Shown: piece by piece, positions 1 to 64,000 of the stretch
Layout of the letters: each line of letters opens with the position of its first letter
Position numbering within the stretch: the stretch's first letter is position 1
Assembly (NCBI RefSeq): GCF_003324185.1
Contig: NZ_PXUP01000016.1
Location: forward strand, 1 to 64,000
DNA from: Faecalibacterium prausnitzii
GTDB taxonomy: Bacteria; Bacillota; Clostridia; Oscillospirales; Ruminococcaceae
Direction of reading: 5' to 3'
Length of the DNA stretch: 64,000 bases
Position numbers and translations under genes: made by a program
Notes under the pieces: generated by a model
Told to the model about the DNA's origin: nothing
The model's input: the letters and a program-made list of their open reading frames with translations, nothing else
The model's database searches: none

Positions 1-28
1 TTCGATCCTAAGCTGTTTTATGATGAAG

Positions 29-107
29 TGCCGATGGTGGGACTCGAACCCACATGGTTTCCCGAACGATTTTGAGTCGTTTGCGTCTGCCATTCCGCCA
101 CATCGGC
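29..107 (-). tRNA. tRNA-Leu (anticodon CAA)
   Basis: Read on the minus strand this folds as a tRNA. The acceptor arms are GCCGATG and CATCGGC with discriminator A. The D arm contains GGCGGAATGGCAGACGC. The anticodon stem AACGA/TCGTT closes the loop CTCAAAA, giving anticodon CAA for Leu codon TTG. The T arm is GTGGGTTCGAGTCCCAC. CCA is not encoded. The variable arm is short for a class II tRNA. It lies downstream of a truncated tRNA-Leu and probably shares that promoter. Confidence 0.93.
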
Positions 108-251
108 TGATATTCAATTTTGAGACATTCGTACCGGTTTCTGAAGATTGGAGGGATGTTCAGGAGGGATGTAAGAAATCCTGCTTCGACAAACCTTCAA
201 AATTCAACGCACACTCGTGAATTTCTCGTACAGACAAGAAAAATCACGAAG

Positions 252-293
252 CGGATTTTGAGTCCCCCTCGTCTGCCATTCCGACACACCGGC
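252..293 (-). pseudogene. truncated tRNA-Leu (CAA), 5' half only
   Basis: On the minus strand the sequence reads as the 5' half of a second tRNA-Leu: acceptor strand GCCGGTG, D arm TCGGAATGGCAGACGA, then the anticodon arm with loop CTCAAAA. After the anticodon stem the sequence diverges. No T arm (GGTTCGA) and no acceptor complement CACCGGC follow before the intact tRNA-Leu. I read this as the first gene of a tRNA-Leu pair that lost its 3' half. Confidence 0.7.
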
Positions 294-314
294 GCATCGG
301 TTTGAACGACTTTT

Positions 315-343
315 ATTATACCGGATTCCCTGGGCAAAATCAA
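315..343 (-). promoter_or_regulatory. sigma-A promoter of the tRNA-Leu pair
   Basis: On the minus strand TTGATT (343-338), a 17-base spacer and a perfect TATAAT (320-315) lie about 20 bases before the truncated tRNA fragment. The promoter is therefore intact although the first tRNA is broken. Confidence 0.7.
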
Positions 344-404
344 GAGAAAGTTTGCGTCTTTTTTCAGATCGTCCTGCATGGCGTAAAATACATGACTCCG
401 GTTC

Positions 405-433
405 TTGCCCGGCGGCACCGGCTGTGCTACACT
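405..433 (+). promoter_or_regulatory. promoter of the SpoIID-like gene
   Basis: TTGCCC (405-410), a 17-base spacer and TACACT (428-433) with an extended TGC just before the -10. A strong Shine-Dalgarno AAGGAGGG (465-472) follows, 9 bases before the TTG start at 482. Confidence 0.5.
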
Positions 434-481
434 AAGGTCAGATCAAAACGTAAATGATACCCACAAGGAGGGAACCGGACT

Positions 482-1528
482 TTGAAACATCTGCATTCTT
501 TTGCCCGCCGCGCGGCGGCTTTTCTGCTGGCGGCGGTGCTGTGCGTCTGCATCCCGGCGGCAGCGGCTTCGGCTGCCACCACCATCGGCGGGGCCGATAC
601 GACCCTGATCCCTGCAGAGGACGAAAACTGTCTCAGCTGGCTGTTTGGCTCCAAGGATAAGATCACCATGCCCTACCTGAACATCAAGGGGCAGGGGCTC
701 AAGCGCAATGTTACGCTGGATCTTGAGGACTGTCTGGTGGGCATCACCTATACCGAGCTTGGCTCCATTGGCAGCTATGTCAGCGCCAGCGCCGCGCAGC
801 AGGCGTGGAAGGCGCAGGCGGTGGCGGTGCACTCCTATCTGGAATACCACAAGCAGTACGGCTCGTCCACCAATGCGCTGATCTATACCCCGGTCGATCA
901 GATCCCGGCCTCTGCCCGCAATGCCATCCGCAAGGCGGTGCAGGCGGTCAAGGATGAGGTACTGGTGTACAACGGCAGCGTGTGCGATGCGGTATGGTCG
1001 GCCAGTGCGGGCTACAACACCCAGACCGGTGTGTACGGTACCTGCGCCAGTCTGGACGCATGGGGCACGGATGTGCCCTACCTGCAAAGCGTGGAAAGCC
1101 CCTACGAGGAGCAGTACCACAACCTGCTGCGCCGGGTGATCGGCAAGGACTACACCTATATAGAATACAACGACAGCCGCACCGGCGAGCCCTACCAGAG
1201 CGCCGACACCACCCACAAGGATCTGGGCGGCTTTGTGCAGTACAACACGCTGGTGTCCAACGGACGCAGCTACCGGTATATCAACCAGTTCGTTTCCTCC
1301 CGCTACTGCTTCGATTTCGGCACCGATGCCAGCGGCACCCCCTGCATGACCTACTACGGCTATGGTCATGGCGTGGGCATGAGCCAGTGCGGCGCAGTGG
1401 GCTACGCCGCCGAGGAGGGTATGAACTACAAGCAGATCCTGCAGCACTACTACACCGGGGCGAAGATCCGTACCAGCACTACCCGCAGCGGCGGACTGTT
1501 CGGCTGGCTGGCGGGATTGTTCCGCTGA
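482..1528 (+). CDS. SpoIID/LytB-domain secreted protein
   Basis: A 348-residue exported protein. The start is TTG, chosen because AAGGAGGG lies 9 bases upstream. Residues 1-31 form a signal peptide (basic MKHLHSFARR, a hydrophobic core, then AAAASA). The body matches the SpoIID/LytB domain: KAQAVAVHSYLEYH near residue 105, a VWSASAGYNTQTG block near 175-187, and the C-terminal GYGHGVGMSQCGA signature near residue 295 followed by ILQHYYTGAKI. In sporulating relatives SpoIID is a lytic transglycosylase that trims peptidoglycan during engulfment. The stand-alone setting beside polysaccharide genes suggests a general cell-wall role here, which is inference. A C-terminal tail rich in Gly and Leu is not part of the domain. 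Confidence 0.85.
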   Translation: MKHLHSFARRAAAFLLAAVLCVCIPAAAASAATTIGGADTTLIPAEDENCLSWLFGSKDKITMPYLNIKGQGLKRNVTLDLEDCLVGITYTELGSIGSYVSASAAQQAWKAQAVAVHSYLEYHKQYGSSTNALIYTPVDQIPASARNAIRKAVQAVKDEVLVYNGSVCDAVWSASAGYNTQTGVYGTCASLDAWGTDVPYLQSVESPYEEQYHNLLRRVIGKDYTYIEYNDSRTGEPYQSADTTHKDLGGFVQYNTLVSNGRSYRYINQFVSSRYCFDFGTDASGTPCMTYYGYGHGVGMSQCGAVGYAAEEGMNYKQILQHYYTGAKIRTSTTRSGGLFGWLAGLFR

Positions 1529-1557
1529 ACGTGTTTCACTGAAATTTTGGAAAAACC

Positions 1558-1586
1558 TTCTCAAACGCCGCAAGATTTGGTATACT
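1558..1586 (+). promoter_or_regulatory. extended -10 promoter before the glycosyltransferase
   Basis: TTCTCA (1558-1563), a 17-base spacer and TATACT (1581-1586) preceded by TGG (extended -10). Transcription would begin near 1593. The ATG at 1604 would then have almost no leader, which favours the downstream ATG at 1655 as the start. Confidence 0.55.
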
Positions 1587-1654
1587 ATATCCGTTTGTGA
1601 AAAATGAACGGGAAACATAACTGCGTAGAAAAGCGCACGGATTGGAGTATCAGC

Positions 1655-4069
1655 ATGGAGTTGGATCAGGAAAAGCAGAATCAGGAGGCCGCCGAGCGCT
1701 GCCGTGCACTGGCACAGCGCATCGTGCGGGAGCTGGCTCCCCGCAGCGTACAGGTGCTGGAGGACAGCGGGCTGCTGGAAAAAGCTTTTTGTAAAATGAA
1801 TACTGCGGTGGTGCAAAGCGCCCCGGAGCTGCTGGTGGTGGCAGACCCCCAGTGGGTCACCCTGCCCGCCGTACAGGCGGAAAAAGTGCTGCTGGTGTGC
1901 GCAGAGTACGCCGGCATGGCAGACTGCGCAAAGCAGCTTGCCGCGCAGGGCTTCTGCCGGGAGCTTGCGTGGAAGGACTGCGGCAAGGAGCAGCTGACGG
2001 CGCTGTTCTGCCGCATGGCTGCCCCGGAGCTGCCGGAACTTGAGGATGGCTACGAGCAGCAGCTGGACGTTCTGCGGGAGCGCACCCTGCTGGCCGAGCG
2101 CACCGCCGCCCAGCAGACTGCCCAGCTGGAGCGGCTGCGCAGCGACCTTTCCCTGAGCCGCAGCCACGAGCAGGAACTGGAAAAGACCCTGAACAGCGTG
2201 GTCAACTCCACCTTCTGGAAGGCCAGCTGGCCGCTGCGGTATCTGGTAAGCAAGTGCCGCCAGCTGTGGCGCACCTTCCCGCTGTTCGTCTTTTTTGCCA
2301 CCTTGCGCCGGGTGGGCTTTGCGGGCGTAATGGCACAGGCCAAGGCCAAAAAGGAGTACAAAAAGCTGTTCCCGGGCAAGGCGATGCCCGCCGACCGCTT
2401 TGCGGACGTGGAGCTGCTGGTAAAACAGGCCGCAGACCAGCCCGCGGCACCCCTGATCAGCATCGTGGTGCCGCTGTACAACACCCCCCACGATTTTCTG
2501 GTGGAGCTGCTGGACTCGGTGCAGAATCAGACCTACCGCAACTGGGAGCTGTGCATGGTGGATGCCGGACAGGACGCGGACGTGGGTGCCCTCGTGCAGG
2601 AGCGTGCCCGCACCGACAGCCGCATCCGCTACCGGAAACTGGACAGCAACGAGGGCATTGCGGGCAACACCAATCAGGGGTTTGCCCTTGCCACCGGTGA
2701 CTATATCGCCCTGCTGGACCATGATGACATTTTGCACCCCTGCGCACTGTGGTATGTGGCGGAAGCCATTGCAAAGCAAGGCGCGGACTTTGTGTACACC
2801 GACGAAGTGACCTTTGAAGGGGATATCGACCATCTGACGGTCTACCACTTCAAGCCGGATTATATGCTGGACAACCTGCGCTCCAACAACTATATCTGCC
2901 ACCTGAGCGTGTTCAGCGCGGCGCTGCTGGCAAAGGTGGGCGGCAATGAGCGGGCAGAGTTCAACGGCAGTCAGGATTACGACCTCTACCTGCGCCTGAC
3001 CGAGCAGGCGGAAAAGATCGTGCACATCCCGCACCTGCTGTACTACTGGCGTTCCAGCCCCGCCAGCGTGGCCAGCAACATCTCTGCCAAGACCTATTGT
3101 CTGGAAGCAGCCATGAAGGCGCTGCGTGCCCACTACGACCGCATGGGCGTGCCGGTGGACGCGGTGACCATGGTGCCCAACACCCCGGGCTTCTACAAGA
3201 CTGATTATACCATCACAAAGCCCGGGCGGGTCAGCGTGCTGATCCCCAGCTGCGACCATTCGGGCGATTTGCGGGTGTGCGTGGAGTCCATCTACCGCAA
3301 GACCACCTACCCGGATTTTGAGATTATCATCATTGAGAACAACAGCAAGGAGCCTGCCACCTTCCGCTGCTACGAGCAGCTGCAAAAGGAGCACCCGGAC
3401 ACCCTGCATGTGCTCACATGGCAGGGCACCGGCTTCAATTACAGCGCCCTGAACAACTTTGGCGCACGCGCCGCCACCGGCGAGTATCTGCTGCTGCTCA
3501 ACAACGATACCGAGGTCATCTCTCCCCGCTGGATGGAGGAGATGGTCATGTATGCCCAGCAGGACCGTGTGGGCTGCGTGGGCGCAAAGCTGCTCTACCC
3601 GGACAATACCATCCAGCACGCGGGCATCGGCTTCGGTTTCCTGACGCTGGCGGCGCATATGCACAAGAACTTCCCTGTGGGGCACCCCGGCTATATGGGA
3701 CGGCTCTCCTACGCGCAGGATGTGTACGCCGTGACCGCCGCCTGCCTGATGGTGCGCAAGGACGTGTACGAGCAGGTGAACGGGCTGGACGAGAGCTTTG
3801 CCGTGGCCTTCAACGACGTGGACTTCTGCGTGCGTGTGCGGGAGGCGGGCTACACCAACGTGTTCACCCCCTTTGCCCAGCTGTACCACTACGAGAGCAA
3901 GAGCCGCGGGCTGGACGAGAGCCCTGCCAAGCGCAAGCGCTTTGCCTCTGAGGTGGAGCGGTTCCAGAAGCGGTGGGCAAAGCAGCTGGCTGCGGGCGAC
4001 CCCTGCATGAACCCCAACTTTGACCTGATGAAGGAGGACTTCAGCTTTGACATCAAGCCGCTGGAGTGA
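1655..4069 (+). CDS. large glycosyltransferase with two GT2 domains
   Basis: About 804 residues from the ATG at 1655, which has GGAG 8 bases upstream. An ATG at 1604 would add 17 residues. The N-terminal 250 residues are helical with a coiled-coil-like stretch (AERTAAQQTAQLERLRSDL) and no recognised fold. A first GT-A domain starts near residue 266 (ISIVVPLYNTP) with its DXD-type LLDHDD near 353. A second starts near 525 (VSVLIPSCDHSG) with LLLLNNDTEV near 615 and NDVDFCVRVREAGY near 721. Tandem GT2 proteins of this kind are common in rhamnan and cell-wall polysaccharide loci. The dTDP-rhamnose genes just downstream support a role in assembling a rhamnose-containing glycan at the membrane. 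The acceptor and linkage cannot be read from sequence. Confidence 0.85.
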   Translation: MELDQEKQNQEAAERCRALAQRIVRELAPRSVQVLEDSGLLEKAFCKMNTAVVQSAPELLVVADPQWVTLPAVQAEKVLLVCAEYAGMADCAKQLAAQGFCRELAWKDCGKEQLTALFCRMAAPELPELEDGYEQQLDVLRERTLLAERTAAQQTAQLERLRSDLSLSRSHEQELEKTLNSVVNSTFWKASWPLRYLVSKCRQLWRTFPLFVFFATLRRVGFAGVMAQAKAKKEYKKLFPGKAMPADRFADVELLVKQAADQPAAPLISIVVPLYNTPHDFLVELLDSVQNQTYRNWELCMVDAGQDADVGALVQERARTDSRIRYRKLDSNEGIAGNTNQGFALATGDYIALLDHDDILHPCALWYVAEAIAKQGADFVYTDEVTFEGDIDHLTVYHFKPDYMLDNLRSNNYICHLSVFSAALLAKVGGNERAEFNGSQDYDLYLRLTEQAEKIVHIPHLLYYWRSSPASVASNISAKTYCLEAAMKALRAHYDRMGVPVDAVTMVPNTPGFYKTDYTITKPGRVSVLIPSCDHSGDLRVCVESIYRKTTYPDFEIIIIENNSKEPATFRCYEQLQKEHPDTLHVLTWQGTGFNYSALNNFGARAATGEYLLLLNNDTEVISPRWMEEMVMYAQQDRVGCVGAKLLYPDNTIQHAGIGFGFLTLAAHMHKNFPVGHPGYMGRLSYAQDVYAVTAACLMVRKDVYEQVNGLDESFAVAFNDVDFCVRVREAGYTNVFTPFAQLYHYESKSRGLDESPAKRKRFASEVERFQKRWAKQLAAGDPCMNPNFDLMKEDFSFDIKPLE

Positions 4070-4106
4070 GCCTTTGACCCAAACCGAACCGAAAGGGGGA
4101 ACGCAG

Positions 4107-4898
4107 ATGGAGCTTTCGGCCTGTATCGTGGTGTATAACGGCGCCGGGGAGGCCATCAGGGCCGCCCAGACCGTGCTGGACTGCACCCGCCGCTACCCGC
4201 TCACGCTGTATCTTGTGGATAACGCCAGCCCGGACGGCAGCGGCCAGCAGCTGACCGCCGCCGCAAAGGACGGCACCCTGCGCACCGCCCCCGGGCAGAC
4301 GGTGCAGGTGCTCTGTCGGCTGGAAAACGGCGGCTTCGGCACCGGGCACAACACGGTGCTCTCGCTGCTGCACAGCCGGGTGCACTTTATCCTGAACCCG
4401 GATATCCAGCTGACGGCAGACACCCTGAGCGACCTTGCGGACTGGATGGCGGCGCACCCCGGCGTGGTGATGACCCGCCCGGGGCTGACCTTCCCGGACG
4501 GCAAGCCCCAGCAGCTGCCGCTGCGCCGGTGCAACGTGCGCGCCATGGTCTACCGTCAGCTGCCCTGTCTGCGCTTCTGGGCAAAGTGCAACGACCGCTA
4601 CCTGATGGCAGACAAAGACCTGACAAAGCCCACCGAGATCGAGTTCTGCACCGGCAGCTTTTCGGCGGTGGACACTGCCGCCTTCAAGGCCGTGGGCGGC
4701 TTTGACGAGGGGTACTTCATGTATGTGGAGGACGCCGACCTGACCCAGAAGATGCGCACCCGGGGCAAGGCGTATCTGGTGCCCCAGTACACCGCCATCC
4801 ACGCATGGCACCGTGCGGCGCACCGCAGCCTGAAGCCCTTTTTGTGGCAGCTGCGCAGCCTGCTGCGCTACTTTTCCAAGTGGGGCTTTGCGTGGTGA
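4107..4898 (+). CDS. GT2 glycosyltransferase, rhamnosyltransferase-like
   Basis: A 263-residue single-domain GT-A enzyme. The ATG at 4107 has AAAGGGGG just upstream; the in-frame ATG at 4047 lies inside the preceding gene and is less likely. The nucleotide-binding start SACIVVYNGAGEA is at the N-terminus, LYLVDNASPDGSG near residue 32, HFILNPDIQL near 93, and the acceptor-side signature GGFDEGYFMYVEDADL near 197 followed by HAWHRAAHRS. This pattern is shared with WbbL/RfbF-type rhamnosyltransferases. The gene follows the two-domain glycosyltransferase by 37 bases and ends at a hairpin, so the two form a small operon upstream of the rml genes. Confidence 0.82.
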   Translation: MELSACIVVYNGAGEAIRAAQTVLDCTRRYPLTLYLVDNASPDGSGQQLTAAAKDGTLRTAPGQTVQVLCRLENGGFGTGHNTVLSLLHSRVHFILNPDIQLTADTLSDLADWMAAHPGVVMTRPGLTFPDGKPQQLPLRRCNVRAMVYRQLPCLRFWAKCNDRYLMADKDLTKPTEIEFCTGSFSAVDTAAFKAVGGFDEGYFMYVEDADLTQKMRTRGKAYLVPQYTAIHAWHRAAHRSLKPFLWQLRSLLRYFSKWGFAW

Positions 4899-4929
4899 GC
4901 GGGGAAGAAAAATAGTGTTTTTGATTCGC

Positions 4930-4962
4930 AGAAAGCGGTGTGCCGACGGCACACCGCTTTCT
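4930..4962 (+). terminator. hairpin after the glycosyltransferase pair
   Basis: Perfect 15-base arms AGAAAGCGGTGTGCC and GGCACACCGCTTTCT with loop GAC, 31 bases after the stop codon. The T tract that follows (GTCGTTTCC) is weak, so this may act as a terminator or as a 3' stabilising hairpin. Confidence 0.65.
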
Positions 4963-4976
4963 GTCGTTTCCGCCTC

Positions 4977-5005
4977 TTGCATTTTGCGTGCTTTCATAGT
5001 AAAAT
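4977..5005 (+). promoter_or_regulatory. promoter of the rml operon
   Basis: TTGCAT (4977-4982), a 17-base spacer and TAAAAT (5000-5005), about 130 bases before rmlA. The leader also contains a short hairpin AGCGGA...TCCGCT. rmlA has the ribosome-binding site AAAAAGGAG. Confidence 0.55.
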
Positions 5006-5131
5006 AAAGTGTACTGCCATCGTCTTTTGCAAAAATGCGGCCATGGCAGACCCAAAATCGTTTACAGCGGACGCAGCTCCGCTTTGAATTAAGCTGCACA
5101 TCTTTTTATCAGAAAAAAGGAGTGCACAAGT

Positions 5132-6019
5132 ATGAAAGGCATTATTCTCGCCGGCGGTGCCGGCACACGGCTCTATCCCTTGACCATGGTCACCAGCAAG
5201 CAGCTGCTGCCGGTCTACGACAAGCCCATGATCTACTATCCGCTGTCCACCCTTATGCTGGCGGGCATTCAGGATATCCTGATCATCTCTACCCCTACCG
5301 ATACGCCCCGCTTTGAGGCGCTGCTGGGCGATGGCAGCCAGTACGGCATCCATCTGCAGTATAAGGTGCAGCCCTCTCCGGATGGTCTGGCACAGGCCTT
5401 TATTCTGGGCGAGGAGTTCATTGGCGACGACTGCTGCGCCATGATCCTGGGCGATAACATTTTCTACGGCAACGGCTTCTCCAAGCTGCTCAAGAGCGCC
5501 GTGGCCAACGCAGAGAACAAGGGCCGCTGCACCGTGTTCGGCTACTATGTGCAGGACCCCGAGCGCTTTGGCATCGTGGAGTTCGATAAGGACGGCAAGG
5601 TGCTCAGCGTGGAGGAAAAGCCCCAGCATCCCAAGTCCAACTACGCCATCACCGGCCTGTACTTCTACAACAAGGAAGTGGTGCAGATGGCAAAGCAGGT
5701 AAAGCCCTCTGCCCGCGGCGAGCTGGAGATCACCACCCTGAACGATATGTACCTGAAGCAGGACGAGCTGGATGTGCAGCTGCTGGGCCGCGGCTTTGCA
5801 TGGCTGGACACCGGCACGATGGAAAGCCTTGTGGAGGCTGCCGACTTTGTGCACATGATCGAGAAGCGTCAGGGCATCAAGATCAGCGCACCGGAGGAGA
5901 TCGCTTTCAAGTACGGCTGGATCGACCGCGACACTTTGCTGGAAAGCGCCGAGCGCTACGGCAAGAGCCCCTACGGCCAGCATCTGAAGAACGTGGCCGA
6001 CGGCAAGCTGCGCTACTAA
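5132..6019 (+). CDS. rmlA: glucose-1-phosphate thymidylyltransferase RmlA
   Basis: A 295-residue enzyme that makes dTDP-glucose from dTTP and glucose-1-phosphate, the first step of dTDP-L-rhamnose synthesis in the cytoplasm. The nucleotidyltransferase signature [11 protein letters not shown] is at residues 8-18, then [18 protein letters not shown], the metal-binding GDNIFYG near 110, and [19 protein letters not shown] near 160. The length is standard for the short RmlA family. It is the first gene of an operon with rmlD (22-base gap), a small membrane protein and rmlB. The two upstream glycosyltransferases are the likely consumers of the product. Confidence 0.96.
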
Positions 6020-6041
6020 GCATAAGGAAAGGCACATTGGT

Positions 6042-6959
6042 ATGAAAATCATTGTCACAGGCTGCAAGGGGCAGCTGGGCACAGAGCTGCTCAAGCAGCT
6101 GCAGGAGGGCCGCAGCGAGCTGGGCCCCATCCCCGAAAAGCTGCTCAACGCTACGGTGATCCCGGTGGATCTGCCGGAGCTGGATATCTCCAACTACAGG
6201 ATGGTGGATGAGTTCGTGCGGCGCAACCGCCCGGATATCATCATCAACTGCGCCGCCTACACCAACGTGGACGGGTGCGAGGTGCACCACGACGATGCCT
6301 TTAAGGCAAATGCCCTCGGCCCCCGCAATCTGGCACAGGCTGCCGAAAAGACCGGCGCACGGCTGGTGCACGTTTCCACCGACTATGTGTTCTCCGGCCG
6401 GGAGAACGGCGGCATCCCGCAGGATGAAGCCACCCTGCCCGGGCCCATCAGCGCCTACGGCTCTACCAAGCTCATGGGCGAAAAGTATGTGGAGCGGTTC
6501 TGCCACCGCCACTTCATCGTGCGCACCGCGTGGCTGTACAGCTACTACGGCAAAAACTTCGTCAAGACCATCGTGAACGCAGGCAAAAAGTTCGGCAAGC
6601 TGGAAGTGGTCAACGACCAGTGCGGCAACCCCACCAACGCTGCCGACCTTGCCCACGAGATCTTGCAGCTGTGCGTGACCCACGAGTACGGCCTGTACCA
6701 CTGCACCGGCGAGGGCATCTGCTCCTGGTACGATTTTGCTGCCGAGATCATCCGCCTTTCCGGTGTGGACGCTACCGTTGCCCCCTGCACCAGCGAGGAG
6801 TACAAGGCAAAGCACCCGGACAGCGCCGACCGCCCCAAGTGGAGCGCACTGGACAACCGGATGCTGCGCTGCACCGTGGGCAACGATGTCCGCGACTGGA
6901 AGGACGCGCTGGCCTGCTTCTTCGCCCACTGGGACGGCGAAAACGGCATGAAGGGCTGA
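6042..6959 (+). CDS. rmlD: dTDP-4-dehydrorhamnose reductase RmlD
   Basis: A 305-residue NAD(P)-dependent short-chain (SDR extended) enzyme catalysing the last step to dTDP-L-rhamnose. The Rossmann glycine motif TGCKGQLGTEL is at residues 6-16. INCAAYTNVDGCE and VSTDYVFSG follow, and the catalytic YGSTKLMGE is near residue 140. The ribosome-binding site AAGGAAAGG precedes the ATG. It sits between rmlA and a small membrane-protein gene in the same operon. Confidence 0.95.
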   Translation: MKIIVTGCKGQLGTELLKQLQEGRSELGPIPEKLLNATVIPVDLPELDISNYRMVDEFVRRNRPDIIINCAAYTNVDGCEVHHDDAFKANALGPRNLAQAAEKTGARLVHVSTDYVFSGRENGGIPQDEATLPGPISAYGSTKLMGEKYVERFCHRHFIVRTAWLYSYYGKNFVKTIVNAGKKFGKLEVVNDQCGNPTNAADLAHEILQLCVTHEYGLYHCTGEGICSWYDFAAEIIRLSGVDATVAPCTSEEYKAKHPDSADRPKWSALDNRMLRCTVGNDVRDWKDALACFFAHWDGENGMKG

Positions 6960-7003
6960 GAAAAAACTGAAAATCCCCCCTGCGGAAGAACTGAGGATGT
7001 ATC

Positions 7004-7474
7004 ATGTTTGATGCGATTTTTGGCAGATCTGTCAAGATATTAAAGATCCTTGCAAAGGTGCAGTGTGTGCTGGCCTTTGTGCTTGCAGCCATGCTGTGCG
7101 GCGCGGTCCATGAAATGCTGAAGCCCTTTAGTCGGTTTTCAGCCATCGTGCTGGGGCTGGTGGTCGCCGTGGTGTTCTGGGTGCTGCAAATGTTCCTTGC
7201 ATGGGCGCTGTACGCCTTTGCGGAACTGGTGGAGCATACCGAGGCCACCCACAAGGAGCTCAGCAACATGAGCGCGGGTCTGGCACGGTACACCCAAGCC
7301 ACCTATGAGGAGCTTCACAGCATGAACAAAGGGCTGGAAGCATACACCAAGGCCATGGGCAAGACCATGAACAGCATGAACAAGAACCTCTACCTTGTGG
7401 CAAAGCACTGCTGCGCCGAGGAGGAACGCGCCCGCGCCGCAGCCCGCCCGCAGTCCGGGAACAACAACAAATAA
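7004..7474 (+). CDS. small membrane protein with 18-residue tandem repeats
   Basis: A 156-residue protein of unknown function inside the rml operon. Two hydrophobic segments (about residues 20-36 and 46-74) form a membrane hairpin. From residue 78 three imperfect 18-residue units follow: HTEATHKELSNMSAGLAR, YTQATYEELHSMNKGLEA and YTKAMGKTMNSMNKNLYL. They predict an amphipathic coiled coil, with a Cys-Cys and a charged tail after it. I do not recognise the family. Its place between rmlD and rmlB (21 bases before rmlB) makes co-expression certain, so a scaffold or regulatory role in polysaccharide assembly at the membrane is possible, by inference only. Confidence 0.75.
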   Translation: MFDAIFGRSVKILKILAKVQCVLAFVLAAMLCGAVHEMLKPFSRFSAIVLGLVVAVVFWVLQMFLAWALYAFAELVEHTEATHKELSNMSAGLARYTQATYEELHSMNKGLEAYTKAMGKTMNSMNKNLYLVAKHCCAEEERARAAARPQSGNNNK

Positions 7475-7494
7475 ATAAAGAGGGATACTGACCT

Positions 7495-8559
7495 ATGAAA
7501 ACCTATCTGATCACCGGCTGTGCCGGTTTTATCGGTTCCAACTTTGTGCACTATATGCTCAAAAAATACCCGGAGATCCTGCTGGTCAATCTGGATAAGC
7601 TGACCTACGCGGGCAATCTGGAAAACCTGAAGGACGTGGAGGGCGACCCCCGCCATGTGTTCGTGCAGGGCGACATCTGCGACAAGGAGCTGGTGGAGAG
7701 CCTGTTTGCAAAGTACGATTTCGACTACGTCATCAACTTTGCCGCCGAGAGCCATGTGGACCGCTCCATCAAGAACCCCGAGATCTTTGTGCAGAGCAAC
7801 GTGATGGGCACTGTCAACCTGCTGCAGCGCGCCAAGGAGGCATGGTACGACGCCGATGCCAAGACTTGGAAAGAGGGCAAGAAGTACCTGCAGGTGTCCA
7901 CCGATGAGGTGTACGGCGCTCTGGGTGCAGACGGCTTCTTTATGGAGACCACGCCCCTGTGCCCCCACAGCCCCTACTCCTCCTCCAAGGCCAGCGCCGA
8001 TATGTTCGTCATGGCCTTCCACGACACCTACGGCATGCCGGTGAACATTACTCGCTGCTCCAACAACTACGGCCCCTACCAGTTCCCGGAGAAGCTGATC
8101 CCCCTGATGATCAACAACGTCAAGCACCACAAGCAGCTGCCCGTCTACGGCGATGGTATGCAGATCCGCGACTGGCTGTATGTGGAGGATCACTGCAAGG
8201 CCATTGATATGGTGGCAAACGGCGGCAAGATCGGCGAGGTGTACAACGTGGGCGGCCACAACGAGCGCCCCAACATCTTCATCGTCAAGACCATCATCAA
8301 CCAGCTGCACGACCGTCTGCAGGACGAGGGCATCAGCGAGGAGCTGATCAAGCACGTTGCCGACCGTCTGGGTCACGACCGCCGCTACGGCATCGACCCC
8401 ACCAAGATCAAGAACGATCTGGGCTGGTACCCCGAAACTCCCTTCGAGAAGGGCATCGTGCTGACCATCGACTGGTACCTGAACCACGAGGAGTGGATGA
8501 ACCACGTCACCAGCGGCGACTACCAGAACTACTATCAGGATATGTACAAGAATAAGTAA
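7495..8559 (+). CDS. rmlB: dTDP-glucose 4,6-dehydratase RmlB
   Basis: A 354-residue extended-SDR enzyme that converts dTDP-glucose to dTDP-4-keto-6-deoxyglucose. TGCAGFIGSNF (NAD site) is at residues 7-17, AAESHVDRSI near 83, VSTDEVYG with the catalytic Asp-Glu near 133-140, and the catalytic YSSSK near 161. TRCSNNYGPYQFPEKLIP and RDWLYVEDHCKAI are further family signatures. The gene is followed by a strong terminator, so it closes the rml operon. The 3,5-epimerase gene rmlC, needed between RmlB and RmlD, is not in this window. Confidence 0.96.
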   Translation: MKTYLITGCAGFIGSNFVHYMLKKYPEILLVNLDKLTYAGNLENLKDVEGDPRHVFVQGDICDKELVESLFAKYDFDYVINFAAESHVDRSIKNPEIFVQSNVMGTVNLLQRAKEAWYDADAKTWKEGKKYLQVSTDEVYGALGADGFFMETTPLCPHSPYSSSKASADMFVMAFHDTYGMPVNITRCSNNYGPYQFPEKLIPLMINNVKHHKQLPVYGDGMQIRDWLYVEDHCKAIDMVANGGKIGEVYNVGGHNERPNIFIVKTIINQLHDRLQDEGISEELIKHVADRLGHDRRYGIDPTKIKNDLGWYPETPFEKGIVLTIDWYLNHEEWMNHVTSGDYQNYYQDMYKNK

Positions 8560-8574
8560 CAGCTTGTAAATTTA

Positions 8575-8612
8575 AACTCCCTCTGCATCTCACGGTGCAG
8601 GGGGAGTTTTTT
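8575..8612 (+). terminator. terminator of the rml operon
   Basis: Arms AACTCCCTCTGCA and TGCAGGGGGAGTT, a short loop and a run of six T, 16 bases after the rmlB stop. Confidence 0.88.
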
Positions 8613-8629
8613 GCTGTCATTCCCGTTAC

Positions 8630-8750
8630 GACCCCTCCCGTGAAAATGGAATAGCGGAGCGTCCGCAGACGCTCCGCTATTCCGAAATTATAAATATTCT
8701 TTCCGCTATTTATGCGCAGAGCAACGCGGCGCGCATTCTAAATCGTCCCG
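8630..8750 (-). repeat. dispersed two-hairpin 3' element, copy 1
   Basis: On the minus strand, downstream of the kinase-like gene and overlapping its last codons. A small hairpin (ATGCGC/GCGCAT) comes first, then a perfect 16-bp hairpin with arm GGAATAGCGGAGCGTC, loop TGCG and a following ATTTTCACGGGAGGGGTC. Copies 2 to 4 lie at 10410-10528, 28295-28395 and 35165-35276. All have the same order relative to the gene upstream of them. The T tract after the long stem suggests an intrinsic terminator. Confidence 0.85.
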
Positions 8751-9337
8751 CCTTGGGTGGTCTCCACCACAAAATCCGCGCTTTCGGCTATGCCGTACTG
8801 CGCAAAATAGCCCTCTTCCAGCGGCACCCACCGGGCGGCAAAATCCGCGTAGCGTGCGCCCTCCCGCGCCTGTAAGCGCCGGGTCTGCTCGGCCTTGGTG
8901 CAGGTCACAAACACCCGCAGCGTTTCGTAGGGGCGCAGCAGCGGGTGGTGGCTGTAACTGCCCTCTAAGATCACCAGCGGTTGTGCGGGCAGCTGTGCCG
9001 GGGGCAGATAAGCCCCCTCCCGACAGCTGTACGCCCGGTAGGCTACGGGCTGCCCCGCGTAGGCAGGGCGCAGGGCTTCGTCCCGCAGGCGGGTAAGGTC
9101 CATGTTGGCGCAGGGAGTGTGCGCCCAGTCCGGGCAGCGCCGGGCGGGCGGCAGGTAGAAATCATCCGTGCGCAGCAGGGTGCAGCCGGGCAGCTGCGCC
9201 GCCAGTGCGTTGGCAAGGGTGGTCTTGCCGCTGCCGCAGCGGCCGTCCAGCGCCAGCACCAGCGGGCGGGTGGGCGTTTGCGCCAGCGCGGCGCTCAGCA
9301 GCGCAGACAGGGTGGACGCGGTGATGGGTGTGGGCAT
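8738..9337 (-). CDS. uridine kinase-like P-loop kinase
   Basis: A 199-residue P-loop NTPase. The Walker A LALDGRCGSGKTT is near residues 27-39, LLRTDDFYLP near 55, NMDLTRLRDEALRP near 77, and the strand-plus-glycine LVILEGSYSHHP near 124. These match the uridine kinase/phosphoribulokinase superfamily, although the short length and divergent C-terminus leave the substrate open. The last codons and the TAG stop lie inside dispersed repeat element copy 1. The gene is divergent from the DUF3793 gene; an extended TGGTATAAT on the minus strand near 9393-9400 is a likely -10 element. Confidence 0.75.
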   Translation of the reverse strand: MPTPITASTLSALLSAALAQTPTRPLVLALDGRCGSGKTTLANALAAQLPGCTLLRTDDFYLPPARRCPDWAHTPCANMDLTRLRDEALRPAYAGQPVAYRAYSCREGAYLPPAQLPAQPLVILEGSYSHHPLLRPYETLRVFVTCTKAEQTRRLQAREGARYADFAARWVPLEEGYFAQYGIAESADFVVETTQGGTI

Positions 9338-9465
9338 GGGTTTGGCCTCCTTGGCAGGGTGCGCCCCAAGGGGCAGACCCGAGAATGCCCCAATTATACC
9401 ACAGCCGCCGCCGGAAGGGTAGCGCGGGCGTGGTTTGCCATAAATAACTTTTTTGCCGGAAAGGC

Positions 9466-9495
9466 TTGACAGGCCCCGCTGCGGTGTGGTACACT
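9466..9495 (+). promoter_or_regulatory. promoter upstream of the DUF3793 gene
   Basis: Consensus TTGACA (9466-9471), an 18-base spacer and TACACT (9490-9495). A GTTAG...CTAAC palindrome sits at the start site just downstream, so it can be blocked by a repressor. Confidence 0.75.
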
Positions 9496-9501
9496 ACTGG
9501 C

Positions 9502-9517
9502 GTTAGAAACAACTAAC
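9502..9517. promoter_or_regulatory. GTTAG-N6-CTAAC palindrome, putative DtxR-type operator
   Basis: GTTAGAAACAACTAAC lies right after the -10 of the DUF3793 promoter, where a bound repressor would block initiation. Related half-sites occur before feoA and before the DtxR-like gene at 13829. The assignment to iron control is inference from that pattern. Confidence 0.5.
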
Positions 9518-9531
9518 CATATGAGACCCCA

Positions 9532-9570
9532 CCGGCAGTGCCCGCAGCCCGGGCGTGCTGCTTCTTTTTT
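9532..9570 (+). terminator. intrinsic terminator inside the DUF3793 leader
   Basis: A hairpin with arms GCAGTGCCCG and CGGGCGTGCTGC is followed by TTCTTTTTT. It lies between the promoter and the DUF3793 start (9657). It is nested in a larger pairing CTAACC...ACCCCACC with GGGGTGG-A-GGTTAG (9513-9533 with 9571-9584). It could be an attenuator, or the 3' end of a small RNA of about 70 nt. Confidence 0.5.
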
Positions 9571-9656
9571 GGGGTGGAGGTTAGCTGCGTCTTACTTATA
9601 ACCGCCCGGCATCCGGGGCACACTGACCCCGACACCGCCGCCAAAGGAGAACCGCC

Positions 9657-10244
9657 ATGGAGCGTGATTTTGAGACCGTAATGATCGAACAATGTGCCCC
9701 GGTACTGGCGGGGCTGAAGCCTGCGGGGCTGTTCCGCTACGAAACGCGAAACCGTGCCGACCTTGCCCGGCGGGTGGCGGGCTGGAATGCCCAGCTGAAC
9801 CCCAAGGGCTTGCAGGTGCGGGTGCTGCGGGGGTGCATCGCTACCCGGCAGTATTTGGTGTACGTCTACCGCGCCGCCAAGCTGCAAACGGTGCTGGCAG
9901 ATGCCGCTGTGCGCGGCTTTTTAGCCCGGGAGGGCTACCGTCTGCCGGAGGATGCTGCGGACTGCAACGCGCTGCTGGACCAGCTCAGCCTGCGTCTGTG
10001 CTGCGCGGCGGAGGCGGCGGATTTCCCCCACGAGATCGGGGTATTTCTGGGCTATCCGCTGGAGGATGTGGTGGGCTTTATCCGGCACCGGGGCAAGTGC
10101 TTTACCTGCTGCGGGTGCTGGAAGTCCTATGGCGACCCCGCCGCCGCCCGGCAGCACTTTGACCAGCTTGCCAAGTGCACGGCGGTGTACTTGCGGCTGT
10201 TCCACAGCGGCACGCCCATTCTAAAGTTGGCAGTCGCCGCCTGA
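9657..10244 (+). CDS. DUF3793 family protein
   Basis: A 195-residue cytoplasmic protein with the ribosome-binding site AAAGGAG before the ATG. The conserved C-terminal block FPHEIGVFLGYPLEDVVGFI is near residues 122-141, followed by HRGKCFTCCGCWKSYGD with four Cys, which identifies DUF3793. The biochemical role of the family is unknown; in Clostridia it often lies near iron or flavodoxin genes. Here it is upstream of the feo operon and its promoter carries a palindrome like those at feoA, so iron-responsive expression is a fair inference. The CxxCCxC cluster could bind metal. Confidence 0.82.
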   Translation: MERDFETVMIEQCAPVLAGLKPAGLFRYETRNRADLARRVAGWNAQLNPKGLQVRVLRGCIATRQYLVYVYRAAKLQTVLADAAVRGFLAREGYRLPEDAADCNALLDQLSLRLCCAAEAADFPHEIGVFLGYPLEDVVGFIRHRGKCFTCCGCWKSYGDPAAARQHFDQLAKCTAVYLRLFHSGTPILKLAVAA

Positions 10245-10331
10245 AAAATTGATATTCTCTTTTCAAATACTCTCTTTTATCCTGGCAACTCTCCTATGCA
10301 TCCGACACAGGAGAGAGCGATCCTCCTTTTT

Positions 10332-10381
10332 ACACATGACCGCCCGGTGCAGTTTTGACCCCTGCGCCGGGCGGTCGTGTG
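10332..10381 (+). terminator. terminator-like hairpin after DUF3793
   Basis: Arms TGACCGCCCGG-GCAG and CTGC-CCGGGCGGTC flanked by ACACA/TGTGT, about 90 bases after the stop. The T tract after it is short (GTTTGGGG). Element copy 2 follows 29 bases later. Confidence 0.55.
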
Positions 10382-10409
10382 TTTGGGGGAATGCACTCCC
10401 GCGCGGGGT

Positions 10410-10528
10410 GGGACGATTTTGAATGCGCTCCGCGTTGCTCTGCGCATAAATAGCGGAAAGATTATTTTTATTTCGCAATTCTGGAAAATCTGCGGATTTT
10501 CCAGAATTGCCTTTTCACGGGAGGGGTC
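10410..10528 (+). repeat. dispersed two-hairpin 3' element, copy 2 (divergent stem)
   Basis: Plus-strand sense, downstream of DUF3793. The leading hairpin arms ATGCGC/GCGCAT flank the conserved core CCGCGTTGCTCT. The long hairpin again has 16-bp perfect arms and loop TGCG, but the arm is GCAATTCTGGAAAATC, almost entirely different from the other three copies. CTTTTCACGGGAGGGGTC follows, as in copy 1. Confidence 0.82.
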
Positions 10529-10588
10529 ATTCTCCGTCACCCTGCCCTATAAAATGGCAAAACGACCCCCTGAAAATGTAAACATTGG

Positions 10589-10689
10589 CTAACTTTAACT
10601 CAAGAAATAGAGTTAGTCATTGATGATTTTGATAAAAATGCAGGCCGGTTCCGGCATAAAATTTGTTTGTTCATATAAACTAACTATGA
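10589..10689. promoter_or_regulatory. cluster of TAAC/GTTA palindromes upstream of feoA
   Basis: TAACTC (10596-10601) and GAGTTA (10610-10615) form one inverted repeat inside GCTAAC...GTTAGTC. Further on, GTTTGTTCATATAAAC is followed by CTAACTATGAG near 10680. These resemble the palindromes at the promoters of DUF3793 and of the DtxR-like gene. They are candidate upstream operators of the feo operon. Confidence 0.4.
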
Positions 10690-10704
10690 GATATGAAAAA
10701 TCTA

Positions 10705-10764
10705 TTGACAAGCTTGGTTAGCAGCGGTAAACTATCTACGCTGATAGTTACGGCTGACTAACCA
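10705..10764 (+). promoter_or_regulatory. feo promoter with a large overlapping palindrome
   Basis: TTGACA (10705-10710), a 17-base spacer and TAAACT (10728-10733). A long interrupted palindrome spans the spacer, -10 and start site: TGGTTAGCAGC...TAAACTATC on the left (10715-10736) and GATAGTTACGGCTG...CTAACCA on the right (10743-10764). Repression by a DtxR-family protein at this site is the simplest reading. Confidence 0.65.
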
Positions 10765-10805
10765 CCGCAGCATCACATATTTTTCAAGGGAAGGGGAGCA
10801 CAGCG

Positions 10806-11021
10806 ATGATGCCTTTGACGATGACAAAAGCAGGCGAGACCGTCACCATCCGCAGGATCAGCGGCAAGGACGAGGTGCGGCTGCATCTGGCCGAGCTGGG
10901 GTTCGTGGTTGGCAGCGAGGTGACCGTGGTCAACGAGATCGCGGGCAACCTGATCGTGCAGGTCAAGCAGAGCCGTCTGGCACTGGATAAGACCATGGCA
11001 AGCCGCATCATGGTGGACTGA
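10806..11021 (+). CDS. feoA: FeoA, first copy
   Basis: A 71-residue SH3-like FeoA protein. FeoA is a small cytoplasmic partner of the ferrous iron transporter FeoB. Visible features: PLTMTKAGETVTIRRISG, LAELGFVVGSEVTVVNEIAG and the C-terminal ALDKTMASRIMVD. Two adjacent ATGs (10806 and 10809) are possible starts; AAGGGAAGGGG lies upstream. It is the first gene of a feoA-feoA-feoB operon whose promoter carries the palindrome at 10715-10764. Confidence 0.9.
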   Translation: MMPLTMTKAGETVTIRRISGKDEVRLHLAELGFVVGSEVTVVNEIAGNLIVQVKQSRLALDKTMASRIMVD

Positions 11022-11073
11022 GGCAGCGCCTTCCCGGTGCTGCATGAAATACTGCAAGGGAGGAACGAGTACG

Positions 11074-11295
11074 ATGAAAACACTGAAAGACGTAAAGGTG
11101 GGCGAGACCGCCACCGTGGCACGGCTGCACGGCGAAGGCCCGGTGAAGCGCCGCATCATGGATATGGGCATCACCAAGGGGGTGCAGATCTATGTGCGCA
11201 AGGTGGCGCCGCTGGGCGACCCCATGGAGCTGACCGTGCGCAACTACGAGCTGAGCGTGCGCAAGGCCGACGCTGAGATGATCGAAGTGGTCTGA
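11074..11295 (+). CDS. feoA: FeoA, second copy
   Basis: A 73-residue FeoA-domain protein from the ATG at 11074, which has GGGAGG at proper spacing; an in-frame ATG at 11044 lacks a site. KTLKDVKVGETATV, VKRRIMDMGITKGVQI and ELSVRKADAEMIEV match the FeoA fold, including the RRIMDMG-type turn. Tandem FeoA genes before feoB are usual in Clostridia, and the two copies here differ clearly in sequence. It lies 52 bases after the first copy and 29 bases before feoB. Confidence 0.9.
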   Translation: MKTLKDVKVGETATVARLHGEGPVKRRIMDMGITKGVQIYVRKVAPLGDPMELTVRNYELSVRKADAEMIEVV

Positions 11296-11324
11296 TAAGA
11301 CCAAAGGGAGGAAAGGTATCCGCA

Positions 11325-13511
11325 ATGAGCATTAAAATTGCACTGGCCGGCAACCCGAACTGCGGCAAAACGACCCTGTTCAACAACCTGACCGGCTCCA
11401 ACCAGTACGTGGGCAACTGGCCCGGCGTGACCGTGGAAAAAAAGGAAGGCAAGCTCAAGGGCGACAAGGACGTTGTCATTCAGGATCTGCCCGGCATCTA
11501 CTCGCTGTCCCCCTACACGCTGGAAGAGGTGGTCTCCCGTACTTACCTTGTGAAGGAGAAGCCCGACGCCATCCTGAACATCATCGACGGCACCAACATC
11601 GAGCGCAACCTCTACCTGACCACCCAGCTGATCGAGCTGGGCATCCCGGTGGTCATGGCTGTGAACATGATCGATCTGGTGCGCAAGAACGGCGACACCA
11701 TCGACCTGAAGAAGCTGAGCGCAGAGCTGGGCTGTCAGGCTGTGGAGATCAGCGCGTTGAAGGGCGAGGGCACCGAGGCCGCCGCCAAGGCTGCGGTGGC
11801 AGCTGCCAAGGCCGGCAAGACCGGCGAGCTGCCCCATGTGTTCACCGGCAGTGTGGAGCACGCCATTGCCCACATCGAAGAGTCCATTCAGGGCAAGGTG
11901 GATGACCGCTTCCTGCGCTGGTACGCTGTCAAGCTCTTCGAGCGCGACGACAAGGTGCAGGATGAGCTGAAGCTGGACAAGACCCTGATGGATCACATCG
12001 ACGAGCACATTCAGGACTGCGAAAAAGAGATGGACGATGACGCCGAGAGCATCATCACCAACCAGCGCTATGCCTACATCAACACCGTGGTGGGCAAGGC
12101 TGTCAAGAAGAAGGCCCGCGTGGAGCACCTGACCGTTTCCGATAAGATCGACCGGATCGTTACCAACCGCGTGCTGGCACTGCCCATCTTTGCAGTGGTG
12201 ATGTACCTGATGTACTCCCTGTCCATGGGCACCTCCATTGCGGACGGCGGCTGGGCCATCGGTACCTTTGCCACCGACTGGACCAACGATGTGCTGTTCG
12301 GTGAGATCGTTCCCAATGCGCTGGGCGGCTTTTTGGAAGGCATCGGCGTGGCAGGCTGGCTGTACGGCCTGATCATGGACGGCATCGTGGCCGGTGTTGG
12401 CGCGGTGCTGGGCTTTGTGCCCCAGATGCTGGTGCTGTTCTTCCTGCTGTCTATCCTTGAGGACGTGGGCTATATGTCCCGCGTGGCCTTTATCATGGAC
12501 CGCATCTTCCGCAAGTTCGGCCTTTCCGGCAAGAGCTTTATCCCGGTGCTGGTGGGCACCGGCTGCGGCGTGCCGGGCGTTATGGCAAGCCGTACCATCG
12601 AGAACGAGCGTGACCGCCGCATGACCATCATGACCACCTGCTTCATCCCCTGCGGCGCAAAGATGCCCATCATCGGCCTGATCGCCGGTGCACTGTTTGG
12701 CGGCTCCTCGCTGGTGGCAGTGTCTGCCTACTTCATCGGCATGGCAGCCATCATCTGCTCCGGCATCATGCTGAAAAAGACCAAGGCCTTTGCGGGCGAC
12801 CCCGCCCCCTTCGTCATGGAGCTGCCCGCCTACCATGTGCCCGCATGGGGCAACGTGCTGCGGGCAACCTGGGAGCGCGGCTGGTCCTTCATCAAGCGCG
12901 CAGGCACTGTGATTTTGCTCGCCACCGTCATCCTGTGGTTTGCACAGGGCTTCGGCTTTGAGAACGGTGCCTTCGGTATGGTCGAGGATCAGGACAACTC
13001 CGTGCTGGCTGCTATCGCCACCAAGGTCGCATGGATCTTTGCACCTCTGGGCTTCGGCAACTGGAAGGCCACTGTGGCAAGCGTTACCGGCCTGATCGCC
13101 AAGGAGAACGTGGTTGGCACCCTCGGTGTGCTGTACCACTTCGGCGGCGAGCTTTCCGAGAACGGCGACGAGATCTGGGCAGCGGTCGCACAGGACTACA
13201 CCGCACTGTCCGCTTACGCCTTCATGATCTTCAACCTGCTGTGCGCCCCCTGCTTTGCCGCAATGGGTGCCATCAAGCGCGAGATGAACAACGGCAAGTG
13301 GACGGCCTTTGCCATCGGCTATATGTGCGCACTGGCTTACTGCGCTGCACTGGTGGTGTATCAGCTGGGCGGCCTTATCACCGGCGAGGTGCACTTTGGC
13401 CTGTTCACCGTGGTGGCTGTTGTGGTGCTGGCAGCGTTTATTTACCTGATGGTGCGCCCCAACAAGTACGCCGACAACAACGAAGTAAAGCTGGATACTT
13501 CCCGTATCTGA
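11325..13511 (+). CDS. feoB: ferrous iron transporter FeoB
   Basis: A 728-residue inner-membrane Fe(II) transporter with an N-terminal G domain. G1 is GNPNCGKTT (residues 9-17), G3 DLPGIYSLSPYT near 53, G4 NMID near 114, and the GDI-like helical domain extends to about 270. The membrane part carries two gate-type repeats, including FIPVLVGTGCGVPGVMASRT near 405-424 with a conserved Cys, and SVTGLIAKENVVGTLG near 590. The length is typical. The ribosome-binding site is GGGAGGAAAGG. It works with the two FeoA proteins upstream and the FeoB-associated peptide downstream. Confidence 0.97.
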   Translation: MSIKIALAGNPNCGKTTLFNNLTGSNQYVGNWPGVTVEKKEGKLKGDKDVVIQDLPGIYSLSPYTLEEVVSRTYLVKEKPDAILNIIDGTNIERNLYLTTQLIELGIPVVMAVNMIDLVRKNGDTIDLKKLSAELGCQAVEISALKGEGTEAAAKAAVAAAKAGKTGELPHVFTGSVEHAIAHIEESIQGKVDDRFLRWYAVKLFERDDKVQDELKLDKTLMDHIDEHIQDCEKEMDDDAESIITNQRYAYINTVVGKAVKKKARVEHLTVSDKIDRIVTNRVLALPIFAVVMYLMYSLSMGTSIADGGWAIGTFATDWTNDVLFGEIVPNALGGFLEGIGVAGWLYGLIMDGIVAGVGAVLGFVPQMLVLFFLLSILEDVGYMSRVAFIMDRIFRKFGLSGKSFIPVLVGTGCGVPGVMASRTIENERDRRMTIMTTCFIPCGAKMPIIGLIAGALFGGSSLVAVSAYFIGMAAIICSGIMLKKTKAFAGDPAPFVMELPAYHVPAWGNVLRATWERGWSFIKRAGTVILLATVILWFAQGFGFENGAFGMVEDQDNSVLAAIATKVAWIFAPLGFGNWKATVASVTGLIAKENVVGTLGVLYHFGGELSENGDEIWAAVAQDYTALSAYAFMIFNLLCAPCFAAMGAIKREMNNGKWTAFAIGYMCALAYCAALVVYQLGGLITGEVHFGLFTVVAVVVLAAFIYLMVRPNKYADNNEVKLDTSRI

Positions 13512-13535
13512 TAGAAACGAAAGGGTGTGTGCTGT

Positions 13536-13691
13536 ATGATGGAATTTATTGCTACAAACTTTAATCTGCCCACCATCATCGTGGCAGCGCTGGTGTTCGG
13601 CGCGCTGGGCTGGGTCGTATGGCACACCCACAAGCACGGCGGCGGCTGCAGCTGCGGCGGCGATTGCAGCCACTGCAAGGGCTGCCACTGA
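13536..13691 (+). CDS. FeoB-associated Cys-rich membrane peptide
   Basis: A 51-residue protein, 24 bases after feoB, from ATGATG at 13536. One membrane segment (TIIVAALVFGALGWVVW) is followed by HTHKHGGG and a metal-ligand tail CSCGGDCSHCKGCH holding five Cys and several His. This is the layout of the FeoB-associated Cys-rich membrane protein family found beside clostridial feoB. It probably shuttles or senses iron at the transporter; the mechanism is not established. Confidence 0.9.
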   Translation: MMEFIATNFNLPTIIVAALVFGALGWVVWHTHKHGGGCSCGGDCSHCKGCH

Positions 13692-13719
13692 GCACTGAAC
13701 TAATAAGCACTGAACCGCA

Positions 13720-13760
13720 AAGGAGCGCGGGCTGAAACTCTCGGCTCGTGCTCCTTTTTT
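13720..13760 (+). terminator. terminator of the feo operon
   Basis: Arms AAAGGAGC-CGGGCTGA and TCGGCTCG-GCTCCTTT with a short loop and a T tract, 30 bases after the FeoB-associated peptide. Confidence 0.85.
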
Positions 13761-13772
13761 AAGTGAAATAAA

Positions 13773-13788
13773 GTTAGCTTATGATAAC
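13773..13788. promoter_or_regulatory. GTTAG-type palindrome before the DtxR-like gene
   Basis: GTTAGCTTATGATAAC, 41 bases before the regulator's start codon. It matches the half-sites at the feo and DUF3793 promoters and suggests autoregulation. Confidence 0.45.
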
Positions 13789-13828
13789 ACCGGGCAGGCC
13801 CCGGCGCGTAAAAAGGAGAGTGACCGGT

Positions 13829-14224
13829 ATGCAGCTGACCGCAGCGCATCTGCGCTATCTGCTGGCCATCTACGAGGTAAGCCGCACCCATCTGGACATC
13901 AGCTCCCGCAGCATTGCGGAAAAGCTGGGGGTGACAAAACCCTCGGTGGTGCGCATTTTGAACCTGCTCATGGAGCAGGGCATGATCGTAAAGGAGTACT
14001 ACGGTAAAATTTACCTGACCGACCGCGGCATCTGGGTGGCAAAGCGGGTGCAGCAGGAGCTGGACGCCATTCTGGCGCACTTCCCGCCGGTGAGCGGGGA
14101 GCTGACGGGCGAGGAGCAGTGGAACGCCGCCCTTGCCATGACGAGCGCTTTGCCCCAGCGCCTTTTTACCGCCGACTATGAGCGGATGGTGGAAGAGGAG
14201 GAGACTCCCTCCGTCAAAGCCTGA
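13829..14224 (+). CDS. DtxR/MntR-like metal-responsive regulator
   Basis: A 131-residue winged-helix protein from the ATG at 13829, which has AAAAAGGAG upstream; 16 extra residues from an ATG at 13781 are unlikely. TAAHLRYLLAIYEVSR, ISSRSIAEKLGVTKPSVVRI and GMIVKEYYGKIYLTDRG match the DNA-binding half of the DtxR/MntR iron-dependent repressor family. The protein is shorter than DtxR and ends with an acidic tail, so the metal-binding dimerisation domain is reduced. It follows the feo terminator and has its own palindrome. It is the obvious candidate to bind the GTTAG/CTAAC sites across this locus, by inference. Confidence 0.78.
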   Translation: MQLTAAHLRYLLAIYEVSRTHLDISSRSIAEKLGVTKPSVVRILNLLMEQGMIVKEYYGKIYLTDRGIWVAKRVQQELDAILAHFPPVSGELTGEEQWNAALAMTSALPQRLFTADYERMVEEEETPSVKA

Positions 14225-14466
14225 CAGGGCTTGACTGAGAGGGTTCTCCCCGGCAAGGGTGACTGTTCAAAAGTCCCCTATGACCCATAGAGTTTTGAAC
14301 AATGTGGACATTCAGCCCCGGAAATACAGCATTCCGTATCCACAATGTTCAACCTGAACGATGTGAATACTTGACGTAGGATAGCTTCTTTTTACACACT
14401 GATCAAATATAAAAAGTTGTAATAGAGTTACTCATTGTTCAGGCTGGAAATGCCCGGCAACATTGT
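14225..14466. repeat. cluster of TTGAACA/TGTTCA inverted repeats
   Basis: An intergenic stretch between convergent genes. TGTTCAAAA (near 14265) pairs with TTTTGAACA (near 14293). GAACAATGTGGA (near 14298) pairs with TCCACAATGTTC (near 14338). Two more ATTGTTCAG units lie near 14433 and 14463. The repeats adjoin the 3' end of an orphan replication-type ATPase gene. No gene is visible here. Confidence 0.6.
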
Positions 14467-15885
14467 TCAGCCGGATAGCTTTAATTGTTGATTCAGGTTT
14501 TTGACCTCCGCACATACAGTTGATTCAGTAAGCTCTGGTCTGTACCAGTAATTTTTCTGGTTGGGCTGCATCCCAACGCGCAGCACCTTCAACCCAAGTG
14601 CCACGCGGGCGCGGCGTATGGTGCTTACCGAGATATCCCGCTCGGCGCACAGGCGGTACACCTCGCCCGCCTCTACCCAGCCCACAAAGGACAGCTGCTT
14701 TTCCAGCGCCTCGATGGCGTTGGCAAGGGCGGCAGAGGGGCGGCCGTTGCCGGTGGCGGGGGTGCCCGCCTCCTGGATGATGGCGTCGGCGGTAAGGGTG
14801 CAGGGGCCGTCGTAGGCCACCGTGCCCTGCGGACAGATGCGGTAGCGCTGGCTTTCGCCGGGCTGGCCAAGGCTGTTTTTGGCGTGGGCCACCACCCGCA
14901 CCTCCGGGTGCTCCGGGTCCCGCCCGGCAATGAGGATGCTGCGGGCGGCGTTGCGGAAATCGCTGGAGCCAAGCAGACGGTCCAGCGCGCTGCATACCCC
15001 GGGGCCGGGCTTGCTCATATGGCTGATGAGCAGCACTGCCATGTCCAGCTCCTTGGCAAGGGCACCCAGATGGTCAAGCAAGGGGCGCACCTGCTCGGCG
15101 CGGTTCATCTGCACCCCCTGCCCCAGATAGCTCTGGATGGGGTCGAACACCAGCAGCGCCGGGCGGTACACCCGGCACAGAGCGGCAAGCTCCTCGTCGC
15201 CCATGCTGTAACTGGCACCATCCTGAAAATACAGCCGGTCAAGGTCTGCCCCCATGGCCTCGGCGCGGGGACGCAGCACCTTGTTGGGGTCGTTCTCGGC
15301 GGTAAGGTAGAGCACGGTGGCGGGGGGCTGCGGCGGGGTGTCCGGCGCAAAGGCTGCGCCCCGGGTAAGCCGGGCGCACACGTCCAGCGCAAGGCTGGTC
15401 TTGCCCGCAGCGGACACGCCGCCCAGAATGCTTACCATGCCCCGGGGCAGGTAGGGCTGCACCAGATAGGCGGCGCGCTCCGGCGCAAAGGCGCTGGCGG
15501 GACGGATGCGGAACCGCCCGTGCCCGGCCTTCTGTTTGGCTTCGGCTTCGGCGCGCTGCTCCTCGGCAAGGCCTGCCTGCACATACTGCTGGCGGGCGTT
15601 TGCCACAAAGCCCTCGATATCCTGCCCCATGCGCGCCCCGCAATCGGTGAACCAGCTCTCCACCCGGCCGGTGTCCCGCAGCTGACGGCTGTACAGCTGC
15701 CCCCGCAGCAGCCGCAGGGCTTCCTCGCGGCGGTCTTTGTCCAGCGTATACACCAGCGTGGCGGTGTAATCGCTGAGCAATTGGGCGTCCGGCGCGTGCT
15801 CCAGATGCTGGCACAGCTCCGTCCACACCTCGTGCTGGACGGCCTGCGCCTTGTCGTAGGCGGTACGGTACTTGTTTGCGTCCAT
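14467..15885 (-). CDS. RepA/DnaB-type RecA-fold ATPase with C-terminal winged helix
   Basis: A 472-residue protein from the ATG at 15885 (AAGGAGG 8 bases upstream). The N-terminal 130 residues are helical and charged. The core is a hexameric RecA-like ATPase: Walker A LGGVSAAGKTSLA near residue 152, TVLYLTAENDP near 190, Walker B PALLVFDPIQSYLG near 240, and a sensor strand MAVLLISHMSKPG near 275. The C-terminal 80 residues look like a winged helix (VYRLCAERDISVSTIRRARV). Such AAA_25/RepA proteins act as replicative helicases or loaders on plasmids and phages. No integrase or capsid gene is adjacent, so it may be a domesticated replication module. Inverted repeats lie just beyond its stop. 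Confidence 0.75.
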   Translation of the reverse strand: MDANKYRTAYDKAQAVQHEVWTELCQHLEHAPDAQLLSDYTATLVYTLDKDRREEALRLLRGQLYSRQLRDTGRVESWFTDCGARMGQDIEGFVANARQQYVQAGLAEEQRAEAEAKQKAGHGRFRIRPASAFAPERAAYLVQPYLPRGMVSILGGVSAAGKTSLALDVCARLTRGAAFAPDTPPQPPATVLYLTAENDPNKVLRPRAEAMGADLDRLYFQDGASYSMGDEELAALCRVYRPALLVFDPIQSYLGQGVQMNRAEQVRPLLDHLGALAKELDMAVLLISHMSKPGPGVCSALDRLLGSSDFRNAARSILIAGRDPEHPEVRVVAHAKNSLGQPGESQRYRICPQGTVAYDGPCTLTADAIIQEAGTPATGNGRPSAALANAIEALEKQLSFVGWVEAGEVYRLCAERDISVSTIRRARVALGLKVLRVGMQPNQKNYWYRPELTESTVCAEVKNLNQQLKLSG

Positions 15886-16152
15886 GTAAAAAACCTCCTT
15901 TGGACATAAAGTATCTACCCTTATCCTAAGGCGATGGACGCGGAAAAACCAGTGTGTACTTTTTGAGGGCCAGAGGGTATTATTGCACGCTGGATATACA
16001 TACTGTAAATGCAAGCACAGCCGCTGCAAAACAAAAACAAACGCAGCAGCGCATGGCAGCGCCCGCCGCGCGGGAAAACTCTGCCAAAAACTGGCGAAGT
16101 ATTTCCCCCCGCGTAATCCACCGAAAACGTGCGATTTTTGGGGGAGACAGCA
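15886..16152. other. intergenic stretch without a visible gene
   Basis: This lies between the ATPase start and the hydrolase 3' hairpin. Apart from the ATPase ribosome-binding site at 15894-15900, I see no convincing promoter, RNA gene or repeat. Confidence 0.5.
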
Positions 16153-16183
16153 AATGCCGGACAGCTTGCAGGCTGCCCGGCAT
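16153..16183 (-). terminator. hairpin after the SGNH hydrolase gene
   Basis: On the minus strand, arms ATGCCGG-CAGC and GCTG-CCGGCAT with loop CTGCAA, 13 bases after the stop. The following TTGCTGTC is only weakly T-rich. Confidence 0.55.
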
Positions 16184-16195
16184 GGTGCGTTGTGT

Positions 16196-17233
16196 TTATT
16201 TTTTGATCGCCCGCAGGATGCGGTTGGCGATGTACTTATGCCCGCTCACGGTGGGATGGGCATCGGTGGCGGTCATGGCAAAGGGGATGGGCACATAGGT
16301 CACATTCTCGTTCTGGGCGGCAAGGTTCTTGCTGAGGGCGTTCAGCCGCCGGAACAGCTGTGTCCACTCCGGCAGCAGGGGCACAGGGTTCGTGTAGCCC
16401 AAAAGGATGATCTGCGCGTCCGGGTTCAGCGCCCGCAGCTCCGCTACGACCTGCGGCATATGCACGGCGGCTTCCTGATACGCCTGCTCGCAGATGGCGT
16501 CCGTACCGCCGCCCAGCAGCAGCTGGGTGGTGGCCTGCTTTTCTTCCTTTGTCAGCCGCAGGCGGGAAAGGTCGCTGTTCAGCCGCTGCAGGTTCTCAAA
16601 GCTGGGCTCGCGCAGCACGCCGCTGACCATGGTGGCTACCAGCTGCTCGCTCTTCCAGTTGGTGGCGTTGCCCAGCGCCACAAGGGCGGGCACCAGCGCA
16701 TCGTTGGAGCCGATCTGCACGCTGATGACATCCGCGCGCTTGAGGTAGTCCAGCATCTGGGGGTAGACGTAGTAGGTGCCCGCCTGCTGGTTCATCTGGG
16801 GCATTGCGCCGGTGTGCAGCATATCCGCAAGGTCGCCGGTGGTCAGCCCGGGCAGGCCAAGGTTGATGGCGTGCTGACGGTCCAGCCCAAGGCCTTTGCC
16901 CACCAGCGAAACATAGCACTGCTCCGGGTAGCCCTCGAAGTTTGGGGCCGCGTCTATGCCGATGGCGGCTTCGGTGTACTTGAAATCCGGCAGACCCACG
17001 CCGGAAACGATGCTGTCGCCCAGCGCCACATAGGTGCGCTGAGGATCGGCGGCAGGGGCTTCCGCAGTGGGGGCTTCCGCGTCCGGGGCAGCTGCCTCGG
17101 CGGTCTGCTCCTGCGCGGCGGGGGCGGTCTGTTCCGGCGGCAGGGCGTCGGGCTGCTGGGCAAAGGCAGGCACAGCCAGCAGCACCAGCGCAGCGGCGCT
17201 GCACAGCCATGCGGTAAAACGGGGATGTTTCAT
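16196..17233 (-). CDS. secreted SGNH/GDSL-type hydrolase
   Basis: A 345-residue exported esterase-like protein. Signal peptide: MKHPRFTAWL, a hydrophobic core and AFA-QQ. A low-complexity Ala/Pro/Glu linker runs to about residue 65. The SGNH blocks follow: block I GDSIVSG near residue 71 (nucleophile Ser), block II Gly in LGLPGLTTGD, block III GSNDA near 173 (Asn), and block V DAHPTVSGH near 323 (catalytic Asp and His). Family members deacetylate or de-esterify lipids and glycans. It is the last gene of the leftward block after the acyl-CoA synthetase (33-base gap), and a surface lipid or glycan substrate fits the export signal. Confidence 0.85.
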   Translation of the reverse strand: MKHPRFTAWLCSAAALVLLAVPAFAQQPDALPPEQTAPAAQEQTAEAAAPDAEAPTAEAPAADPQRTYVALGDSIVSGVGLPDFKYTEAAIGIDAAPNFEGYPEQCYVSLVGKGLGLDRQHAINLGLPGLTTGDLADMLHTGAMPQMNQQAGTYYVYPQMLDYLKRADVISVQIGSNDALVPALVALGNATNWKSEQLVATMVSGVLREPSFENLQRLNSDLSRLRLTKEEKQATTQLLLGGGTDAICEQAYQEAAVHMPQVVAELRALNPDAQIILLGYTNPVPLLPEWTQLFRRLNALSKNLAAQNENVTYVPIPFAMTATDAHPTVSGHKYIANRILRAIKK

Positions 17234-17266
17234 GGATGATTCCTTCTTTCTTAAAGGCAGACGGGT

Positions 17267-18994
17267 TTACCCCGCCTCTTCTTCCAGCTTACGGTAGTCG
17301 GCCTTACCGGCGGGGGTCAGGGGCATTTCGGGAATGATCTTATAGGCCGAGGCGGCGGGCTGCACATACTCCGGCAGCTCCTCGCGGCACAGCTGGCGCA
17401 GCTCCCGCAGGATCTGGCGCTTTTTGCCGGTGGCGGCAGGCTCCAGCACCACAAAGACGAAGGGCAGACGTCCCTGGGTGTGGTCGGTATCGGCGCAGCC
17501 CACCACGCAGCACTGCTGCACGGCGGGGTGGCGGCTGATGACGTTTTCGATCATGGAGGGGAACACCTTGAAGCCGTCGTGCCGGATGATGATGCGCTTG
17601 ATGCGGGCGTCCAGATACACAAAGCCGTCCTCGTCCATGGAGCCGATATCGCCGGTGTGCGCCCACAGCTGGCCGTCCGCGTGGCGGCGCAGCAGGTAGG
17701 CGGTCTCCTCGGGCTTGTTGTAGTAGCCCTTCATGGCGGTGGGGGTGCAGATGCAGATCTCGCCGCGCTGACCGATGGGCAGCTCGGTCTCGGTGCCCGG
17801 CTCGAAGATGGAGACCACCGTGTTGACCATGGGGATGCCCACGCTGCCGGGCTTTGTCACGTTGCCGGCGGCGATGGTGGCAGCCGAGGATACCTCGGTC
17901 ATGCCGTAGCCCTTTGCCAGCGGGAACTCCACCCCGTGGGCTTTGAGGAACCGGTTCACCGTCTGCTCCGCGCCCAGCGAGAGGGAATCGCCTCCGGCGG
18001 CGTAGTTGCGGATAAAGGAGAGGTCTTTGTTTTTCAGCAGCGGGTCGGCGGCAAGCTGTTGGTAGTGGGTGGGCACGCCGAACATGTGTTCGGGCTTGTA
18101 CTTCCACACCAGTGCGCCCAGCTTTTCCGGGTCCAGATTGGGGATGATGATGACATGCAGCCCCATGACCAGCGGCATATGGATGCCGCAGCTGTAACCG
18201 TAGGCGATGAAGGGCGGCATGACGTTCAGCAGCTTCTGCCCGCGGTGGAACAGACGGCTCTGGGCGGCAAACTCCTGTGCAAGGGCGTTGAAGCAGTAGT
18301 CGGTCAGCATAACGCCCTTGGGCGAGCCGGTGGTGCCGCCGGTGTGCACCACCACGCAGGTGTGCTGGGGGTCGTAGGGCACGGCGGCGGGGCTGTGCCC
18401 TTTGCCTGCGGCGATAAAAGCCTTCCAGCGCAGCACGTTGGAGGCGTAGCGGTTTTTATCCGGCTCTGTCAGCTTGTAGCCCACGGCTTTGGCCAGCGGC
18501 AGGCTGTCGGCGGGGCTGAGCACCACCACCCGCTCCACGCTGGTGCGCTTTGCGGCCTGATGGCAGCGGGGGTACACCACGTTCAGGCAGATCAGCAGGC
18601 GGGACTCCACCTCCTCGATGTACTCCCGGATGCCCTCGGCGCTGTACCGGGGGTCTACCAGATTCAGGGTAGCGCCCAGCAGGTCGGCGGCGTAGAAGGT
18701 GTAGACCACCTCCGGGGTCATCACGCTGACCACCGTGATGATATCGCCCTTTTTCACCCCCAGCGCCTGCAGGGCGGCGGCGGTCTTTTTTATCTGCACG
18801 ATCAGGTCGGCGTAGCTGAACTTGCGGCCGTAGTATTCCAGTGCGGTGTCGCCCAGATGCCGCTCGTTGTTGCGGCAGACCAGCGCAAAGGCCGAGCACT
18901 CCGGCACGGATTGGTGGATGTACTTTTCGTCATAATATTTCAGCCATGGCTTTGCCTTGGAGGCGTAGACCGGCTCCTTGTCATCTTCCATCAT
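17267..18994 (-). CDS. AMP-forming acyl-CoA synthetase
   Basis: A 575-residue ANL-superfamily ligase. The start is the ATGATG at 18994 with AGAAAGG upstream; the frame stays open to 19039 but overlaps the previous gene. The ATP-binding VVHTGGTTGSPKGVML is near residue 211, GYGMTEVSS near 361, the hinge TGDIGSMDEDGFVYLDARIK near 444-463, and the adenylation Lys in TPAGKADYRK near 558. It should activate a carboxylic acid with ATP and CoA; a fatty acid is likely but not proven. It sits between a ferredoxin-like protein and a secreted SGNH hydrolase. The four-gene order suggests one pathway handling an acyl group, by inference. Confidence 0.88.
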   Translation of the reverse strand: MMEDDKEPVYASKAKPWLKYYDEKYIHQSVPECSAFALVCRNNERHLGDTALEYYGRKFSYADLIVQIKKTAAALQALGVKKGDIITVVSVMTPEVVYTFYAADLLGATLNLVDPRYSAEGIREYIEEVESRLLICLNVVYPRCHQAAKRTSVERVVVLSPADSLPLAKAVGYKLTEPDKNRYASNVLRWKAFIAAGKGHSPAAVPYDPQHTCVVVHTGGTTGSPKGVMLTDYCFNALAQEFAAQSRLFHRGQKLLNVMPPFIAYGYSCGIHMPLVMGLHVIIIPNLDPEKLGALVWKYKPEHMFGVPTHYQQLAADPLLKNKDLSFIRNYAAGGDSLSLGAEQTVNRFLKAHGVEFPLAKGYGMTEVSSAATIAAGNVTKPGSVGIPMVNTVVSIFEPGTETELPIGQRGEICICTPTAMKGYYNKPEETAYLLRRHADGQLWAHTGDIGSMDEDGFVYLDARIKRIIIRHDGFKVFPSMIENVISRHPAVQQCCVVGCADTDHTQGRLPFVFVVLEPAATGKKRQILRELRQLCREELPEYVQPAASAYKIIPEMPLTPAGKADYRKLEEEAG

Positions 18995-19016
18995 AGGATC
19001 AGACCTTTCTTTATCA

Positions 19017-20324
19017 TCATTCGGAGACCGGCTCTCCAAGGGCAGGTGCAGTTACATTGGCAGGGGCAGCGCTCTGCCCGGCGGGGATGGTCTCCGGCAG
19101 GGCGGCAGCGGTCTCCACGGTCTGGGCCGTGGCCTCGGCGGTGGCTTCCGCAGCGGTTCCGACAGCGTTTTCCGCTGCCTTGGCGGCCTCCTCGGCGGCC
19201 TTGGCGGCGCGCTCGGCCTTCAGCTGCTCGGCGCGCTGACGTGCCTCCTCCTGCCGTTTCAGGGTGCGCGCCTTGATGCGGCACACCGAGCACAGACCCT
19301 CGGCGCTGTCCGGGGCAATGGGCTTGCCGCACTGCTTGCACAGGGTCTTGGTGCACTTGTACAGCACCACGGGGCCAAGGGTGGTCAGCTGGTACAGCTT
19401 CATGCCGTCAAAGCCCTTGTTGGAGCATACGTTCATGCACACGCCGCACTCGCTGCACTTCCACGGGGTAAGCACCATGCGGGTCTGGCCATTGGGCATC
19501 TCCTCAAACTTCAGGGCGTTGGCGCGGCAGGCTTTCTCGCACCGGCCGCAGCCAAAGCAGTTGTCGGTGAACTTGGGCATATAGTAGCCGTACTGCAGGG
19601 GCGTTTCCATGGCGGCTTTCAGCTGCTTTGTGCGCTGGTGCAGCAGCAGGCGGAAGTCCACCCCGCTGTCCTCTTCGCTGCGCAGACCGGGCAGCATCTG
19701 CAGCAGCTTTTTGGTGCCGCTCTTGGAGCCGTGGCTCACCTGTTCCAGCATCTCGCGGCGGGTCAGCTCCTGCACATGGTAGGGGTACTCCTTTTCCTCG
19801 TATGCCAGCGAGAACCGCGCTTCAAACATCGGCTGACCGAAAAAGTCCACAAGGCGGGTCAGCTCCTTGCGCAGCTGCTCGGCGCACAGGTCGTTCTCGC
19901 ACTGCCCGCAGGGGGTCAAATCCAGCACGATCTTTTTGTTCAGCGCCAGATACGCCAGCGCCTCCCACGAGAGGGCACAGATGCAGCTGCGCACCACGGT
20001 GTTCTTGCGGCTGGACTTCTCACAGCCGATCCAGATGGTATCGTTGTCGGTGTCCGCTGCGGCGGTATCCCGCTGCACCTGCTCGGGCGAAGGCGCAATG
20101 CAGCCGCTGCGGCAGGCGGAAACGCACAGTCCGCAGTCGGTGCAGGGGTCCCAGTCCTTGACGAGGTTCGGGCGGGTAAAGATCTCCTCGCCGTAGGGGC
20201 AGATGTCCTTGCAGGTCGTGCAGGGCTTGCGGTGGGGGTGCAAATTCCAGCACTGGCGGCGGTTGATCTCGGGATGGCTGGTCTTCATCAGGGCATCCAT
20301 TGCAGTTCTGGTAAAAAAGCCCAT
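19017..20324 (-). CDS. multi-cluster 4Fe-4S ferredoxin-like protein
   Basis: A 435-residue cytoplasmic iron-sulfur protein from the ATG at 20324 (AAAGGAG upstream). Cys clusters in order: CTTCKDICPYGE and CTDCGLCVSACRSGC in the first 80 residues, a middle region with CGQCENDLC, then CFGCGRCEKACRANAL and CSECGVCMNVCSNKGF around residues 250-300. A zinc-ribbon-like pair CKQCGKPI/CSVCR follows. The last 80 residues are an Ala/Glu-rich coiled tail. It should carry several 4Fe-4S clusters and act in electron transfer; its partner is unknown. It is read 4 bases after a trigger-factor-like gene and 22 bases before the acyl-CoA synthetase, so all are co-transcribed. Confidence 0.82.
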   Translation of the reverse strand: MGFFTRTAMDALMKTSHPEINRRQCWNLHPHRKPCTTCKDICPYGEEIFTRPNLVKDWDPCTDCGLCVSACRSGCIAPSPEQVQRDTAAADTDNDTIWIGCEKSSRKNTVVRSCICALSWEALAYLALNKKIVLDLTPCGQCENDLCAEQLRKELTRLVDFFGQPMFEARFSLAYEEKEYPYHVQELTRREMLEQVSHGSKSGTKKLLQMLPGLRSEEDSGVDFRLLLHQRTKQLKAAMETPLQYGYYMPKFTDNCFGCGRCEKACRANALKFEEMPNGQTRMVLTPWKCSECGVCMNVCSNKGFDGMKLYQLTTLGPVVLYKCTKTLCKQCGKPIAPDSAEGLCSVCRIKARTLKRQEEARQRAEQLKAERAAKAAEEAAKAAENAVGTAAEATAEATAQTVETAAALPETIPAGQSAAPANVTAPALGEPVSE

Positions 20325-20328
20325 GGTC

Positions 20329-21303
20329 TTACTCCTTTTCCACAACAGAGGTAAGGGCGGCGTGGTCGAGCAGGAAACGCTGCACCTTCTGGTTGGTCAC
20401 GGCGGCGGCGATGGCGTCCCGGCTGAGCACCTTGCGGATCTCTTCTTCCGGGGTGTCGTGCAGCTTGGAAAGGCGGGCGATCTCGGCGTCCACCTCCTGC
20501 TGGGTCACGGTGATTTTTTCGGCTTCAGCGATGGCGCGCACTGCCAGCATGGCCCGCAGCTGGCGCTCGGCTTCCTTGCGGTAGCCCTCCCGCACCTGCT
20601 CCGGGGTCAGCCCGGCGCTCTTGCAGTAGAGCTCCATGGTCATTTGGCTCTTGCGCAGCCGCTGGCGCAGCTGGTTCATCTGATATTCTGCGTTCTGCGC
20701 CAGCAGCTCTGCGGGCAGCTCCACGGTCAGGTTCGCGCCTGCCATATCCAGCAGCGCCGCCCCGGCAATGCGGTCGGCGTTGGCCTCGTGGGAAAGGCGC
20801 TTTTTCTCCCGCAGGCTCTCCCGCAGGGCCTCCAAGTCCGCATAGCCCAGCGATTTTGCAAGGGCATCGTCCACGGGGGGCACCTGCTTGCGCTCCACCG
20901 TGTGCAGGCAGATCTCAAACTGCGCGGTCTTGCCGGAAAGCTCCGGCACCCGGAAGTCGGCAGGGTAGGTGAAATCGAAGCGGAAAGTCTCGCCTGCGCA
21001 GTGGCCGTACACCGCTTCTTCGGCGGCGGGCATCAGCTGCCCGGTGCCCAGCACTACGGTCACGGCTTCCATCCGGCTGTCCGGGATGGAAGCACCCGCG
21101 AGAAAGCCCTCGAAATCCAGCGTGACCCGCATCCCGCGGGCGGCGGGCGCGTCAGTGGGCACAAAGGGCGCGTGGACCCGCGCCAGATTGCCGATATCCG
21201 CCTCTACGGCCTTATCCGATACCGGGCGCACCCGGCGGGTGAAGGCAAGCCCCTTGTACTGCCCCAAAGTGGCAGCGGGCATGGTGTTTGCAGTTTGTTC
21301 CAT
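20329..21303 (-). CDS. trigger-factor-like chaperone lacking the ribosome-binding domain
   Basis: A 324-residue protein. After a short N-terminal segment comes an FKBP-type PPIase domain (VTLDFEGFLAGASIPDS, GTGQLMPAAEEAVYGHCAGE, FRFDFTYPADFRVPEL; about residues 60-150). A long helical domain like the trigger factor C-terminus follows (SLGYADLEALRESLRE, ELPAELLAQNAEYQMNQL, KITVTQQEVDAEIARL). Full trigger factor is about 430 residues and begins with a ribosome-docking domain bearing a GFRxGKxP loop; that part is absent here. It may be a dedicated chaperone for the multi-cluster Fe-S protein encoded immediately downstream. Confidence 0.8.
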   Translation of the reverse strand: MEQTANTMPAATLGQYKGLAFTRRVRPVSDKAVEADIGNLARVHAPFVPTDAPAARGMRVTLDFEGFLAGASIPDSRMEAVTVVLGTGQLMPAAEEAVYGHCAGETFRFDFTYPADFRVPELSGKTAQFEICLHTVERKQVPPVDDALAKSLGYADLEALRESLREKKRLSHEANADRIAGAALLDMAGANLTVELPAELLAQNAEYQMNQLRQRLRKSQMTMELYCKSAGLTPEQVREGYRKEAERQLRAMLAVRAIAEAEKITVTQQEVDAEIARLSKLHDTPEEEIRKVLSRDAIAAAVTNQKVQRFLLDHAALTSVVEKE

Positions 21304-21333
21304 AGTCGAACACTCCTTTTTACAAAAGCGGCG

Positions 21334-23256
21334 TTACAGCCCGCGGGCGGCCAGCCAGCTTTCTGCGATCTGGGAGAACATCTCCGGGTACTGGGCATCT
21401 TCTTCTTTAAAGGCGCTCAGGTAGTACTCCACCTCGGCGCGGGTGGGGGCCACGGTGCGCCGCCAGATGGTAAAGGTGGTGCCGTTGCCCATATCAAAGG
21501 TGGCTTCCAGCGCAAAGTACTCGTCCCGCACCGCAAGGAACCTCTCGTTCAGCTTGTGGGACATCTCGCCGTTGCCCACAAAGGTCTGGGGGAAGGGGTC
21601 GGCGGTGAGGACATATTTGGCCTCGAAGAACTGCATGGGGAAGTTGTGGGTGCCCGGCACCGAGAAGCCGAAGGCCAGCTTATCGTTGATGGGGGTTGCG
21701 GGCAGCTGGCAGTTCTTGAAGTGATCCGGGCAGTACAGCATATCGTGGGGGATCATGTAGCTGATCTCGCCCTCGGTGCAGTGGGTGTCGATCCAGTTGG
21801 CAATGGCCTTGATCTGCGGCAGATCCTTGCGGTCATAGATCAGCTTGTCCAGCCGGACGAACTCCTCGGTGACTGCCAGCGGGAAGTGATCCACCAGAAA
21901 GCCCGGCAGGGCAATGGTGGTCAGGGGAGAGCAGCGCACCGAGGTGGCAAACACGAGGGTGAACACCCAGAACACGACCTTTGCCGCCCGGAAGCGGCTG
22001 ATGCCCTCGGCCAGCGCGGCCGCGCCCAGCAAAAACAGGAGAAACCACCCCGGGAGGAACAGCAGCATCTGGTGGGAGCCGGTGTTCTGGATGCGGGTGA
22101 ACAGCAGCATGCTCAGCAGGATCTCCAGCCCGGCAAGGCAGGGCAGCGCGGGCATTTTGCGCTTTTTCAGGCTGAACCACAGCCCCATGCCCACGAGCAC
22201 AAGGTTCATCAGACCCATGCGCCAGAACTGCAGGCTGATCTCGGCTGCAAAGCCGCCGCCGTTATAGTAGGAATAGCGCTCGGCGTAGCTGTAAGCGAGG
22301 ATGCGGCTGACCATCGGCCACAGCAGGATGAGCATGGCCACCATGCTCATCAGGCCGAACAGCACGAGATTGCGCACCTGCAAAAGCGCCTGCTTTTTCT
22401 GCCCGGCGCGGGCAATGCGCGCGCTGCTTACCAGCACCAGCACCGCGTAGGCAAAGTAGTAGCCCACCACAAAATATAAGTACCACCGGCGGGAAAGGAT
22501 GATGGCTGCCGTGGCGGCAAACAAAAGGCAAAAGCGCACCGGCTCCAGCTTTTCAAACCGGAAGTCCAGCGTGAGCAGCAGAATGCTGAAGCCGAAGATG
22601 AGGCCGAACCAGTCCGGCTGGCTGAGCATGGCGCTCATGCGCAGCCACGGGTAGGTGACCATCCAGGTCATGCCGATGAGGAAGTACCAGAAGCGGTTTT
22701 TCACCCGCAGCATCTGCCCTACCTTGATGGTAAGCCCCGCCAGCAGCACCAGCAGCATGGGCAGGACGCTGAACACCTGACAAAAGGCAAAGCTGTCGCC
22801 GGTGCGGTCGCTCAGGCAGAAGGGAAACTCCAGAAACAGGGTGATGAAGTTGGTGTAGTCCTCGGCAAAGGAGCCGAAGATGAACTGGAAGCCCGCCGCC
22901 GGGCCTTGCAGAAAGGCAGCTTCGGCCCAGTACTGTTTGTTGATGTAGTTGACGTAATCCCAGATATACACAAAGCTGCGGCGGCCAAGCGCCCAGAAAA
23001 AGTAGACCAGCGCCGCCGCCCACACGCCGACGAGCACCGCCTTGTGGAAGAGGTCAAATTTGATTCCCGCCACCCGCAGCACCAGCAGCACACAGGCAAA
23101 CAGGGCAAGGTTGCACCACAGGCTCACCAGCGGGAAAAAGAACTTGCTGCCGGGCGCAGCCAGCGCAAAAACGGCCAGCAGCACCGCTGCTGCCGCCAGC
23201 ACCAGCACGATTTTCGCCGCAGCGGAAACGCGGGGCTTCGTAATGGGTTCGGACAT
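21334..23256 (-). CDS. multi-pass membrane protein, possible GT-C glycosyltransferase
   Basis: A 640-residue protein from the ATG at 23256 (AGGAGGG upstream); an upstream in-frame ATG at 23364 has no site. About twelve hydrophobic segments fill residues 15-470. A soluble C-terminal part of 170 residues follows (DHFPLAVTEEFVRLDKLIYD...CPDHFKNCQL...AKYVLTADPF). The layout of many membrane helices and a C-terminal extracellular domain resembles GT-C/PMT-type sugar transferases using polyprenyl-phosphate sugars. An acidic pair early after the first helices (YIWDYVNYINKQYW) fits that group. I do not recognise a specific family. It is 30 bases upstream of the trigger-factor-like gene. Confidence 0.6.
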   Translation of the reverse strand: MSEPITKPRVSAAAKIVLVLAAAAVLLAVFALAAPGSKFFFPLVSLWCNLALFACVLLVLRVAGIKFDLFHKAVLVGVWAAALVYFFWALGRRSFVYIWDYVNYINKQYWAEAAFLQGPAAGFQFIFGSFAEDYTNFITLFLEFPFCLSDRTGDSFAFCQVFSVLPMLLVLLAGLTIKVGQMLRVKNRFWYFLIGMTWMVTYPWLRMSAMLSQPDWFGLIFGFSILLLTLDFRFEKLEPVRFCLLFAATAAIILSRRWYLYFVVGYYFAYAVLVLVSSARIARAGQKKQALLQVRNLVLFGLMSMVAMLILLWPMVSRILAYSYAERYSYYNGGGFAAEISLQFWRMGLMNLVLVGMGLWFSLKKRKMPALPCLAGLEILLSMLLFTRIQNTGSHQMLLFLPGWFLLFLLGAAALAEGISRFRAAKVVFWVFTLVFATSVRCSPLTTIALPGFLVDHFPLAVTEEFVRLDKLIYDRKDLPQIKAIANWIDTHCTEGEISYMIPHDMLYCPDHFKNCQLPATPINDKLAFGFSVPGTHNFPMQFFEAKYVLTADPFPQTFVGNGEMSHKLNERFLAVRDEYFALEATFDMGNGTTFTIWRRTVAPTRAEVEYYLSAFKEEDAQYPEMFSQIAESWLAARGL

Positions 23257-23343
23257 GGAATAGGACCCTCCTTGCAAAATTTCACACCTTACAGTATAAC
23301 AACTCCCCCGGGCACTGTCCAGCACCCCGGCGGCGAAAAATGC

Positions 23344-23381
23344 AGAATGTCCCGCCGCTTTCAAAGCAGACGGGACATTTT
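23344..23381 (-). terminator. hairpin after glgB
   Basis: Arms AATGTCCCG and CGGGACATT (23346-23354 and 23371-23379). On the minus strand it follows the glgB stop by about 10 bases and is followed by CTGCATTTTTC. On the plus strand it would have a short T tract. Confidence 0.6.
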
Positions 23382-23391
23382 TGCGTAAATA

Positions 23392-25347
<1,956 letters not shown>

Positions 25348-25514
25348 GCAAAGATCTCCTTACTTCTCTATGTTGACCGGCGGTGTGCGCCGGTTGATAC
25401 AAGGCTGTTTGGGCAAACTATCCAAGAAAAACGCTTTTTTACCGGCACAGTGGCCGATAATCTTAGCGAATCTTGACAAAAATCAGCAAAAATACACATA
25501 TTTGCCAGAGGGTG

Positions 25515-25523
25515 TGGTATACT
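25515..25523 (+). promoter_or_regulatory. extended -10 promoter of the GH13 gene
   Basis: TGGTATACT forms an extended -10, with no good -35 at the standard distance. A consensus TTGACA lies further upstream at 25473-25478. A small hairpin CCGCC-TTGC-GGCGG follows at about 25530. Confidence 0.45.
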
Positions 25524-25583
25524 GTTGCTACCGCCTTGCGGGCGGTGCAACTTTTTAGAGCAATAGAATGGGAGCGAATGATC

Positions 25584-26939
25584 ATGGCTTGGTATGACGA
25601 AGCAGTATTTTATCACATCTATCCGCTGGGGCTGTGCGGCTGTGCGCACGAAAACGACGGCCAGCCCACCCCGGGCGCTTTTGCAAAGCTGGAAGCATGG
25701 GCAGCCCACGCGGCAAAGCTGGGCTGTACAGCCATCTACATCGGCCCGCTGTTTGAGAGCGGCTCCCACGGTTATGATACCATCGACTACCGTCTGGTGG
25801 ACCGCCGCCTTGGCACCAACGAGGAGTTCAAGGCTTTTGTGGCGGCCTGCCACGCCCGCGGGCAGCGGGTCATCGTGGACGGCGTGTTCAACCATGTGGG
25901 CCGCGATTTCTTCGCGTTCCAGGACCTGAAAGCAAACCGCGAGAACGCCCGCTATAAGGACTGGTTCTGCGATGTGAACTTCTGGGGCAACAACGAGTAT
26001 AACGACGGCTTTTCCTACGGCAACTGGGGCGGCTACAACCTGCTGGTCAAGCTGAACCAGCGCAACCCGGAGGTGCAGCAGTACCATTATGATACCGTCC
26101 GCTTCTGGGTGGAGCAGTTCGACATCGACGGCATCCGTCTGGACGCAGCGGACGTGCTGGATTTCGACTTCATGCGCGGGCTGCGCCGTCTGGCAAACGA
26201 GGTAAAGCCGGAGTTCTGGCTGATGGGCGAGGTCATCCACGGCGATTACAGCCGCTGGGCAAACCCGGAAATGCTGCACTCCGTGACCAACTACGAGCTG
26301 CACAAGGGCCTGTGGAGCGGCCACAACGACCACAACTATTTTGAAATCGCCCACACCATGCGCCGTCTGCAGGGGCTGTGCCACGACACCCGGCTGTATC
26401 TCTTCTCGGATAACCACGATGTGGAGCGCCTGCCCAACAAGTTGCGCAACCGGGAGCACATCCGGCATATTGCCATTCTGGTGTACAGCCTGTGGGGCAT
26501 TCCGTCCATCTACTACGGCTCAGAGTTCGGTATCGAGGGCAAAAAGGAGTGGGGCAGCGACTGGCCGCTGCGTCCCTGCTTGGAGCTCAGTGACTACGCC
26601 GATGCAGAACGTACAAATCCTGTTACCAGTGTATACAAAGCGCTGGGGAAATGCAAGGCTGAATTGCCGGAAATGACCTACGGCGAGGTAAAGGAATTGC
26701 AGCTCACCACCCAGTGCTACGCCTTTGCCCGGGTGCTGGACGGCAAGGCCGTGGTGGCGGTGCTGAACAACGGCGATACCCCCGCACAGCTGGAGTTCCA
26801 GCTGCCGGTGGAAACCGCCAAGGTCACCGACCTGCTGGCGGACACCGTGGGTGCGCAGGAGGTGCTGGTCTCCACCGAGTGGAACCGCATGAAGGTGCAG
26901 CTGCCCTCCAATTACGCCACCCTGCTGAGATTGGAATAA
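25584..26939 (+). CDS. GH13 alpha-amylase-family enzyme
   Basis: A 451-residue cytoplasmic enzyme. Two starts are possible, 25578 and 25584; I prefer 25584 because GGGAG is 9 bases upstream. No signal peptide. All four GH13 catalytic regions are intact: GVFNHVGRD near residue 98, DGIRLDAADV near 181 (nucleophile), WLMGEVIHGDY near 213 (acid/base) and LFSDNHDVERL near 275. It begins with YDEAVFYHIYPLGLCGCA, typical of cyclomaltodextrinase, neopullulanase and amylosucrase-like enzymes that act inside the cell. The divergent glgB gene supports a role in glycogen or maltodextrin turnover. The exact bond specificity is not readable. Confidence 0.88.
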   Translation: MAWYDEAVFYHIYPLGLCGCAHENDGQPTPGAFAKLEAWAAHAAKLGCTAIYIGPLFESGSHGYDTIDYRLVDRRLGTNEEFKAFVAACHARGQRVIVDGVFNHVGRDFFAFQDLKANRENARYKDWFCDVNFWGNNEYNDGFSYGNWGGYNLLVKLNQRNPEVQQYHYDTVRFWVEQFDIDGIRLDAADVLDFDFMRGLRRLANEVKPEFWLMGEVIHGDYSRWANPEMLHSVTNYELHKGLWSGHNDHNYFEIAHTMRRLQGLCHDTRLYLFSDNHDVERLPNKLRNREHIRHIAILVYSLWGIPSIYYGSEFGIEGKKEWGSDWPLRPCLELSDYADAERTNPVTSVYKALGKCKAELPEMTYGEVKELQLTTQCYAFARVLDGKAVVAVLNNGDTPAQLEFQLPVETAKVTDLLADTVGAQEVLVSTEWNRMKVQLPSNYATLLRLE

Positions 26940-26989
26940 AGCAACGCCTGCGGCGTGACCGGCGCAAAAGCCTTTACCCTTTGGAGATA

Positions 26990-27018
26990 GGTTTCCCCCT
27001 TCCGGGGGAAGCCTTTGT
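26990..27018 (+). terminator. terminator-like hairpin after the GH13 gene
   Basis: Arms GGTTTCCCCC and GGGGGAAGCC with loop TTCC, then TTTGTT, about 50 bases after the stop. Confidence 0.65.
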
Positions 27019-27043
27019 TCAGAAAGCTGAGATTGGAATAACC

Positions 27044-27072
27044 TTGCACATTTTGCCGCGTTTTGCTACAAT
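27044..27072 (+). promoter_or_regulatory. promoter of the NiaR-like gene
   Basis: TTGCAC (27044-27049), a 17-base spacer and TACAAT (27067-27072), 43 bases before the start codon. Confidence 0.6.
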
Positions 27073-27115
27073 AAGGAGAGAAAAGTCGTTTTACGGAAAG
27101 GAAGCCTGACCCCCT

Positions 27116-27634
27116 ATGAATGCAGCACAGCGCAGAGAACGCATCCTGACCCGGCTGAACAGTGCCGGTGCCCCCTTAAGCGCCAGCACGCTGGCGGCCG
27201 AGCTGGGGGTGTCGCGGCAGATCGTGGTAGGGGATGTGGCGCTGCTGCGCGCCGGTGGGGCGCAGATCGATGCCACCCCCCGGGGCTACCAGCTGCACCC
27301 GGCGGAGAAGGGCTATACCGGCATTCTGGCCTGTGTGCACCGCACGCAGGAGGAGATGCGACGGGAGCTGTACACCGTGGTGGATCAGGGCGGCACGGTG
27401 GTGGATGTGGCGGTGGAAAACAGCCTGTACGGCGAGATCCGCGCCACGCTGAACCTGTGCAACCGGTACGACGTGGATAACTTTATCCGTCAGGCAGCCG
27501 ATGCACCCGAGAGCCTTTTGAGCCGCATGACCGGCGGTGTGCACCTGCACACCCTGCGCTGCCCGGACAAGGACACCTTTGCCCGCATCCGCACGGCTTT
27601 GGAGCAGCAGGGGCTTTTGTACCGCAAGGAGTAA
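27116..27634 (+). CDS. niaR: NiaR-type transcriptional repressor (HTH_11 plus 3H domain)
   Basis: A 172-residue regulator. The N-terminal winged helix (RRERILTRLNSAGAPLSAST, LAAELGVSRQIVVGDVALLR) is the HTH_11 type. The rest is a 3H domain: CVHRTQEEMRRELYTVVDQG, VENSLYGEIRATLNLCNRYD and GGVHLHTLRCPD contain the conserved His residues. In Firmicutes, NiaR (YrxA) represses niacin uptake and NAD synthesis genes when nicotinic acid is plentiful. No niacin gene is next to it, so its targets lie elsewhere. AAAGGAAG precedes the ATG. Confidence 0.85.
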   Translation: MNAAQRRERILTRLNSAGAPLSASTLAAELGVSRQIVVGDVALLRAGGAQIDATPRGYQLHPAEKGYTGILACVHRTQEEMRRELYTVVDQGGTVVDVAVENSLYGEIRATLNLCNRYDVDNFIRQAADAPESLLSRMTGGVHLHTLRCPDKDTFARIRTALEQQGLLYRKE

Positions 27635-27730
27635 CGCCGCTCCGCTTATACCCAGTATAAAAAGGGCTGCGGGGCTTGTCTATCCGCAAAACCGGAAAAA
27701 TGTTGGAAAATCAACAAAAATGCAAAAGAG

Positions 27731-28282
27731 GTGGGTTTTCTGGATATCCGCATTGAAAAGACCGAGCGCGCCATCAAGCAGGCCTTTATGGAGCTGCGCC
27801 GCGAAAAGCCGGTGGAAAAGATCCGTGTCAAGGAGCTGTGCGACCGCGCCTGCATCAATAAATCCACATTCTACGCCCATTATCAGGATATCTATGCGCT
27901 GGCCAACGCCATGGAGGACGAGATGGTGCACGCGGTGGTGGAAAGCCTGCCCCGCCTGACCGCCAGCGATGTGAGCGAGCGCACCGAGTGGCTTGCGCGG
28001 GAGATGTTCCGCGCCTTCACCGCGCATCAGGCCGAGATCAGCGTGCTCTTCTCCGGCTCCCGGCAGGGGCTGTTCATCAACCGGGTGGAGCAGGCCATGT
28101 GCCAGTGCATCGCCCAGACCGACCCCACCTTTGAGACGGACGTAGTGCGCAAGGTGGTGCTTTCCTTCTGCGTGCAGGGGTGCTACTACACCTTTACCAC
28201 CTACTGCGGCCAGATGGACGAAAAGCGCCTTGTGACCCTGCTGGCCTCCATCGCCCGCGCCGCGCAGCGGATACGCATGTAA
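27731..28282 (+). CDS. TetR-family regulator
   Basis: About 183 residues. The N-terminal helix-turn-helix is clear (RIEKTERAIKQAFMELRREK, IRVKELCDRACINKSTFYAH, YQDIYALANAME); the C-terminal ligand domain is divergent. The start is uncertain. GTG at 27731 opens the frame, but AAGAGGTGGG overlaps it, and a CTG at 27740 would have better spacing. The arrangement resembles DhaS/AcrR-like regulators. A palindrome and promoter about 150-230 bases downstream are possible targets. Element copy 3 begins 13 bases after the stop. Confidence 0.82.
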   Translation: MGFLDIRIEKTERAIKQAFMELRREKPVEKIRVKELCDRACINKSTFYAHYQDIYALANAMEDEMVHAVVESLPRLTASDVSERTEWLAREMFRAFTAHQAEISVLFSGSRQGLFINRVEQAMCQCIAQTDPTFETDVVRKVVLSFCVQGCYYTFTTYCGQMDEKRLVTLLASIARAAQRIRM

Positions 28283-28294
28283 CGAGACTGGCTT

Positions 28295-28395
28295 TGCATG
28301 CGCGCCGCTGTGCTCTGCGCATCTTCAGAGGAATAATTATTTTTACTTCGGGATAGCGGAGCGTCTGCGGACGCTCCGCTATCCCATTTTTTTAT
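28295..28395 (+). repeat. dispersed two-hairpin 3' element, copy 3
   Basis: Downstream of the TetR gene, in its sense. Leading hairpin arms ATGCGC/GCGCAT, an AT-rich link, then 16-bp perfect arms with arm GGGATAGCGGAGCGTC and loop TGCG. ATTTTTTTATAGGGG follows, the longest T tract of the four copies. Confidence 0.85.
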
Positions 28396-28433
28396 AGGGG
28401 ATGCGTGCTTTTGGCAGAACCACCAAAAAATAA

Positions 28434-28447
28434 GACGAAAATTCGTC
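28434..28447. promoter_or_regulatory. GACGAA-N2-TTCGTC palindrome
   Basis: A 14-base palindrome 36 bases upstream of the -35 at 28483. It could be an operator for the adjacent TetR-family protein. Confidence 0.3.
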
Positions 28448-28482
28448 ATCTGCACTTTTTTACCATATTTCTTAAGAAAGAG

Positions 28483-28512
28483 TTTACACTATGCCGGAAA
28501 CGGTGGTATTAT
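28483..28512 (+). promoter_or_regulatory. promoter upstream of the decayed solute-binding gene
   Basis: TTTACA (28483-28488), an 18-base spacer and TATTAT (28507-28512) preceded by TGG. It is followed by an intact ribosome-binding site GGGAGGG and ATG (28568). Because that gene is broken, this promoter probably now serves the GGDEF-EAL gene. Confidence 0.6.
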
Positions 28513-28567
28513 ATAAAATAGTATGGTATGGGGTAAAATGCGCCTGCATACTCCGGGAGGGTATGGG

Positions 28568-28862
28568 ATGAAGAACAAGATCTCGCGCCGCAGCTTTCTG
28601 GCGGCGGCTGCGGTCTCGGCAGCGGCACCGAGGCCGAGATCAACGGCGCAGTCACTTTTTTAAAGTGGTTCACCGAGCCGCAGAATAACATCGCTTTCGC
28701 GGTGGAGTCGGGCTATCTGCCGGTGACCACCGGGACACGGTGCTGGAACGCATCGCCGCAGGCCAGAGCGCGGAGGCAGCCACGGCAGAGTTTTTGACCG
28801 ACGACTATTTTGAGGCGTGGTATCAGGCCACCCTTGCGCAGTTACAGCAGTACGAGGGCTGA
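28568..28862 (+). pseudogene. remnant of an ABC-transporter solute-binding protein gene
   Basis: A start region with ribosome-binding site encodes MKNKISRRSFLAAAAVSAA, a Tat-like lipoprotein or signal sequence. It joins directly, out of frame, to the C-terminal part of a sugar-binding protein: EAEINGAVTFLKWFTEPQNN and then VESGYLPVTT. After a further frame change come LERIAAGQSAEAA and EFLTDDYFEAWYQATLAQLQ, ending in TGA at 28862. At least one large internal deletion and one frameshift separate these pieces. The permease genes that normally follow are absent; the GGDEF-EAL gene starts 34 bases later. Confidence 0.8.
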
Positions 28863-28896
28863 CCGCCCGCAAAAAAGACGGAAAGGAGGCAGGGCG

Positions 28897-31800
28897 ATGT
28901 TTGACGCATGGAAACAGCGCCAGCGGCAGCGCTTGGAAAACAGACCGGAAAGAACCGTGTTCTACAATATTTTTGCTACCATGATGCTGGTGCTGGCGGT
29001 GGAGCTGCTGATGTCGGCCGCCAGCATCCTTGCCATCAACGTGACCGGGCAGCTGGACGAAAACGCCAAGGATCTGCTTACCATGCGGGTGCGCAACCGC
29101 GCCAGCTATGTGCAGGAGATCCTGCGGAACGCGGAGGATCTGGAGCGGCTGAGCGAGCAGATCACCGCCACCACCCAGCAGCTGCTGAAAAGCGGCGATA
29201 TCTCGCTGGACACGCTGGATAACAGCAGCGAACAGAGCGATGCTTTGCTGGTAGCCCTTGCCCCGCGGCTTCTGGACACCCTGCGCACAAAGCAGGTGAC
29301 TGGCATCTTTCTCATCCTGAACACCCACGATCTGGACACCTGCGAGGTGGGCAAAAAAATGCCCGGCATCTACCTGCGGGATATGGACCCGGACGCCCGC
29401 CCTTCGGAGCGCAACAGCGACCTTTTGCTGGAACGCGCCAGCGCCACAGTGGTAAAAGAGCTGGCCATCGGCACGGATAAGGGCTGGCAGCCCGCTTTCC
29501 CCTATCAGGGAGATACCAAGGGTGGCATCCTGCGCACGGTATTTCAGACCGCGTATAAGAGCGATGCCGGCCTTTCGGCGGAAAGCTATGGCCGCTGGAC
29601 CACCAACTCCTACTGTCTGGCCGGGGACGACCGGCACGCCATTGCCTACTCCATGCCGCTGATCCTGCCGGACGGCACGGTATACGGCGTGGTGGGCGTG
29701 GAACTGCTCACGGACTATCTGCAGACAAAGCTGCCCTTCACCGAGCTGGACGAGGACAAGGCAGGCACCTATTTTATCGTGACCACTACCGATGATGCGC
29801 TGACGGACGGCGTACTCTCCCTGCGCAAGACCGTGACCTCCGGCGAGGATCTGGTAACGGCAGATGCACCGCTGGGCGTTTTGAACTGCCGCAGCAACGG
29901 CAACGGCGGCAACTGGGTGGAGCTGAACGATAAGCGCTATTATATGGTGCTGGAGCCGCTGCAGGTGTATAACCGCAACGCGCCCTTTGCCGCCGAAAAG
30001 TGGTTTCTGGCCGGTACCATGGAGCAGTCGGTGCTGCTGGCTTTTTCCAGCCGGGTGCGCGAGGTGCTGCTGACCACCATAGCGATCACGCTGGTGCTGA
30101 GCGTTTTGGGCAGCCTGCTGGTCTCGGCACGGCTGGCCAGACCCATCAACCGTTTGTACCGCGAGGTGATAGACGCGCAGGAGAAAAAGACCTTCCCCCG
30201 CCTGTCCCGCACCGCCATCCGGGAGGTGGACCGCTTTGCCGAGACCATTACCCAGCTGAACAAGGAGCTGGTGACCAACTCCACCAAGTTTTTGCGCATC
30301 ATGGATATGGCCAGTGTGGAGATCGGCGGCTACGAGCTGCGCACCGACACCGGCAGCGTGTTTGTGACCGATAATTTCTTCTCCCTGCTGGGCAAGCCCG
30401 AGATGCAGGACGAGCCGCTGAGCGTGCGCCGGTTCGAGGAGGTGCTCAAGGGCATCCGGGAAAAGAATCCCTGTGACCACACCGCCGAGGGCGACGAGCT
30501 TTTGACCATCCAGCAGCCGGACGGGGTGCGGTACATCATGCTGCGCAGCACCATCGAGGGGCACGCCAAGATCGGCCTTGCTGAGGACGTGACCGCCGCT
30601 GTGCTGGAACGGAAGCGCATCGAGCACGAGCGCGATCATGATATCCTGACCGGGCTGTACAACCGGCAGGCCTTCAACCGGGTGTGCACCGAGCTGTTTG
30701 CCGCGCCGGAGCGCATGGGCGTGGCGGCGCTGATGATGATGGACTTGGATAACCTCAAGCACATCAACGATACCTACGGCCACGACTGGGGCGACCAGTA
30801 CATCCGCCGCACCGGTCAGTGCCTGCGGGACAATACCCCCGCCGGGACGGTCTGCGCCCGCCTTTCCGGCGACGAGTTCCTTGTGCTGTTCCACGGCTAC
30901 CGCAGCCGGGACGCAGTGCGGGAAAAGATCGACCGCCTGACGAAGGCCATGCAGCAGAGCGTGGCGCTGCTGCCCAGCGGCAACGCCTTGCACATCAGCC
31001 TTTCCGGCGGCATTGCGTGGTACCCGGACGATGGGCAGGACTGGGAGACCTTAAAAAAATACGCCGACTTTGCCATGTATCAGGTCAAGCATTCGGAGAA
31101 GGGCCGGGTGGAGGAGTTCGACATCGGGGTGTACAACCGCGAAGCCTACGCCGAGCGCACCCGCAGGGAGTTCCGGCAGCTGCTCAGCAATGCGCAGGTG
31201 TTCTACTGCTTCCAGCCCATCTTCTCGGCGCGCAGCGGCAGGGTAGTCGCCTACGAGGCGCTGATGCGCTCCGACCTGCCCACCCTGCGCTCCCCGGCCA
31301 CCATCATGAAGCTGGCGCGGGAGCAGGGGGCACTGTACGAGATCGAGCGCCTCACCTTTACCAAGGCGCTGGAGACCTTCGACAGCCTGTGCCGGGCGGG
31401 CAGCGTGTCCGGGGATGCCATGCTCTTTGTCAACTCCATCGCCAACACCTGCCTGACGCAGGCGGATGTTGATTATATAGACAGCCGCTGGCATGAGTTG
31501 CGCCGCCGCATGGTCATTGAGATCACCGAAGAGGAAGCCATCGACTACGAAGCACTGGAGAAAAAGCGCAATGCACCGGGCTTTTCCGGGATGTTTGCAC
31601 TGGACGATTACGGCAGCGGCTATTCCAACGAGAATACGCTATTGCAGCTTGCACCCCGGTTCGTCAAGGTGGATATTACCATCATCCGTGGCATTGATAC
31701 CTCGCCGGACAAGCAGCAGATCCTGCGCAATATGGTGGCTTACGCCCACCCCCGCAGCATGAAGATCGTTGCCGAGGGCGTGGAGACCGCCGCCGAGCTG

Positions 31801-31932
31801 TGCACGGTCATCGAGCTGGGCGCAGACCTTTTGCAGGGCTATTTCCTGGCGCGCCCGGCCATTGTGCCGGGAGCGATCGCGCCGGAAGCAGCGGGGATCA
31901 TCCAGGAGTTGCAGCGCCGGAAAAAAGACTGA
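28897..31932 (+). CDS. membrane GGDEF-EAL cyclic-di-GMP enzyme
   Basis: A 1011-residue protein from the ATG at 28897, which has AAAGGAGG upstream. A first membrane helix (about residues 24-50), an extracellular Cache-like sensor region to about 375 and a second helix (VLLTTIAITLVLSVLGSLLV) lead to a HAMP-like linker and a PAS-like domain. The GGDEF domain (HDILTGLYNRQAF, ALMMMDLDNLKHIND) has SGDEF near residue 657 in place of GGDEF, which can still be active. The EAL domain keeps YEALMRSD near 786, ITEEEAIDYEA, LDDYGSGYS near 902 and AEGVETAAE near 959, so phosphodiesterase activity is likely. It probably senses an external ligand. Its promoter seems inherited from a deleted solute-binding gene. 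Confidence 0.92.
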   Translation: MFDAWKQRQRQRLENRPERTVFYNIFATMMLVLAVELLMSAASILAINVTGQLDENAKDLLTMRVRNRASYVQEILRNAEDLERLSEQITATTQQLLKSGDISLDTLDNSSEQSDALLVALAPRLLDTLRTKQVTGIFLILNTHDLDTCEVGKKMPGIYLRDMDPDARPSERNSDLLLERASATVVKELAIGTDKGWQPAFPYQGDTKGGILRTVFQTAYKSDAGLSAESYGRWTTNSYCLAGDDRHAIAYSMPLILPDGTVYGVVGVELLTDYLQTKLPFTELDEDKAGTYFIVTTTDDALTDGVLSLRKTVTSGEDLVTADAPLGVLNCRSNGNGGNWVELNDKRYYMVLEPLQVYNRNAPFAAEKWFLAGTMEQSVLLAFSSRVREVLLTTIAITLVLSVLGSLLVSARLARPINRLYREVIDAQEKKTFPRLSRTAIREVDRFAETITQLNKELVTNSTKFLRIMDMASVEIGGYELRTDTGSVFVTDNFFSLLGKPEMQDEPLSVRRFEEVLKGIREKNPCDHTAEGDELLTIQQPDGVRYIMLRSTIEGHAKIGLAEDVTAAVLERKRIEHERDHDILTGLYNRQAFNRVCTELFAAPERMGVAALMMMDLDNLKHINDTYGHDWGDQYIRRTGQCLRDNTPAGTVCARLSGDEFLVLFHGYRSRDAVREKIDRLTKAMQQSVALLPSGNALHISLSGGIAWYPDDGQDWETLKKYADFAMYQVKHSEKGRVEEFDIGVYNREAYAERTRREFRQLLSNAQVFYCFQPIFSARSGRVVAYEALMRSDLPTLRSPATIMKLAREQGALYEIERLTFTKALETFDSLCRAGSVSGDAMLFVNSIANTCLTQADVDYIDSRWHELRRRMVIEITEEEAIDYEALEKKRNAPGFSGMFALDDYGSGYSNENTLLQLAPRFVKVDITIIRGIDTSPDKQQILRNMVAYAHPRSMKIVAEGVETAAELCTVIELGADLLQGYFLARPAIVPGAIAPEAAGIIQELQRRKKD

Positions 31933-31940
31933 AATATATG

Positions 31941-31974
31941 CCCTCCCGGGCGCTGCGGCGCTGGGAGGGTTTTT
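31941..31974 (+). terminator. terminator of the GGDEF-EAL gene
   Basis: Arms CCCTCCC and GGGAGGG, with GCGC pairs in the loop region, followed by TTTTT, 8 bases after the stop. Confidence 0.82.
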
Positions 31975-31993
31975 GCAACGGAGGTAAAAAGAT

Positions 31994-32932
31994 ATGGTTC
32001 AAGTGGATCTCATCACCGGCTTTTTGGGCGCAGGCAAGACCACCTTTCTGCGCCGCTATGTGCGGTATCTGGTACAGCAGGGGCATAAGGTGTGCATTCT
32101 GGAAAACGACTTCGGCGCGGTGAACGTGGACGCCATGCTGGTGCAGGAGGTGCTGGGTCCCGGCTGCGATGTGGAGACCATCAGCGGCGGCTGCGACTGC
32201 GACACCCACCAGCGCCGGATGCGCACCAAACTCATCGCCATGGCCATGCGCGGCTTTGACCGGGTGGTGGTGGAGCCCAGCGGCATCTTTGATGTGGACG
32301 AGTTTTTCGATATCCTGCGGGACGACCCGCTGGACCGGTGGTATCAGCTGGGCAGCGTCATCGCCATCGTGGACGCCCTTCTGCCGGAAACGCTTTCGCC
32401 GCAGGCAGAGTATCTGCTGGCCTCCGAGACCATGAACGCGGGCTGCGTGCTGTTGAGCCGTGCCCAGCTGGCAGCGCCCGCCCAGTGCGCCGCCGCCGCT
32501 GCCCACTTGGAGCGTGCACTGGAAGCCGCAAAATCTTCCCGCCGCTTTGCGCCGGGGGAGATCCTTGCCAAGGACTGGGACGCTCTGACCGATGCCGACC
32601 TTGCCGCCCTTGCCGCCTGCGGCTACCGGCAGGCCAGCTGCGAAAAGCTGCATTTTGACCAGCACGCGGCCTTTACCTCCCTTTGCTTTCTGGAACTGCA
32701 CCTCACCCCACAGCAGCTGCAGACCGCCGCACAGCGGCTGTTCGCAGCGCCCGAGTGCGGGCAGGTGCTGCGGGTAAAGGGCTTTGCGCCCGCCCCGGCA
32801 GGCGGCTGGCTGGAGCTGAACGCCACCGCCGCCGGCTGCACCCTTGCGCCTATCCCGCAGGGGCAGGAGGTAGTCATCGTCATCGGCGAGGGGCTGGATA
32901 AAGCCGCCATTGAAGCAAAATTGAAGGGGTGA
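31994..32932 (+). CDS. CobW/COG0523-type GTPase
   Basis: A 312-residue P-loop GTPase of the G3E family. Walker A ITGFLGAGKTTFLRR is at residues 7-21, LENDFGAVNVDAMLV near 37, and the metal-site region ISGGCDCDTHQ near 62 where relatives have CxCC. VVVEPSGIFDVDEF follows near 90. The C-terminal domain is short. Such proteins insert or traffic metals (cobalt, zinc, nickel) for particular enzymes. The client here is not indicated. Two Gfo/Idh/MocA oxidoreductase genes lie downstream, the first 54 bases away, so they may be co-transcribed. Confidence 0.82.
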   Translation: MVQVDLITGFLGAGKTTFLRRYVRYLVQQGHKVCILENDFGAVNVDAMLVQEVLGPGCDVETISGGCDCDTHQRRMRTKLIAMAMRGFDRVVVEPSGIFDVDEFFDILRDDPLDRWYQLGSVIAIVDALLPETLSPQAEYLLASETMNAGCVLLSRAQLAAPAQCAAAAAHLERALEAAKSSRRFAPGEILAKDWDALTDADLAALAACGYRQASCEKLHFDQHAAFTSLCFLELHLTPQQLQTAAQRLFAAPECGQVLRVKGFAPAPAGGWLELNATAAGCTLAPIPQGQEVVIVIGEGLDKAAIEAKLKG

Positions 32933-32986
32933 AAGGCAGTTTTCCCCCATAACAAAACGCATTGTGGAAAAACAGGAGGGACTATC

Positions 32987-34111
32987 ATGCAGGAAGTACG
33001 CGCAGCCGTTATCGGTACAGGGGTCATGGGGCGCAAGTATGCCCAGATGATCGCAGAGGGAAAGGCGGGCGCATTGCGCCTGACCGCCGTGGTCTGCCGC
33101 AGCGCCGGGGCGCAGCAGTGGGCAAAGGATACCCTGCCGGATACGGTGCGGGTGTGCCCCAGCGCCGACCAGCTGTACGATTATGCAGAAGAGTTTGACG
33201 CCGTGCTGGTGGTCACCCCGCACAAGACCCACCCGGCGCTGGTGATGCAGGCTTTTGCCCACGGCAAGCACGTCTTGTGCGACAAGCCCAGCGCAAACGC
33301 GCTGGCACCGGCGCTGGAAATGAACCGCGCCGCCAAGGAAAGCGGCCTTGTTTTTGCCATGATGTTCCATCAGCGCCGCTACAAAAAGTATATGCGGCTT
33401 AAAAAATTACTGGATGATGGGGCATTGGGCGAGATCAAGCGGGTGCAGCTGGAAAACAGCCGCTACTTCCGCACATGGATGTACCACCGCTCCGGCAGCT
33501 GGCGTTCCAGCTGGGCAGGGGAGGGCGGCGGTGCGCTGCTCAATCAGGGCCAGCACATTCTGGATATCTGGCAGTGGCTGTTCGGGATGCCGACCAGTAT
33601 TTATGCTGTGATACCCTACGGAAAGTATAACGATTTCATGGTGGACGACGAAGCCACCCTGCTCATGGAGTACCCGCAGCAGCGCACGGCAACCTTTATC
33701 CTTTCCACCGGCGAGGGCAGCTACACCGAGCGGTTGGAGATCGTGGGCACCAAGGGCACCGCCCTGCTGGAAGAGGACACCCTCACCCTGCACACCTACA
33801 CGCCAGACACCGAGACCTACCGCCGTACCGCAGACTGCACCGAGCGCCAGCAGCTCACCGAGACCACCACCACCGAGCAGTTCGCGCCGCAGGCAGAGCC
33901 TTACCCGGAGATGCTGGCAAACTTTGCGGACGCCATCCTGCACGGCACGCCCCTGACCGCCCCCGGCGTGGAGGGCGTGCGGGCGCTGGAACTGACCGAT
34001 GCGGCTTACCTGTCCGCATGGCTGGGGGAAAAGCTCACCCTGCCGCTGGACGCAGACCGGTTTGAACAGGAACTGCAAAAGCATATTCAGGAGGAACAGG
34101 CAAATGGATAA
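32987..34111 (+). CDS. Gfo/Idh/MocA-family oxidoreductase
   Basis: A 374-residue NAD(P)-dependent dehydrogenase. The Rossmann start VRAAVIGTGVMGRKYAQMIA has the GxGxxG motif at residues 9-14. AVLVVTPHKTHPALVMQAFA and GKHVLCDKPSANAL carry the conserved C-DKP lysine near residue 100. The C-terminal domain includes GGGALLNQGQHILDIWQWLF with the Gly-rich and His-Asp substrate motif near 180. The substrate is probably a sugar or inositol-like polyol. It overlaps the next oxidoreductase gene by 8 bases (translational coupling), which suggests the pair acts on the same compound. Confidence 0.88.
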   Translation: MQEVRAAVIGTGVMGRKYAQMIAEGKAGALRLTAVVCRSAGAQQWAKDTLPDTVRVCPSADQLYDYAEEFDAVLVVTPHKTHPALVMQAFAHGKHVLCDKPSANALAPALEMNRAAKESGLVFAMMFHQRRYKKYMRLKKLLDDGALGEIKRVQLENSRYFRTWMYHRSGSWRSSWAGEGGGALLNQGQHILDIWQWLFGMPTSIYAVIPYGKYNDFMVDDEATLLMEYPQQRTATFILSTGEGSYTERLEIVGTKGTALLEEDTLTLHTYTPDTETYRRTADCTERQQLTETTTTEQFAPQAEPYPEMLANFADAILHGTPLTAPGVEGVRALELTDAAYLSAWLGEKLTLPLDADRFEQELQKHIQEEQANG

Positions 34112-35129
34112 GCTGCGGTTTATCGTAGTAGGCTCCGGCTGGCGGTCGCTGTTTTACTGGCGCATCGCGCAGGCGCTGCCGGAACGGTTCGAGCTGTGCG
34201 CCATGCTTTGCCGCACCGAGGAAAAGGCCGAAAAAATGCACCGGGAGTACGGCGTGCCGGTAAGCACCTCGGCGGAGCAGTGCATTGCCCTGCACCCGGA
34301 TTTCGTGGTGGTGGCAGTGAATAAAGCGTCCATCGCCGCCGTCAGCACCGAATGGCTTGCCCGGGGCTTTGCCGTGCTGAGCGAGACCCCGGCGGCGCTG
34401 GAGGAGGACGCATTGCGCGCCCTCTGGCAGCTGCACCAGCAGGGCGCAAAGCTGCAGGTTGCAGAACAGTACTGGCTGTACCCCACGCTGGCAAAACGGC
34501 TGGCGGCGGTGCACAGCGGCGCGCTGGGCACGCCGCAGTTTGCCCGGCTGTCGGTGGCGCACGGCTACCACGCGGTCAGTCTGGCGCGGCAGTTCCTGAA
34601 CGCCGGGCAGCAGCCGGTGCGGGTGATCGGACGCAGCTGGACGGAAAAGATCATCGAAACGGATTCCCGCTGGGGTGCGGTGCATAACGGCGCATTGGTG
34701 GAAAAGACCTTGCAGCAGCACACGCTGGAATTTGCAGGCGGCGGCACAGCGTTTCTGGATTTTAACGGTGTGCAGTACCACTCCTATCTGCGCAGCACCC
34801 ACACCAGTGTGCAGGGAGAGCGGGGCGAAGTGTTCGACGACACCCTGCGCTGTCTGGATGCCGCCGGGGAGCCGGTGTGCCGTCAACTGACCCCGCTGCC
34901 CGACCCGCTGGCAGCTGCCGCCGCGCAGGCAGGGCTTAACGAGGACGAGACCGCCATCGCCTGTTTTCTGGACAGGATGCAGGGCTATCTTGCCGGCGGG
35001 GCAGAGGTGTATCCGCTGGCAGACGCCTTGCAGGACGCCTACCTTGCCCTGCTGATGGAGCGCGCCCTTGCCGTCCCCGGTCAGTCGGTGGAAAGCACCC
35101 CGCAGCCGTGGAATACAGAAGAAAAATAA
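34104..35129 (+). CDS. second Gfo/Idh/MocA-family oxidoreductase
   Basis: A 341-residue protein from the ATG at 34104, overlapping the previous stop. The Rossmann start LRFIVVGSGWRSLFYWRIA is recognisable. PDFVVVAVNKASIAA follows, and the dehydrogenase lysine motif is altered to VLSETPAALEE (usual EKP/DKP is ETP). That makes the usual catalytic Lys missing. The C-terminal domain is also divergent (VAEQYWLYPTLAKRLAA). It may be a non-catalytic or altered partner of the first enzyme. It ends 1 base before a strong bidirectional terminator. Confidence 0.8.
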   Translation: MDKLRFIVVGSGWRSLFYWRIAQALPERFELCAMLCRTEEKAEKMHREYGVPVSTSAEQCIALHPDFVVVAVNKASIAAVSTEWLARGFAVLSETPAALEEDALRALWQLHQQGAKLQVAEQYWLYPTLAKRLAAVHSGALGTPQFARLSVAHGYHAVSLARQFLNAGQQPVRVIGRSWTEKIIETDSRWGAVHNGALVEKTLQQHTLEFAGGGTAFLDFNGVQYHSYLRSTHTSVQGERGEVFDDTLRCLDAAGEPVCRQLTPLPDPLAAAAAQAGLNEDETAIACFLDRMQGYLAGGAEVYPLADALQDAYLALLMERALAVPGQSVESTPQPWNTEEK

Positions 35130-35168
35130 AAAAGGCTCAGAAGCGCCGACAGGTGCTTCTGAGCCTTT
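35130..35168 (+). terminator. bidirectional terminator after the oxidoreductase pair
   Basis: Arms AAAAGGCTCAGAAGC and GCTTCTGAGCCTTTT with a 10-base loop. It directly adjoins the outer edge of element copy 4, which comes from the opposite direction. Confidence 0.9.
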
Positions 35169-35276
35169 TCCGTGAAAACGGGACAGCGGAGCGTCCGCAG
35201 ACGCTCCGCTGTCCCAAAATTATAAATGCTTTTCCGCTAAAAATGCCCAGAGCAACGCGGAGGGCATTCAAAACGT
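35165..35276 (-). repeat. dispersed two-hairpin 3' element, copy 4
   Basis: In minus sense, 24 bases after the threonine aldolase stop. The leading hairpin has arms ATGCCC/GGGCAT, a paired change from ATGCGC/GCGCAT in the other copies. The long hairpin has 16-bp perfect arms (GGGACAGCGGAGCGTC on the minus strand), loop TGCG and a following GTTTTCACGG. Confidence 0.86.
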
Positions 35277-35300
35277 TATACCCTCAAAAGGAGCGTAGGA

Positions 35301-36323
35301 TCACATCAGGTCGATCAGCGCTTCCACCTCGTCCATGCGGGTAGCCCAGCTGGTGGCGATGCGCACCACGGTGTGGGTGTCGTCGAACTTCTCCCAGAAG
35401 CCGAACTTTGCCTTGCCTTCCAGCGCAGCCAGCTGGGCGTTTTCCAGTACAAGGAAGATCTGGTTGGTGGGGGAGTCCATAAAGAAGCGATAGCCCTTTG
35501 CCGCAAAACCGGCCTTCAGGCGGTTGGCGGTGGCAATGGCGTTTTTACTGATGGAGAAATACAGGTCATCGGTGAACAGCACGTCAAACTGGATGCCCAG
35601 CAGCCGCCCCTTTGCCAGCAGTGCGCCCTGCTGCTTGACCATGGTCATAAAGTGCGCCGGTGCGCCGTGGGGGAACACCACAGCCTCGCCGCACAGCGCA
35701 CCCACCTTGGTGCCGCCGATGTAGAACACATCGGTCAGCCGGGCAAGGTCGGCCAGCGTCACGTCCGTGCCCTCGGCAGCCAGACCATAGCCCAGCCGTG
35801 CACCATCGAGGAACAGCGGCATCTTGTACTCCTGACACACAGCGTGCAGGGCTTCCAGCTCCGCCTTGGTGTACAGGGTGCCGTACTCGGTGGGGTGGGA
35901 GATGTATACCATGCCGGGGAACACCATGTGGTCGTGGTTGTCATCGGCGTAGAAGGTGGCCACCAGTGCCCGCAGCTCGGCAGCGTCCAGCTTGCCGTTG
36001 TGCTGGGGCAGGGTGATGACCTTGTGGCCGGTGTACTCGATGGCACCTGCCTCGTGCCCGGCTACATGACCGGTGGCAGCAGCCACTACGCCCTGCCACC
36101 GCTGCAGCATGGACGCGATGACGATAGCGTTGCTCTGGGTGCCGCCGGAGATGAACTGCACATCGGCCTCCGGGCAGGCGCAGGCGGCGCGGATCTTCTC
36201 GCGGGCGCTGGCGCAGTAGGGGTCGGTGCCGTAGCCGGAGACCTTTTCAAAGTTGGTCTCGGTCAGCTTTTGCAGAATGGCGGGATGTGCACCCTCGCAG
36301 TAGTCGTTTTCAAAATACAGCAT
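35301..36323 (-). CDS. low-specificity threonine aldolase-like PLP enzyme
   Basis: A 340-residue fold-type I PLP enzyme from the ATG at 36323, with GAGGAG 9 bases upstream; the open frame before it lacks a site. YFENDYCEGAHPAILQKL, YGTDPYC, VQFISGGTQSNAIVI, TGHVAGHEAGAIEYTGHKV, LFLDGARLGYGL and the PLP lysine in YIGGTKVGALCGE near residue 202 define the beta-eliminating lyase/threonine aldolase group. It should cleave threonine or allo-threonine to glycine and acetaldehyde. It stands alone between tRNA-Leu and element copy 4. Confidence 0.9.
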   Translation of the reverse strand: MLYFENDYCEGAHPAILQKLTETNFEKVSGYGTDPYCASAREKIRAACACPEADVQFISGGTQSNAIVIASMLQRWQGVVAAATGHVAGHEAGAIEYTGHKVITLPQHNGKLDAAELRALVATFYADDNHDHMVFPGMVYISHPTEYGTLYTKAELEALHAVCQEYKMPLFLDGARLGYGLAAEGTDVTLADLARLTDVFYIGGTKVGALCGEAVVFPHGAPAHFMTMVKQQGALLAKGRLLGIQFDVLFTDDLYFSISKNAIATANRLKAGFAAKGYRFFMDSPTNQIFLVLENAQLAALEGKAKFGFWEKFDDTHTVVRIATSWATRMDEVEALIDLM

Positions 36324-36522
36324 GGCAAAACGCTCCTCTATATAATTGTAAGAAAACAGTACCTCTATTCTACATCGCCGCGAAAACCCTGTCAAACCCA
36401 AAACCGTGCACAGCGCACGCAAGGCACCGCAAAAACGCCTGCACAGTAACAGCCGCGCTGTCTGCAAAAAATGCGAAAGTATGATCCTTTCCAAAAAGAT
36501 GAAAAGTTTTTCAAAAAAATGC

Positions 36523-36550
36523 TTGACAATTCTGCTGCATCTGGTATAAT
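36523..36550 (+). promoter_or_regulatory. strong promoter of tRNA-Leu(CAG)
   Basis: Consensus TTGACA (36523-36528), a 16-base spacer and consensus TATAAT (36545-36550) preceded by TGG, 44 bases before the tRNA. Confidence 0.88.
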
Positions 36551-36594
36551 AACTATCGTTCCCGGCGCCACGGCGCAGGAACACAACAGAATAT

Positions 36595-36681
36595 GCGGAT
36601 ATGGCGGAATTGGCAGACGCGTTAGATTCAGGTTCTAATCGGGGCAACTCGGTGGAGGTTCAAGTCCTCTTATCCGCACCA
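36595..36681 (+). tRNA. tRNA-Leu (anticodon CAG)
   Basis: Acceptor arms GCGGATA and TATCCGC, D arm GGCGGAATTGGCAGACGC, anticodon stem TTAGA/TCTAA around loop TTCAGGT (anticodon CAG), a class II variable arm CGGGGCAACTCGG, T arm GAGGTTCAAGTCCTC and an encoded CCA. A mobile element begins about 50 bases downstream. Confidence 0.95.
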
Positions 36682-36733
36682 TGACGAATGTTCTTACAGC
36701 ATTTAGCTGTCAAAGAACATTCGTCATTTTTTA
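36681..36733 (+). terminator. terminator of tRNA-Leu(CAG)
   Basis: Perfect arms ATGACGAATGTTCTT and AAGAACATTCGTCAT with inner pairing ACAGC/GCTGT, followed by TTTTTT. It begins at the last base of the CCA. Confidence 0.92.
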
Positions 36734-36737
36734 TTTG

Positions 36738-38447
36738 CTAAATAGCGACATCACAAGGGGCGTAGTTCACAACTACGCCTTTTCTTGTATTCACCGACAC
36801 ATCGGGTGTCGGCAAAGGAAGGGCACTTGGAATCTCGATGGTGCCCACGCAGTTGTAGTGAATGCGGAGCCGCTGCTCCCATACACCGTTGACCTTTTCT
36901 GCATTGAACACTTCGATTTTTTCCACCAGTTCATTCAGCATCCGGGGTGTCAGCTTTTTTGCTCTGGTGTACTTGCGAACTAGACTGATAAACATATCCG
37001 TTGTCATAGTTCGGCTGCTCTGCTTTTCGATTTCGGAGCGGAGCTGTTTGATTTTCTCGGTCAGCTCCTTTTGCTCGTCCTCATATCTCCGGGACATTCT
37101 GGAAAAGCGTTCATCAGAGATCTTGCCGGAAACATTGTCCTCATAGATGCGCTCAAAGAGGCCGTCCAGTTCTTCATCACGGGCAAGGAGTGCTTTCAAC
37201 TCTTTCTCTTTCAGCTTGCGGTCGGCTTCGTCTGCCTGCTGGGAGTGCCCGATAACAGCCTTCAAAAAGTCGTCCTCATAGAGGCTGGCAAACTTGGTCA
37301 GCCGCCGAATCTCGCCCAGCACCACTTCTTCCAGAAAGTCTACCCGGATGTAGTGGGTGGATTGGCAGGTGCCACGGTTGCCCTTGTAGTTGGAGCAGTT
37401 GAAATACTTGATTTCCGGGTTGCCCTGATTGAAGTGGAAGTGCAGATTGCAGCCGCAGTCTGCGCAGACAAGCAGGCCGGAGAACATATTGTGTTCTCCG
37501 TTGCTGGTACGGCGTTTGCGCATCTTTCCACGCTTCTGCTGTACCTGTTCAAACACGGCACGTTCAATAATGGGTTCGTGAACATTTTGGAACACTACCC
37601 AATTTTCCGGGTCGTTATGAATCCGCTTCTTATTCTTGTAGGATTTGGAGTAGGTTTTGAAATTCAAAACATCTCCACAATACTCCTGCTGATACAGAAG
37701 AAGGGTAATCGTGGAACCATTCCACTTGGTTGCTGGACGAATCTTGCTCCTTCCGGGACGGCCGATGCCTTTCTGAATCCAGTAGGCCTGCGGCGTCAGG
37801 ATGCCTTCCTTTTCAAACTGGGTGGCAATCTGTTCCGTGCCAAAGCCCTCCAACGTCATATCAAAAATGCGCCGGACAACTTGTGCAGCTTCTTCATCAA
37901 CGACCCAATGCTTGGGATTGTTCGGGTCCTTGATATACCCATAGGGAGGAAGTCCCATCGGTTCGCCGGAGTTGCCTTTGATTTTATTACTGATACGGCG
38001 TTTCTTGCTGATGTCGCGGGCATACCACTCATTGAACAGGTTTCGGATGGGTGCCAGTTCATTTTCTCCCTCGGCCGTGTCGATGTTGTCCGAAACGGCA
38101 ACAAGTCGGATGTCATGGTCCGGGAAAAATTCTTCTGTCAGCCGTCCGACCTCAATATAGTTTCGGCCCAGACGGGAAAGGTCTTTGACGAACACAGCGG
38201 AGGCTTTCCCTTGTTCGAGCTGCTGCATCATTTCAACGAAACCGGGACGGTTCATGGTCACGCCGGAAATGCCATCATCCAGAAAGTGAACCAGATTGGT
38301 ATAGCCTTTTTCCTTTGCAACTTTGGTGAGCAGCTTCTTTTGGTTGCCGATGCTGTAACTCTCGCCCTCCAAATTATCATCACGGGAAAGACGCTCATAG
38401 AGAAAAGCGGTTGCTTCACGGGATTTCTTGTTACTCGACTGTTTCAT
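36738..38447 (-). CDS. large serine recombinase (TndX/TnpX type)
   Basis: A 569-residue site-specific recombinase from the ATG at 38447 with GAAAGGAG upstream. The resolvase domain begins ATAFLYERLSRDDN with the nucleophile Ser near residue 18, then FLDDGISGVTMNRPGF and VKDLSRLGRNYIEVG. A recombinase domain follows (GLPPYGYIKDPNNPKHWVVD, PQAYWIQKG), then a zinc ribbon (SGLLVCADCGCNL...CSNYKGN) and a coiled-coil motif near residues 400-500. This is the organisation of TndX/TnpX, which excise and integrate Clostridia elements through a circle. It lies at the left edge of the element and reads towards the host. Confidence 0.94.
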   Translation of the reverse strand: MKQSSNKKSREATAFLYERLSRDDNLEGESYSIGNQKKLLTKVAKEKGYTNLVHFLDDGISGVTMNRPGFVEMMQQLEQGKASAVFVKDLSRLGRNYIEVGRLTEEFFPDHDIRLVAVSDNIDTAEGENELAPIRNLFNEWYARDISKKRRISNKIKGNSGEPMGLPPYGYIKDPNNPKHWVVDEEAAQVVRRIFDMTLEGFGTEQIATQFEKEGILTPQAYWIQKGIGRPGRSKIRPATKWNGSTITLLLYQQEYCGDVLNFKTYSKSYKNKKRIHNDPENWVVFQNVHEPIIERAVFEQVQQKRGKMRKRRTSNGEHNMFSGLLVCADCGCNLHFHFNQGNPEIKYFNCSNYKGNRGTCQSTHYIRVDFLEEVVLGEIRRLTKFASLYEDDFLKAVIGHSQQADEADRKLKEKELKALLARDEELDGLFERIYEDNVSGKISDERFSRMSRRYEDEQKELTEKIKQLRSEIEKQSSRTMTTDMFISLVRKYTRAKKLTPRMLNELVEKIEVFNAEKVNGVWEQRLRIHYNCVGTIEIPSALPLPTPDVSVNTRKGVVVNYAPCDVAI

Positions 38448-38545
38448 ATTCGCTCCTTTCTTGGGACAGTCGAATAGCAAATTCACTTGTACACCTATAT
38501 TATAACACAATCCGCTTTCTCTGTCCGCTGCCTCCCGAAAGGTCA

Positions 38546-38725
38546 TTATAATTTTTCGCTTTCGGATTTCATCAGCCGGAGAAGAACTTCTCCTAAGGTC
38601 TGGAAACTTTCTTCTTTGAACACCGGCTCAACGATAAAGGAGCGATTGCCAATACGATAAGTTGAATCCAGAGTAAGCACCTCTGGATTTTTTGTTTTTT
38701 CAGGGTTTGTCTTTTTCGCTTGCAT
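38546..38725 (-). CDS. TnpW-family small transposon protein
   Basis: A 59-residue protein from the ATG at 38725 with AAGAAAGGGG upstream. After a Lys/Glu-rich start come LTLDSTYRIGNRSFIVEPVF and ETL-like SFQTLGEVLLRLMKSE, the pattern of TnpW proteins encoded beside serine recombinases in Tn4451-like elements. The role is not established. It is 98 bases upstream of the recombinase in the same direction. Confidence 0.72.
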   Translation of the reverse strand: MQAKKTNPEKTKNPEVLTLDSTYRIGNRSFIVEPVFKEESFQTLGEVLLRLMKSESEKL

Positions 38726-38874
38726 CGTAAAATCCCCTTTCTTAAAAATCAAAAAATGAGCCAACGGATGGCTGCTGGCAGCAACCCACGGGAATCTCAC
38801 CCCTGCATTCCTCATGCAGCCCTACTCATTGCCTGCGACGCTCTGAACGCTCGGACTTTGACGGTAAGGGAGTA

Positions 38875-39030
38875 TCAGCCTGTCGGTATGTCATGGCCCG
38901 CAAGCAGCCGCGCTTGCATTGCGGCGTGGTGATGATCGCTCCACTTTTCAAAGAAAAGCATCTTGGCGCACCCGCCGTCCGGCTCGATACAGACAGCAAC
39001 GTGTCCGTTTGCCCTATGATGCACCGCCAT
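38875..39030 (-). CDS. possible 51-residue His-rich small protein
   Basis: From ATG at 39030 the frame reads MAVHHRANGHVAVCIEPDGG, then CAKMLFFEKWSDHHHAAMQA and RLLAGHDIPTG. The composition looks protein-like, and the same frame stays open upstream to overlap the end of the HTH gene, with no earlier ATG. The AGGA before the start is too close for good initiation, so expression may depend on coupling or frameshifting from the HTH gene. Function unknown. Confidence 0.35.
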   Translation of the reverse strand: MAVHHRANGHVAVCIEPDGGCAKMLFFEKWSDHHHAAMQARLLAGHDIPTG

Positions 39031-39079
39031 TGTCCTGCGGGCATATTTTTCAAGGTGCTGTCCCGAAACGTGGAAAGGG

Positions 39080-39325
39080 TCAGACCGTTTCGGCTCTGGT
39101 CACAATAGAGGAAATAAGTTTGATTTCCAGATGGCGTTTCATGTACTCGTCTATGCACACATGAGGCTGACCGTGCTTGTCATAGAGAACGCCTGTACAG
39201 AGCTTGTTGATGTAACCTCTGTAATGCTGCAAAACTTGTTCAACAGCATCGGTATCCCCAGCGCAGGCAGAGCGAATCACCGAGAGCGGTAAAAGCTCTC
39301 TGCTTGTGTGTTCATAGGAGCCCAT
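39080..39325 (-). CDS. HTH_16-type helix-turn-helix protein
   Basis: An 81-residue protein. LLPLSVIRSACAGDTDAVEQ and VLQHYRGYINKLC followed by VCIDEYMKRHLEIKLISSI match the small helix-turn-helix proteins that follow the sigma-like factor in Tn916-type elements. It is read 6 bases after the sigma-like gene. It probably helps to regulate excision or transfer, by analogy with Tn916. Confidence 0.75.
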   Translation of the reverse strand: MGSYEHTSRELLPLSVIRSACAGDTDAVEQVLQHYRGYINKLCTGVLYDKHGQPHVCIDEYMKRHLEIKLISSIVTRAETV

Positions 39326-39331
39326 TTACGC

Positions 39332-39763
39332 CTAACCTCCCTCCGGCAAGTGCGCCTTTAGCTTTTTTCGCAGCTCATTCAGCGTTTTTGCCCGGTGCCG
39401 TTGAACAGCACTCCGGGACATTCCCATGAGGTCGCCAATCTCACCGTCGCCCAGTTCCAGAACACAAAACAGAATCAGAATGCTTTGTTCTTGCTTTGGC
39501 AGAGCGGCAAACGCATTGGCAACAAGCTCATTGTCGATGTGCAGATCACAGCCGTAGGACGAAAATACAAATTCTTCACACGGATAATGGTCTACACTCG
39601 TGAGCTGCCCCAGTTCTTCCATCGACAGAACGCTGAATGACTTTTCACGGTCAAGCAGACGTTTCTTATTTCGGTGATAGTTCCGGGCCTCATTTCGCAG
39701 CACCGCTTTGCAGAACGCATCGAATCGGTACTGTTCGCCATCGTTGCGAGGGATAGCTTCCAT
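39332..39763 (-). CDS. sigma-70 region 4-like factor of the element
   Basis: A 143-residue protein from the ATG at 39763 with GGGGGTGAG upstream. RFDAFCKAVLRNEARNYHR resembles the region 2 helix of small element-borne sigma factors. The C-terminus AFAALPKQEQSILILFCVLE, GDGEIGDLMGMSRSAVQRHR is a typical region 4 helix-turn-helix. Such factors in Tn916-like and Clostridia elements control recombinase and transfer genes. It is the first gene of a short operon with the HTH_16 protein. Confidence 0.8.
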   Translation of the reverse strand: MEAIPRNDGEQYRFDAFCKAVLRNEARNYHRNKKRLLDREKSFSVLSMEELGQLTSVDHYPCEEFVFSSYGCDLHIDNELVANAFAALPKQEQSILILFCVLELGDGEIGDLMGMSRSAVQRHRAKTLNELRKKLKAHLPEGG

Positions 39764-40231
39764 CTTCTCACCCCCTTTCCGTGGGGATGTCGGGTGGATT
39801 TTTCCCTTTCCGCTAATATGACACCTGAAATACCCGATTCTACCCGCTTTTTTGAAAATTTCCAAAAATATTTTTTGAAACAGGTAGATTTTCAGGCGGC
39901 AATAGAAAAGCCCAGCAGACCGAAAACGGCCAACTGGACATAATGACAGCACGAAACGCGCAGCAGTTACATCGTATAGTACATAGTAAAAGCCCTGCTG
40001 ACCCTGTGCGGGAGCAAGGCTTTTTTTGACAGTTCAAAGCTAGGCGTTCGATAGAATATCAGACGCATGGCGGCATCCTCCTAGTGGCCGCCATACGGAC
40101 GATGAAACGCTTTGATAAGCAAAAAGAACCGGCGGCCTTGAGTTTCTCAAAAGCCGCCGGTTCAAAATGGGCGCGCGGATATGTCTGCTATACGACGGCT
40201 TTTTTTTTTTGCCGTCGTGCGGCAGGTGTTT
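39764..40231. other. gene-free spacer with several hairpins
   Basis: Separates the sigma-like operon from the AT-rich Bce module. Hairpins: AAGCCCTGCT/AGCAAGGCTT followed by seven T (39987-40027), ATGGCGGC/GCCGCCAT (40067-40074 with 40087-40094), and the terminator at 40126-40163. No coding frame with a ribosome-binding site is convincing. Confidence 0.55.
40126..40163 (-). terminator. bidirectional terminator of the Bce transporter operon
   Basis: Arms GAACCGGCGGC and GCCGCCGGTTC with inner CTTGAG/CTCAAAAG pairing. On the minus strand CTTTTTGC follows; on the plus strand AAAATGG follows. It is about 70 bases past the small membrane-peptide gene. Confidence 0.75.
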
Positions 40232-40366
40232 TTACTTTTTATTCTTTTGTGCCACATGGACGATTATGGCAACTAAAATAATTGCGGCGATCATACCAAT
40301 TAAAGGAAGCCATGTGTCGGTGATGCTTTGCAATACGGCATTCCAGTTTACATTTTCGGGCAACAT
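40232..40366 (-). CDS. 44-residue membrane peptide coupled to the BceB-like permease
   Basis: ATG at 40366, 3 bases after the permease stop, with GGAGG lying inside the last permease codons. The sequence MLPENVNWNAVLQSITDTW is followed by one membrane segment (PLIGMIAAIILVAIIVHV) and a basic AQKNKK tail. The spacing implies translational coupling to the permease. I do not recognise a family; it could be a small subunit or regulator of the ABC transporter. The stop is followed by the operon terminator. Confidence 0.65.
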   Translation of the reverse strand: MLPENVNWNAVLQSITDTWLPLIGMIAAIILVAIIVHVAQKNKK

Positions 40367-40369
40367 AGT

Positions 40370-42385
40370 TTAGACCTCCAATTCTCGCTGTTCTGTGACA
40401 ATACGTTTACAGGAAAGATACGTTGCAAGGAAATAACTTCCATAGACAAGCAGGAAAAGGACGATTGTCAGTCCGATATTGGTTGCGATATGGATATTCA
40501 TAAATTCTTCCACCACAGCCATTGCTTTGCCAATCAGGAAAGCAGAATACACGCCAGCGACGACTAGCGGAATGGCAAAGAACACGACTGTCTGCACAAA
40601 AAGCGTATGATCGATTTGCCTGCGGCCTGCACCCAGCTTTTGCAGCAAGCCATAACGATACACATTGTCGGTCGTTTCGGTAAGCTGTTTTAACGCTAGA
40701 AGTGCGGCGCAAATCAGCAAAAAGACCAACCCGATATAGCAGCAAAGGAAGCTCACCAAGGCATCAAGGCCGTAGAATGTCTCATACATCATGTTCTTTT
40801 CGGCATACCGATAGCCGTGTGTACTATCCAATCCAATCGGAATCATCTTTTGCAAAATTTCATTGGAATCTGCATTCGGCTCATATTGCACCAAAAGCGC
40901 ATTTACATCTTTTTCAAGTGATGCGGTGACGGAATCGGGAACAATCAAGGTGCCGCGGTCATTGTTGCCAACCGACGTCATAATGTATGTTTCCTGCAAC
41001 ACTTTATCTTCTGCACGCTGTAAAGTCGCCCCACCAACCGTGATTTCCGGGTGGCTCTGCAATGCAGCAGCAATATACCGATACGTTCCATTGTAGTTGC
41101 AGTTCAAGAGGTATTGGCCATCGTTCAGCGTGATGGGTGCTTTGTTCTGCATGGCTAAGGCACGATTCAAGTCCGAAATGGAGATTACGGAAACCTTGCT
41201 GTCAGGAACTTTTTCATCAATTGGCCAAAATTTGACTTTCTGTCCTTCAAATAGTTCAGAGTAGGTCATATCGGCCTCGTAAACACTGATTTGCTCTGTA
41301 GCTTTGGCGTAGTTGCTTATGGTAATATCGTGTGCAGCGAGATAGGCAGCAATATCGCTGTCCCCATCAACAGAAACATTGGAAAGCACGTTCAAATCAT
41401 AGGGCGTTGCAGATTGAGACATTTTGTTCATAGCAAGCGCTGTGCTCGCGCCAATCGACACGGCGCAGATCGTGATGGTCAGCAATCCGCATACAACCGT
41501 TACCACAAGATAATTGGTTCGGATTTTACTGCCAATCTGACGGACAAGGAACGTATTCAGACCTTTCAGGTAAAAGCATTTCCTTGCACTTGCTACTTGC
41601 ATGAAAACGGCTGACAGTGAGTAGAACAGCAGAAAAGTTCCCGCGACCAATGCCGCCGCTGCCAACTGGAACAGATTATTTTCATGCGATGGCAGAATCC
41701 CGTTTTTGTTGAACAGCGCGGCAGAAATTCCGATGCAAAGCAGTGAGAGCAGGAACAGACAAACCGGCAAGATACGGTTTTCAGTCTGCATACTTTCGTT
41801 TTTTCTGCCGTCCGTCAATAGGTCGATCAATTTAACATTGGTGACAGACCGAATATTGAAAAGCATGACGATAAAAAAGATGATTGTGAAACACAACACG
41901 GTCTGGCGAAGCGCTCTGGCTGAAAACACGATCCGAAACTTTTCAAGATTGATTGCAAAAAGCCGCAATGCAATCAAAGAAAACCCTTGCGAAAAGAAAA
42001 AGCCCAAAAGCAATCCTGTGCCCAGCGCAATGATGCCAACACAAAGCGTTTCGCCTGCAAACAACCGGGAAATACGCCCTTTTTTCATGCCGAGCATCAT
42101 ATACACGCCTAATTCTTTTTTGCGACGTTTCAATAAAAACTGATTGGCATAAAGAATCAGAAAAGCCAGAACAACCGCAATCATAGTGGAAAGCGTAGAA
42201 AGCATAATGCCGAGCTGACGATATAAGAGCGTGCCAGTCATGCCCATATTGGAAAAAGCCGGCTGGTCAGAAATGGAATTGAACGCATAGAACAAACTGA
42301 CCGAAAGGGTCAGCGTAAGAAAGTAAATCAGATAGTCACGAATGTTCTTGCACACATTTCGGAAAATCAGCTTATATGTGTTCAC
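40370..42385 (-). CDS. BceB-type ABC transporter permease
   Basis: About 671 residues. A GTG at 42385 has GGGAGG 8 bases upstream; a GTG at 42394 overlaps that site. Around ten membrane segments are visible, with the FtsX-like pairs (LYANQFLLKRRKKELGVYMM near 85-105) and a large extracellular domain of about 210 residues between helices (STALAMNKMSQSATPYDLNV onwards). This is the layout of BceB permeases that detect and remove peptide antibiotics such as bacitracin from lipid II-cycle intermediates. It overlaps the ATPase gene by 14 bases. The base composition is clearly more AT-rich than the rest of the element. Confidence 0.88.
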   Translation of the reverse strand: MNTYKLIFRNVCKNIRDYLIYFLTLTLSVSLFYAFNSISDQPAFSNMGMTGTLLYRQLGIMLSTLSTMIAVVLAFLILYANQFLLKRRKKELGVYMMLGMKKGRISRLFAGETLCVGIIALGTGLLLGFFFSQGFSLIALRLFAINLEKFRIVFSARALRQTVLCFTIIFFIVMLFNIRSVTNVKLIDLLTDGRKNESMQTENRILPVCLFLLSLLCIGISAALFNKNGILPSHENNLFQLAAAALVAGTFLLFYSLSAVFMQVASARKCFYLKGLNTFLVRQIGSKIRTNYLVVTVVCGLLTITICAVSIGASTALAMNKMSQSATPYDLNVLSNVSVDGDSDIAAYLAAHDITISNYAKATEQISVYEADMTYSELFEGQKVKFWPIDEKVPDSKVSVISISDLNRALAMQNKAPITLNDGQYLLNCNYNGTYRYIAAALQSHPEITVGGATLQRAEDKVLQETYIMTSVGNNDRGTLIVPDSVTASLEKDVNALLVQYEPNADSNEILQKMIPIGLDSTHGYRYAEKNMMYETFYGLDALVSFLCCYIGLVFLLICAALLALKQLTETTDNVYRYGLLQKLGAGRRQIDHTLFVQTVVFFAIPLVVAGVYSAFLIGKAMAVVEEFMNIHIATNIGLTIVLFLLVYGSYFLATYLSCKRIVTEQRELEV

Positions 42386-43142
42386 TCTGTTCACCTCCCA
42401 AGACGGAAACTACTTCCAGAATTTTTGTAAAAAATTCTTTGCGCGTATCCGTCCCACGATGCAGTTCGTTGAACACCTGCCCATCTTTGATAAATAAAAT
42501 GCGATTGCAATAGCTGGCAGAAAAAGCGTCATGCGTTACCATGAGAATCGTTGCTGAAAGCCGTTCATTCAATTCGGTCAACATTGTCAACAGCATTCGG
42601 GAAGAGTTGGAATCCAGTGCGCCGGTCGGCTCATCTGCCAGAACGATTGCCGGATTTGTCACCATCGCTCTTGCAGCAGCTACTCTCTGTTGCTGACCGC
42701 CAGACATCTGATAGGGATATTTATCCAATACATCCTGAATGTTCAGCGCTTGGGCAATCTGTGGAATACGCTGCTCTATTTCACTGGGTTTGGCACCTGC
42801 GATGGAAAGGGCTAGAGAGATATTTTCATAGGCGGTCAAGGTGTCCAGAAGATTGAAATTCTGGAAAATAAACCCCAGCTTTTTCCCACGGAAATCTGCA
42901 AGCTGTGCTCTATGCAGCATCGTGATATCCTTTTCCTCTACATAGATATGACCGCTGGTGACGGTATCAATCGTGGAAATGCAGTTCAGCAAGGTGGTTT
43001 TGCCAGAGCCAGAAGCACCCATGATGCCGAGAAATTCTCCTTTGCGAACAGAAAAAGAAATGTGGTCGATGGCTTTTGTCAGGTTGCCTTTGTTACCGTA
43101 AAATTTTTGGATGTCATCCACCCGTAAGATCGTATCGCCCAT
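42372..43142 (-). CDS. BceA-type ABC transporter ATPase
   Basis: A 256-residue ATP-binding subunit. Walker A GIMGASGSGKTTLLN is near residue 38, Q-loop GFIFQNFNLLD near 92, signature MSGGQQQRVAAARA near 147, Walker B AIVLADEPTGALDS near 165 and a switch His in MVTHD. It belongs to the MacB/BceA group and partners the permease encoded downstream. It is preceded by a palindrome like those bound by BceR-type regulators. A two-component system is encoded immediately upstream. Confidence 0.92.
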   Translation of the reverse strand: MGDTILRVDDIQKFYGNKGNLTKAIDHISFSVRKGEFLGIMGASGSGKTTLLNCISTIDTVTSGHIYVEEKDITMLHRAQLADFRGKKLGFIFQNFNLLDTLTAYENISLALSIAGAKPSEIEQRIPQIAQALNIQDVLDKYPYQMSGGQQQRVAAARAMVTNPAIVLADEPTGALDSNSSRMLLTMLTELNERLSATILMVTHDAFSASYCNRILFIKDGQVFNELHRGTDTRKEFFTKILEVVSVLGGEQSEHI

Positions 43143-43224
43143 AGGTCAGGCTCCTTTCTCAAAAGCGCCTTGCTTTTGTGCTTTTACTCTACCACAAGGA
43201 ATTTTCCGATGCCATTAAGTTAGA

Positions 43225-43249
43225 TTACATTTGTATTACCAAAATGTAA
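43225..43249. promoter_or_regulatory. putative BceR-type operator
   Basis: TTACATTT (43225-43232) and AAATGTAA (43242-43249) form perfect 8-base arms in the gap between the kinase and ATPase genes. The TnACA...TGTnA pattern matches known BceR-like binding sites upstream of bceAB. Confidence 0.6.
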
Positions 43250-43257
43250 GGTTGAAA

Positions 43258-43283
43258 AAAGCGGGGCTTTACAGCCCCGCCGC
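43258..43283 (-). terminator. terminator of the two-component operon
   Basis: On the minus strand GCGGGGCT and AGCCCCGC with loop GTAA are followed by TTTTTT. The 5' arm and loop contain the stop codon of the kinase gene. Confidence 0.8.
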
Positions 43284-44285
43284 CTGCAAATAGCTTTCCG
43301 TAGGAAAAACCATCGTCACAGTCGTTCCCTGTCCCGGAACGCTGGAAATAGAAAGTGAAATATTCATTTTTCGACATAGCCTTTGGCTCAAGTACAAACC
43401 AATGCCGGTTGATTTGGAATAACGGCGGCCGTTTTCACCGGTAAAGCCTTTGTCGAACACACGCGGCAAGTCAGCAGCAGAAATACCAATGCCATTATCG
43501 GAAATGAAAAGAGATACCGTGTTTTTCTCTGCTCTGGCTGAAAATTCAACTTGTAAATTATCTTTCCGATACTTGATAGCGTTGGAAAGAATCTGTCCGA
43601 TCACAAAGGTGCAGCTCTTGCTGTCTGCGGCCACGGGAATATCCAGTTCCTTTAGAACCGGCTTTCCACCGACCTGAATCAACGGCTTTGAGTACGTTTT
43701 TAGCGCAGCGTACACCAATGCCTGCAAGGTGGTTTTCTCCACCTTAAAGTCCTTTTCCACATCGGTACTGCGGGCGTAATATAGCACCTGCTCCACATAA
43801 GCATCAATTTTCCGCAGTTCATCGTCAATTCGCAGTGTGGTGGGATTCTTTTCATTTTCAACGATCAGTCGGGCAGAGGTGATAGGCGTTTTGATTTCAT
43901 GCACCCATGAATCAAGGTATTCCCGATATTCACGGTTCTCCTGTTCTGCACAGGCAAGCTGGTCGTTCTGATATTTGTTGCAGCACCGCAGAACGTCCAC
44001 CAAAATCTGCCCCTCTAAAAAATGAGGCGGTACCATTAACTCACCTAAAAGTGTTTTTATGTCCAGCTGCTCTGTCATTTTTTGAAGCAGATTATAAAAA
44101 CTCTGCTTGCGAAAAAAGTCATACAGCAGCGCTGTACTGTACGCTGCAAGTAAAATCACCTCGGCAAACAGAATAAACACAGCAGGTGTTTCAATCAGCC
44201 AGAGGAGCGCAAGCAGCACGAGTGCAGCCACCAGCATACAAATCAGGGAAAAGATACGGTCAAGCAGATACTCGGATAACTTCAT
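43269..44285 (-). CDS. BceS-type intramembrane-sensing histidine kinase
   Basis: A 338-residue kinase. The ATG at 44285 overlaps the regulator stop (ATGA). Two membrane helices with almost no extracellular loop (about residues 12-55) are typical of BceS kinases, which sense transporter activity rather than ligand. The phosphoacceptor box WVHEIKTPITSARL has His near residue 128. ATP-site motifs: GQILSNAIKYRKDN (N box), ISDNGIGISAADLPRVFDKG (G1/F) and STGIGLYLSQRL (G2). It should signal to the response regulator encoded just upstream and control the transporter downstream. Confidence 0.9.
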   Translation of the reverse strand: MKLSEYLLDRIFSLICMLVAALVLLALLWLIETPAVFILFAEVILLAAYSTALLYDFFRKQSFYNLLQKMTEQLDIKTLLGELMVPPHFLEGQILVDVLRCCNKYQNDQLACAEQENREYREYLDSWVHEIKTPITSARLIVENEKNPTTLRIDDELRKIDAYVEQVLYYARSTDVEKDFKVEKTTLQALVYAALKTYSKPLIQVGGKPVLKELDIPVAADSKSCTFVIGQILSNAIKYRKDNLQVEFSARAEKNTVSLFISDNGIGISAADLPRVFDKGFTGENGRRYSKSTGIGLYLSQRLCRKMNISLSISSVPGQGTTVTMVFPTESYLQAAGL

Positions 44286-44944
44286 ACGCAATACCCTAAA
44301 CCACGTTTCGTTTCCAGATAGTCCGGCAGACCGATTTCGGTCAGTGCTTTCCGTAACCGAACGATGTTGACATTCAATGTGTTTTCGTCTATAAATTGTT
44401 CACTCTGCCAGAGTTCATCAATAATAGCGTCACGGGGAATAATGTTGCCCTTATTCACCATAAGCAGGCGCAAAATCCCAAGTTCATTTTTGGTAAGTGA
44501 TTTTTTGTTTCCTTGATAGCTGATTTCCGCCTTGAGCAAATTTAAGGTCAAGCCTTTGTGCGTGAGAACGATGTTGTCCTGTACTTCATAGGTCCGAGCC
44601 AGAAGTTTTTGGATTCGCGCCAAAAGAATCTGTGCATTGTACGGCTTTGCAATATAATCATCTGCGCCGATGTTCAAGCTCATCAACTCGTCAAAATCGC
44701 TGTTTCTGCTGGTAAGTACAATGATAGGAAGATTGGATTTCTGTCGGATTTCTCTGCATACTCGGAAACCATCCTGATAGGGCAGATTGATGTCTAAGAG
44801 AATCAAGTTAGCCCCTGATGAAAGAGCAGCTTGCACAATGTGGTGAAAATCATCGCTGCTGTCGCATTGGTAGCCGTACTTTTGAAGAAGCTGAACAAGT
44901 TCCTCGCGGATTGCCGGTTCATCTTCTATAATGAAGATTTTCAT
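44282..44944 (-). CDS. BceR-type OmpR-family response regulator
   Basis: A 220-residue regulator from the ATG at 44944 with GGAGG upstream. Receiver domain: IFIIEDEP acidic pair near residues 8-9, LILLDINLPYQDG with the phosphorylated Asp near 52, and VLTSRNSDFDE. KPYNAQILLARI holds the conserved Lys near 100. A winged-helix C-terminal domain follows (LTKNELGILRLLMVNKGNII, VNIVRLRKAL, LETKRGLGYCV). It is the first gene of the rs operon and likely binds the palindrome at 43225. Confidence 0.92.
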   Translation of the reverse strand: MKIFIIEDEPAIREELVQLLQKYGYQCDSSDDFHHIVQAALSSGANLILLDINLPYQDGFRVCREIRQKSNLPIIVLTSRNSDFDELMSLNIGADDYIAKPYNAQILLARIQKLLARTYEVQDNIVLTHKGLTLNLLKAEISYQGNKKSLTKNELGILRLLMVNKGNIIPRDAIIDELWQSEQFIDENTLNVNIVRLRKALTEIGLPDYLETKRGLGYCV

Positions 44945-44963
44945 GCTCACACCTCCATATTCT

Positions 44964-44992
44964 ATTATATTTCGATTTTCCAGAGAATACAA
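44964..44992 (-). promoter_or_regulatory. promoter of the two-component operon
   Basis: On the minus strand TTGTAT (44992-44987), a 17-base spacer and consensus TATAAT (44969-44964), 19 bases before the regulator start. Confidence 0.7.
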
Positions 44993-45087
44993 TGCTCAAG
45001 CCATGAACAATAAAGTTTAGCAGCAATGCACTTTGCAACATTTCGCCAATCGCTCATGAACTATAAAATGTATATGGGTGATGCAGA

Positions 45088-45456
45088 ATGGCGAAAATTG
45101 AGGACTGTCCCGGCTTTGAAACGTTCGGAGCGGATGTCAAGGCAGCTCGAAAGGCAAAACAACTTTCCCGCAGTGCGCTGGCTGACATAATACATTGTGA
45201 CAGCCGGTATCTTGCCAATATCGAGAATGAAGGCACGCTGCCCAGCCTGCCGGTGGTGATTCAGCTGATAAAAATATGTGGTCTGCCCGTGGAGCGGTAC
45301 TTCAACCCGGAACTCATGCGGGAAGAAAGTGCGGAACGTCAGCGGGTCAGCCACAAGCTGCAGCTTTGCCCGGAAGAATACTTACCTATCGTAGAAGGTG
45401 CCATTGACGGTGCCTTACGAATCCATGAACAGGAAAAAGAGCCCGTGTGTGTCTGA
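45088..45456 (+). CDS. XRE-family transcriptional regulator
   Basis: A 122-residue protein. The N-terminal Cro/C1-type helix-turn-helix (FGADVKAARKAKQLSRSALA, DIIHCDSRYLANIENEGTLP) is followed by a helical tail (EEYLPIVEGAIDGALRIHEQ). It is divergent from the Bce two-component operon and upstream of the mobilisation genes, so it may control either. A terminator follows directly. Confidence 0.82.
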   Translation: MAKIEDCPGFETFGADVKAARKAKQLSRSALADIIHCDSRYLANIENEGTLPSLPVVIQLIKICGLPVERYFNPELMREESAERQRVSHKLQLCPEEYLPIVEGAIDGALRIHEQEKEPVCV

Positions 45457-45474
45457 TTGTCATGCACGGTCATT

Positions 45475-45509
45475 GAGAGGATGCAAAAGCGTCCTCTTAT
45501 TTTTTTTTT
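45475..45509 (+). terminator. terminator after the XRE gene
   Basis: Arms GAGAGGA and TCCTCTT with loop TGCAAAAGCG, followed by at least ten T. Confidence 0.85.
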
Positions 45510-45559
45510 TGCATTTTGCGGGCAAAACGGGGGCGTTGTGGTGTCATAGTAGTGGGGAA

Positions 45560-45634
45560 AGGTAACGTAGCAAGCATAGGGAGTGTAGCCACTCCCGGCA
45601 GAAATGCTTGCTGGGGAGTACCCCAGACCCCCAA
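45560..45634 (+). other. putative origin of transfer (oriT)
   Basis: Just upstream of mobC and the relaxase. Nested inverted repeats: outer CAAGCAT (45571-45577) with ATGCTTG (45604-45610), inner GGGAGTG with CACTCCC, then GGGGAGTACCCC. The compact nested-hairpin design next to MobC is the usual setting for an oriT. The nick site is not identified. Confidence 0.5.
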
Positions 45635-45650
45635 GAAACGAGGTGAAACT

Positions 45651-45980
45651 ATGGCGAACCGAACCCGAAAAATTGTTCTGCGTGTTCCCGTGATGCCGGA
45701 GGAACAGGAACTTATCCGGCAGAAGATGGCTCTGTTGCACACACGGAATTTTTCTGCCTACGCCCGGAAGATGCTGATAGACGGATATGTTGTCCACATC
45801 GACACCACCGACATCCGGGCGCAAACCGCCGAACTGCAGAAGATTGGTGTCAACATCAATCAGATTGCGCGGCGGCTGAACAGCATGGGGCCGCTGTACA
45901 CACAAGATGTTGCGGACATCAAGGGAGCATTGGCGCAGATATGGCAGTTACAAAGATACATCCTATCAAGTCAACGCTGA
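45651..45980 (+). CDS. MobC-like relaxosome protein
   Basis: A 109-residue protein from the ATG at 45651 with GAGGTG upstream. A basic ribbon-helix-helix-like start (RTRKIVLRVPVMPEEQELIR) leads into FSAYARKMLIDGYVVHIDTT and LQKIGVNINQIARRLNSMG, the MobC signature. It helps the relaxase to open oriT. It overlaps the relaxase gene by 40 bases. Confidence 0.85.
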   Translation: MANRTRKIVLRVPVMPEEQELIRQKMALLHTRNFSAYARKMLIDGYVVHIDTTDIRAQTAELQKIGVNINQIARRLNSMGPLYTQDVADIKGALAQIWQLQRYILSSQR

Positions 45981-47269
45981 AAAAGGCACTGGACTACATC
46001 GAGAATCCGGCAAAGACGGATGAAAAAATGCTGGTATCCTCCTTTGCCTGCTCCTACGAAACCGCCGACATCGAATTTGAACTGCTGCTGTCACAGGCCA
46101 TGCAGAAAGGCAACAATCTGGCCCACCACTTGATACAGTCTTTTGCGCCGGGCGAAACCACGCCGGAGCAGGCCCACGAGATCGGCCGGCAGCTTGCAGA
46201 TGAAGTCCTGCAAGGCAAATACCCGTATGTGCTGACCACCCACATTGACAAAGGGCACGTCCACAACCACATTATCTTTTGTGCAGTGGACATGGTGAAC
46301 CAGCGCAAGTATGTTTCCAACCGACAGAGTTATGCCTACATCCGGCGCACCAGTGACCGTCTGTGCAAAGAACACGGCCTGTCCGTGGTGATGCCCGGTC
46401 AAGACCGGGGCAAGAGCTATGCCGAGTGGGACGCACACCGCAAGGGCACAAGCTGGAAGGCAAAGCTGAAAGCTGCCATAGATGCAGCCATCCCGCAGGC
46501 CAAGGATTTTGACGATTTTCTGCGGCTCCTGCAGGAGCAGGGCTACGAGGTCAAGCGTGGCAAGTATGTTTCGTTCCGCGCGCCCGGACAGGAACGGTTC
46601 ACCCGCTGCAAAACGCTGGGCGAAGCCTACACCGAGGAAGCCATCATCGAACGCATCAAAGGGCGGTTCGTGGAGCGGAAGCCCAAAGAAAACCGCAAAA
46701 TTTCGCTGCGGATTGATTTGGAGAACAGCATCAAGGCCCAGCAGTCCGCAGGGTATGAGAAGTGGGCAAAACTCCACAATCTGAAACAGGCGGCCCGGAC
46801 GCTGAACTTCCTGACCGAGCATGAAATCGAAAGCTACCCGGATTTGGAAAGCCGGGTGGCCGAGATCACCGCCGCCAGCACCGAAGCTGCCGCCGCATTG
46901 AAAGCAGCAGAGCGCCGACTTGCTGAAATGGCCGTGCTGATAAAGGATGTCACCACCTGTAAAGAACTGCGCCCACTGTTGCAGGAGTATCAGCGGGCTG
47001 CTGACAAAAAGCAGTTCCGACGTAAACATGAAGGAACCTTGATTCTCTATGAAGCAGCGGCGAAAGCTCTAAAAGAGCAGGGCTTTCAAAAGCTACCCGA
47101 CCTCTACGCCCTGAAAAACGAGTATAAGCAACTGGCCGAGCAGAAAGACCAGATGCAGCGGCGGTACAGCGAAGCCAAACGCCAGATGCAGGAGTATGGT
47201 ATCATCAAGCAGAATGTGGATGGCATCCTGCGGACAACACCGGGAAAGGAGCAGATGCAGGAACGGTAA
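45941..47269 (+). CDS. MobP/VirD2-type relaxase
   Basis: A 442-residue relaxase starting MAVTKIHPIKSTLKKALDYI. The catalytic metal site HIDKGHVHNHIIFCAV (three His) is near residues 100-115, and Tyr candidates lie in ALDYIENP near residue 18. The C-terminal 180 residues are helical with coiled-coil character (AAALKAAERRLAEMAVLI). The protein should nick oriT and pilot the strand through the VirB4/VirD4 machinery encoded further right on the opposite strand. Confidence 0.92.
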   Translation: MAVTKIHPIKSTLKKALDYIENPAKTDEKMLVSSFACSYETADIEFELLLSQAMQKGNNLAHHLIQSFAPGETTPEQAHEIGRQLADEVLQGKYPYVLTTHIDKGHVHNHIIFCAVDMVNQRKYVSNRQSYAYIRRTSDRLCKEHGLSVVMPGQDRGKSYAEWDAHRKGTSWKAKLKAAIDAAIPQAKDFDDFLRLLQEQGYEVKRGKYVSFRAPGQERFTRCKTLGEAYTEEAIIERIKGRFVERKPKENRKISLRIDLENSIKAQQSAGYEKWAKLHNLKQAARTLNFLTEHEIESYPDLESRVAEITAASTEAAAALKAAERRLAEMAVLIKDVTTCKELRPLLQEYQRAADKKQFRRKHEGTLILYEAAAKALKEQGFQKLPDLYALKNEYKQLAEQKDQMQRRYSEAKRQMQEYGIIKQNVDGILRTTPGKEQMQER

Positions 47270-47380
47270 ATTTGCACAAAATATTGGTTGGATTTTTGAA
47301 CTACAAACGCTTAGACTGGGTGGCGTTTCCACCCGAAATCATGTAAAATAGAACCAGACAACGAAAGCGAGGAACCCTCT

Positions 47381-48274
47381 ATGGCAGAAGTGAAAGACAA
47401 TAGCTCTATCCAGCTTTTTGAAGATCAGAAAATCCGTACTGCATGGGATGCAGAAAAGGAAGAATGGTATTTTTCAATTATTGATGTTATTTCTGTTTTA
47501 ACTGGAACAGCAAATCCACGGCGATATTGGAGCGACCTGAAACGTAAGCTGAAAACTGAGGGAGCAAATGAGTTGTACGAAAAAATCGTACAACTGAAAA
47601 TGTTATCCTCTGATGGAAAACGGTATAAGACGGATGTTGCTAACACTGAACAGCTCCTACGCATTATCCAGTCTATTCCGTCTCCAAAAGCTGAGCCGTT
47701 CAAGGCATGGCTGGCAATGGTAGGCAAGGAACGCATCGAAGAAACCATCGACCCGGAACAGGCCATTGACCGTGCGCTTGATACCTATTTGAAGAAAGGC
47801 TACTCCGAAGAATGGATTCACCAGCGGCTTTTGGCAATCCGCATCCGCAACGAACTGACAGATGAATGGAAGAAGCGCGGAGTGCAAAAAGGCAGGGAGT
47901 ACGCCATTCTGACCGATGAAATCTCCCGTGCATGGTCTGGTATGACCACAGGGCAGTATAAGCGGCTGAAAGGTCTGACGAAAGAAAATCTCCGTGACAA
48001 TATGACCGATTTAGAGCTTGTTCTGACCATGCTGGCCGAAGCCTCCACTACGGATATTTCCAAGACTGCAAAGCCGCAGACCTTTGAAGAAAACAAGCAG
48101 GTTGCCAAACGCGGCGGCAAGGTGGCCGGCATTGCGCGGCAGGCTCTTGAAGCGGAAACCGGCAAACCCGTTATCACGGAAAAGAATGCGTTTGACTTCC
48201 AGCAGCTTGTGACTGACATTGTAGAAGATGCCGCCGAACTGCCGGAGCAATCTACCGAGAAGAAAGAAAAATAA
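47381..48274 (+). CDS. BRO-N/DinD-like protein
   Basis: A 297-residue protein. The N-terminal BRO domain is evident: IQLFEDQKIRTAWDAEKEEW, YFSIIDVISVLTGTANPRRY, WSDLKRKLK. The middle LAMVGKERIEETIDPEQAID and GYSEEWIHQRLLAIRIRNEL with LTDEISRAWSGMTTGQYKRL are typical of DNA-damage-inducible DinD and related mobile-element proteins. Escherichia coli DinD inhibits RecA, so a similar role after entry is conceivable. A small gene follows 20 bases later in the same direction. Confidence 0.8.
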   Translation: MAEVKDNSSIQLFEDQKIRTAWDAEKEEWYFSIIDVISVLTGTANPRRYWSDLKRKLKTEGANELYEKIVQLKMLSSDGKRYKTDVANTEQLLRIIQSIPSPKAEPFKAWLAMVGKERIEETIDPEQAIDRALDTYLKKGYSEEWIHQRLLAIRIRNELTDEWKKRGVQKGREYAILTDEISRAWSGMTTGQYKRLKGLTKENLRDNMTDLELVLTMLAEASTTDISKTAKPQTFEENKQVAKRGGKVAGIARQALEAETGKPVITEKNAFDFQQLVTDIVEDAAELPEQSTEKKEK

Positions 48275-48294
48275 TAAGATTGGGAGGATTTAAT

Positions 48295-48510
48295 ATGAAA
48301 GTGACCGAACCCTATAATCTGGGACTTTTAGCCCTTATTTCAGAGGCAGGAGAAATTTCTTGTGAAGAATTAAAGCAACGATACCTCCCGCCTGAGCAGC
48401 CCGGTGTAATTCAGGGCGTAGCGGCTAGTTTTGACAACGATATAAAAGCATTGGAAAAGGAAAAATACATTTCGGTACGAGGAAATATCATTCGCTTTAT
48501 CAGGAAGTGA
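48295..48510 (+). CDS. small winged-helix-like protein after the DinD-like gene
   Basis: A 71-residue protein from the ATG at 48295 with GGGAGG upstream. LGLLALISEAGEISCEELKQ and NDIKALEKEKYISVRGNIIR look like a compact winged helix with a beta wing. No family is recognised. The close spacing to the DinD-like gene and the shared terminator suggest a functional pair. Confidence 0.65.
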   Translation: MKVTEPYNLGLLALISEAGEISCEELKQRYLPPEQPGVIQGVAASFDNDIKALEKEKYISVRGNIIRFIRK

Positions 48511-48518
48511 TTGACAGA

Positions 48519-48567
48519 AAAATAGCCGGACACAGCAGCCGCAAGGCCACCGTGTCCGGCTATTTTT
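48519..48567 (+). terminator. terminator after the DinD-like pair
   Basis: Arms AAATAGCCGGACAC and GTGTCCGGCTATTT with a short loop and TTTG. It also separates the rightward genes from the end of the leftward transfer operon. Confidence 0.85.
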
Positions 48568-48627
48568 GCGTTGACAATGACACATTACTTTTGCTGAAAA
48601 TAATGTGCCATTGTCAAGCTGGAAGTA

Positions 48628-48828
48628 TCACTCACCCGCAAAATCAAACCTCTGTCCATCAAAATCAGCATCGGTCATGCGCTCCAATTTTGCAATGGTG
48701 CCATTTGCCAGCCGCCGCATTTCCGTGTCCATGTCCGGCAGGGCGGCCAGCATCCGCGCCATCGTACGGCAGCGGTCAGAAGTGTGGTACATACAGATCA
48801 AATTTTCTTCTTCTACGCTGAAATTCAT
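48628..48828 (-). CDS. transposon-transfer-assisting family protein
   Basis: A 66-residue protein: MNFSVEEENLICMYHTSD, RMLAALPDMDTEMRRLA and LERMTDADFDGQRFDF match the short TTRAP family found at the end of transfer operons in Clostridia elements. Its mechanism is unknown. It is the last gene of the leftward operon. Confidence 0.72.
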   Translation of the reverse strand: MNFSVEEENLICMYHTSDRCRTMARMLAALPDMDTEMRRLANGTIAKLERMTDADFDGQRFDFAGE

Positions 48829-48831
48829 GCG

Positions 48832-49776
48832 TCAGACCTCCATTTCATGTTGTTTACTGCGGGCTGCTGCCCTTTTCGGGCTGGCGGCCTGCTTTGTTTC
48901 GGAAAGCTGCTTGCGGACAGAAGCGCGGGGCTTGCAAATGCCCTTGTCCCGATTCTCGTTTTTGTCAATCAGCGCGTAGATGCCAAAACGGTCTTTCACG
49001 CTGGACAGGTGCAGGGACTTGTACGGCAACATGGCAAGCAGCTGGTCCGTGTCCCGGCTGGATGCCAGCTTGGTGAAATAGGGTGATACCTCCACCATAA
49101 AATGATTCTTGTCCGGGCTGTTGGGAGCAGCCAGCCGCTTCATACCGGCCACAATGCGCTGTGCCTCGGCCTCGATCAGCCCGGTGTGCAGTGCCGCAAG
49201 ATGTTCTTTGAAGTCACCGAGCCGTGCCGGTTCTCGACTGCGCTGCTCCTGTCGGATGGTCGCTTGCAGAAGTTCCGGGTCAAGGGGCTGCATTTCATAC
49301 CGCACGAATTCCCCGAAATATTTGTCCGGGCGACTGTCGAAATGCTCTTTCGGGCCAATCTCCCGCATCCCGCTTTCGTAGATCAGGCGATTGGCACCCA
49401 CAGGCAGGGCGGCATCCCGGATATGCTGGAAGTGCTGCTGATAGTCCAGTTCATACAGATTGCCTTGCACGGTTCCGTTGGCCGCGCCGGTCGGCTCCAC
49501 CGCATAGGCAAGAATCCTGTCATGGGTCTGTTCGCCGCAGAATTTCCATGTGTTGTAGGCTTGCGTGTCTTCGAGCAGCACGTCCCGTTCCCGGAAGCAG
49601 AATGTTCCAGAAGGCCGGGACAGCCACAACAGCAGCTTATCTTCCGGCTGGTCGCTGCGGGTGGCCTCCCGCAGCATCTTGATGTCATAGGCAAAATCGC
49701 TCTGATAGTATGCGGTGTTCTGGTGCATAATGGCTTCCAGCGCAGCGATCACATCCATATTTTCAAATTTTTGCAC
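48832..49776 (-). CDS. conserved element protein of unknown function
   Basis: A 314-residue cytoplasmic protein with a GTG start at 49776, chosen because GGAGGT from the end of the previous gene lies 8 bases upstream; an ATG at 49758 is an alternative. Recognisable stretches: YYQSDFAYDIKMLREATRSD, FCFRERDVLLEDTQAYNTWK, YFGEFVRYEMQPLDPELLQA and a basic tail (SPKRAAARSKQHEMEV). I do not recognise a domain. Its place between the antirestriction-type fusion and the TTRAP gene suggests a role in establishment of the element in a new host. Confidence 0.6.
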   Translation of the reverse strand: MQKFENMDVIAALEAIMHQNTAYYQSDFAYDIKMLREATRSDQPEDKLLLWLSRPSGTFCFRERDVLLEDTQAYNTWKFCGEQTHDRILAYAVEPTGAANGTVQGNLYELDYQQHFQHIRDAALPVGANRLIYESGMREIGPKEHFDSRPDKYFGEFVRYEMQPLDPELLQATIRQEQRSREPARLGDFKEHLAALHTGLIEAEAQRIVAGMKRLAAPNSPDKNHFMVEVSPYFTKLASSRDTDQLLAMLPYKSLHLSSVKDRFGIYALIDKNENRDKGICKPRASVRKQLSETKQAASPKRAAARSKQHEMEV

Positions 49777-49779
49777 GGC

Positions 49780-52700
49780 TTATACCTCCAATTCCTTTGT
49801 CTTTTCCCGTGGCTGCGATTGCTTGCTCTGCTCCTTTTTTGCGGCATCCAGCTGTACCCGGATGGACGGCTTTTTCGGCTTGGCTGTGCGTGACTTCTTG
49901 GCTTTTGGTGCCTTTTCCTCGGCCTTGACTGCGGCGGCAAGGTCCGTCAGAGAAATTTGTTCTCCGGCCTTTGCTTTGGCTTCCAACTCACCTAAAGAGG
50001 GCGCATTGTTCAGCACACCGTCAATCATGTTTTCGTTTTGTTCGGTGGAAAGTTCTGCGGTGCGCAGCGGGTTTTCCCGCAAGAGCTCTGGCACCTGCTG
50101 GAAGCCCACACTATCGCAGTAGTGAGCGGTATTTTGTCCGTTCTGGTGCAGCACTACCACATCCGAAACGGACAGCGAGTGTCCCTTGAAATCTGCCGGA
50201 TGGTCCACATTGAATGTACGGTAGATGTCCTCCAATGTGGTACCCGCAGCCAGCGGCGCGGCGTATACTTCCGTATAGTTGGCCTTGTCCACGGTCCGGC
50301 CAGCGGCCTGCAGGCGGTCGTAGGGCTCAAAACGGTAATCGCGGGTGGAATCTTCATTGCGCAGCTGGTAGATGGAAAAGCTGCCCTGCTGCGGTGCTTC
50401 AAAGCCTGCCGCTGCGTATTCCTCTACGGTCATTCCGGCGGCCGCCGCTTCCTGCGCGATCTCGGCCTGCACCTGTGCCTTGTAATCCTGCAAGCTCTGG
50501 TCGAAGTCGGCCAGCTTGGGCGGTTCCGGCAAGTTATACTGGCCTTGGTTGAGCAGCGGGCGGCAGTCCTGCACATAGGCCACAACAGCGTTGTAATAGG
50601 CCGCCTGTTCCGGCGAAATGTTCTGTCCCTCTCGCAAAGCGGCGGTAGCCGTCTGCTCCATAGCGGAAAGATTGCAATGCTGTTTGAGGTACGGGATAAA
50701 CTCGGTCAGCACCATTTCCCGCTCTGCCTTGTCCTGCTCCCATGCTTTCGGGCCTTTGTTATGCAGAACAAAATTCTTCCAGTTTTCATCTTTGGCGTAG
50801 TATTCGTGGTAGTTCTGGATGTGTTGAACCAAAGAACCCTCTCCGTCACCAAAATCCTGCCGCCCCTCGTAGTTGTCTGGCTGGCCGTTCAGGGTAAAAT
50901 CAATGCGGAATGCGGTCTTGTCGTACCAGCCACCTGTGTAGCCGTCCTTTTCCCGTTCCGTGTGCTGGGTGGTGTCCAGTTCTTCAAAGACGCGGTTTGC
51001 CACGGACAGCGGCATGATTTCGCCGTCCTGCAGCTTGTCGCTTTCGCTCCACAGAATTGTGACCGTAGGCTCTGCGGCGGGGTCTGGAATTTTAACGGGT
51101 GCGGGAATTTCGTTGGCCTTTTCTGCGGCCTCTTGGAATGCCGCCAGCTTATCGCCCAACAGGACTTCCGACACCGCGGCTGTCTGCCCCAACAGATTAA
51201 GCGCTTCCTGCCCGGCATCCGGCAGGGTCAGACCGGGCGCGTCCAACTGCCCGCCGTCCAGAGCTTTATTGTCCGGTCCGTACAGGGTGTAGTCATAGCC
51301 GGAATCGCAGGTCTGGATGAACAGCGTATTGCCATTATCCAGTGCAAATGCGGCCTCCTGTGCAGCGGAAAGGTCTGCTTCCCGCTGCTGGCGAAGTTCT
51401 GCCAGATGTTCGTCCAGCGCGGAGATCAGCTCATGGGCCGCGCTGCGGATAATTTCCAGAGAGGCTTTCAGTTCGGCCAGTTCCCGGCCAGAACTCCACC
51501 CGGCCACATAGCCAAAGGAATACTCGGATGTGTCCAGCCCGTAGTACTGGCAAACAGCATAGGCCACACTTTCGGCCTGTACCTCGCGGGTGCGGCTGTC
51601 TGGGCGGTTGGCCTGTTCCGGGTCGTTGGGGTCGATGGCGTGCAGCTTGGCATGAGCAATTTCGTGGATAGCCGTCTTGATGGTCTGTAACTGGCTCATG
51701 CCCTCTTGGATGGCAATGCGGTTGTCGAGCAGATGAAAGTAGCCGTGCGCCCCGCCCTCGATGTCCTCAAACCCGATGGGCACCGGGGATGTCTGCTCCA
51801 ATGCCTTGAAAAAATCTTGGTAGTCCTGCACGCTGCCGGACAGTTCATCCACAGCAATGGACGGCAGTGGTTCACCCTCAGTCTGGCTGACATCGAACAC
51901 GGAAACCACCTTAAAGGCCGGAATCTGTACCGTTTTTTCTTCGGTCAGCGGCTTGCCGTCCTTGTCCAGAATCGGCTTGCCCTGTTCGTCCAGCTTTTCC
52001 ATCTTCTGCTTGACCTTGTACGGCGCAGGAGCCAGAATCTTGATGCCCTTTTCGCCTTTCTTTACGGTGCGGTGGAACGTGTCTTTCCACTTGTTGAAGC
52101 CCGCCACCAGCTGCCCGCCCTGCATGGCGATCAGCAAGGTGTTGTTGAAGCTGTAATTGTGGAATTTCGCCATCGTGGTGAGGTAGGCCTTGTAGCGGTC
52201 ACTGTGGAATAATTCTTGAATGCCTGTTTCCAGCCGGTCCGTGATTTCTTTCATGCGTTCCGCGCTGTCCTTGCCGTTTAGGATAATGGGAATAACTTTC
52301 TGCGGTTCCGTTTCAGGCTGAACAGGTGGCGGGATGTTGGCCGAATCTCGCAAAACTTCCGGCGCAGGAAAGGACAGTACCCGGTATTCCTCCGGCACAG
52401 GCTGGCCCTCGTGGACTTTGTGCCACGCGTCCCCGCTTTTGACAAGGTAGCCATACTCGGTAAACACGCCCTGCTCCTGCTGGGCCACATATCGGCCGAA
52501 CTGCGCCGTGTCGATGCCGCCTTTCCATTCTTCCGGCATATCCACCATGCCGGAGCGATTCAGGTAGTAATCTCCTAGCTGGGCAGGCCCGTGCACATCC
52601 GGCAGATGCACATAGTAGTCCACGTTTTCAGGAAAGTCGGTGATTCTCCCGATGCTGAAAAGCTCACTCTGCGGGGCTTGCAGGGCGGCGTTCAGCTCTG

Positions 52701-52974
52701 TGCGTTCCCCGGCAGAAAGCGTTTCCAGTCGTGATGCCAGAAAGTTCAGTTCGTCCACATTGGATGCCAGTACCATGTTGTAGGGAATCGCAAAACGCTT
52801 TTCTTCCTCGGCAAAGTAGCCAGAAATGAAAAGGCCCTGCGGATTATCGGACGAAATGCCGATTTGCCGCAGGGCCGCTTGTACCTGTTCGGTTGTAGTG
52901 GGCAGGTCCAGCCAGACGCTATCCCTGCCTTGCTGCTGCCGATTTTGCAGCTGGATGGAAAATAATTCGCTCAT
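49780..52974 (-). CDS. ArdA-like/ArdC-zincin/YodL fusion protein
   Basis: A 1064-residue multidomain protein. Residues 1-200 resemble ArdA-type antirestriction proteins (LFISGYFAEEEKRFAIPYN, GDYYLNRSGMVDMPEEW). Residues 230-480 are an ArdC/LtrC-like single-strand-binding plus zincin region with SFNNTLLIAMQGGQLVAGFN and the metal motif HEIAHAKLHA near 437. A long central part follows. Near residues 860-980 is a YodL-type (DUF4316) domain (YQLRNEDSTRDYRFEPYDRL, TLEDIYRTFNVDHPADFKGH, SLSVSDVVVLHQNG). The tail is Lys-rich. Such fusions enter the recipient or act early to protect incoming DNA from restriction, by analogy with ArdA and ArdC. Confidence 0.82.
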   Translation of the reverse strand: MSELFSIQLQNRQQQGRDSVWLDLPTTTEQVQAALRQIGISSDNPQGLFISGYFAEEEKRFAIPYNMVLASNVDELNFLASRLETLSAGERTELNAALQAPQSELFSIGRITDFPENVDYYVHLPDVHGPAQLGDYYLNRSGMVDMPEEWKGGIDTAQFGRYVAQQEQGVFTEYGYLVKSGDAWHKVHEGQPVPEEYRVLSFPAPEVLRDSANIPPPVQPETEPQKVIPIILNGKDSAERMKEITDRLETGIQELFHSDRYKAYLTTMAKFHNYSFNNTLLIAMQGGQLVAGFNKWKDTFHRTVKKGEKGIKILAPAPYKVKQKMEKLDEQGKPILDKDGKPLTEEKTVQIPAFKVVSVFDVSQTEGEPLPSIAVDELSGSVQDYQDFFKALEQTSPVPIGFEDIEGGAHGYFHLLDNRIAIQEGMSQLQTIKTAIHEIAHAKLHAIDPNDPEQANRPDSRTREVQAESVAYAVCQYYGLDTSEYSFGYVAGWSSGRELAELKASLEIIRSAAHELISALDEHLAELRQQREADLSAAQEAAFALDNGNTLFIQTCDSGYDYTLYGPDNKALDGGQLDAPGLTLPDAGQEALNLLGQTAAVSEVLLGDKLAAFQEAAEKANEIPAPVKIPDPAAEPTVTILWSESDKLQDGEIMPLSVANRVFEELDTTQHTEREKDGYTGGWYDKTAFRIDFTLNGQPDNYEGRQDFGDGEGSLVQHIQNYHEYYAKDENWKNFVLHNKGPKAWEQDKAEREMVLTEFIPYLKQHCNLSAMEQTATAALREGQNISPEQAAYYNAVVAYVQDCRPLLNQGQYNLPEPPKLADFDQSLQDYKAQVQAEIAQEAAAAGMTVEEYAAAGFEAPQQGSFSIYQLRNEDSTRDYRFEPYDRLQAAGRTVDKANYTEVYAAPLAAGTTLEDIYRTFNVDHPADFKGHSLSVSDVVVLHQNGQNTAHYCDSVGFQQVPELLRENPLRTAELSTEQNENMIDGVLNNAPSLGELEAKAKAGEQISLTDLAAAVKAEEKAPKAKKSRTAKPKKPSIRVQLDAAKKEQSKQSQPREKTKELEV

Positions 52975-53013
52975 TTGGTCACACTCCTTTTTTGCTATCC
53001 TACGGATAGAGAG

Positions 53014-53056
53014 AGCCGGTTATGGCAAAATGAATGCTTCACCTTACCATAACCGG
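53014..53056. repeat. perfect hairpin between topB and the fusion gene
   Basis: GCCGGTTATGG and CCATAACCGGC (11-base arms) with a 21-base loop in the 98-base gap. No T tract follows on the minus strand, so it may serve as a processing or stability element rather than a terminator. Confidence 0.5.
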
Positions 53057-53072
53057 CCCTCGTATTTTTGCC

Positions 53073-55190
53073 TTACTCTTTGCGCTCTACCCGGTAATTG
53101 ACGTACTTGCCTCCCGTATCTGCCAGAAGCACCGTTGCATCATAGGTTTTGCCTGTCTTTTCGGAATAGAGGCCCTTGACCTTTGCCTTGCCGTTTTTGA
53201 GCAGAGCAGCGGCGATCTTCGGTGTGAACGCCTTTTTGCGCTGCTCAAAGAAGCGGTCATTCTTCCACATCACGAACTGACAGCCACGGTTCCCGCAATA
53301 AAAATTCTTTTTGCCCTCATAGACGTTTTCTCCGCACCGGGGACACTTGCCGATGATAACCCGTTCCGACTGGAACAGGTTTTGCTTGTCTGCACTGATA
53401 CAGGAATAGGTCTTGACCAGCTGGCGCACCTGTGCCTCGATTTCGGCCATGAAATCGTCCGGGTCTGCATTGCCCTTGGCAATCTCGGTCAGGCGATTTT
53501 CCCATTCAGCGGTCAGGGCGGGAGAGGTCAGGCTTTCCGGCAGAACCACCGCCAAATTGATGCCATCCTTGGTGGGAACAAGCTGTTTGCCCTTGCGCTG
53601 CACAAAGCCCATTTGCACCAGCTTTTCCAGAATCGCGGCACGGGTGGCCGGAGTGCCCAGTCCTTTGCGTTCTGCGTGGCCCAGGCCACACTCTCTTGCT
53701 CCTGCGGAGCAATTCACCTTGTCCTCCGGCATATCCTCGGCCCCGGCCCGCTCCATTGCTGACAGGAGCGTATCTTCGGTGTAGGCTTTCGGTGGGGACG
53801 TGAAATGTTCCGAAACGTCCGCTGTCACGAAAAAACTCTGCCCCTCGGCCGGTTTCGGCAGGGTGTTCAGCACTTCTTCCTCGGTGTCTGCTTTCAGGGT
53901 GGAGCGGAACCGTTGGTCGATCTCTTTCCAGCCGGGGACAAGCACGGACTTTCCCTTGGCGGTGAACTCGTTCCCGGCGCAGGAGAACACAGCAGTCACA
54001 GTTTTGTACTCATGGGGCGCGGCTATCGCGCAGAGCAGTTTGGAGCAGACAAGGTTCATCAGCTTGCATTCACTCTCGGCAAGACCAGTGAAACCCTGCT
54101 TTACAAATTCGGACGTGGGGATGATGGCGTGGTGGTCCGATACCTTTTTGCTGTTCAGAATCCGGCCCACTTCCGGGGTCAAGTCAAGCCCTTGGGTAAA
54201 GGGCAGCAGCCCCAGCAGGTCAGACACAAGATGTTGTGCTGTCTGGCCCATATCCTCGGTCAGATATTGGCTGTCGGTGCGGGGATAGGTCAGCAGTTTC
54301 TTTTCGTAAAGCTGCTGGGCATAATCAAGGGTCTGCTTTGCCGTAAATCCGAACAGGCGGTTTGCTTCCCGCTGCAAGGTGGTCAGGTCATAGAGCTTGG
54401 GCGGCTGTTCTGCCTTTCTCTCACGCTTGATAGAAGTACAGATGGCAGATGTTCCGGCACAAGTAGATTTCAAAGTGTTGGCCTCGTCCATGCTGGCAAT
54501 GCGCCCACTGTCTGCTTTCAGGCTGCCGGAATGGATGCCGACCGTATAATACTTTTCTTTCTGGAAGCGCAGAATTTTTGCATCCCGGTCCACCAGCATT
54601 TTCAGTGTCGGGGTCTGCACCCGGCCCACGGTTAGGGTCTTATGGTACAGCACCGAAAACAGCCGTGTTGCATTGATACCCACTAGCCAATCCGCCTTTG
54701 CACGGCAGAGGGCCGATTGGTACAGAGCATCATAATCCGAATCCGGGCGCAGGTTTGCAAAGCCCTCCCGGATGGCGGCATCCTCCATGCTGGAAATCCA
54801 GAGCCGCTTTACAGGTTTTGTGCAACCGGCCATTTGGTAGACGAAACGGAAAATCAGTTCTCCCTCCCGGCCTGCATCGGTCGCGGCGGTCACACTGTCC
54901 ACATCCGGGCGGTTGAGCAGGGCGCGGACGATTTCAAACTGCTGTTTCTTCTCGTCCGGCACGATGAACTGCCACGGCTGGGGCAGGATGGGCAAATCCT
55001 CATACCGCCACTTACAGTATTTTTCATCGTACTGGCCCGCCTCGGCAAAGGACACAAGGTGCCCGATGCACCAGCTGACCAGATACCCGCTGCCCTGCCA
55101 ATAGCCGTTTTGCTTTTCAGTGGCTCCGATCACGGTGGCAATGCTGCGGGCAACACTGGGCTTTTCGGCAATCACCAGCTGAAAACTCAT
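53073..55190 (-). CDS. topB: DNA topoisomerase III (element-borne TopB)
   Basis: A 705-residue type IA topoisomerase. The Toprim domain starts VIAEKPSVARSIATVIG; ATDAGREGELIFRFV holds the acidic triad near residue 105. The active-site Tyr lies in LLTYPRTDSQYL near residue 300. A C-terminal zinc ribbon (CPRCGENVYEGKKNFYCGNRGC) follows. Element-encoded TopB is common in conjugative elements and is thought to help unlink DNA during transfer or replication. Its start overlaps the stop of the DUF4366 gene (ATGA). Confidence 0.95.
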   Translation of the reverse strand: MSFQLVIAEKPSVARSIATVIGATEKQNGYWQGSGYLVSWCIGHLVSFAEAGQYDEKYCKWRYEDLPILPQPWQFIVPDEKKQQFEIVRALLNRPDVDSVTAATDAGREGELIFRFVYQMAGCTKPVKRLWISSMEDAAIREGFANLRPDSDYDALYQSALCRAKADWLVGINATRLFSVLYHKTLTVGRVQTPTLKMLVDRDAKILRFQKEKYYTVGIHSGSLKADSGRIASMDEANTLKSTCAGTSAICTSIKRERKAEQPPKLYDLTTLQREANRLFGFTAKQTLDYAQQLYEKKLLTYPRTDSQYLTEDMGQTAQHLVSDLLGLLPFTQGLDLTPEVGRILNSKKVSDHHAIIPTSEFVKQGFTGLAESECKLMNLVCSKLLCAIAAPHEYKTVTAVFSCAGNEFTAKGKSVLVPGWKEIDQRFRSTLKADTEEEVLNTLPKPAEGQSFFVTADVSEHFTSPPKAYTEDTLLSAMERAGAEDMPEDKVNCSAGARECGLGHAERKGLGTPATRAAILEKLVQMGFVQRKGKQLVPTKDGINLAVVLPESLTSPALTAEWENRLTEIAKGNADPDDFMAEIEAQVRQLVKTYSCISADKQNLFQSERVIIGKCPRCGENVYEGKKNFYCGNRGCQFVMWKNDRFFEQRKKAFTPKIAAALLKNGKAKVKGLYSEKTGKTYDATVLLADTGGKYVNYRVERKE

Positions 55191-55909
55191 GTTTCATCCT
55201 CCTGTCCGTCCTCCGAATGAATCTCGATTTCAGCCGGTTCCTCGTCTGCATCCTCGTCCTCGCCAAAATCGTACTCGTCCAGATCATCGTGCCCGGTGGT
55301 GTCGGCCTTGGGTTTGCGGAACTTGAAATAATAGAGGGCCGCGCCGCCGCCCGCCAAAGCCAGCACCAGCAGGATCATCAGACTGCCCATGTTGGACTTC
55401 GGCTTTTCCTGCGGCGTTTCGGTGTCGGTTTTCACCGCTTCCGGGGCCGTGCAGTTCCGCAGGCTCTTTTCACACAAGGGGCAGTTTTCGTTGACGTTCC
55501 CTGCCTCACATTTCACCGTGCAGGTGCAGACTTCGATATCCTGCGGTTCTTCATCCAGCAGGGCCAGCAAGTCGGCATCGTCCACTTGGTTCAGAAAGTG
55601 AACAGAAGTTTTCTTGTCCTCGTTGGCACGGTCAATGAGAATGTAAAAATAATTCCCGGCTTTGGTGGTCACGGTGATAAGCTGTTTGTCCCCGTAAAAA
55701 TCATCCACCAGTGTTGCGTTGCCTTTGGGCGTGATGGGCACACCCTCCGGCTCCATGCCGCCCGTAGTGGGTTCTTCTTCGATAATCTCCGGCAGAGGTT
55801 CCGGGGCAGGGTCAGTACCGCTTGCGAAAGCGGGCATGGAAAAGGAGCAGAGGCAGAGCAGGATAGCCAGCAGTCCGGCAGCGAAACGGTTCCAGTTGTC
55901 AGGTTTCAT
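55187..55909 (-). CDS. DUF4366 membrane-anchored element protein
   Basis: About 240 residues. I choose the ATG at 55909 because AGGAGG lies 9 bases upstream; the ATG at 55918 abuts it. A signal peptide (RFAAGLLAILLCLCSFSMPAFA) leads to an extracellular domain (LVDDFYGDKQLITVTTKAGN, YFYILIDRANEDKKTSVHFL) and a Cys-rich stretch (CTCTVKCEAGNVNENCPLC). A C-terminal membrane helix (SLMILLVLALAGGGAALYYF) ends in an acidic cytoplasmic tail. This layout fits DUF4366 proteins of Clostridia transfer operons, probably surface parts of the mating apparatus. Confidence 0.8.
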   Translation of the reverse strand: MKPDNWNRFAAGLLAILLCLCSFSMPAFASGTDPAPEPLPEIIEEEPTTGGMEPEGVPITPKGNATLVDDFYGDKQLITVTTKAGNYFYILIDRANEDKKTSVHFLNQVDDADLLALLDEEPQDIEVCTCTVKCEAGNVNENCPLCEKSLRNCTAPEAVKTDTETPQEKPKSNMGSLMILLVLALAGGGAALYYFKFRKPKADTTGHDDLDEYDFGEDEDADEEPAEIEIHSEDGQEDET

Positions 55910-56150
55910 CGGCGGCATCCTCCTGTTTGTGGTACGGGGTGACGGTAGGAGCGGCGTTCAGCGCACCGCTGCGCAGGAAGGCCGCAAACTCGTCCGGCTT
56001 CATATTCATGCTACGCACCAACTGAATGATCTGCAAATTTTCCTGTTCGGTCTTTTCAGCTTCCAGTTCTTTCAACTGCTGCTGGTATTCGCTGATTTTT
56101 TCTTTGAGCCGTTCAATGTCGCGCTCAATGCGGGAAAGTCTTTTTGCCAT
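55899..56150 (-). CDS. DUF4315 family element protein
   Basis: An 83-residue protein. A coiled coil (RIERDIERLKEKISEYQQQL) is followed by IIQLVRSMNMKPDEFAAFLR, the DUF4315 signature. It overlaps the DUF4366 start by 11 bases. Role unknown, but the pair DUF4315-DUF4366 is constant in these operons. Confidence 0.82.
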   Translation of the reverse strand: MAKRLSRIERDIERLKEKISEYQQQLKELEAEKTEQENLQIIQLVRSMNMKPDEFAAFLRSGALNAAPTVTPYHKQEDAADET

Positions 56151-56168
56151 ACAAAATCCTTTCTGGCG

Positions 56169-58154
56169 TCACGGTAAACGCCCATAGCTGTAAAAATGTT
56201 CTTGCCAATATTTCGAGTTGAGGTTTGTGTAAGAGATCGGGTCGCCGCAGTGCAGCATGATGGAATTGCCCACATAGATACCGCAATGGCTCACGCCGGG
56301 GGTATCGTAGGTTCCCTTGAAAAACACAAGGTCGCCCGGTTTGACCTGCGCCGTCGAAACAGGAGCACAGAGGTTGTAAAGGCCCTGTGCGGTCTGGCGG
56401 CCCACGTTCCAGCCGGAGTGATTCAGCACCCACGAAATGTAGCCGCTGCAATCAAAGCTGGTGCTGGGCGAACTGCCGCCCCACACATACGGGTAGCCGA
56501 TGTACTTGGTGGCTTCCTCCATCATGGCGGCAAACTTATCATCTTTGAGGGCTTCCGGTGGAATGTCGTAATAGGTGGGCTGCTTGATGGTGGACGCATT
56601 GGGGTACTGTGCCTGCCTGAACAAATCCGGCCGGTTGCCCAGCGTGCGCATATAGAGCGAATAAGCACTGAGTTGTTCTTCGGTCAGCACTTCCACGGGC
56701 AAATGGGACAAATCCTTGTTTTTCAGCTTGACCGTGCAGATGTAGTATTCATACGGTTCTTGGTAGGTGATAACTTGCGGCACACCATACGGGCCAATAA
56801 TGACCATCATTTTTGTACGGTAGCGTATCTGCATGGTCACGGTCTCGGTCAGGATGTATTGCTTTTCAAAGAGCATTTCAAGTTCGCCCTGCACCTCGGC
56901 CAGTGTGAACACGCCGTCATGCAGCGCGGACAAAATCGAGATCAGCACATAGGGGTCATGCTCGATTTCATCCAGATAAAAATGATACTCGTCATAGTTG
57001 TGGGTGGCCTCGTAGGTGTCGAGATACCGTTGCAGCTTTTGTTCCAGCTTGGCATAAGCCTTCTCTGCACCCAGCATATCCTTGTCCTTGGAAAAATAAG
57101 AAGATGCCGTCACGCCGGTTCCAGCGGTGCCCGCCATCACGGTGCAGGACTGCAAACCCGTTATCAAGAGCAGAGCCAGCAGACCGAACACCGCCACGAT
57201 CAGAATGGTTTTCCAGTTCCGGGCCGCAAATTCGGCTACCCGTTCGCCGCCCTCGGCCGCCAGCTTCGTTACCCGGAAACCGTTCTCTGCGGTGGCGGCT
57301 GCACCCTGCGCGGCGGCTTGTCCGGCCTGCCGTGCAGCTTTGGCATACTGCTGTTTGATACGCCGTTTCTGCCACATCCGGGAAATGGGGTTGCTGGCGG
57401 ACTGCGCGATCTGCGGATTGTCCCGCAAAGATTTCTGGTAAAAGTATTCTGCATTGGCAGACATGAGCTGACGCTCTGCCTTTTCCACGGCCTTGTAGGG
57501 CTTCATCTTGTGGTGCCGGATGCCGCTGCGGATGGCTTTGGCGGTCTGACGCTCCACCAGTTCTTCACCCTTGTGGCCGCCCTCCACGCCCACATTTTCG
57601 TGTTCGACCTCGTGGATTTTTCCGTGAGCGAACAGCAATGCTTCCGACAGCGGGCGGCTGGCCGGGTTTGGTTTCAGGCTGGGCGGGCCTTTGTCCTGCT
57701 GCTCAAAGCGCAGGGTGGATTTTGCCTTGCCGCTGACAGCATCGTAGACTTTTCCCTTGACCGGAACACGCTTTTTGGGCAGAGCAGCGCGGGCCGCATC
57801 CAGTTTGTCGGCTTTCGCTCCCGCCTTTTGGATATACGGCTGCAACGCCGGGTCTGCCCGTTCTTCCTCGGTCAATTCCAAACGGGCAGCGGAACGGTGC
57901 AGGCCATCTTCGCTTTCGGCGGTGGTTGCGGTTTCTGCTGCCTTTTTCGCTTTCTTTTTATTTTTATGCTCGTCCTTGATGTCCTCGGCCCGTTCCAGAA
58001 TTTTTTCGGCCTTGCCCTCGGCATCCGTGGAGTAGTCCTGTTCTGCCTCCCGGCTGGAAACATTCTCCACGGTTCCGTCAGCCTGATTTTCTACTACCAG
58101 ACCGTCACGGGTCATGGTCTGGGTGACTTTGGCTTTTGCCTGCAATTCTTTCAA
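56169..58154 (-). CDS. NlpC/P60 peptidoglycan hydrolase of the transfer apparatus
   Basis: A 661-residue protein with a TTG start at 58154 that overlaps the methyltransferase stop (TTGA); GGAGGTGAAG lies upstream. A charged cytoplasmic N-terminus of about 310 residues is followed by one membrane helix (TILIVAVFGLLALLLITGL). A middle domain comes next, then a C-terminal NlpC/P60 catalytic domain: Cys in SFDCSGYISWVLNHSG near 570 and His in GVSHCGIYVGNS near 618. It corresponds to the CD1108/Tn916 Orf14-type hydrolases that open the cell wall for the secretion channel. Confidence 0.88.
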   Translation of the reverse strand: MKELQAKAKVTQTMTRDGLVVENQADGTVENVSSREAEQDYSTDAEGKAEKILERAEDIKDEHKNKKKAKKAAETATTAESEDGLHRSAARLELTEEERADPALQPYIQKAGAKADKLDAARAALPKKRVPVKGKVYDAVSGKAKSTLRFEQQDKGPPSLKPNPASRPLSEALLFAHGKIHEVEHENVGVEGGHKGEELVERQTAKAIRSGIRHHKMKPYKAVEKAERQLMSANAEYFYQKSLRDNPQIAQSASNPISRMWQKRRIKQQYAKAARQAGQAAAQGAAATAENGFRVTKLAAEGGERVAEFAARNWKTILIVAVFGLLALLLITGLQSCTVMAGTAGTGVTASSYFSKDKDMLGAEKAYAKLEQKLQRYLDTYEATHNYDEYHFYLDEIEHDPYVLISILSALHDGVFTLAEVQGELEMLFEKQYILTETVTMQIRYRTKMMVIIGPYGVPQVITYQEPYEYYICTVKLKNKDLSHLPVEVLTEEQLSAYSLYMRTLGNRPDLFRQAQYPNASTIKQPTYYDIPPEALKDDKFAAMMEEATKYIGYPYVWGGSSPSTSFDCSGYISWVLNHSGWNVGRQTAQGLYNLCAPVSTAQVKPGDLVFFKGTYDTPGVSHCGIYVGNSIMLHCGDPISYTNLNSKYWQEHFYSYGRLP

Positions 58155-59047
58155 AGTTCTTCACCTCCCATCGGACAGCGGCCTGTTTCAATGTCCGCAA
58201 TGTATTTGAGAATCGGGAACACCTGCGGCGGTGAAACCGCGTTGCCTAGTGTTTTCATCCGTTTGCTGCGGTTTGGTACATCTTCGGTCAGGCGCGGGAT
58301 GTCGGCAGGCTCTTTGGCCCAAAGGGAATGTCCGTCCATTTGCGCGGGAAACCCATCAGCCACTCCACCCAGTCCGGGTTGAGGTAGGGCTTTTCCAGTG
58401 TGGTGGGGGTCATGCGGTAGACCACATGGGATAACCGCGCCGTCCACGCCTTGCCGTCCTTGTTCATCTTGCGGTAGCTGCCATTCGCAGAGATTTGGAT
58501 GTCCAACCCCTTGCCCACATCCCCGGTGTCGCTGGCAAGGGGTGTGGGAAGCAGCGGAGCCGATGATGAATACCCGTTTCCGTTCGTGCCACGCGCCAAC
58601 GGCAGCAGCAGGTAATACGAAAACCCGAACATCGTAACCTGCCTGCTCCAAGTCAATGAGCGTTTTGTCGAGCCCCATACGGAGGAAGCCAGCAACATTT
58701 TCTCCAAGCACCCAACGGGGCTGCAATTCCCGGATGACCCGCAGCATTTCGGGCCACAGGTAGCGTTCATCGTGGAAGCCGCGCTGCCGCCCTGCGGTGG
58801 AGAACGGCTGGCACGGGAAGCCACCTGAAATGAGGGTGACGGTGCGAAGTCCTGTTTTCTCAAAGAAAGCCTCCTTTGTTACGGTGGTGATGTCCTGAAA
58901 TCGGGGCACCTCCGGCCAGTGGCTTGCCAGCACAGCGGCGGGGAAGGCTGCCCACTCGCATTGACAGACCGAAGTAAAACCCGCTGCTTCTGCGGCAAGG
59001 TCAATGCCGCCGATGCCGGAAAACAAGCTGAAATGTGTTAGGCTCAT
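58151..59047 (-). CDS. DNA (cytosine-5) methyltransferase, solitary
   Basis: A 298-residue m5C methyltransferase. Motif I FSLFSGIGGIDLAAEAAGF is at residues 7-25, motif IV GGFPCQPFSTAGRQRG with the catalytic Cys near 79, motif VI GENVAGFL, motif VIII AWHERKRVFIIG and motif X TLGNAVSPPQV. The target-recognition region is short. No restriction endonuclease gene is adjacent. It overlaps the genes on both sides by 4 bases, so it is locked into the transfer operon. It probably marks element DNA against host restriction. Confidence 0.92.
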   Translation of the reverse strand: MSLTHFSLFSGIGGIDLAAEAAGFTSVCQCEWAAFPAAVLASHWPEVPRFQDITTVTKEAFFEKTGLRTVTLISGGFPCQPFSTAGRQRGFHDERYLWPEMLRVIRELQPRWVLGENVAGFLRMGLDKTLIDLEQAGYDVRVFVLPAAAVGAWHERKRVFIIGSAASHTPCQRHRGCGQGVGHPNLCEWQLPQDEQGRQGVDGAVIPCGLPHDPHHTGKALPQPGLGGVADGFPAQMDGHSLWAKEPADIPRLTEDVPNRSKRMKTLGNAVSPPQVFPILKYIADIETGRCPMGGEEL

Positions 59048-61446
59048 AGTTCCACCACCTCGCTGAGCCGGGTGGTCATAATTTTATAGAGCTGGGTATT
59101 TTTCGGGATGGGATTGGAAAACGGTAGCACCACATTTTCAAAAATCAGCAGTCCTTCGCCCGGTTCGGAATTGTCGATGTACTTCTGCTGGTCTGCGGAA
59201 AGGTTCAGCCGTTCCGAAAGGATTTTGCGGTCGCCGGATGCCTGATTCAGCAGCGTGATGAAGTCGCTGTTTTCCAGAATGTTTTCAATCTCCGGGGAAG
59301 AAAGAAGGTCCTTCACATTCTGGGTGGCGCCTGTGGGCACGCCGCCCCATTTGCGGAAGCGTTTCCAAATCTCGGCACTATACGCGGCGGTCTGTTCCTC
59401 TTTCAAGAGCAAGTGGAACTCGTCTGCAAAATACCATGTGGCCCGGCCTTGGCTGCGGTTCTGGGTGACGCGGCCCCATATCTGGTCTTGGATAATGAGC
59501 ATCCCCAGCTTTTTTAACTGCTTGCCTAACTCTTTGATGTCAAAGGCCACAAGCCGGTTGTGGATGTCCACATTCGTTTTGTGATTAAACACATTCAGCG
59601 AGCCGGACACATACAAGTCCAATGCCTGTGCTACCCGGTCCGCTTCCGGCAAGTGCTGGTCGAGCAGGGCTTGGTGGAGGTCAGACAAAATCGGCATATT
59701 CTCCGGGCTGGGATTCGCCAGATAGGGGCGGTAGATGGCTTTCACGGCACGGTCTATCACGGTGCGTTCAATCGCTTCCAGACCTGTTTTGCCGCCCATG
59801 ACCAGTTCACAGAACGACAGCACAAAATCCGATTTCAGGGCCAGCGGGCTGTCATCTTCGGAGTAGTTGAGGTTGATGTCCAGAGGATTCACATAGTCCT
59901 TGCTGGTGGGCGAAAGTTTGATGACCTGCCCATGCAGCCGCTTGACCAGCGGATAATACTCGGCCTCTGGGTCTGAAATAAAAATATCGTCAGCAGTCGT
60001 TAAAAACACACTGACGATTTCAGACTTGCAGCTCATGGATTTGCCGCTGCCGGGCGTACCCAGCTTTAGGCCGTTGGGACACCGGGCCTGCTTGCGGTCC
60101 AGCATGATCATGTTGTGGGATTTTGCGTTGATGCCGTAGTACATGGCTGCCCCGCTCTGGAAAAGTTCCTGCGTCACAAAGGGCACAAACACCGCCACGT
60201 TGGAGGTGGTAAGGCTGCGCTGAATCTTTATCTGGTTGATGCCCAGCGGCAGGCTGGACACAAGGCCCTGTTCCTGCTGGTAGTCCAGCCGGACAAGGGA
60301 GCAGTTGTACTTCTGCGCCACACCCGCCGCTTGGAACACATCGTTGCCCAGCTTTTGCTTGGTGTCGGCCACGTTCAGCACTAAAAAAGTCAGCATGAAA
60401 AGCCGTTCGTTCCGGGTCTGCAATTTGTTCAGCAGCTTTTTGGCGTCCTCGCCGTAGGTGGCAAGGTCGCTGGGCAGGATGTCCATGTCGTACCCGGAAC
60501 GGACAGCCTTTTTCTGCTCCTGAATCTTCATGGCGTCAAGGTCTGTGATCTTCCGCTTGATGGTTTTGATGGCCTCGGTCTGGTCGATGGCCTGCACATG
60601 GAGATTGACGAGAATGCCGCTTTCCGTTTTGAGAAAATCGGCCAGCATTTCATCCGAAAGTTCCGGCGCAAGGATTTGTAAAAAGCTCACAGCTCCATAT
60701 TTGCCGCCCAGTCCAAAAGTCTTGGCCGTGCCGAAGCAGAGGGAGGACGGGGCGACAAAATCCTTGGTGGAGAGGCCGGAGGGAGCCAGCCAGTTCCAGT
60801 CAAAACGGAACGGTTCGCCGTCCGGGTGGAAGATGCCGTGCAGCACTTCCAAACGCTCCTGCCCGTCCATGACGTGCGCCACGCAGCCCATGGTCTTGAA
60901 ATAGCCCAGCAGGTCAAGGCCAATGCGCGTCAGCCGTGGCCGTGCTGTTTTCAGGCTGTCGGCCTCGATGGTGAACGTCAGGTACTTGGTTTTCACAATG
61001 CCGTTGTTGCCGCTGGCAAGCTGCTTTTGCAGGATGGCGGTGTACTCGGCGCGGATGTCGTCAAAATCATCCCCCTGCGGTGCGATCTCAAAACTTTTTG
61101 CGTACTGCACCGGGTCAACCTTGCGATTCAAAAACGAAAGCTGCACATGGATGGAGGCATCCACATAGTTGTACAGGTCGCACAGGTGTTCAAAGATGGC
61201 GGTCCGGGTCTCCGGCTGGGCCAGCTGATAGCTGATGTCCTCAAAGGCAATGCACTTGGAGAACGTGCGTCGGTCAATGCGGCACACGCCATCTGTGTAG
61301 ATGGCCTCATACGGGATGGTGGCCTGTGCCGTGCGGGGCTTGCCGTCACCCTTGTACTTGCGGAGAACGGCATCAATTTCTTTTTTCTGGGCGCGGGTGA
61401 GCTTTTTGGGCTTTTCGGTTTTGCGGGGTATCGTTTTTCTGGACAA
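59044..61446 (-). CDS. VirB4-type conjugation ATPase
   Basis: An 800-residue T4SS ATPase. The start is a TTG at 61446 with AGGAGGT at good spacing inside the end of the PrgI gene. The N-terminal TraC/VirB4 domain runs to about 430. The ATPase domain has Walker A LGTPGSGKSMSCKSEI near residue 462, DPEAEYYPLVKRLHGQVIKL near 490 and Walker B WYFADEFHLLL near 672. GATQNVKDLLSS follows near 700. It powers the assembly of the mating channel at the membrane. The upstream partner PrgI overlaps by 74 bases. Confidence 0.93.
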   Translation of the reverse strand: MSRKTIPRKTEKPKKLTRAQKKEIDAVLRKYKGDGKPRTAQATIPYEAIYTDGVCRIDRRTFSKCIAFEDISYQLAQPETRTAIFEHLCDLYNYVDASIHVQLSFLNRKVDPVQYAKSFEIAPQGDDFDDIRAEYTAILQKQLASGNNGIVKTKYLTFTIEADSLKTARPRLTRIGLDLLGYFKTMGCVAHVMDGQERLEVLHGIFHPDGEPFRFDWNWLAPSGLSTKDFVAPSSLCFGTAKTFGLGGKYGAVSFLQILAPELSDEMLADFLKTESGILVNLHVQAIDQTEAIKTIKRKITDLDAMKIQEQKKAVRSGYDMDILPSDLATYGEDAKKLLNKLQTRNERLFMLTFLVLNVADTKQKLGNDVFQAAGVAQKYNCSLVRLDYQQEQGLVSSLPLGINQIKIQRSLTTSNVAVFVPFVTQELFQSGAAMYYGINAKSHNMIMLDRKQARCPNGLKLGTPGSGKSMSCKSEIVSVFLTTADDIFISDPEAEYYPLVKRLHGQVIKLSPTSKDYVNPLDINLNYSEDDSPLALKSDFVLSFCELVMGGKTGLEAIERTVIDRAVKAIYRPYLANPSPENMPILSDLHQALLDQHLPEADRVAQALDLYVSGSLNVFNHKTNVDIHNRLVAFDIKELGKQLKKLGMLIIQDQIWGRVTQNRSQGRATWYFADEFHLLLKEEQTAAYSAEIWKRFRKWGGVPTGATQNVKDLLSSPEIENILENSDFITLLNQASGDRKILSERLNLSADQQKYIDNSEPGEGLLIFENVVLPFSNPIPKNTQLYKIMTTRLSEVVEL

Positions 61447-61798
61447 TGGCCTTTACCTCCTGTTCCATTTGGTATTGCCGCACAAGGGCGGCGTAAGCAT
61501 TGTTGGTCTGATAGGGCCTTTCCTTGGGACGAATAAAGCAGCACTGAATCATTTGCTGAATCACCACTTCAAGGGGCTGGGCGTGCCGCTCGAACAGAGC
61601 GAACAGCAGCCCCGGCAGCATGGCAAAAATCATCAGCAGGGCCGCCGCGCTGTTGGAAAGATAGTTCCGGGCCAAAAAATAAAGCGGCCCGCCCGTGAGG
61701 AGCGCGCCGCCGAAGCAGACCAGCTGCCGCTTGGTCAGCCCGAATAAGACTTTGGATTTTACATGGGTCAAATCTTTGGGAACGGTCACATACGCCAT
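61373..61798 (-). CDS. PrgI-family membrane protein
   Basis: A 141-residue protein from the ATG at 61798 with AGAAAGGA upstream. VTVPKDLTHVKSKVLFGLTK is the family N-terminus. Two adjacent membrane helices follow (LVCFGGALLTGGPLYFLA, AALLMIFAMLPGLLFALF). The C-terminus is basic and overlaps the VirB4 start. PrgI/VirB3-like proteins partner VirB4 in Gram-positive T4SS. Confidence 0.85.
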   Translation of the reverse strand: MAYVTVPKDLTHVKSKVLFGLTKRQLVCFGGALLTGGPLYFLARNYLSNSAAALLMIFAMLPGLLFALFERHAQPLEVVIQQMIQCCFIRPKERPYQTNNAYAALVRQYQMEQEVKAIVQKNDTPQNRKAQKAHPRPEKRN

Positions 61799-61818
61799 AC
61801 GTTTTTCCTTTCTCGGCC

Positions 61819-62682
61819 TTAGTGGGCACCAAACACCGACTTGCTGATGCTGCCGGTCTTGAACAGACAGAAACAGAGTAGCACGGTGTAGCCCATGCAG
61901 CCCCAGATGGCCCCGGCAATGTCCGCCGCGCCTGAAATGTTGCGTATCAGCACCGCGTAAATGCCCACGACAATCATAATCAGGAACGCTTGGAAACCCA
62001 GTGCCAGCAAAGACTTCAAGTAGTTCTGCCCGGTGCTGCGCCACTCGCTGCTGCCCATGGTCGCCAGCGGGATAGGCCCCAGTGCGGTCACAACATAAAT
62101 CTCGATCATGCGTCCATAGGTCACAAGGAAGATGCAGATGGACAGGATGTTCATGGTCAGGCCCACCACAAGGGTCTGGAACCACAGGCTGAGCAGACTG
62201 CCGATGGTCATGCTTTCTAGCTGAAATTCCAGTCCGGGTATCAGGCGGTCAAAGTGGATGGATGTTTCGCCAATGATAACGCCGGAACTTTGGTTGACAA
62301 CGCTCTGGGTGGCATCGAACACACCCATAACGATATTCCATGTGTTGCTGACTATGAGGATGGCAAAGGCAGACTTGAAAATCCAGCGGAAGAACATGGA
62401 AGTATCGAAGTCGTGCATATTGTTCTTTTCGGTAATCATCTGGATAAGCTCATGGCACATCACAAGGGCAAGGATGGCCGCTGCAATGGGCAGCACTACC
62501 GTTTCGGAAAGACTGCGCAGCATATTGAAAATGCCGCTGTTCCATGCCTGCGGAGTGGAGCCAACGTCGGAAGCGATTTCGCCCACCTTGGCGTTCACGT
62601 TATCGAACAGGCCGGAGAGGTTGCCCGTGATGCCATCGATCAAAATGCCTTTTATCCATTTCTCGATGATCTCACTAATCAA
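61819..62682 (-). CDS. VirB6/TrbL-like polytopic transfer protein
   Basis: A 287-residue protein with a TTG start at 62682, preceded by AGGAGGT. About six hydrophobic segments: VVLPIAAAILALVMCHELIQ, WIFKSAFAILIVSNTWNIVM, LVVGLTMNILSICIFLVTYG and others. The family is the CD0411/TrbL-like component of Clostridia conjugative elements, which forms the inner-membrane part of the channel. It lies between Maff2 and PrgI. Confidence 0.83.
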   Translation of the reverse strand: MISEIIEKWIKGILIDGITGNLSGLFDNVNAKVGEIASDVGSTPQAWNSGIFNMLRSLSETVVLPIAAAILALVMCHELIQMITEKNNMHDFDTSMFFRWIFKSAFAILIVSNTWNIVMGVFDATQSVVNQSSGVIIGETSIHFDRLIPGLEFQLESMTIGSLLSLWFQTLVVGLTMNILSICIFLVTYGRMIEIYVVTALGPIPLATMGSSEWRSTGQNYLKSLLALGFQAFLIMIVVGIYAVLIRNISGAADIAGAIWGCMGYTVLLCFCLFKTGSISKSVFGAH

Positions 62683-62785
62683 GCAAAGATACCTCCTTTC
62701 CCGCGCCCTCCCATGTGAGAGGGAGAGCGCGGAGTAGGATTTTAAGTGTTAGTTGTTCGGAAAATTGTGGGCAGCGATGCAGGAC

Positions 62786-63001
62786 TTAGCCCAGCAGCCC
62801 GGACAGCAGCGGGACAAGGGTCACGCCGATCAGGGCAACGCCGCCGCCCGCGACCAGCTGCTTGACGCCCTGGCTCTTGCTACCGGGGTTATCCTGTCCA
62901 TAACCCTCCAACAGGTTGATGCCGCCCCAGACACACAGGGCACCGCCCAGACCGACCACGATGGTCTGCAAAGTATCGACTGCGCTGTTGAAAAATTCCA
63001 T
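62786..63001 (-). CDS. Maff2-family small membrane protein (pilin-like)
   Basis: A 71-residue protein from the ATG at 63001 with GTGAGGAC upstream. Two membrane helices (TIVVGLGGALCVWGGINLL and AGGGVALIGVTLVPLLSGLL) flank a short polar loop (YGQDNPGSKSQG). This is the Maff2 family, similar in size and layout to VirB2/TrbC pilins. It lies between VirD4 and the TrbL-like gene. Confidence 0.85.
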   Translation of the reverse strand: MEFFNSAVDTLQTIVVGLGGALCVWGGINLLEGYGQDNPGSKSQGVKQLVAGGGVALIGVTLVPLLSGLLG

Positions 63002-63065
63002 AAGGTCCTCACTTTCTGCCGCTTGTTCTGCGGCACTCAAAATTATTTTTTCAAAAAATGCCGCC

Positions 63066-64000
63066 TCATTCGGTGGCTGCATCTTCATCCGACAGGTCGA
63101 TTTCGTACAGGTCAAAACTTTCGTCCTGTGCGACCACCTGCTGCCGCTTCCGGCGCAGGGTAGATAAAAACCTGTCCACATCAAAGGTGTTTTTCTTGTC
63201 CGCGTCTGCAAGGTACTTGTAGTGCGGGTGTTTGGTAATGTCGAACTTCTCCGAGAAGAACGGCCTCACTCCCCGCAGCTGCAAAATACATTTGCCGCCG
63301 TCCATGATTGCGATTTCGTCCTCTGACATCAACGCCTTTCCTAATTTTTGATAGTTCAGTCCGTGGGAGGTTTGAGAACCCCGGTTCTCGCTGGTGTTGA
63401 AACTGTCGATAGTCTCTTTCCCCAGCGCATCGGAGATCTCTTTGGCATTTTTGCCCCGCCCACTCAAAAAGAGAACAGAATCGCAGTTGTCCGAAATGAT
63501 TTCGGCCGCATCTTTGTAGATGGCTTTCAGCTGCGACTGGCTCTGCAAAATGATGGATGCCGAGATTTCCCGGCTGCGGATGGTGGCGATCAGCTTGTCG
63601 AAGTTGGGAATTTGCCCGATGTTGGCGAACTCGTCCAGAATCAGCCGCACATGGACAGGCAGCCGACCGCCGTATTTATCATCCGCTCTGTCACACAGCA
63701 GGTTGATAAGCTGGCTTTGGAGCATGGCCAGAATGAAGTTGAAGGTGGTATCCGTGTCGCTCATAATCAAAAACAGAATCGTCTTTTCATCCCCGATGGT
63801 ATCCAGCTCCATTTCATCGTCCTCCATCAGTTCCCGCACCTCCCGGATGTCAAATGGGGCTAAACGGGCACCGCAGCTTATCAGGATGGAGGAACGGGTC
63901 TTGCCGGCCGACAGCAAAAACTTTTTGTACTGCCGGACGGCGAAGTGGTCCGGGTCTTTCTGTTCCAGCCGCTCAAACATGAGGTCTACCGGGCTTTGAA
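63066..64000 (-). CDS. VirD4/TraG-type coupling protein (partial)
   Basis: The C-terminal 311 residues of the T4SS coupling ATPase; the frame is open to the window edge, so the N-terminal membrane part and Walker A are outside. Visible: TDTTFNFILAMLQSQLINLL, the Walker B region HVRLILDEFANIGQIPNFDK, the arginine-finger-like IRSREISASIILQSQSQLKA and the VirD4-type SENRGSQTSHGLNYQ. It brings the relaxase-DNA complex to the channel. It is upstream of Maff2 in the same operon. Confidence 0.9.
   Translation of the reverse strand, partial: QSPVDLMFERLEQKDPDHFAVRQYKKFLLSAGKTRSSILISCGARLAPFDIREVRELMEDDEMELDTIGDEKTILFLIMSDTDTTFNFILAMLQSQLINLLCDRADDKYGGRLPVHVRLILDEFANIGQIPNFDKLIATIRSREISASIILQSQSQLKAIYKDAAEIISDNCDSVLFLSGRGKNAKEISDALGKETIDSFNTSENRGSQTSHGLNYQKLGKALMSEDEIAIMDGGKCILQLRGVRPFFSEKFDITKHPHYKYLADADKKNTFDVDRFLSTLRRKRQQVVAQDESFDLYEIDLSDEDAATE

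What the first reader, a model, noticed from the sequence alone, without database searches (positions are those of the whole stretch)
8630..8750. Dispersed composite 3'-end element with covarying stems and a conserved UNCG-type loop
Four elements (8630-8750 minus, 10410-10528 plus, 28295-28395 plus, 35165-35276 minus) share one plan. A short hairpin ATGC(G/C)C...G(G/C)GCAT surrounds a conserved AGAGCAACGCGG-like core. An AT-rich link follows. Then comes a perfect hairpin of exactly 16+4+16 bases, and then a T tract, in three copies as TTTTCACGG. All four lie downstream of a gene in that gene's sense (kinase-like, DUF3793, TetR, threonine aldolase). In this sense the loop is always C(UGCG)G, a UNCG tetraloop. 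Stem changes are paired between copies: A-T to G-C and T-A to C-G in the long stem, and GC to CC/GG in the short stem of copy 4. Covariation plus constant orientation indicates selection for RNA structure, probably a mobile or duplicated terminator/3'-UTR element. I do not know a described family that matches.
Basis: partly seen in the sequence, partly recalled or inferred. Interest (0 to 1): 0.85.

Follow-up and report, generated by a model that had tools for sequence, protein, structure and literature searches.

The report
Mobile palindromic repeats in gut Faecalibacterium
The four look-alike hairpins are remains of a repeat scattered some 85 times through this gut bacterium's genome; it is present or absent at the same place in close relatives, pairs up head to head, and changes its perfect hairpin stems as whole blocks, so the matching changes that looked like RNA evolution are better explained at the DNA level.

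Summary
The four copies belong to a dispersed family: 85 half-elements of 55 bits or more in this 3.03 Mb genome. Four congeners have 68-99 model matches (capped search), two have 2-3, 18 none. Full units are head-to-head pairs bounded by a ~24-bp terminal inverted repeat (GGGACGATTTnnAATGnnCTCCGC): 20 convergent, 0 divergent, 0 tandem neighbours among 191 copies. 151 of 191, the window's four included, have no partner. Presence differs at orthologous sites of ~95% identical genomes. It is a MITE/REPIN-like palindromic repeat; no Rfam match and no transposase was found. The RNA argument fails: orientation is not constant (tandem gaps 55 sense, 42 antisense); paired changes come en bloc (19 of 62 orthologous pairs, at 13 sites, have a different stem); G-U intermediates are scarce (GT 11, AC 24), unlike terminator-like control hairpins of the same genomes (59, 22). 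Terminator activity remains plausible as a side property: 182 of 189 hairpins have at least 4 T in the next 8 bases on the sense side, 26 on the other, in units facing inward.

The parts
8726..8749 (-). copy 1: outer end (terminal inverted repeat); supplies the stop codon (8738-8740) of the kinase-like ORF
8712..8736 (-). copy 1: hairpin 1, ATGCGC...GCGCAT, loop holding CCGC
8648..8683 (-). copy 1: perfect 16+4+16 hairpin, TGCG loop
8640..8646 (-). copy 1: TTTTCAC tract
10410..10433 (+). copy 2: outer end; the orthologous gap in relative G006 holds no element
10423..10447 (+). copy 2: hairpin 1
10475..10510 (+). copy 2: perfect 16+4+16 hairpin (GCAATTCTGGAAAATC stem); the same site in G023 has a different stem (GGGATAGCGGAGCGCC)
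10512..10518 (+). copy 2: TTTTCAC tract
28285..28308 (+). copy 3: degenerate outer end
   Evidence: by comparison with the motif
28298..28322 (+). copy 3: hairpin 1
28350..28385 (+). copy 3: perfect 16+4+16 hairpin; G006 has here a bare hairpin of another sequence
28387..28393 (+). copy 3: T7 tract
35257..35280 (-). copy 4: outer end (degenerate start TATAACGTTTTG)
35243..35267 (-). copy 4: hairpin 1; in G023 and G006 a ~120-nt second repeat sits in this loop
35180..35215 (-). copy 4: perfect 16+4+16 hairpin; in G006 this stem lies on the opposite strand of the site, as half of a full unit
35172..35178 (-). copy 4: TTTTCAC tract

Best explanation
The four elements are solo halves of a non-autonomous, mobile, palindromic intergenic repeat (MITE/REPIN-like) that expanded in one clade of Faecalibacterium. 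Shown: a full unit is two halves facing inward, each made of terminal repeat, hairpin 1, AT-rich link, 16-bp hairpin (mostly TGCG loop) and mostly TTTTCAC. Shown: copies differ in presence between ~95% identical genomes, and solo halves outnumber pairs. Shown: stems differ between copies as blocks on both arms, also at orthologous sites. Inferred: stems are changed and kept perfect at the DNA level, by exchange between copies, inversion between the two halves of a unit, and fold-back (hairpin-templated) correction, not by stepwise compensatory RNA evolution. Inferred: because each half presents its T tract inward, a unit can terminate transcription entering from either side, which would make it tolerable at gene 3' ends, where it accumulates. 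The mobilising enzyme is unknown and may be lost or act in trans.
For: Copy number and clade: 85 copies of 55 bits or more in the own genome; at E<=1e-8 G000 91, G003 97, G006 99, G010 68, G023 96 (at most 100 candidates scored per genome, so lower bounds), G007 2, G021 3, and 0 in the other 18 of 25 genomes of the genus and in 16 of other families; 0 in the other 196 genomes of an order-wide sample (20 candidates scored each). Head-to-head pairs 20, divergent 0, tandem 0 under 450 nt; 40 of 191 copies have a partner; 18 distinct end-to-end units of 209-583 bp. Polymorphism: G006 has nothing at the copy 2 site; a 323-bp stretch holding one unit in G006, with orthologues in G023 and G010, is missing from G000 between adjacent bases C6:77816 and 77817; a unit in G000 is missing in G023, which has 6 bases there. 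En bloc stems: of 62 orthologous pairs, 5'-arm identity is 16/16 in 34, 15/16 in 9 and 12/16 or less in 19, with none at 13-14. The cleanest are 6 pairs at 4 sites whose 5' part is still 92-96% alike; at one of these, three genomes have three different stems. Hairpin 1: both arms changed in 10, one arm in 3, same in 20 of 33 measurable pairs. 98 distinct arms, 130 of 191 stems perfect; inner module CGGAGCGTC occurs with 22 outer modules. Wobble deficit against control, p=6e-5.
Against: No target-site duplication could be read and no parent transposase was found. Y1 transposase is absent from copy-rich G006 and present in copy-free G012. At the site missing in G000 the more distant G010 is filled, so that case is most simply a loss, not a gain. 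3 of the 19 differing pairs (2 sites) compare opposite halves of a unit, the other stem being in the partner half, and several others compare a degenerate copy (5' part only 48-61% alike). Stems identical to a swapped one are often not found elsewhere among the copies held, so the source of new stems is unproven. The T-tract asymmetry (182 against 26 of 189) and 86 of 129 copies starting within 40 nt of a sense gene's stop leave room for selection as terminators. One of the 9 pairs that differ at one base is compensated (L249/L281).
Confidence: 0.75

Rival explanations
1. They are RNA 3'-end elements (intrinsic terminators with a 5' pseudoknot-like domain) kept by selection for RNA structure.
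For: Strong hairpin (mean -29.2 kcal/mol over up to 40 own copies) with a short T tract on one side; TGCG loop in 179 of 189; 74 of 182 placed copies in convergent gaps and 86 of 129 close to a stop; only 18 of 129 copies have another terminator-like hairpin in the same gap by a strict scan that also skipped TGCG/CGCA hairpins downstream, and only 8 of 191 have one just upstream. Stem type GGAGCGYC leans to sense, 27 against 10 in tandem gaps.
Against: GT 11 against AC 24 in stems, where terminator-like control hairpins show 59 against 22. Tandem gaps 55 sense, 42 antisense. Stem changes en bloc. At sites 1 and 2 a separate terminator-like hairpin is seen by eye in the window and in relatives without the element. 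The pseudoknot pairing CCGC/GCGG shows no compensatory change.
Confidence: 0.15
2. A REPIN/BIME proper, mobilised by a REP-associated tyrosine transposase acting on single-stranded hairpins.
For: Inverted doublets, solo remnants and intergenic spread, as in REPINs (passages of PMC3116915). Other repeats are nested at hairpin loops.
Against: Ends show GGGACGATTT, not GTAG; units are far larger than REPs; Y1_Tnp is absent from G006, which holds 99 model matches.
Confidence: 0.07
3. A static, ancestral set of structured intergenic spacers inherited vertically, with no mobility; differences are only deletions.
For: Some empty sites are losses: in the case missing from G000 the more distant G010 is filled; G006 carries a 127-bp internal deletion of one unit.
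Against: 68-99 matches per genome in one clade and 0 in 18 of 25 genomes of the genus; shared end motif; other repeats inside copies.
Confidence: 0.03

Closest known systems
REPIN / BIME (REP doublets; PMC3116915, abstract and passages seen)
   Same: Intergenic, high copy number, replicating unit an inverted doublet, singlets as remnants
   Different: No GTAG tag, no linked RAYT, each half ~100-150 nt with two hairpins, 16-bp mostly perfect stems that differ between copies
CGTC-tagged REPs (PMC3733652, abstract and passages seen)
   Same: CGTC occurs in the end motif on the reverse strand; hairpin 1 begins with A-T pairs; head-to-head dimers, often of unlike partners; no dedicated transposase
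   Different: CGTC is about 9 nt from the hairpin instead of adjacent; stems are 6 and 16 bp, not 8-9; 0 hits for Firmicutes, Clostridi- or Faecalibacterium in that paper's text
Bacterial MITEs (general knowledge; review PMC10969869 seen in a search listing only)
   Same: Terminal inverted repeats, 209-583 bp, no ORF above 94 aa in the 18 units, presence/absence polymorphism
   Different: No target-site duplication seen, no parent IS found, inner hairpin stems shuffled as cassettes
Insertion sequences that target REP palindromes (PMC1525189, abstract read)
   Same: Foreign DNA inserted at a fixed point of a palindromic repeat
   Different: Here the inserts are themselves short repeats (~120 nt and ~100 nt), after CCGC in the loop of hairpin 1 and near the apex of the long hairpin

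Membership tests
REPIN (RAYT-mobilised) | inverted doublets as the unit | tested here: met
   20 convergent pairs, 0 divergent, 0 tandem among 191 copies
REPIN (RAYT-mobilised) | GTAG tetranucleotide at the hairpin foot | tested here: not met
   end consensus GGGACGATTTnnAATG; the GTAG definition is from PMC3733652 passages
REPIN (RAYT-mobilised) | linked tyrosine transposase | tested here: not met
   Y1_Tnp in 9 of 27 genomes of the genus, own included; none in G006 with 99 matches, one in G012 with 0
CGTC REP super-family | CGTC tag next to an 8-9 bp stem with 4-5 nt loop | tested here: not met
   CGTC about 9 nt away; stems 6 and 16 bp (definition from passages)
MITE | terminal inverted repeats, no transposase gene | tested here: met
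   18 end-to-end units of 209-583 bp, longest complete ORF 94 aa; two longer stretches between convergent end motifs held no evident transposase
MITE | presence/absence at orthologous sites | tested here: met
MITE | target-site duplication | tested here: inconclusive
   filled/empty comparisons showed no clear duplication
MITE | parent transposon with the same ends | tested here: inconclusive
   none in the stretches read; only Y1_Tnp was searched as a family
Intrinsic terminator | stable hairpin followed by a T tract on the sense side | tested here: met
   182 of 189 with at least 4 T of 8
Intrinsic terminator | G-U tolerance on the sense strand, as in terminator-like hairpins of the same genomes | tested here: not met
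   11 GT / 24 AC against 59 / 22
Intrinsic terminator | transcripts end there | not testable with these tools
   no RNA data
Any Rfam 15 family | match at gathering score | tested here: not met
   only two tRNAs in the window; best sub-threshold cyano-S1 at E 0.06 in the stretch 8500-10650

The most novel reading that the evidence does not exclude
A new class of mobile palindromic repeat in which each unit carries two inward-facing terminators, so that it shuts off transcription from either side wherever it lands, and whose perfect hairpin stems are exchanged or inverted as modules and re-perfected by fold-back DNA repair. The family would then keep terminator function while diversifying its stems without compensatory mutation, giving false RNA covariation signals.
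Probability: 0.3. Interest if true: 0.65.

Novelty: new variant of a known kind. Interest (0 to 1): 0.5.

Why it matters
It shows how strong-looking covariation in a bacterial repeat can arise from DNA-level change of palindromes, a trap for structured-RNA discovery; the missing-wobble test with a same-genome control is a simple guard. It also describes a hypervariable repeat family, not found described in the searches made, in Faecalibacterium, an abundant human gut commensal (recalled), which makes the origin of REP-like elements without a known transposase testable in strain collections.

Tried and rejected
Rfam: no family. The pseudoknot idea (loop CCGC with downstream GCGG): both motifs present in 115 of 142 measurable copies but without compensatory change, and CCGC is also part of the terminal repeat, so it is left unproven. 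Y1 transposase as mobiliser: rejected by distribution. Two longer stretches between convergent end motifs hold a Na/Pi-cotransporter-like and other ordinary-looking genes (named from their sequence by recall; no family search was run on them). Target-site duplication: not resolved. Literature: Faecalibacterium searches listed no paper that looked like a description; only listings and abstract starts were seen, one search showed 12 of 791 and 15 of 17, and the library is open-access only. Searches were general searches. Plasmids: no match. Phages: 10 records, all named only Bacteriophage sp. from human faecal samples; the two opened were unannotated UNVERIFIED scaffolds, perhaps bacterial fragments, not followed further. 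The IMG/VR stem hit lacks the rest of the element in the 300 bases read and is taken as chance.

Limits of the counts. The 191 copies are 85 of G000 (the rows at 55 bits or more; weaker rows, many of them reverse-strand echoes of the palindromes, were dropped), 56 of G006, 48 of G023 and 2 of G003, from stretches around the best-scoring places and the window's synteny (rows under 55 bits dropped), so they are neither complete nor independent, and orthologous sites count more than once. 2 of 191 had no measurable long stem; 9 of 191 lacked a flanking gene in the held stretch. Hairpin 1 was measurable by the search pattern in 142 of 191. The control hairpins are predicted, not proven terminators, and were collected by a different scan. 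Genes were called by a simple codon-usage script, not a standard annotator.

Full report
What is there. The four elements were read directly. In sense each has an end motif GGGACGATTTnnAATGnnCkCCGC (degenerate in copies 3 and 4), hairpin 1 (ATGnnC...GnnCAT), an AT-rich link, a perfect 16+4+16 hairpin with TGCG loop, and TTTTCAC (T7 in copy 3). No Rfam family fits.

A family. The apex pattern alone gives 22 places in the own genome. A covariance model from 19 copies gives 148 matches at E<=0.01, of which I kept the 85 with 55 bits or more, none overlapping another. At E<=1e-8 the relatives have G003 97, G006 99, G010 68, G023 96 (own genome 91; at most 100 candidates were scored per genome), G007 2, G021 3 and 0 in the other 18 of 25 genomes of the genus; 0 in 16 genomes of other families; 0 in the other 196 genomes of an order-wide sample, at least one of them a congener (20 candidates scored each). 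The copy-rich genomes are also those most similar to the window at two loci. A scan of named genomes with the exact end motif gave 53 stretches, 50 in Faecalibacterium and 3 scattered, presumably chance. The window's own strain was not named.

Architecture. Among 191 copies in four genomes, 20 pairs face each other within 450 nt, none face apart and none are tandem; 151 of 191 have no such partner. Scanning for end motifs with up to 3 mismatches gives 18 distinct units of 209-583 bp, with no complete ORF above 94 aa. The two halves carry stems of different type in 18 of the 20 pairs. Two other short repeats are nested in copies: a ~120-nt repeat after CCGC in the loop of hairpin 1 in 12 of 191 copies, 9 of which keep the 3' arm of the hairpin behind it, and a ~100-nt repeat near the apex of the long hairpin. 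Copy 4's site has the first insert in G023 and G006 but not in the window.

Mobility or at least polymorphism. G006 has no element at the copy 2 site: window 10381-10529 is missing between adjacent G006 bases. The copy 1 site holds a different module behind the same end motif in G006 and G023, and a ~30-bp remnant in G003. A full unit in G006 is missing, with some tens of flanking bases, in G003 and G010. A 323-bp stretch holding a unit of G006, also present in G023 and G010, is missing in G000; as G010 is the more distant genome this is most simply a loss. A unit of G000 is missing in G023. Another unit lacks 127 internal bp in G006. No clear target-site duplication could be read.

The covariation. 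In the first 19 copies 15 of 27 pairs had double changes and none varied on one side only. RNA selection normally leaves G-U intermediates. Over 189 measurable long stems there are 2925 Watson-Crick pairs, 11 GT, 24 AC and 64 other; 130 of 191 copies are perfect and there are 98 distinct arms. As control, 111 terminator-like hairpins outside the family in the same loci have GT 59, AC 22 and 21 perfect; the difference has Fisher p=6e-5. Control and family were collected by different searches, but the family search allows G-U, which works against the result. At orthologous sites (62 pairs, upstream flanks 91-99% alike), the 5' arm is identical in 34, differs at one base in 9 and is 12/16 or less alike in 19 pairs at 13 sites, with nothing at 13-14. 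Of these 19, 3 pairs at 2 sites compare opposite halves of a unit: the other stem lies in the partner half, so the unit was inverted or lost different halves. Others compare a degenerate copy. The cleanest are 6 pairs at 4 sites whose preceding part is still 92-96% alike; one of these sites has three different stems in three genomes, two of them perfect. In 8 of the 9 pairs with one changed base the change is uncompensated in one member. For hairpin 1, of 33 measurable orthologous pairs 20 are alike, 10 differ on both arms and 3 on one. One inner module occurs with 22 outer modules among 166 stems with at least 15 of 16 pairs. In the own genome one copy has its loop turned round (CGCA) with the same stem as its orthologues. 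Stems thus change as blocks on both arms. Exchange between copies, inversion within units and hairpin-templated correction are my inference; the source of many stems was not found among the copies held.

Orientation and gene context. Of 182 placed copies, 74 lie in convergent gaps, 55 sense and 42 antisense in tandem gaps (p=0.22) and 11 in divergent gaps. In the own genome 36 of 84 are convergent against 26 of 163 gaps in stretches taken as a whole (p=4.5e-9), and 6 are divergent (p=0.03). A direct test within those stretches alone is not significant (p=0.15). When the upstream gene is sense, 86 of 129 copies start within 40 nt of its stop. The family prefers gene 3' ends but not one orientation; the GGAGCGYC stem type leans to sense (27 against 10).

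Terminator function. The sense side has a mean longest T run of 4.26, the other side 1.75. A strict scan finds another terminator-like hairpin in 18 of 129 gaps; it skips TGCG/CGCA hairpins downstream and also misses the separate terminator-like hairpins visible by eye at sites 1 and 2. Because halves face inward, a full unit presents a terminator to transcription from either flank. This is plausible and untested.

Comparison. REPINs are inverted doublets with singlet remnants (PMC3116915, abstract and passages); this family shares that layout but lacks GTAG and a linked RAYT. CGTC-tagged REPs (PMC3733652, abstract and passages) share a CGTC and the absence of a transposase but have 8-9 bp stems next to the tag. 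Insertion into REPs is known for several IS (PMC1525189, abstract). I file it as MITE/REPIN-like, not as a proven member of either. In the open-access searches with Faecalibacterium (listings only) I saw no description.

Noticed in passing
L085, L088, L092, L094, L096, L097, L101, L102, L131, L135, L245, L263: A ~120-nt GC-rich repeat (near its start TTACGGGTTGCGG, end GTCGTCGTCGTTGC) is inserted after CCGC of hairpin 1 in 12 of 191 copies; in 3 of them the 3' arm of the hairpin is gone.
   Followed up: partly
L085:590-690, L007 reverse half, G023 L277:42-: A ~100-nt repeat (GCAGCAATGAAAGCCCCAGTGGGGC...) is inserted near the apex of the long hairpin.
   Followed up: partly
G006 C1:703400-704620, G023 C1:794590-795290, G003 C44:48800-49180: Long mosaic of other dispersed repeats (such as CTCCCCCGGGGGGAGCTGTCGCGCAGCGACTGAGGGG and GGAGAAGCGAAAAAAGCGTTAAAGCG) next to the same end motif at window sites 1 and 2.
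   Followed up: no
window 14195-14560: Intergenic site filled differently in each relative: a full unit in G006, other repeats in the window and G023, nothing in G003.
   Followed up: partly
window 8738-8740: Copy 1 supplies the stop codon of the kinase-like ORF 8738-9337.
   Followed up: no
window 4851-4971: A weak plus-strand model match (28.8 bits) over a terminator-like hairpin; the gap at 4896-4975 carries a ~1 kb insert in G023.
   Followed up: no
C4:78972-79071 (own genome) against L132 and L136: The same stem with its loop inverted (CGCA against TGCG) at an orthologous site, a sign of in-place inversion at the palindrome.
   Followed up: partly
window 35172-35280 against G006 L131:7990-8236; C76:28806 against G023 L263:2802-3042: At two sites the stem kept in one genome sits on the opposite strand, in the partner half of a full unit, in another: unit inversion or loss of different halves.
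   Followed up: partly
copies with stems of type GTTTGTCGC (three genomes): This stem type lies in divergent gaps in 6 of 20 placed copies, against 5 of 162 of the other types.
   Followed up: no
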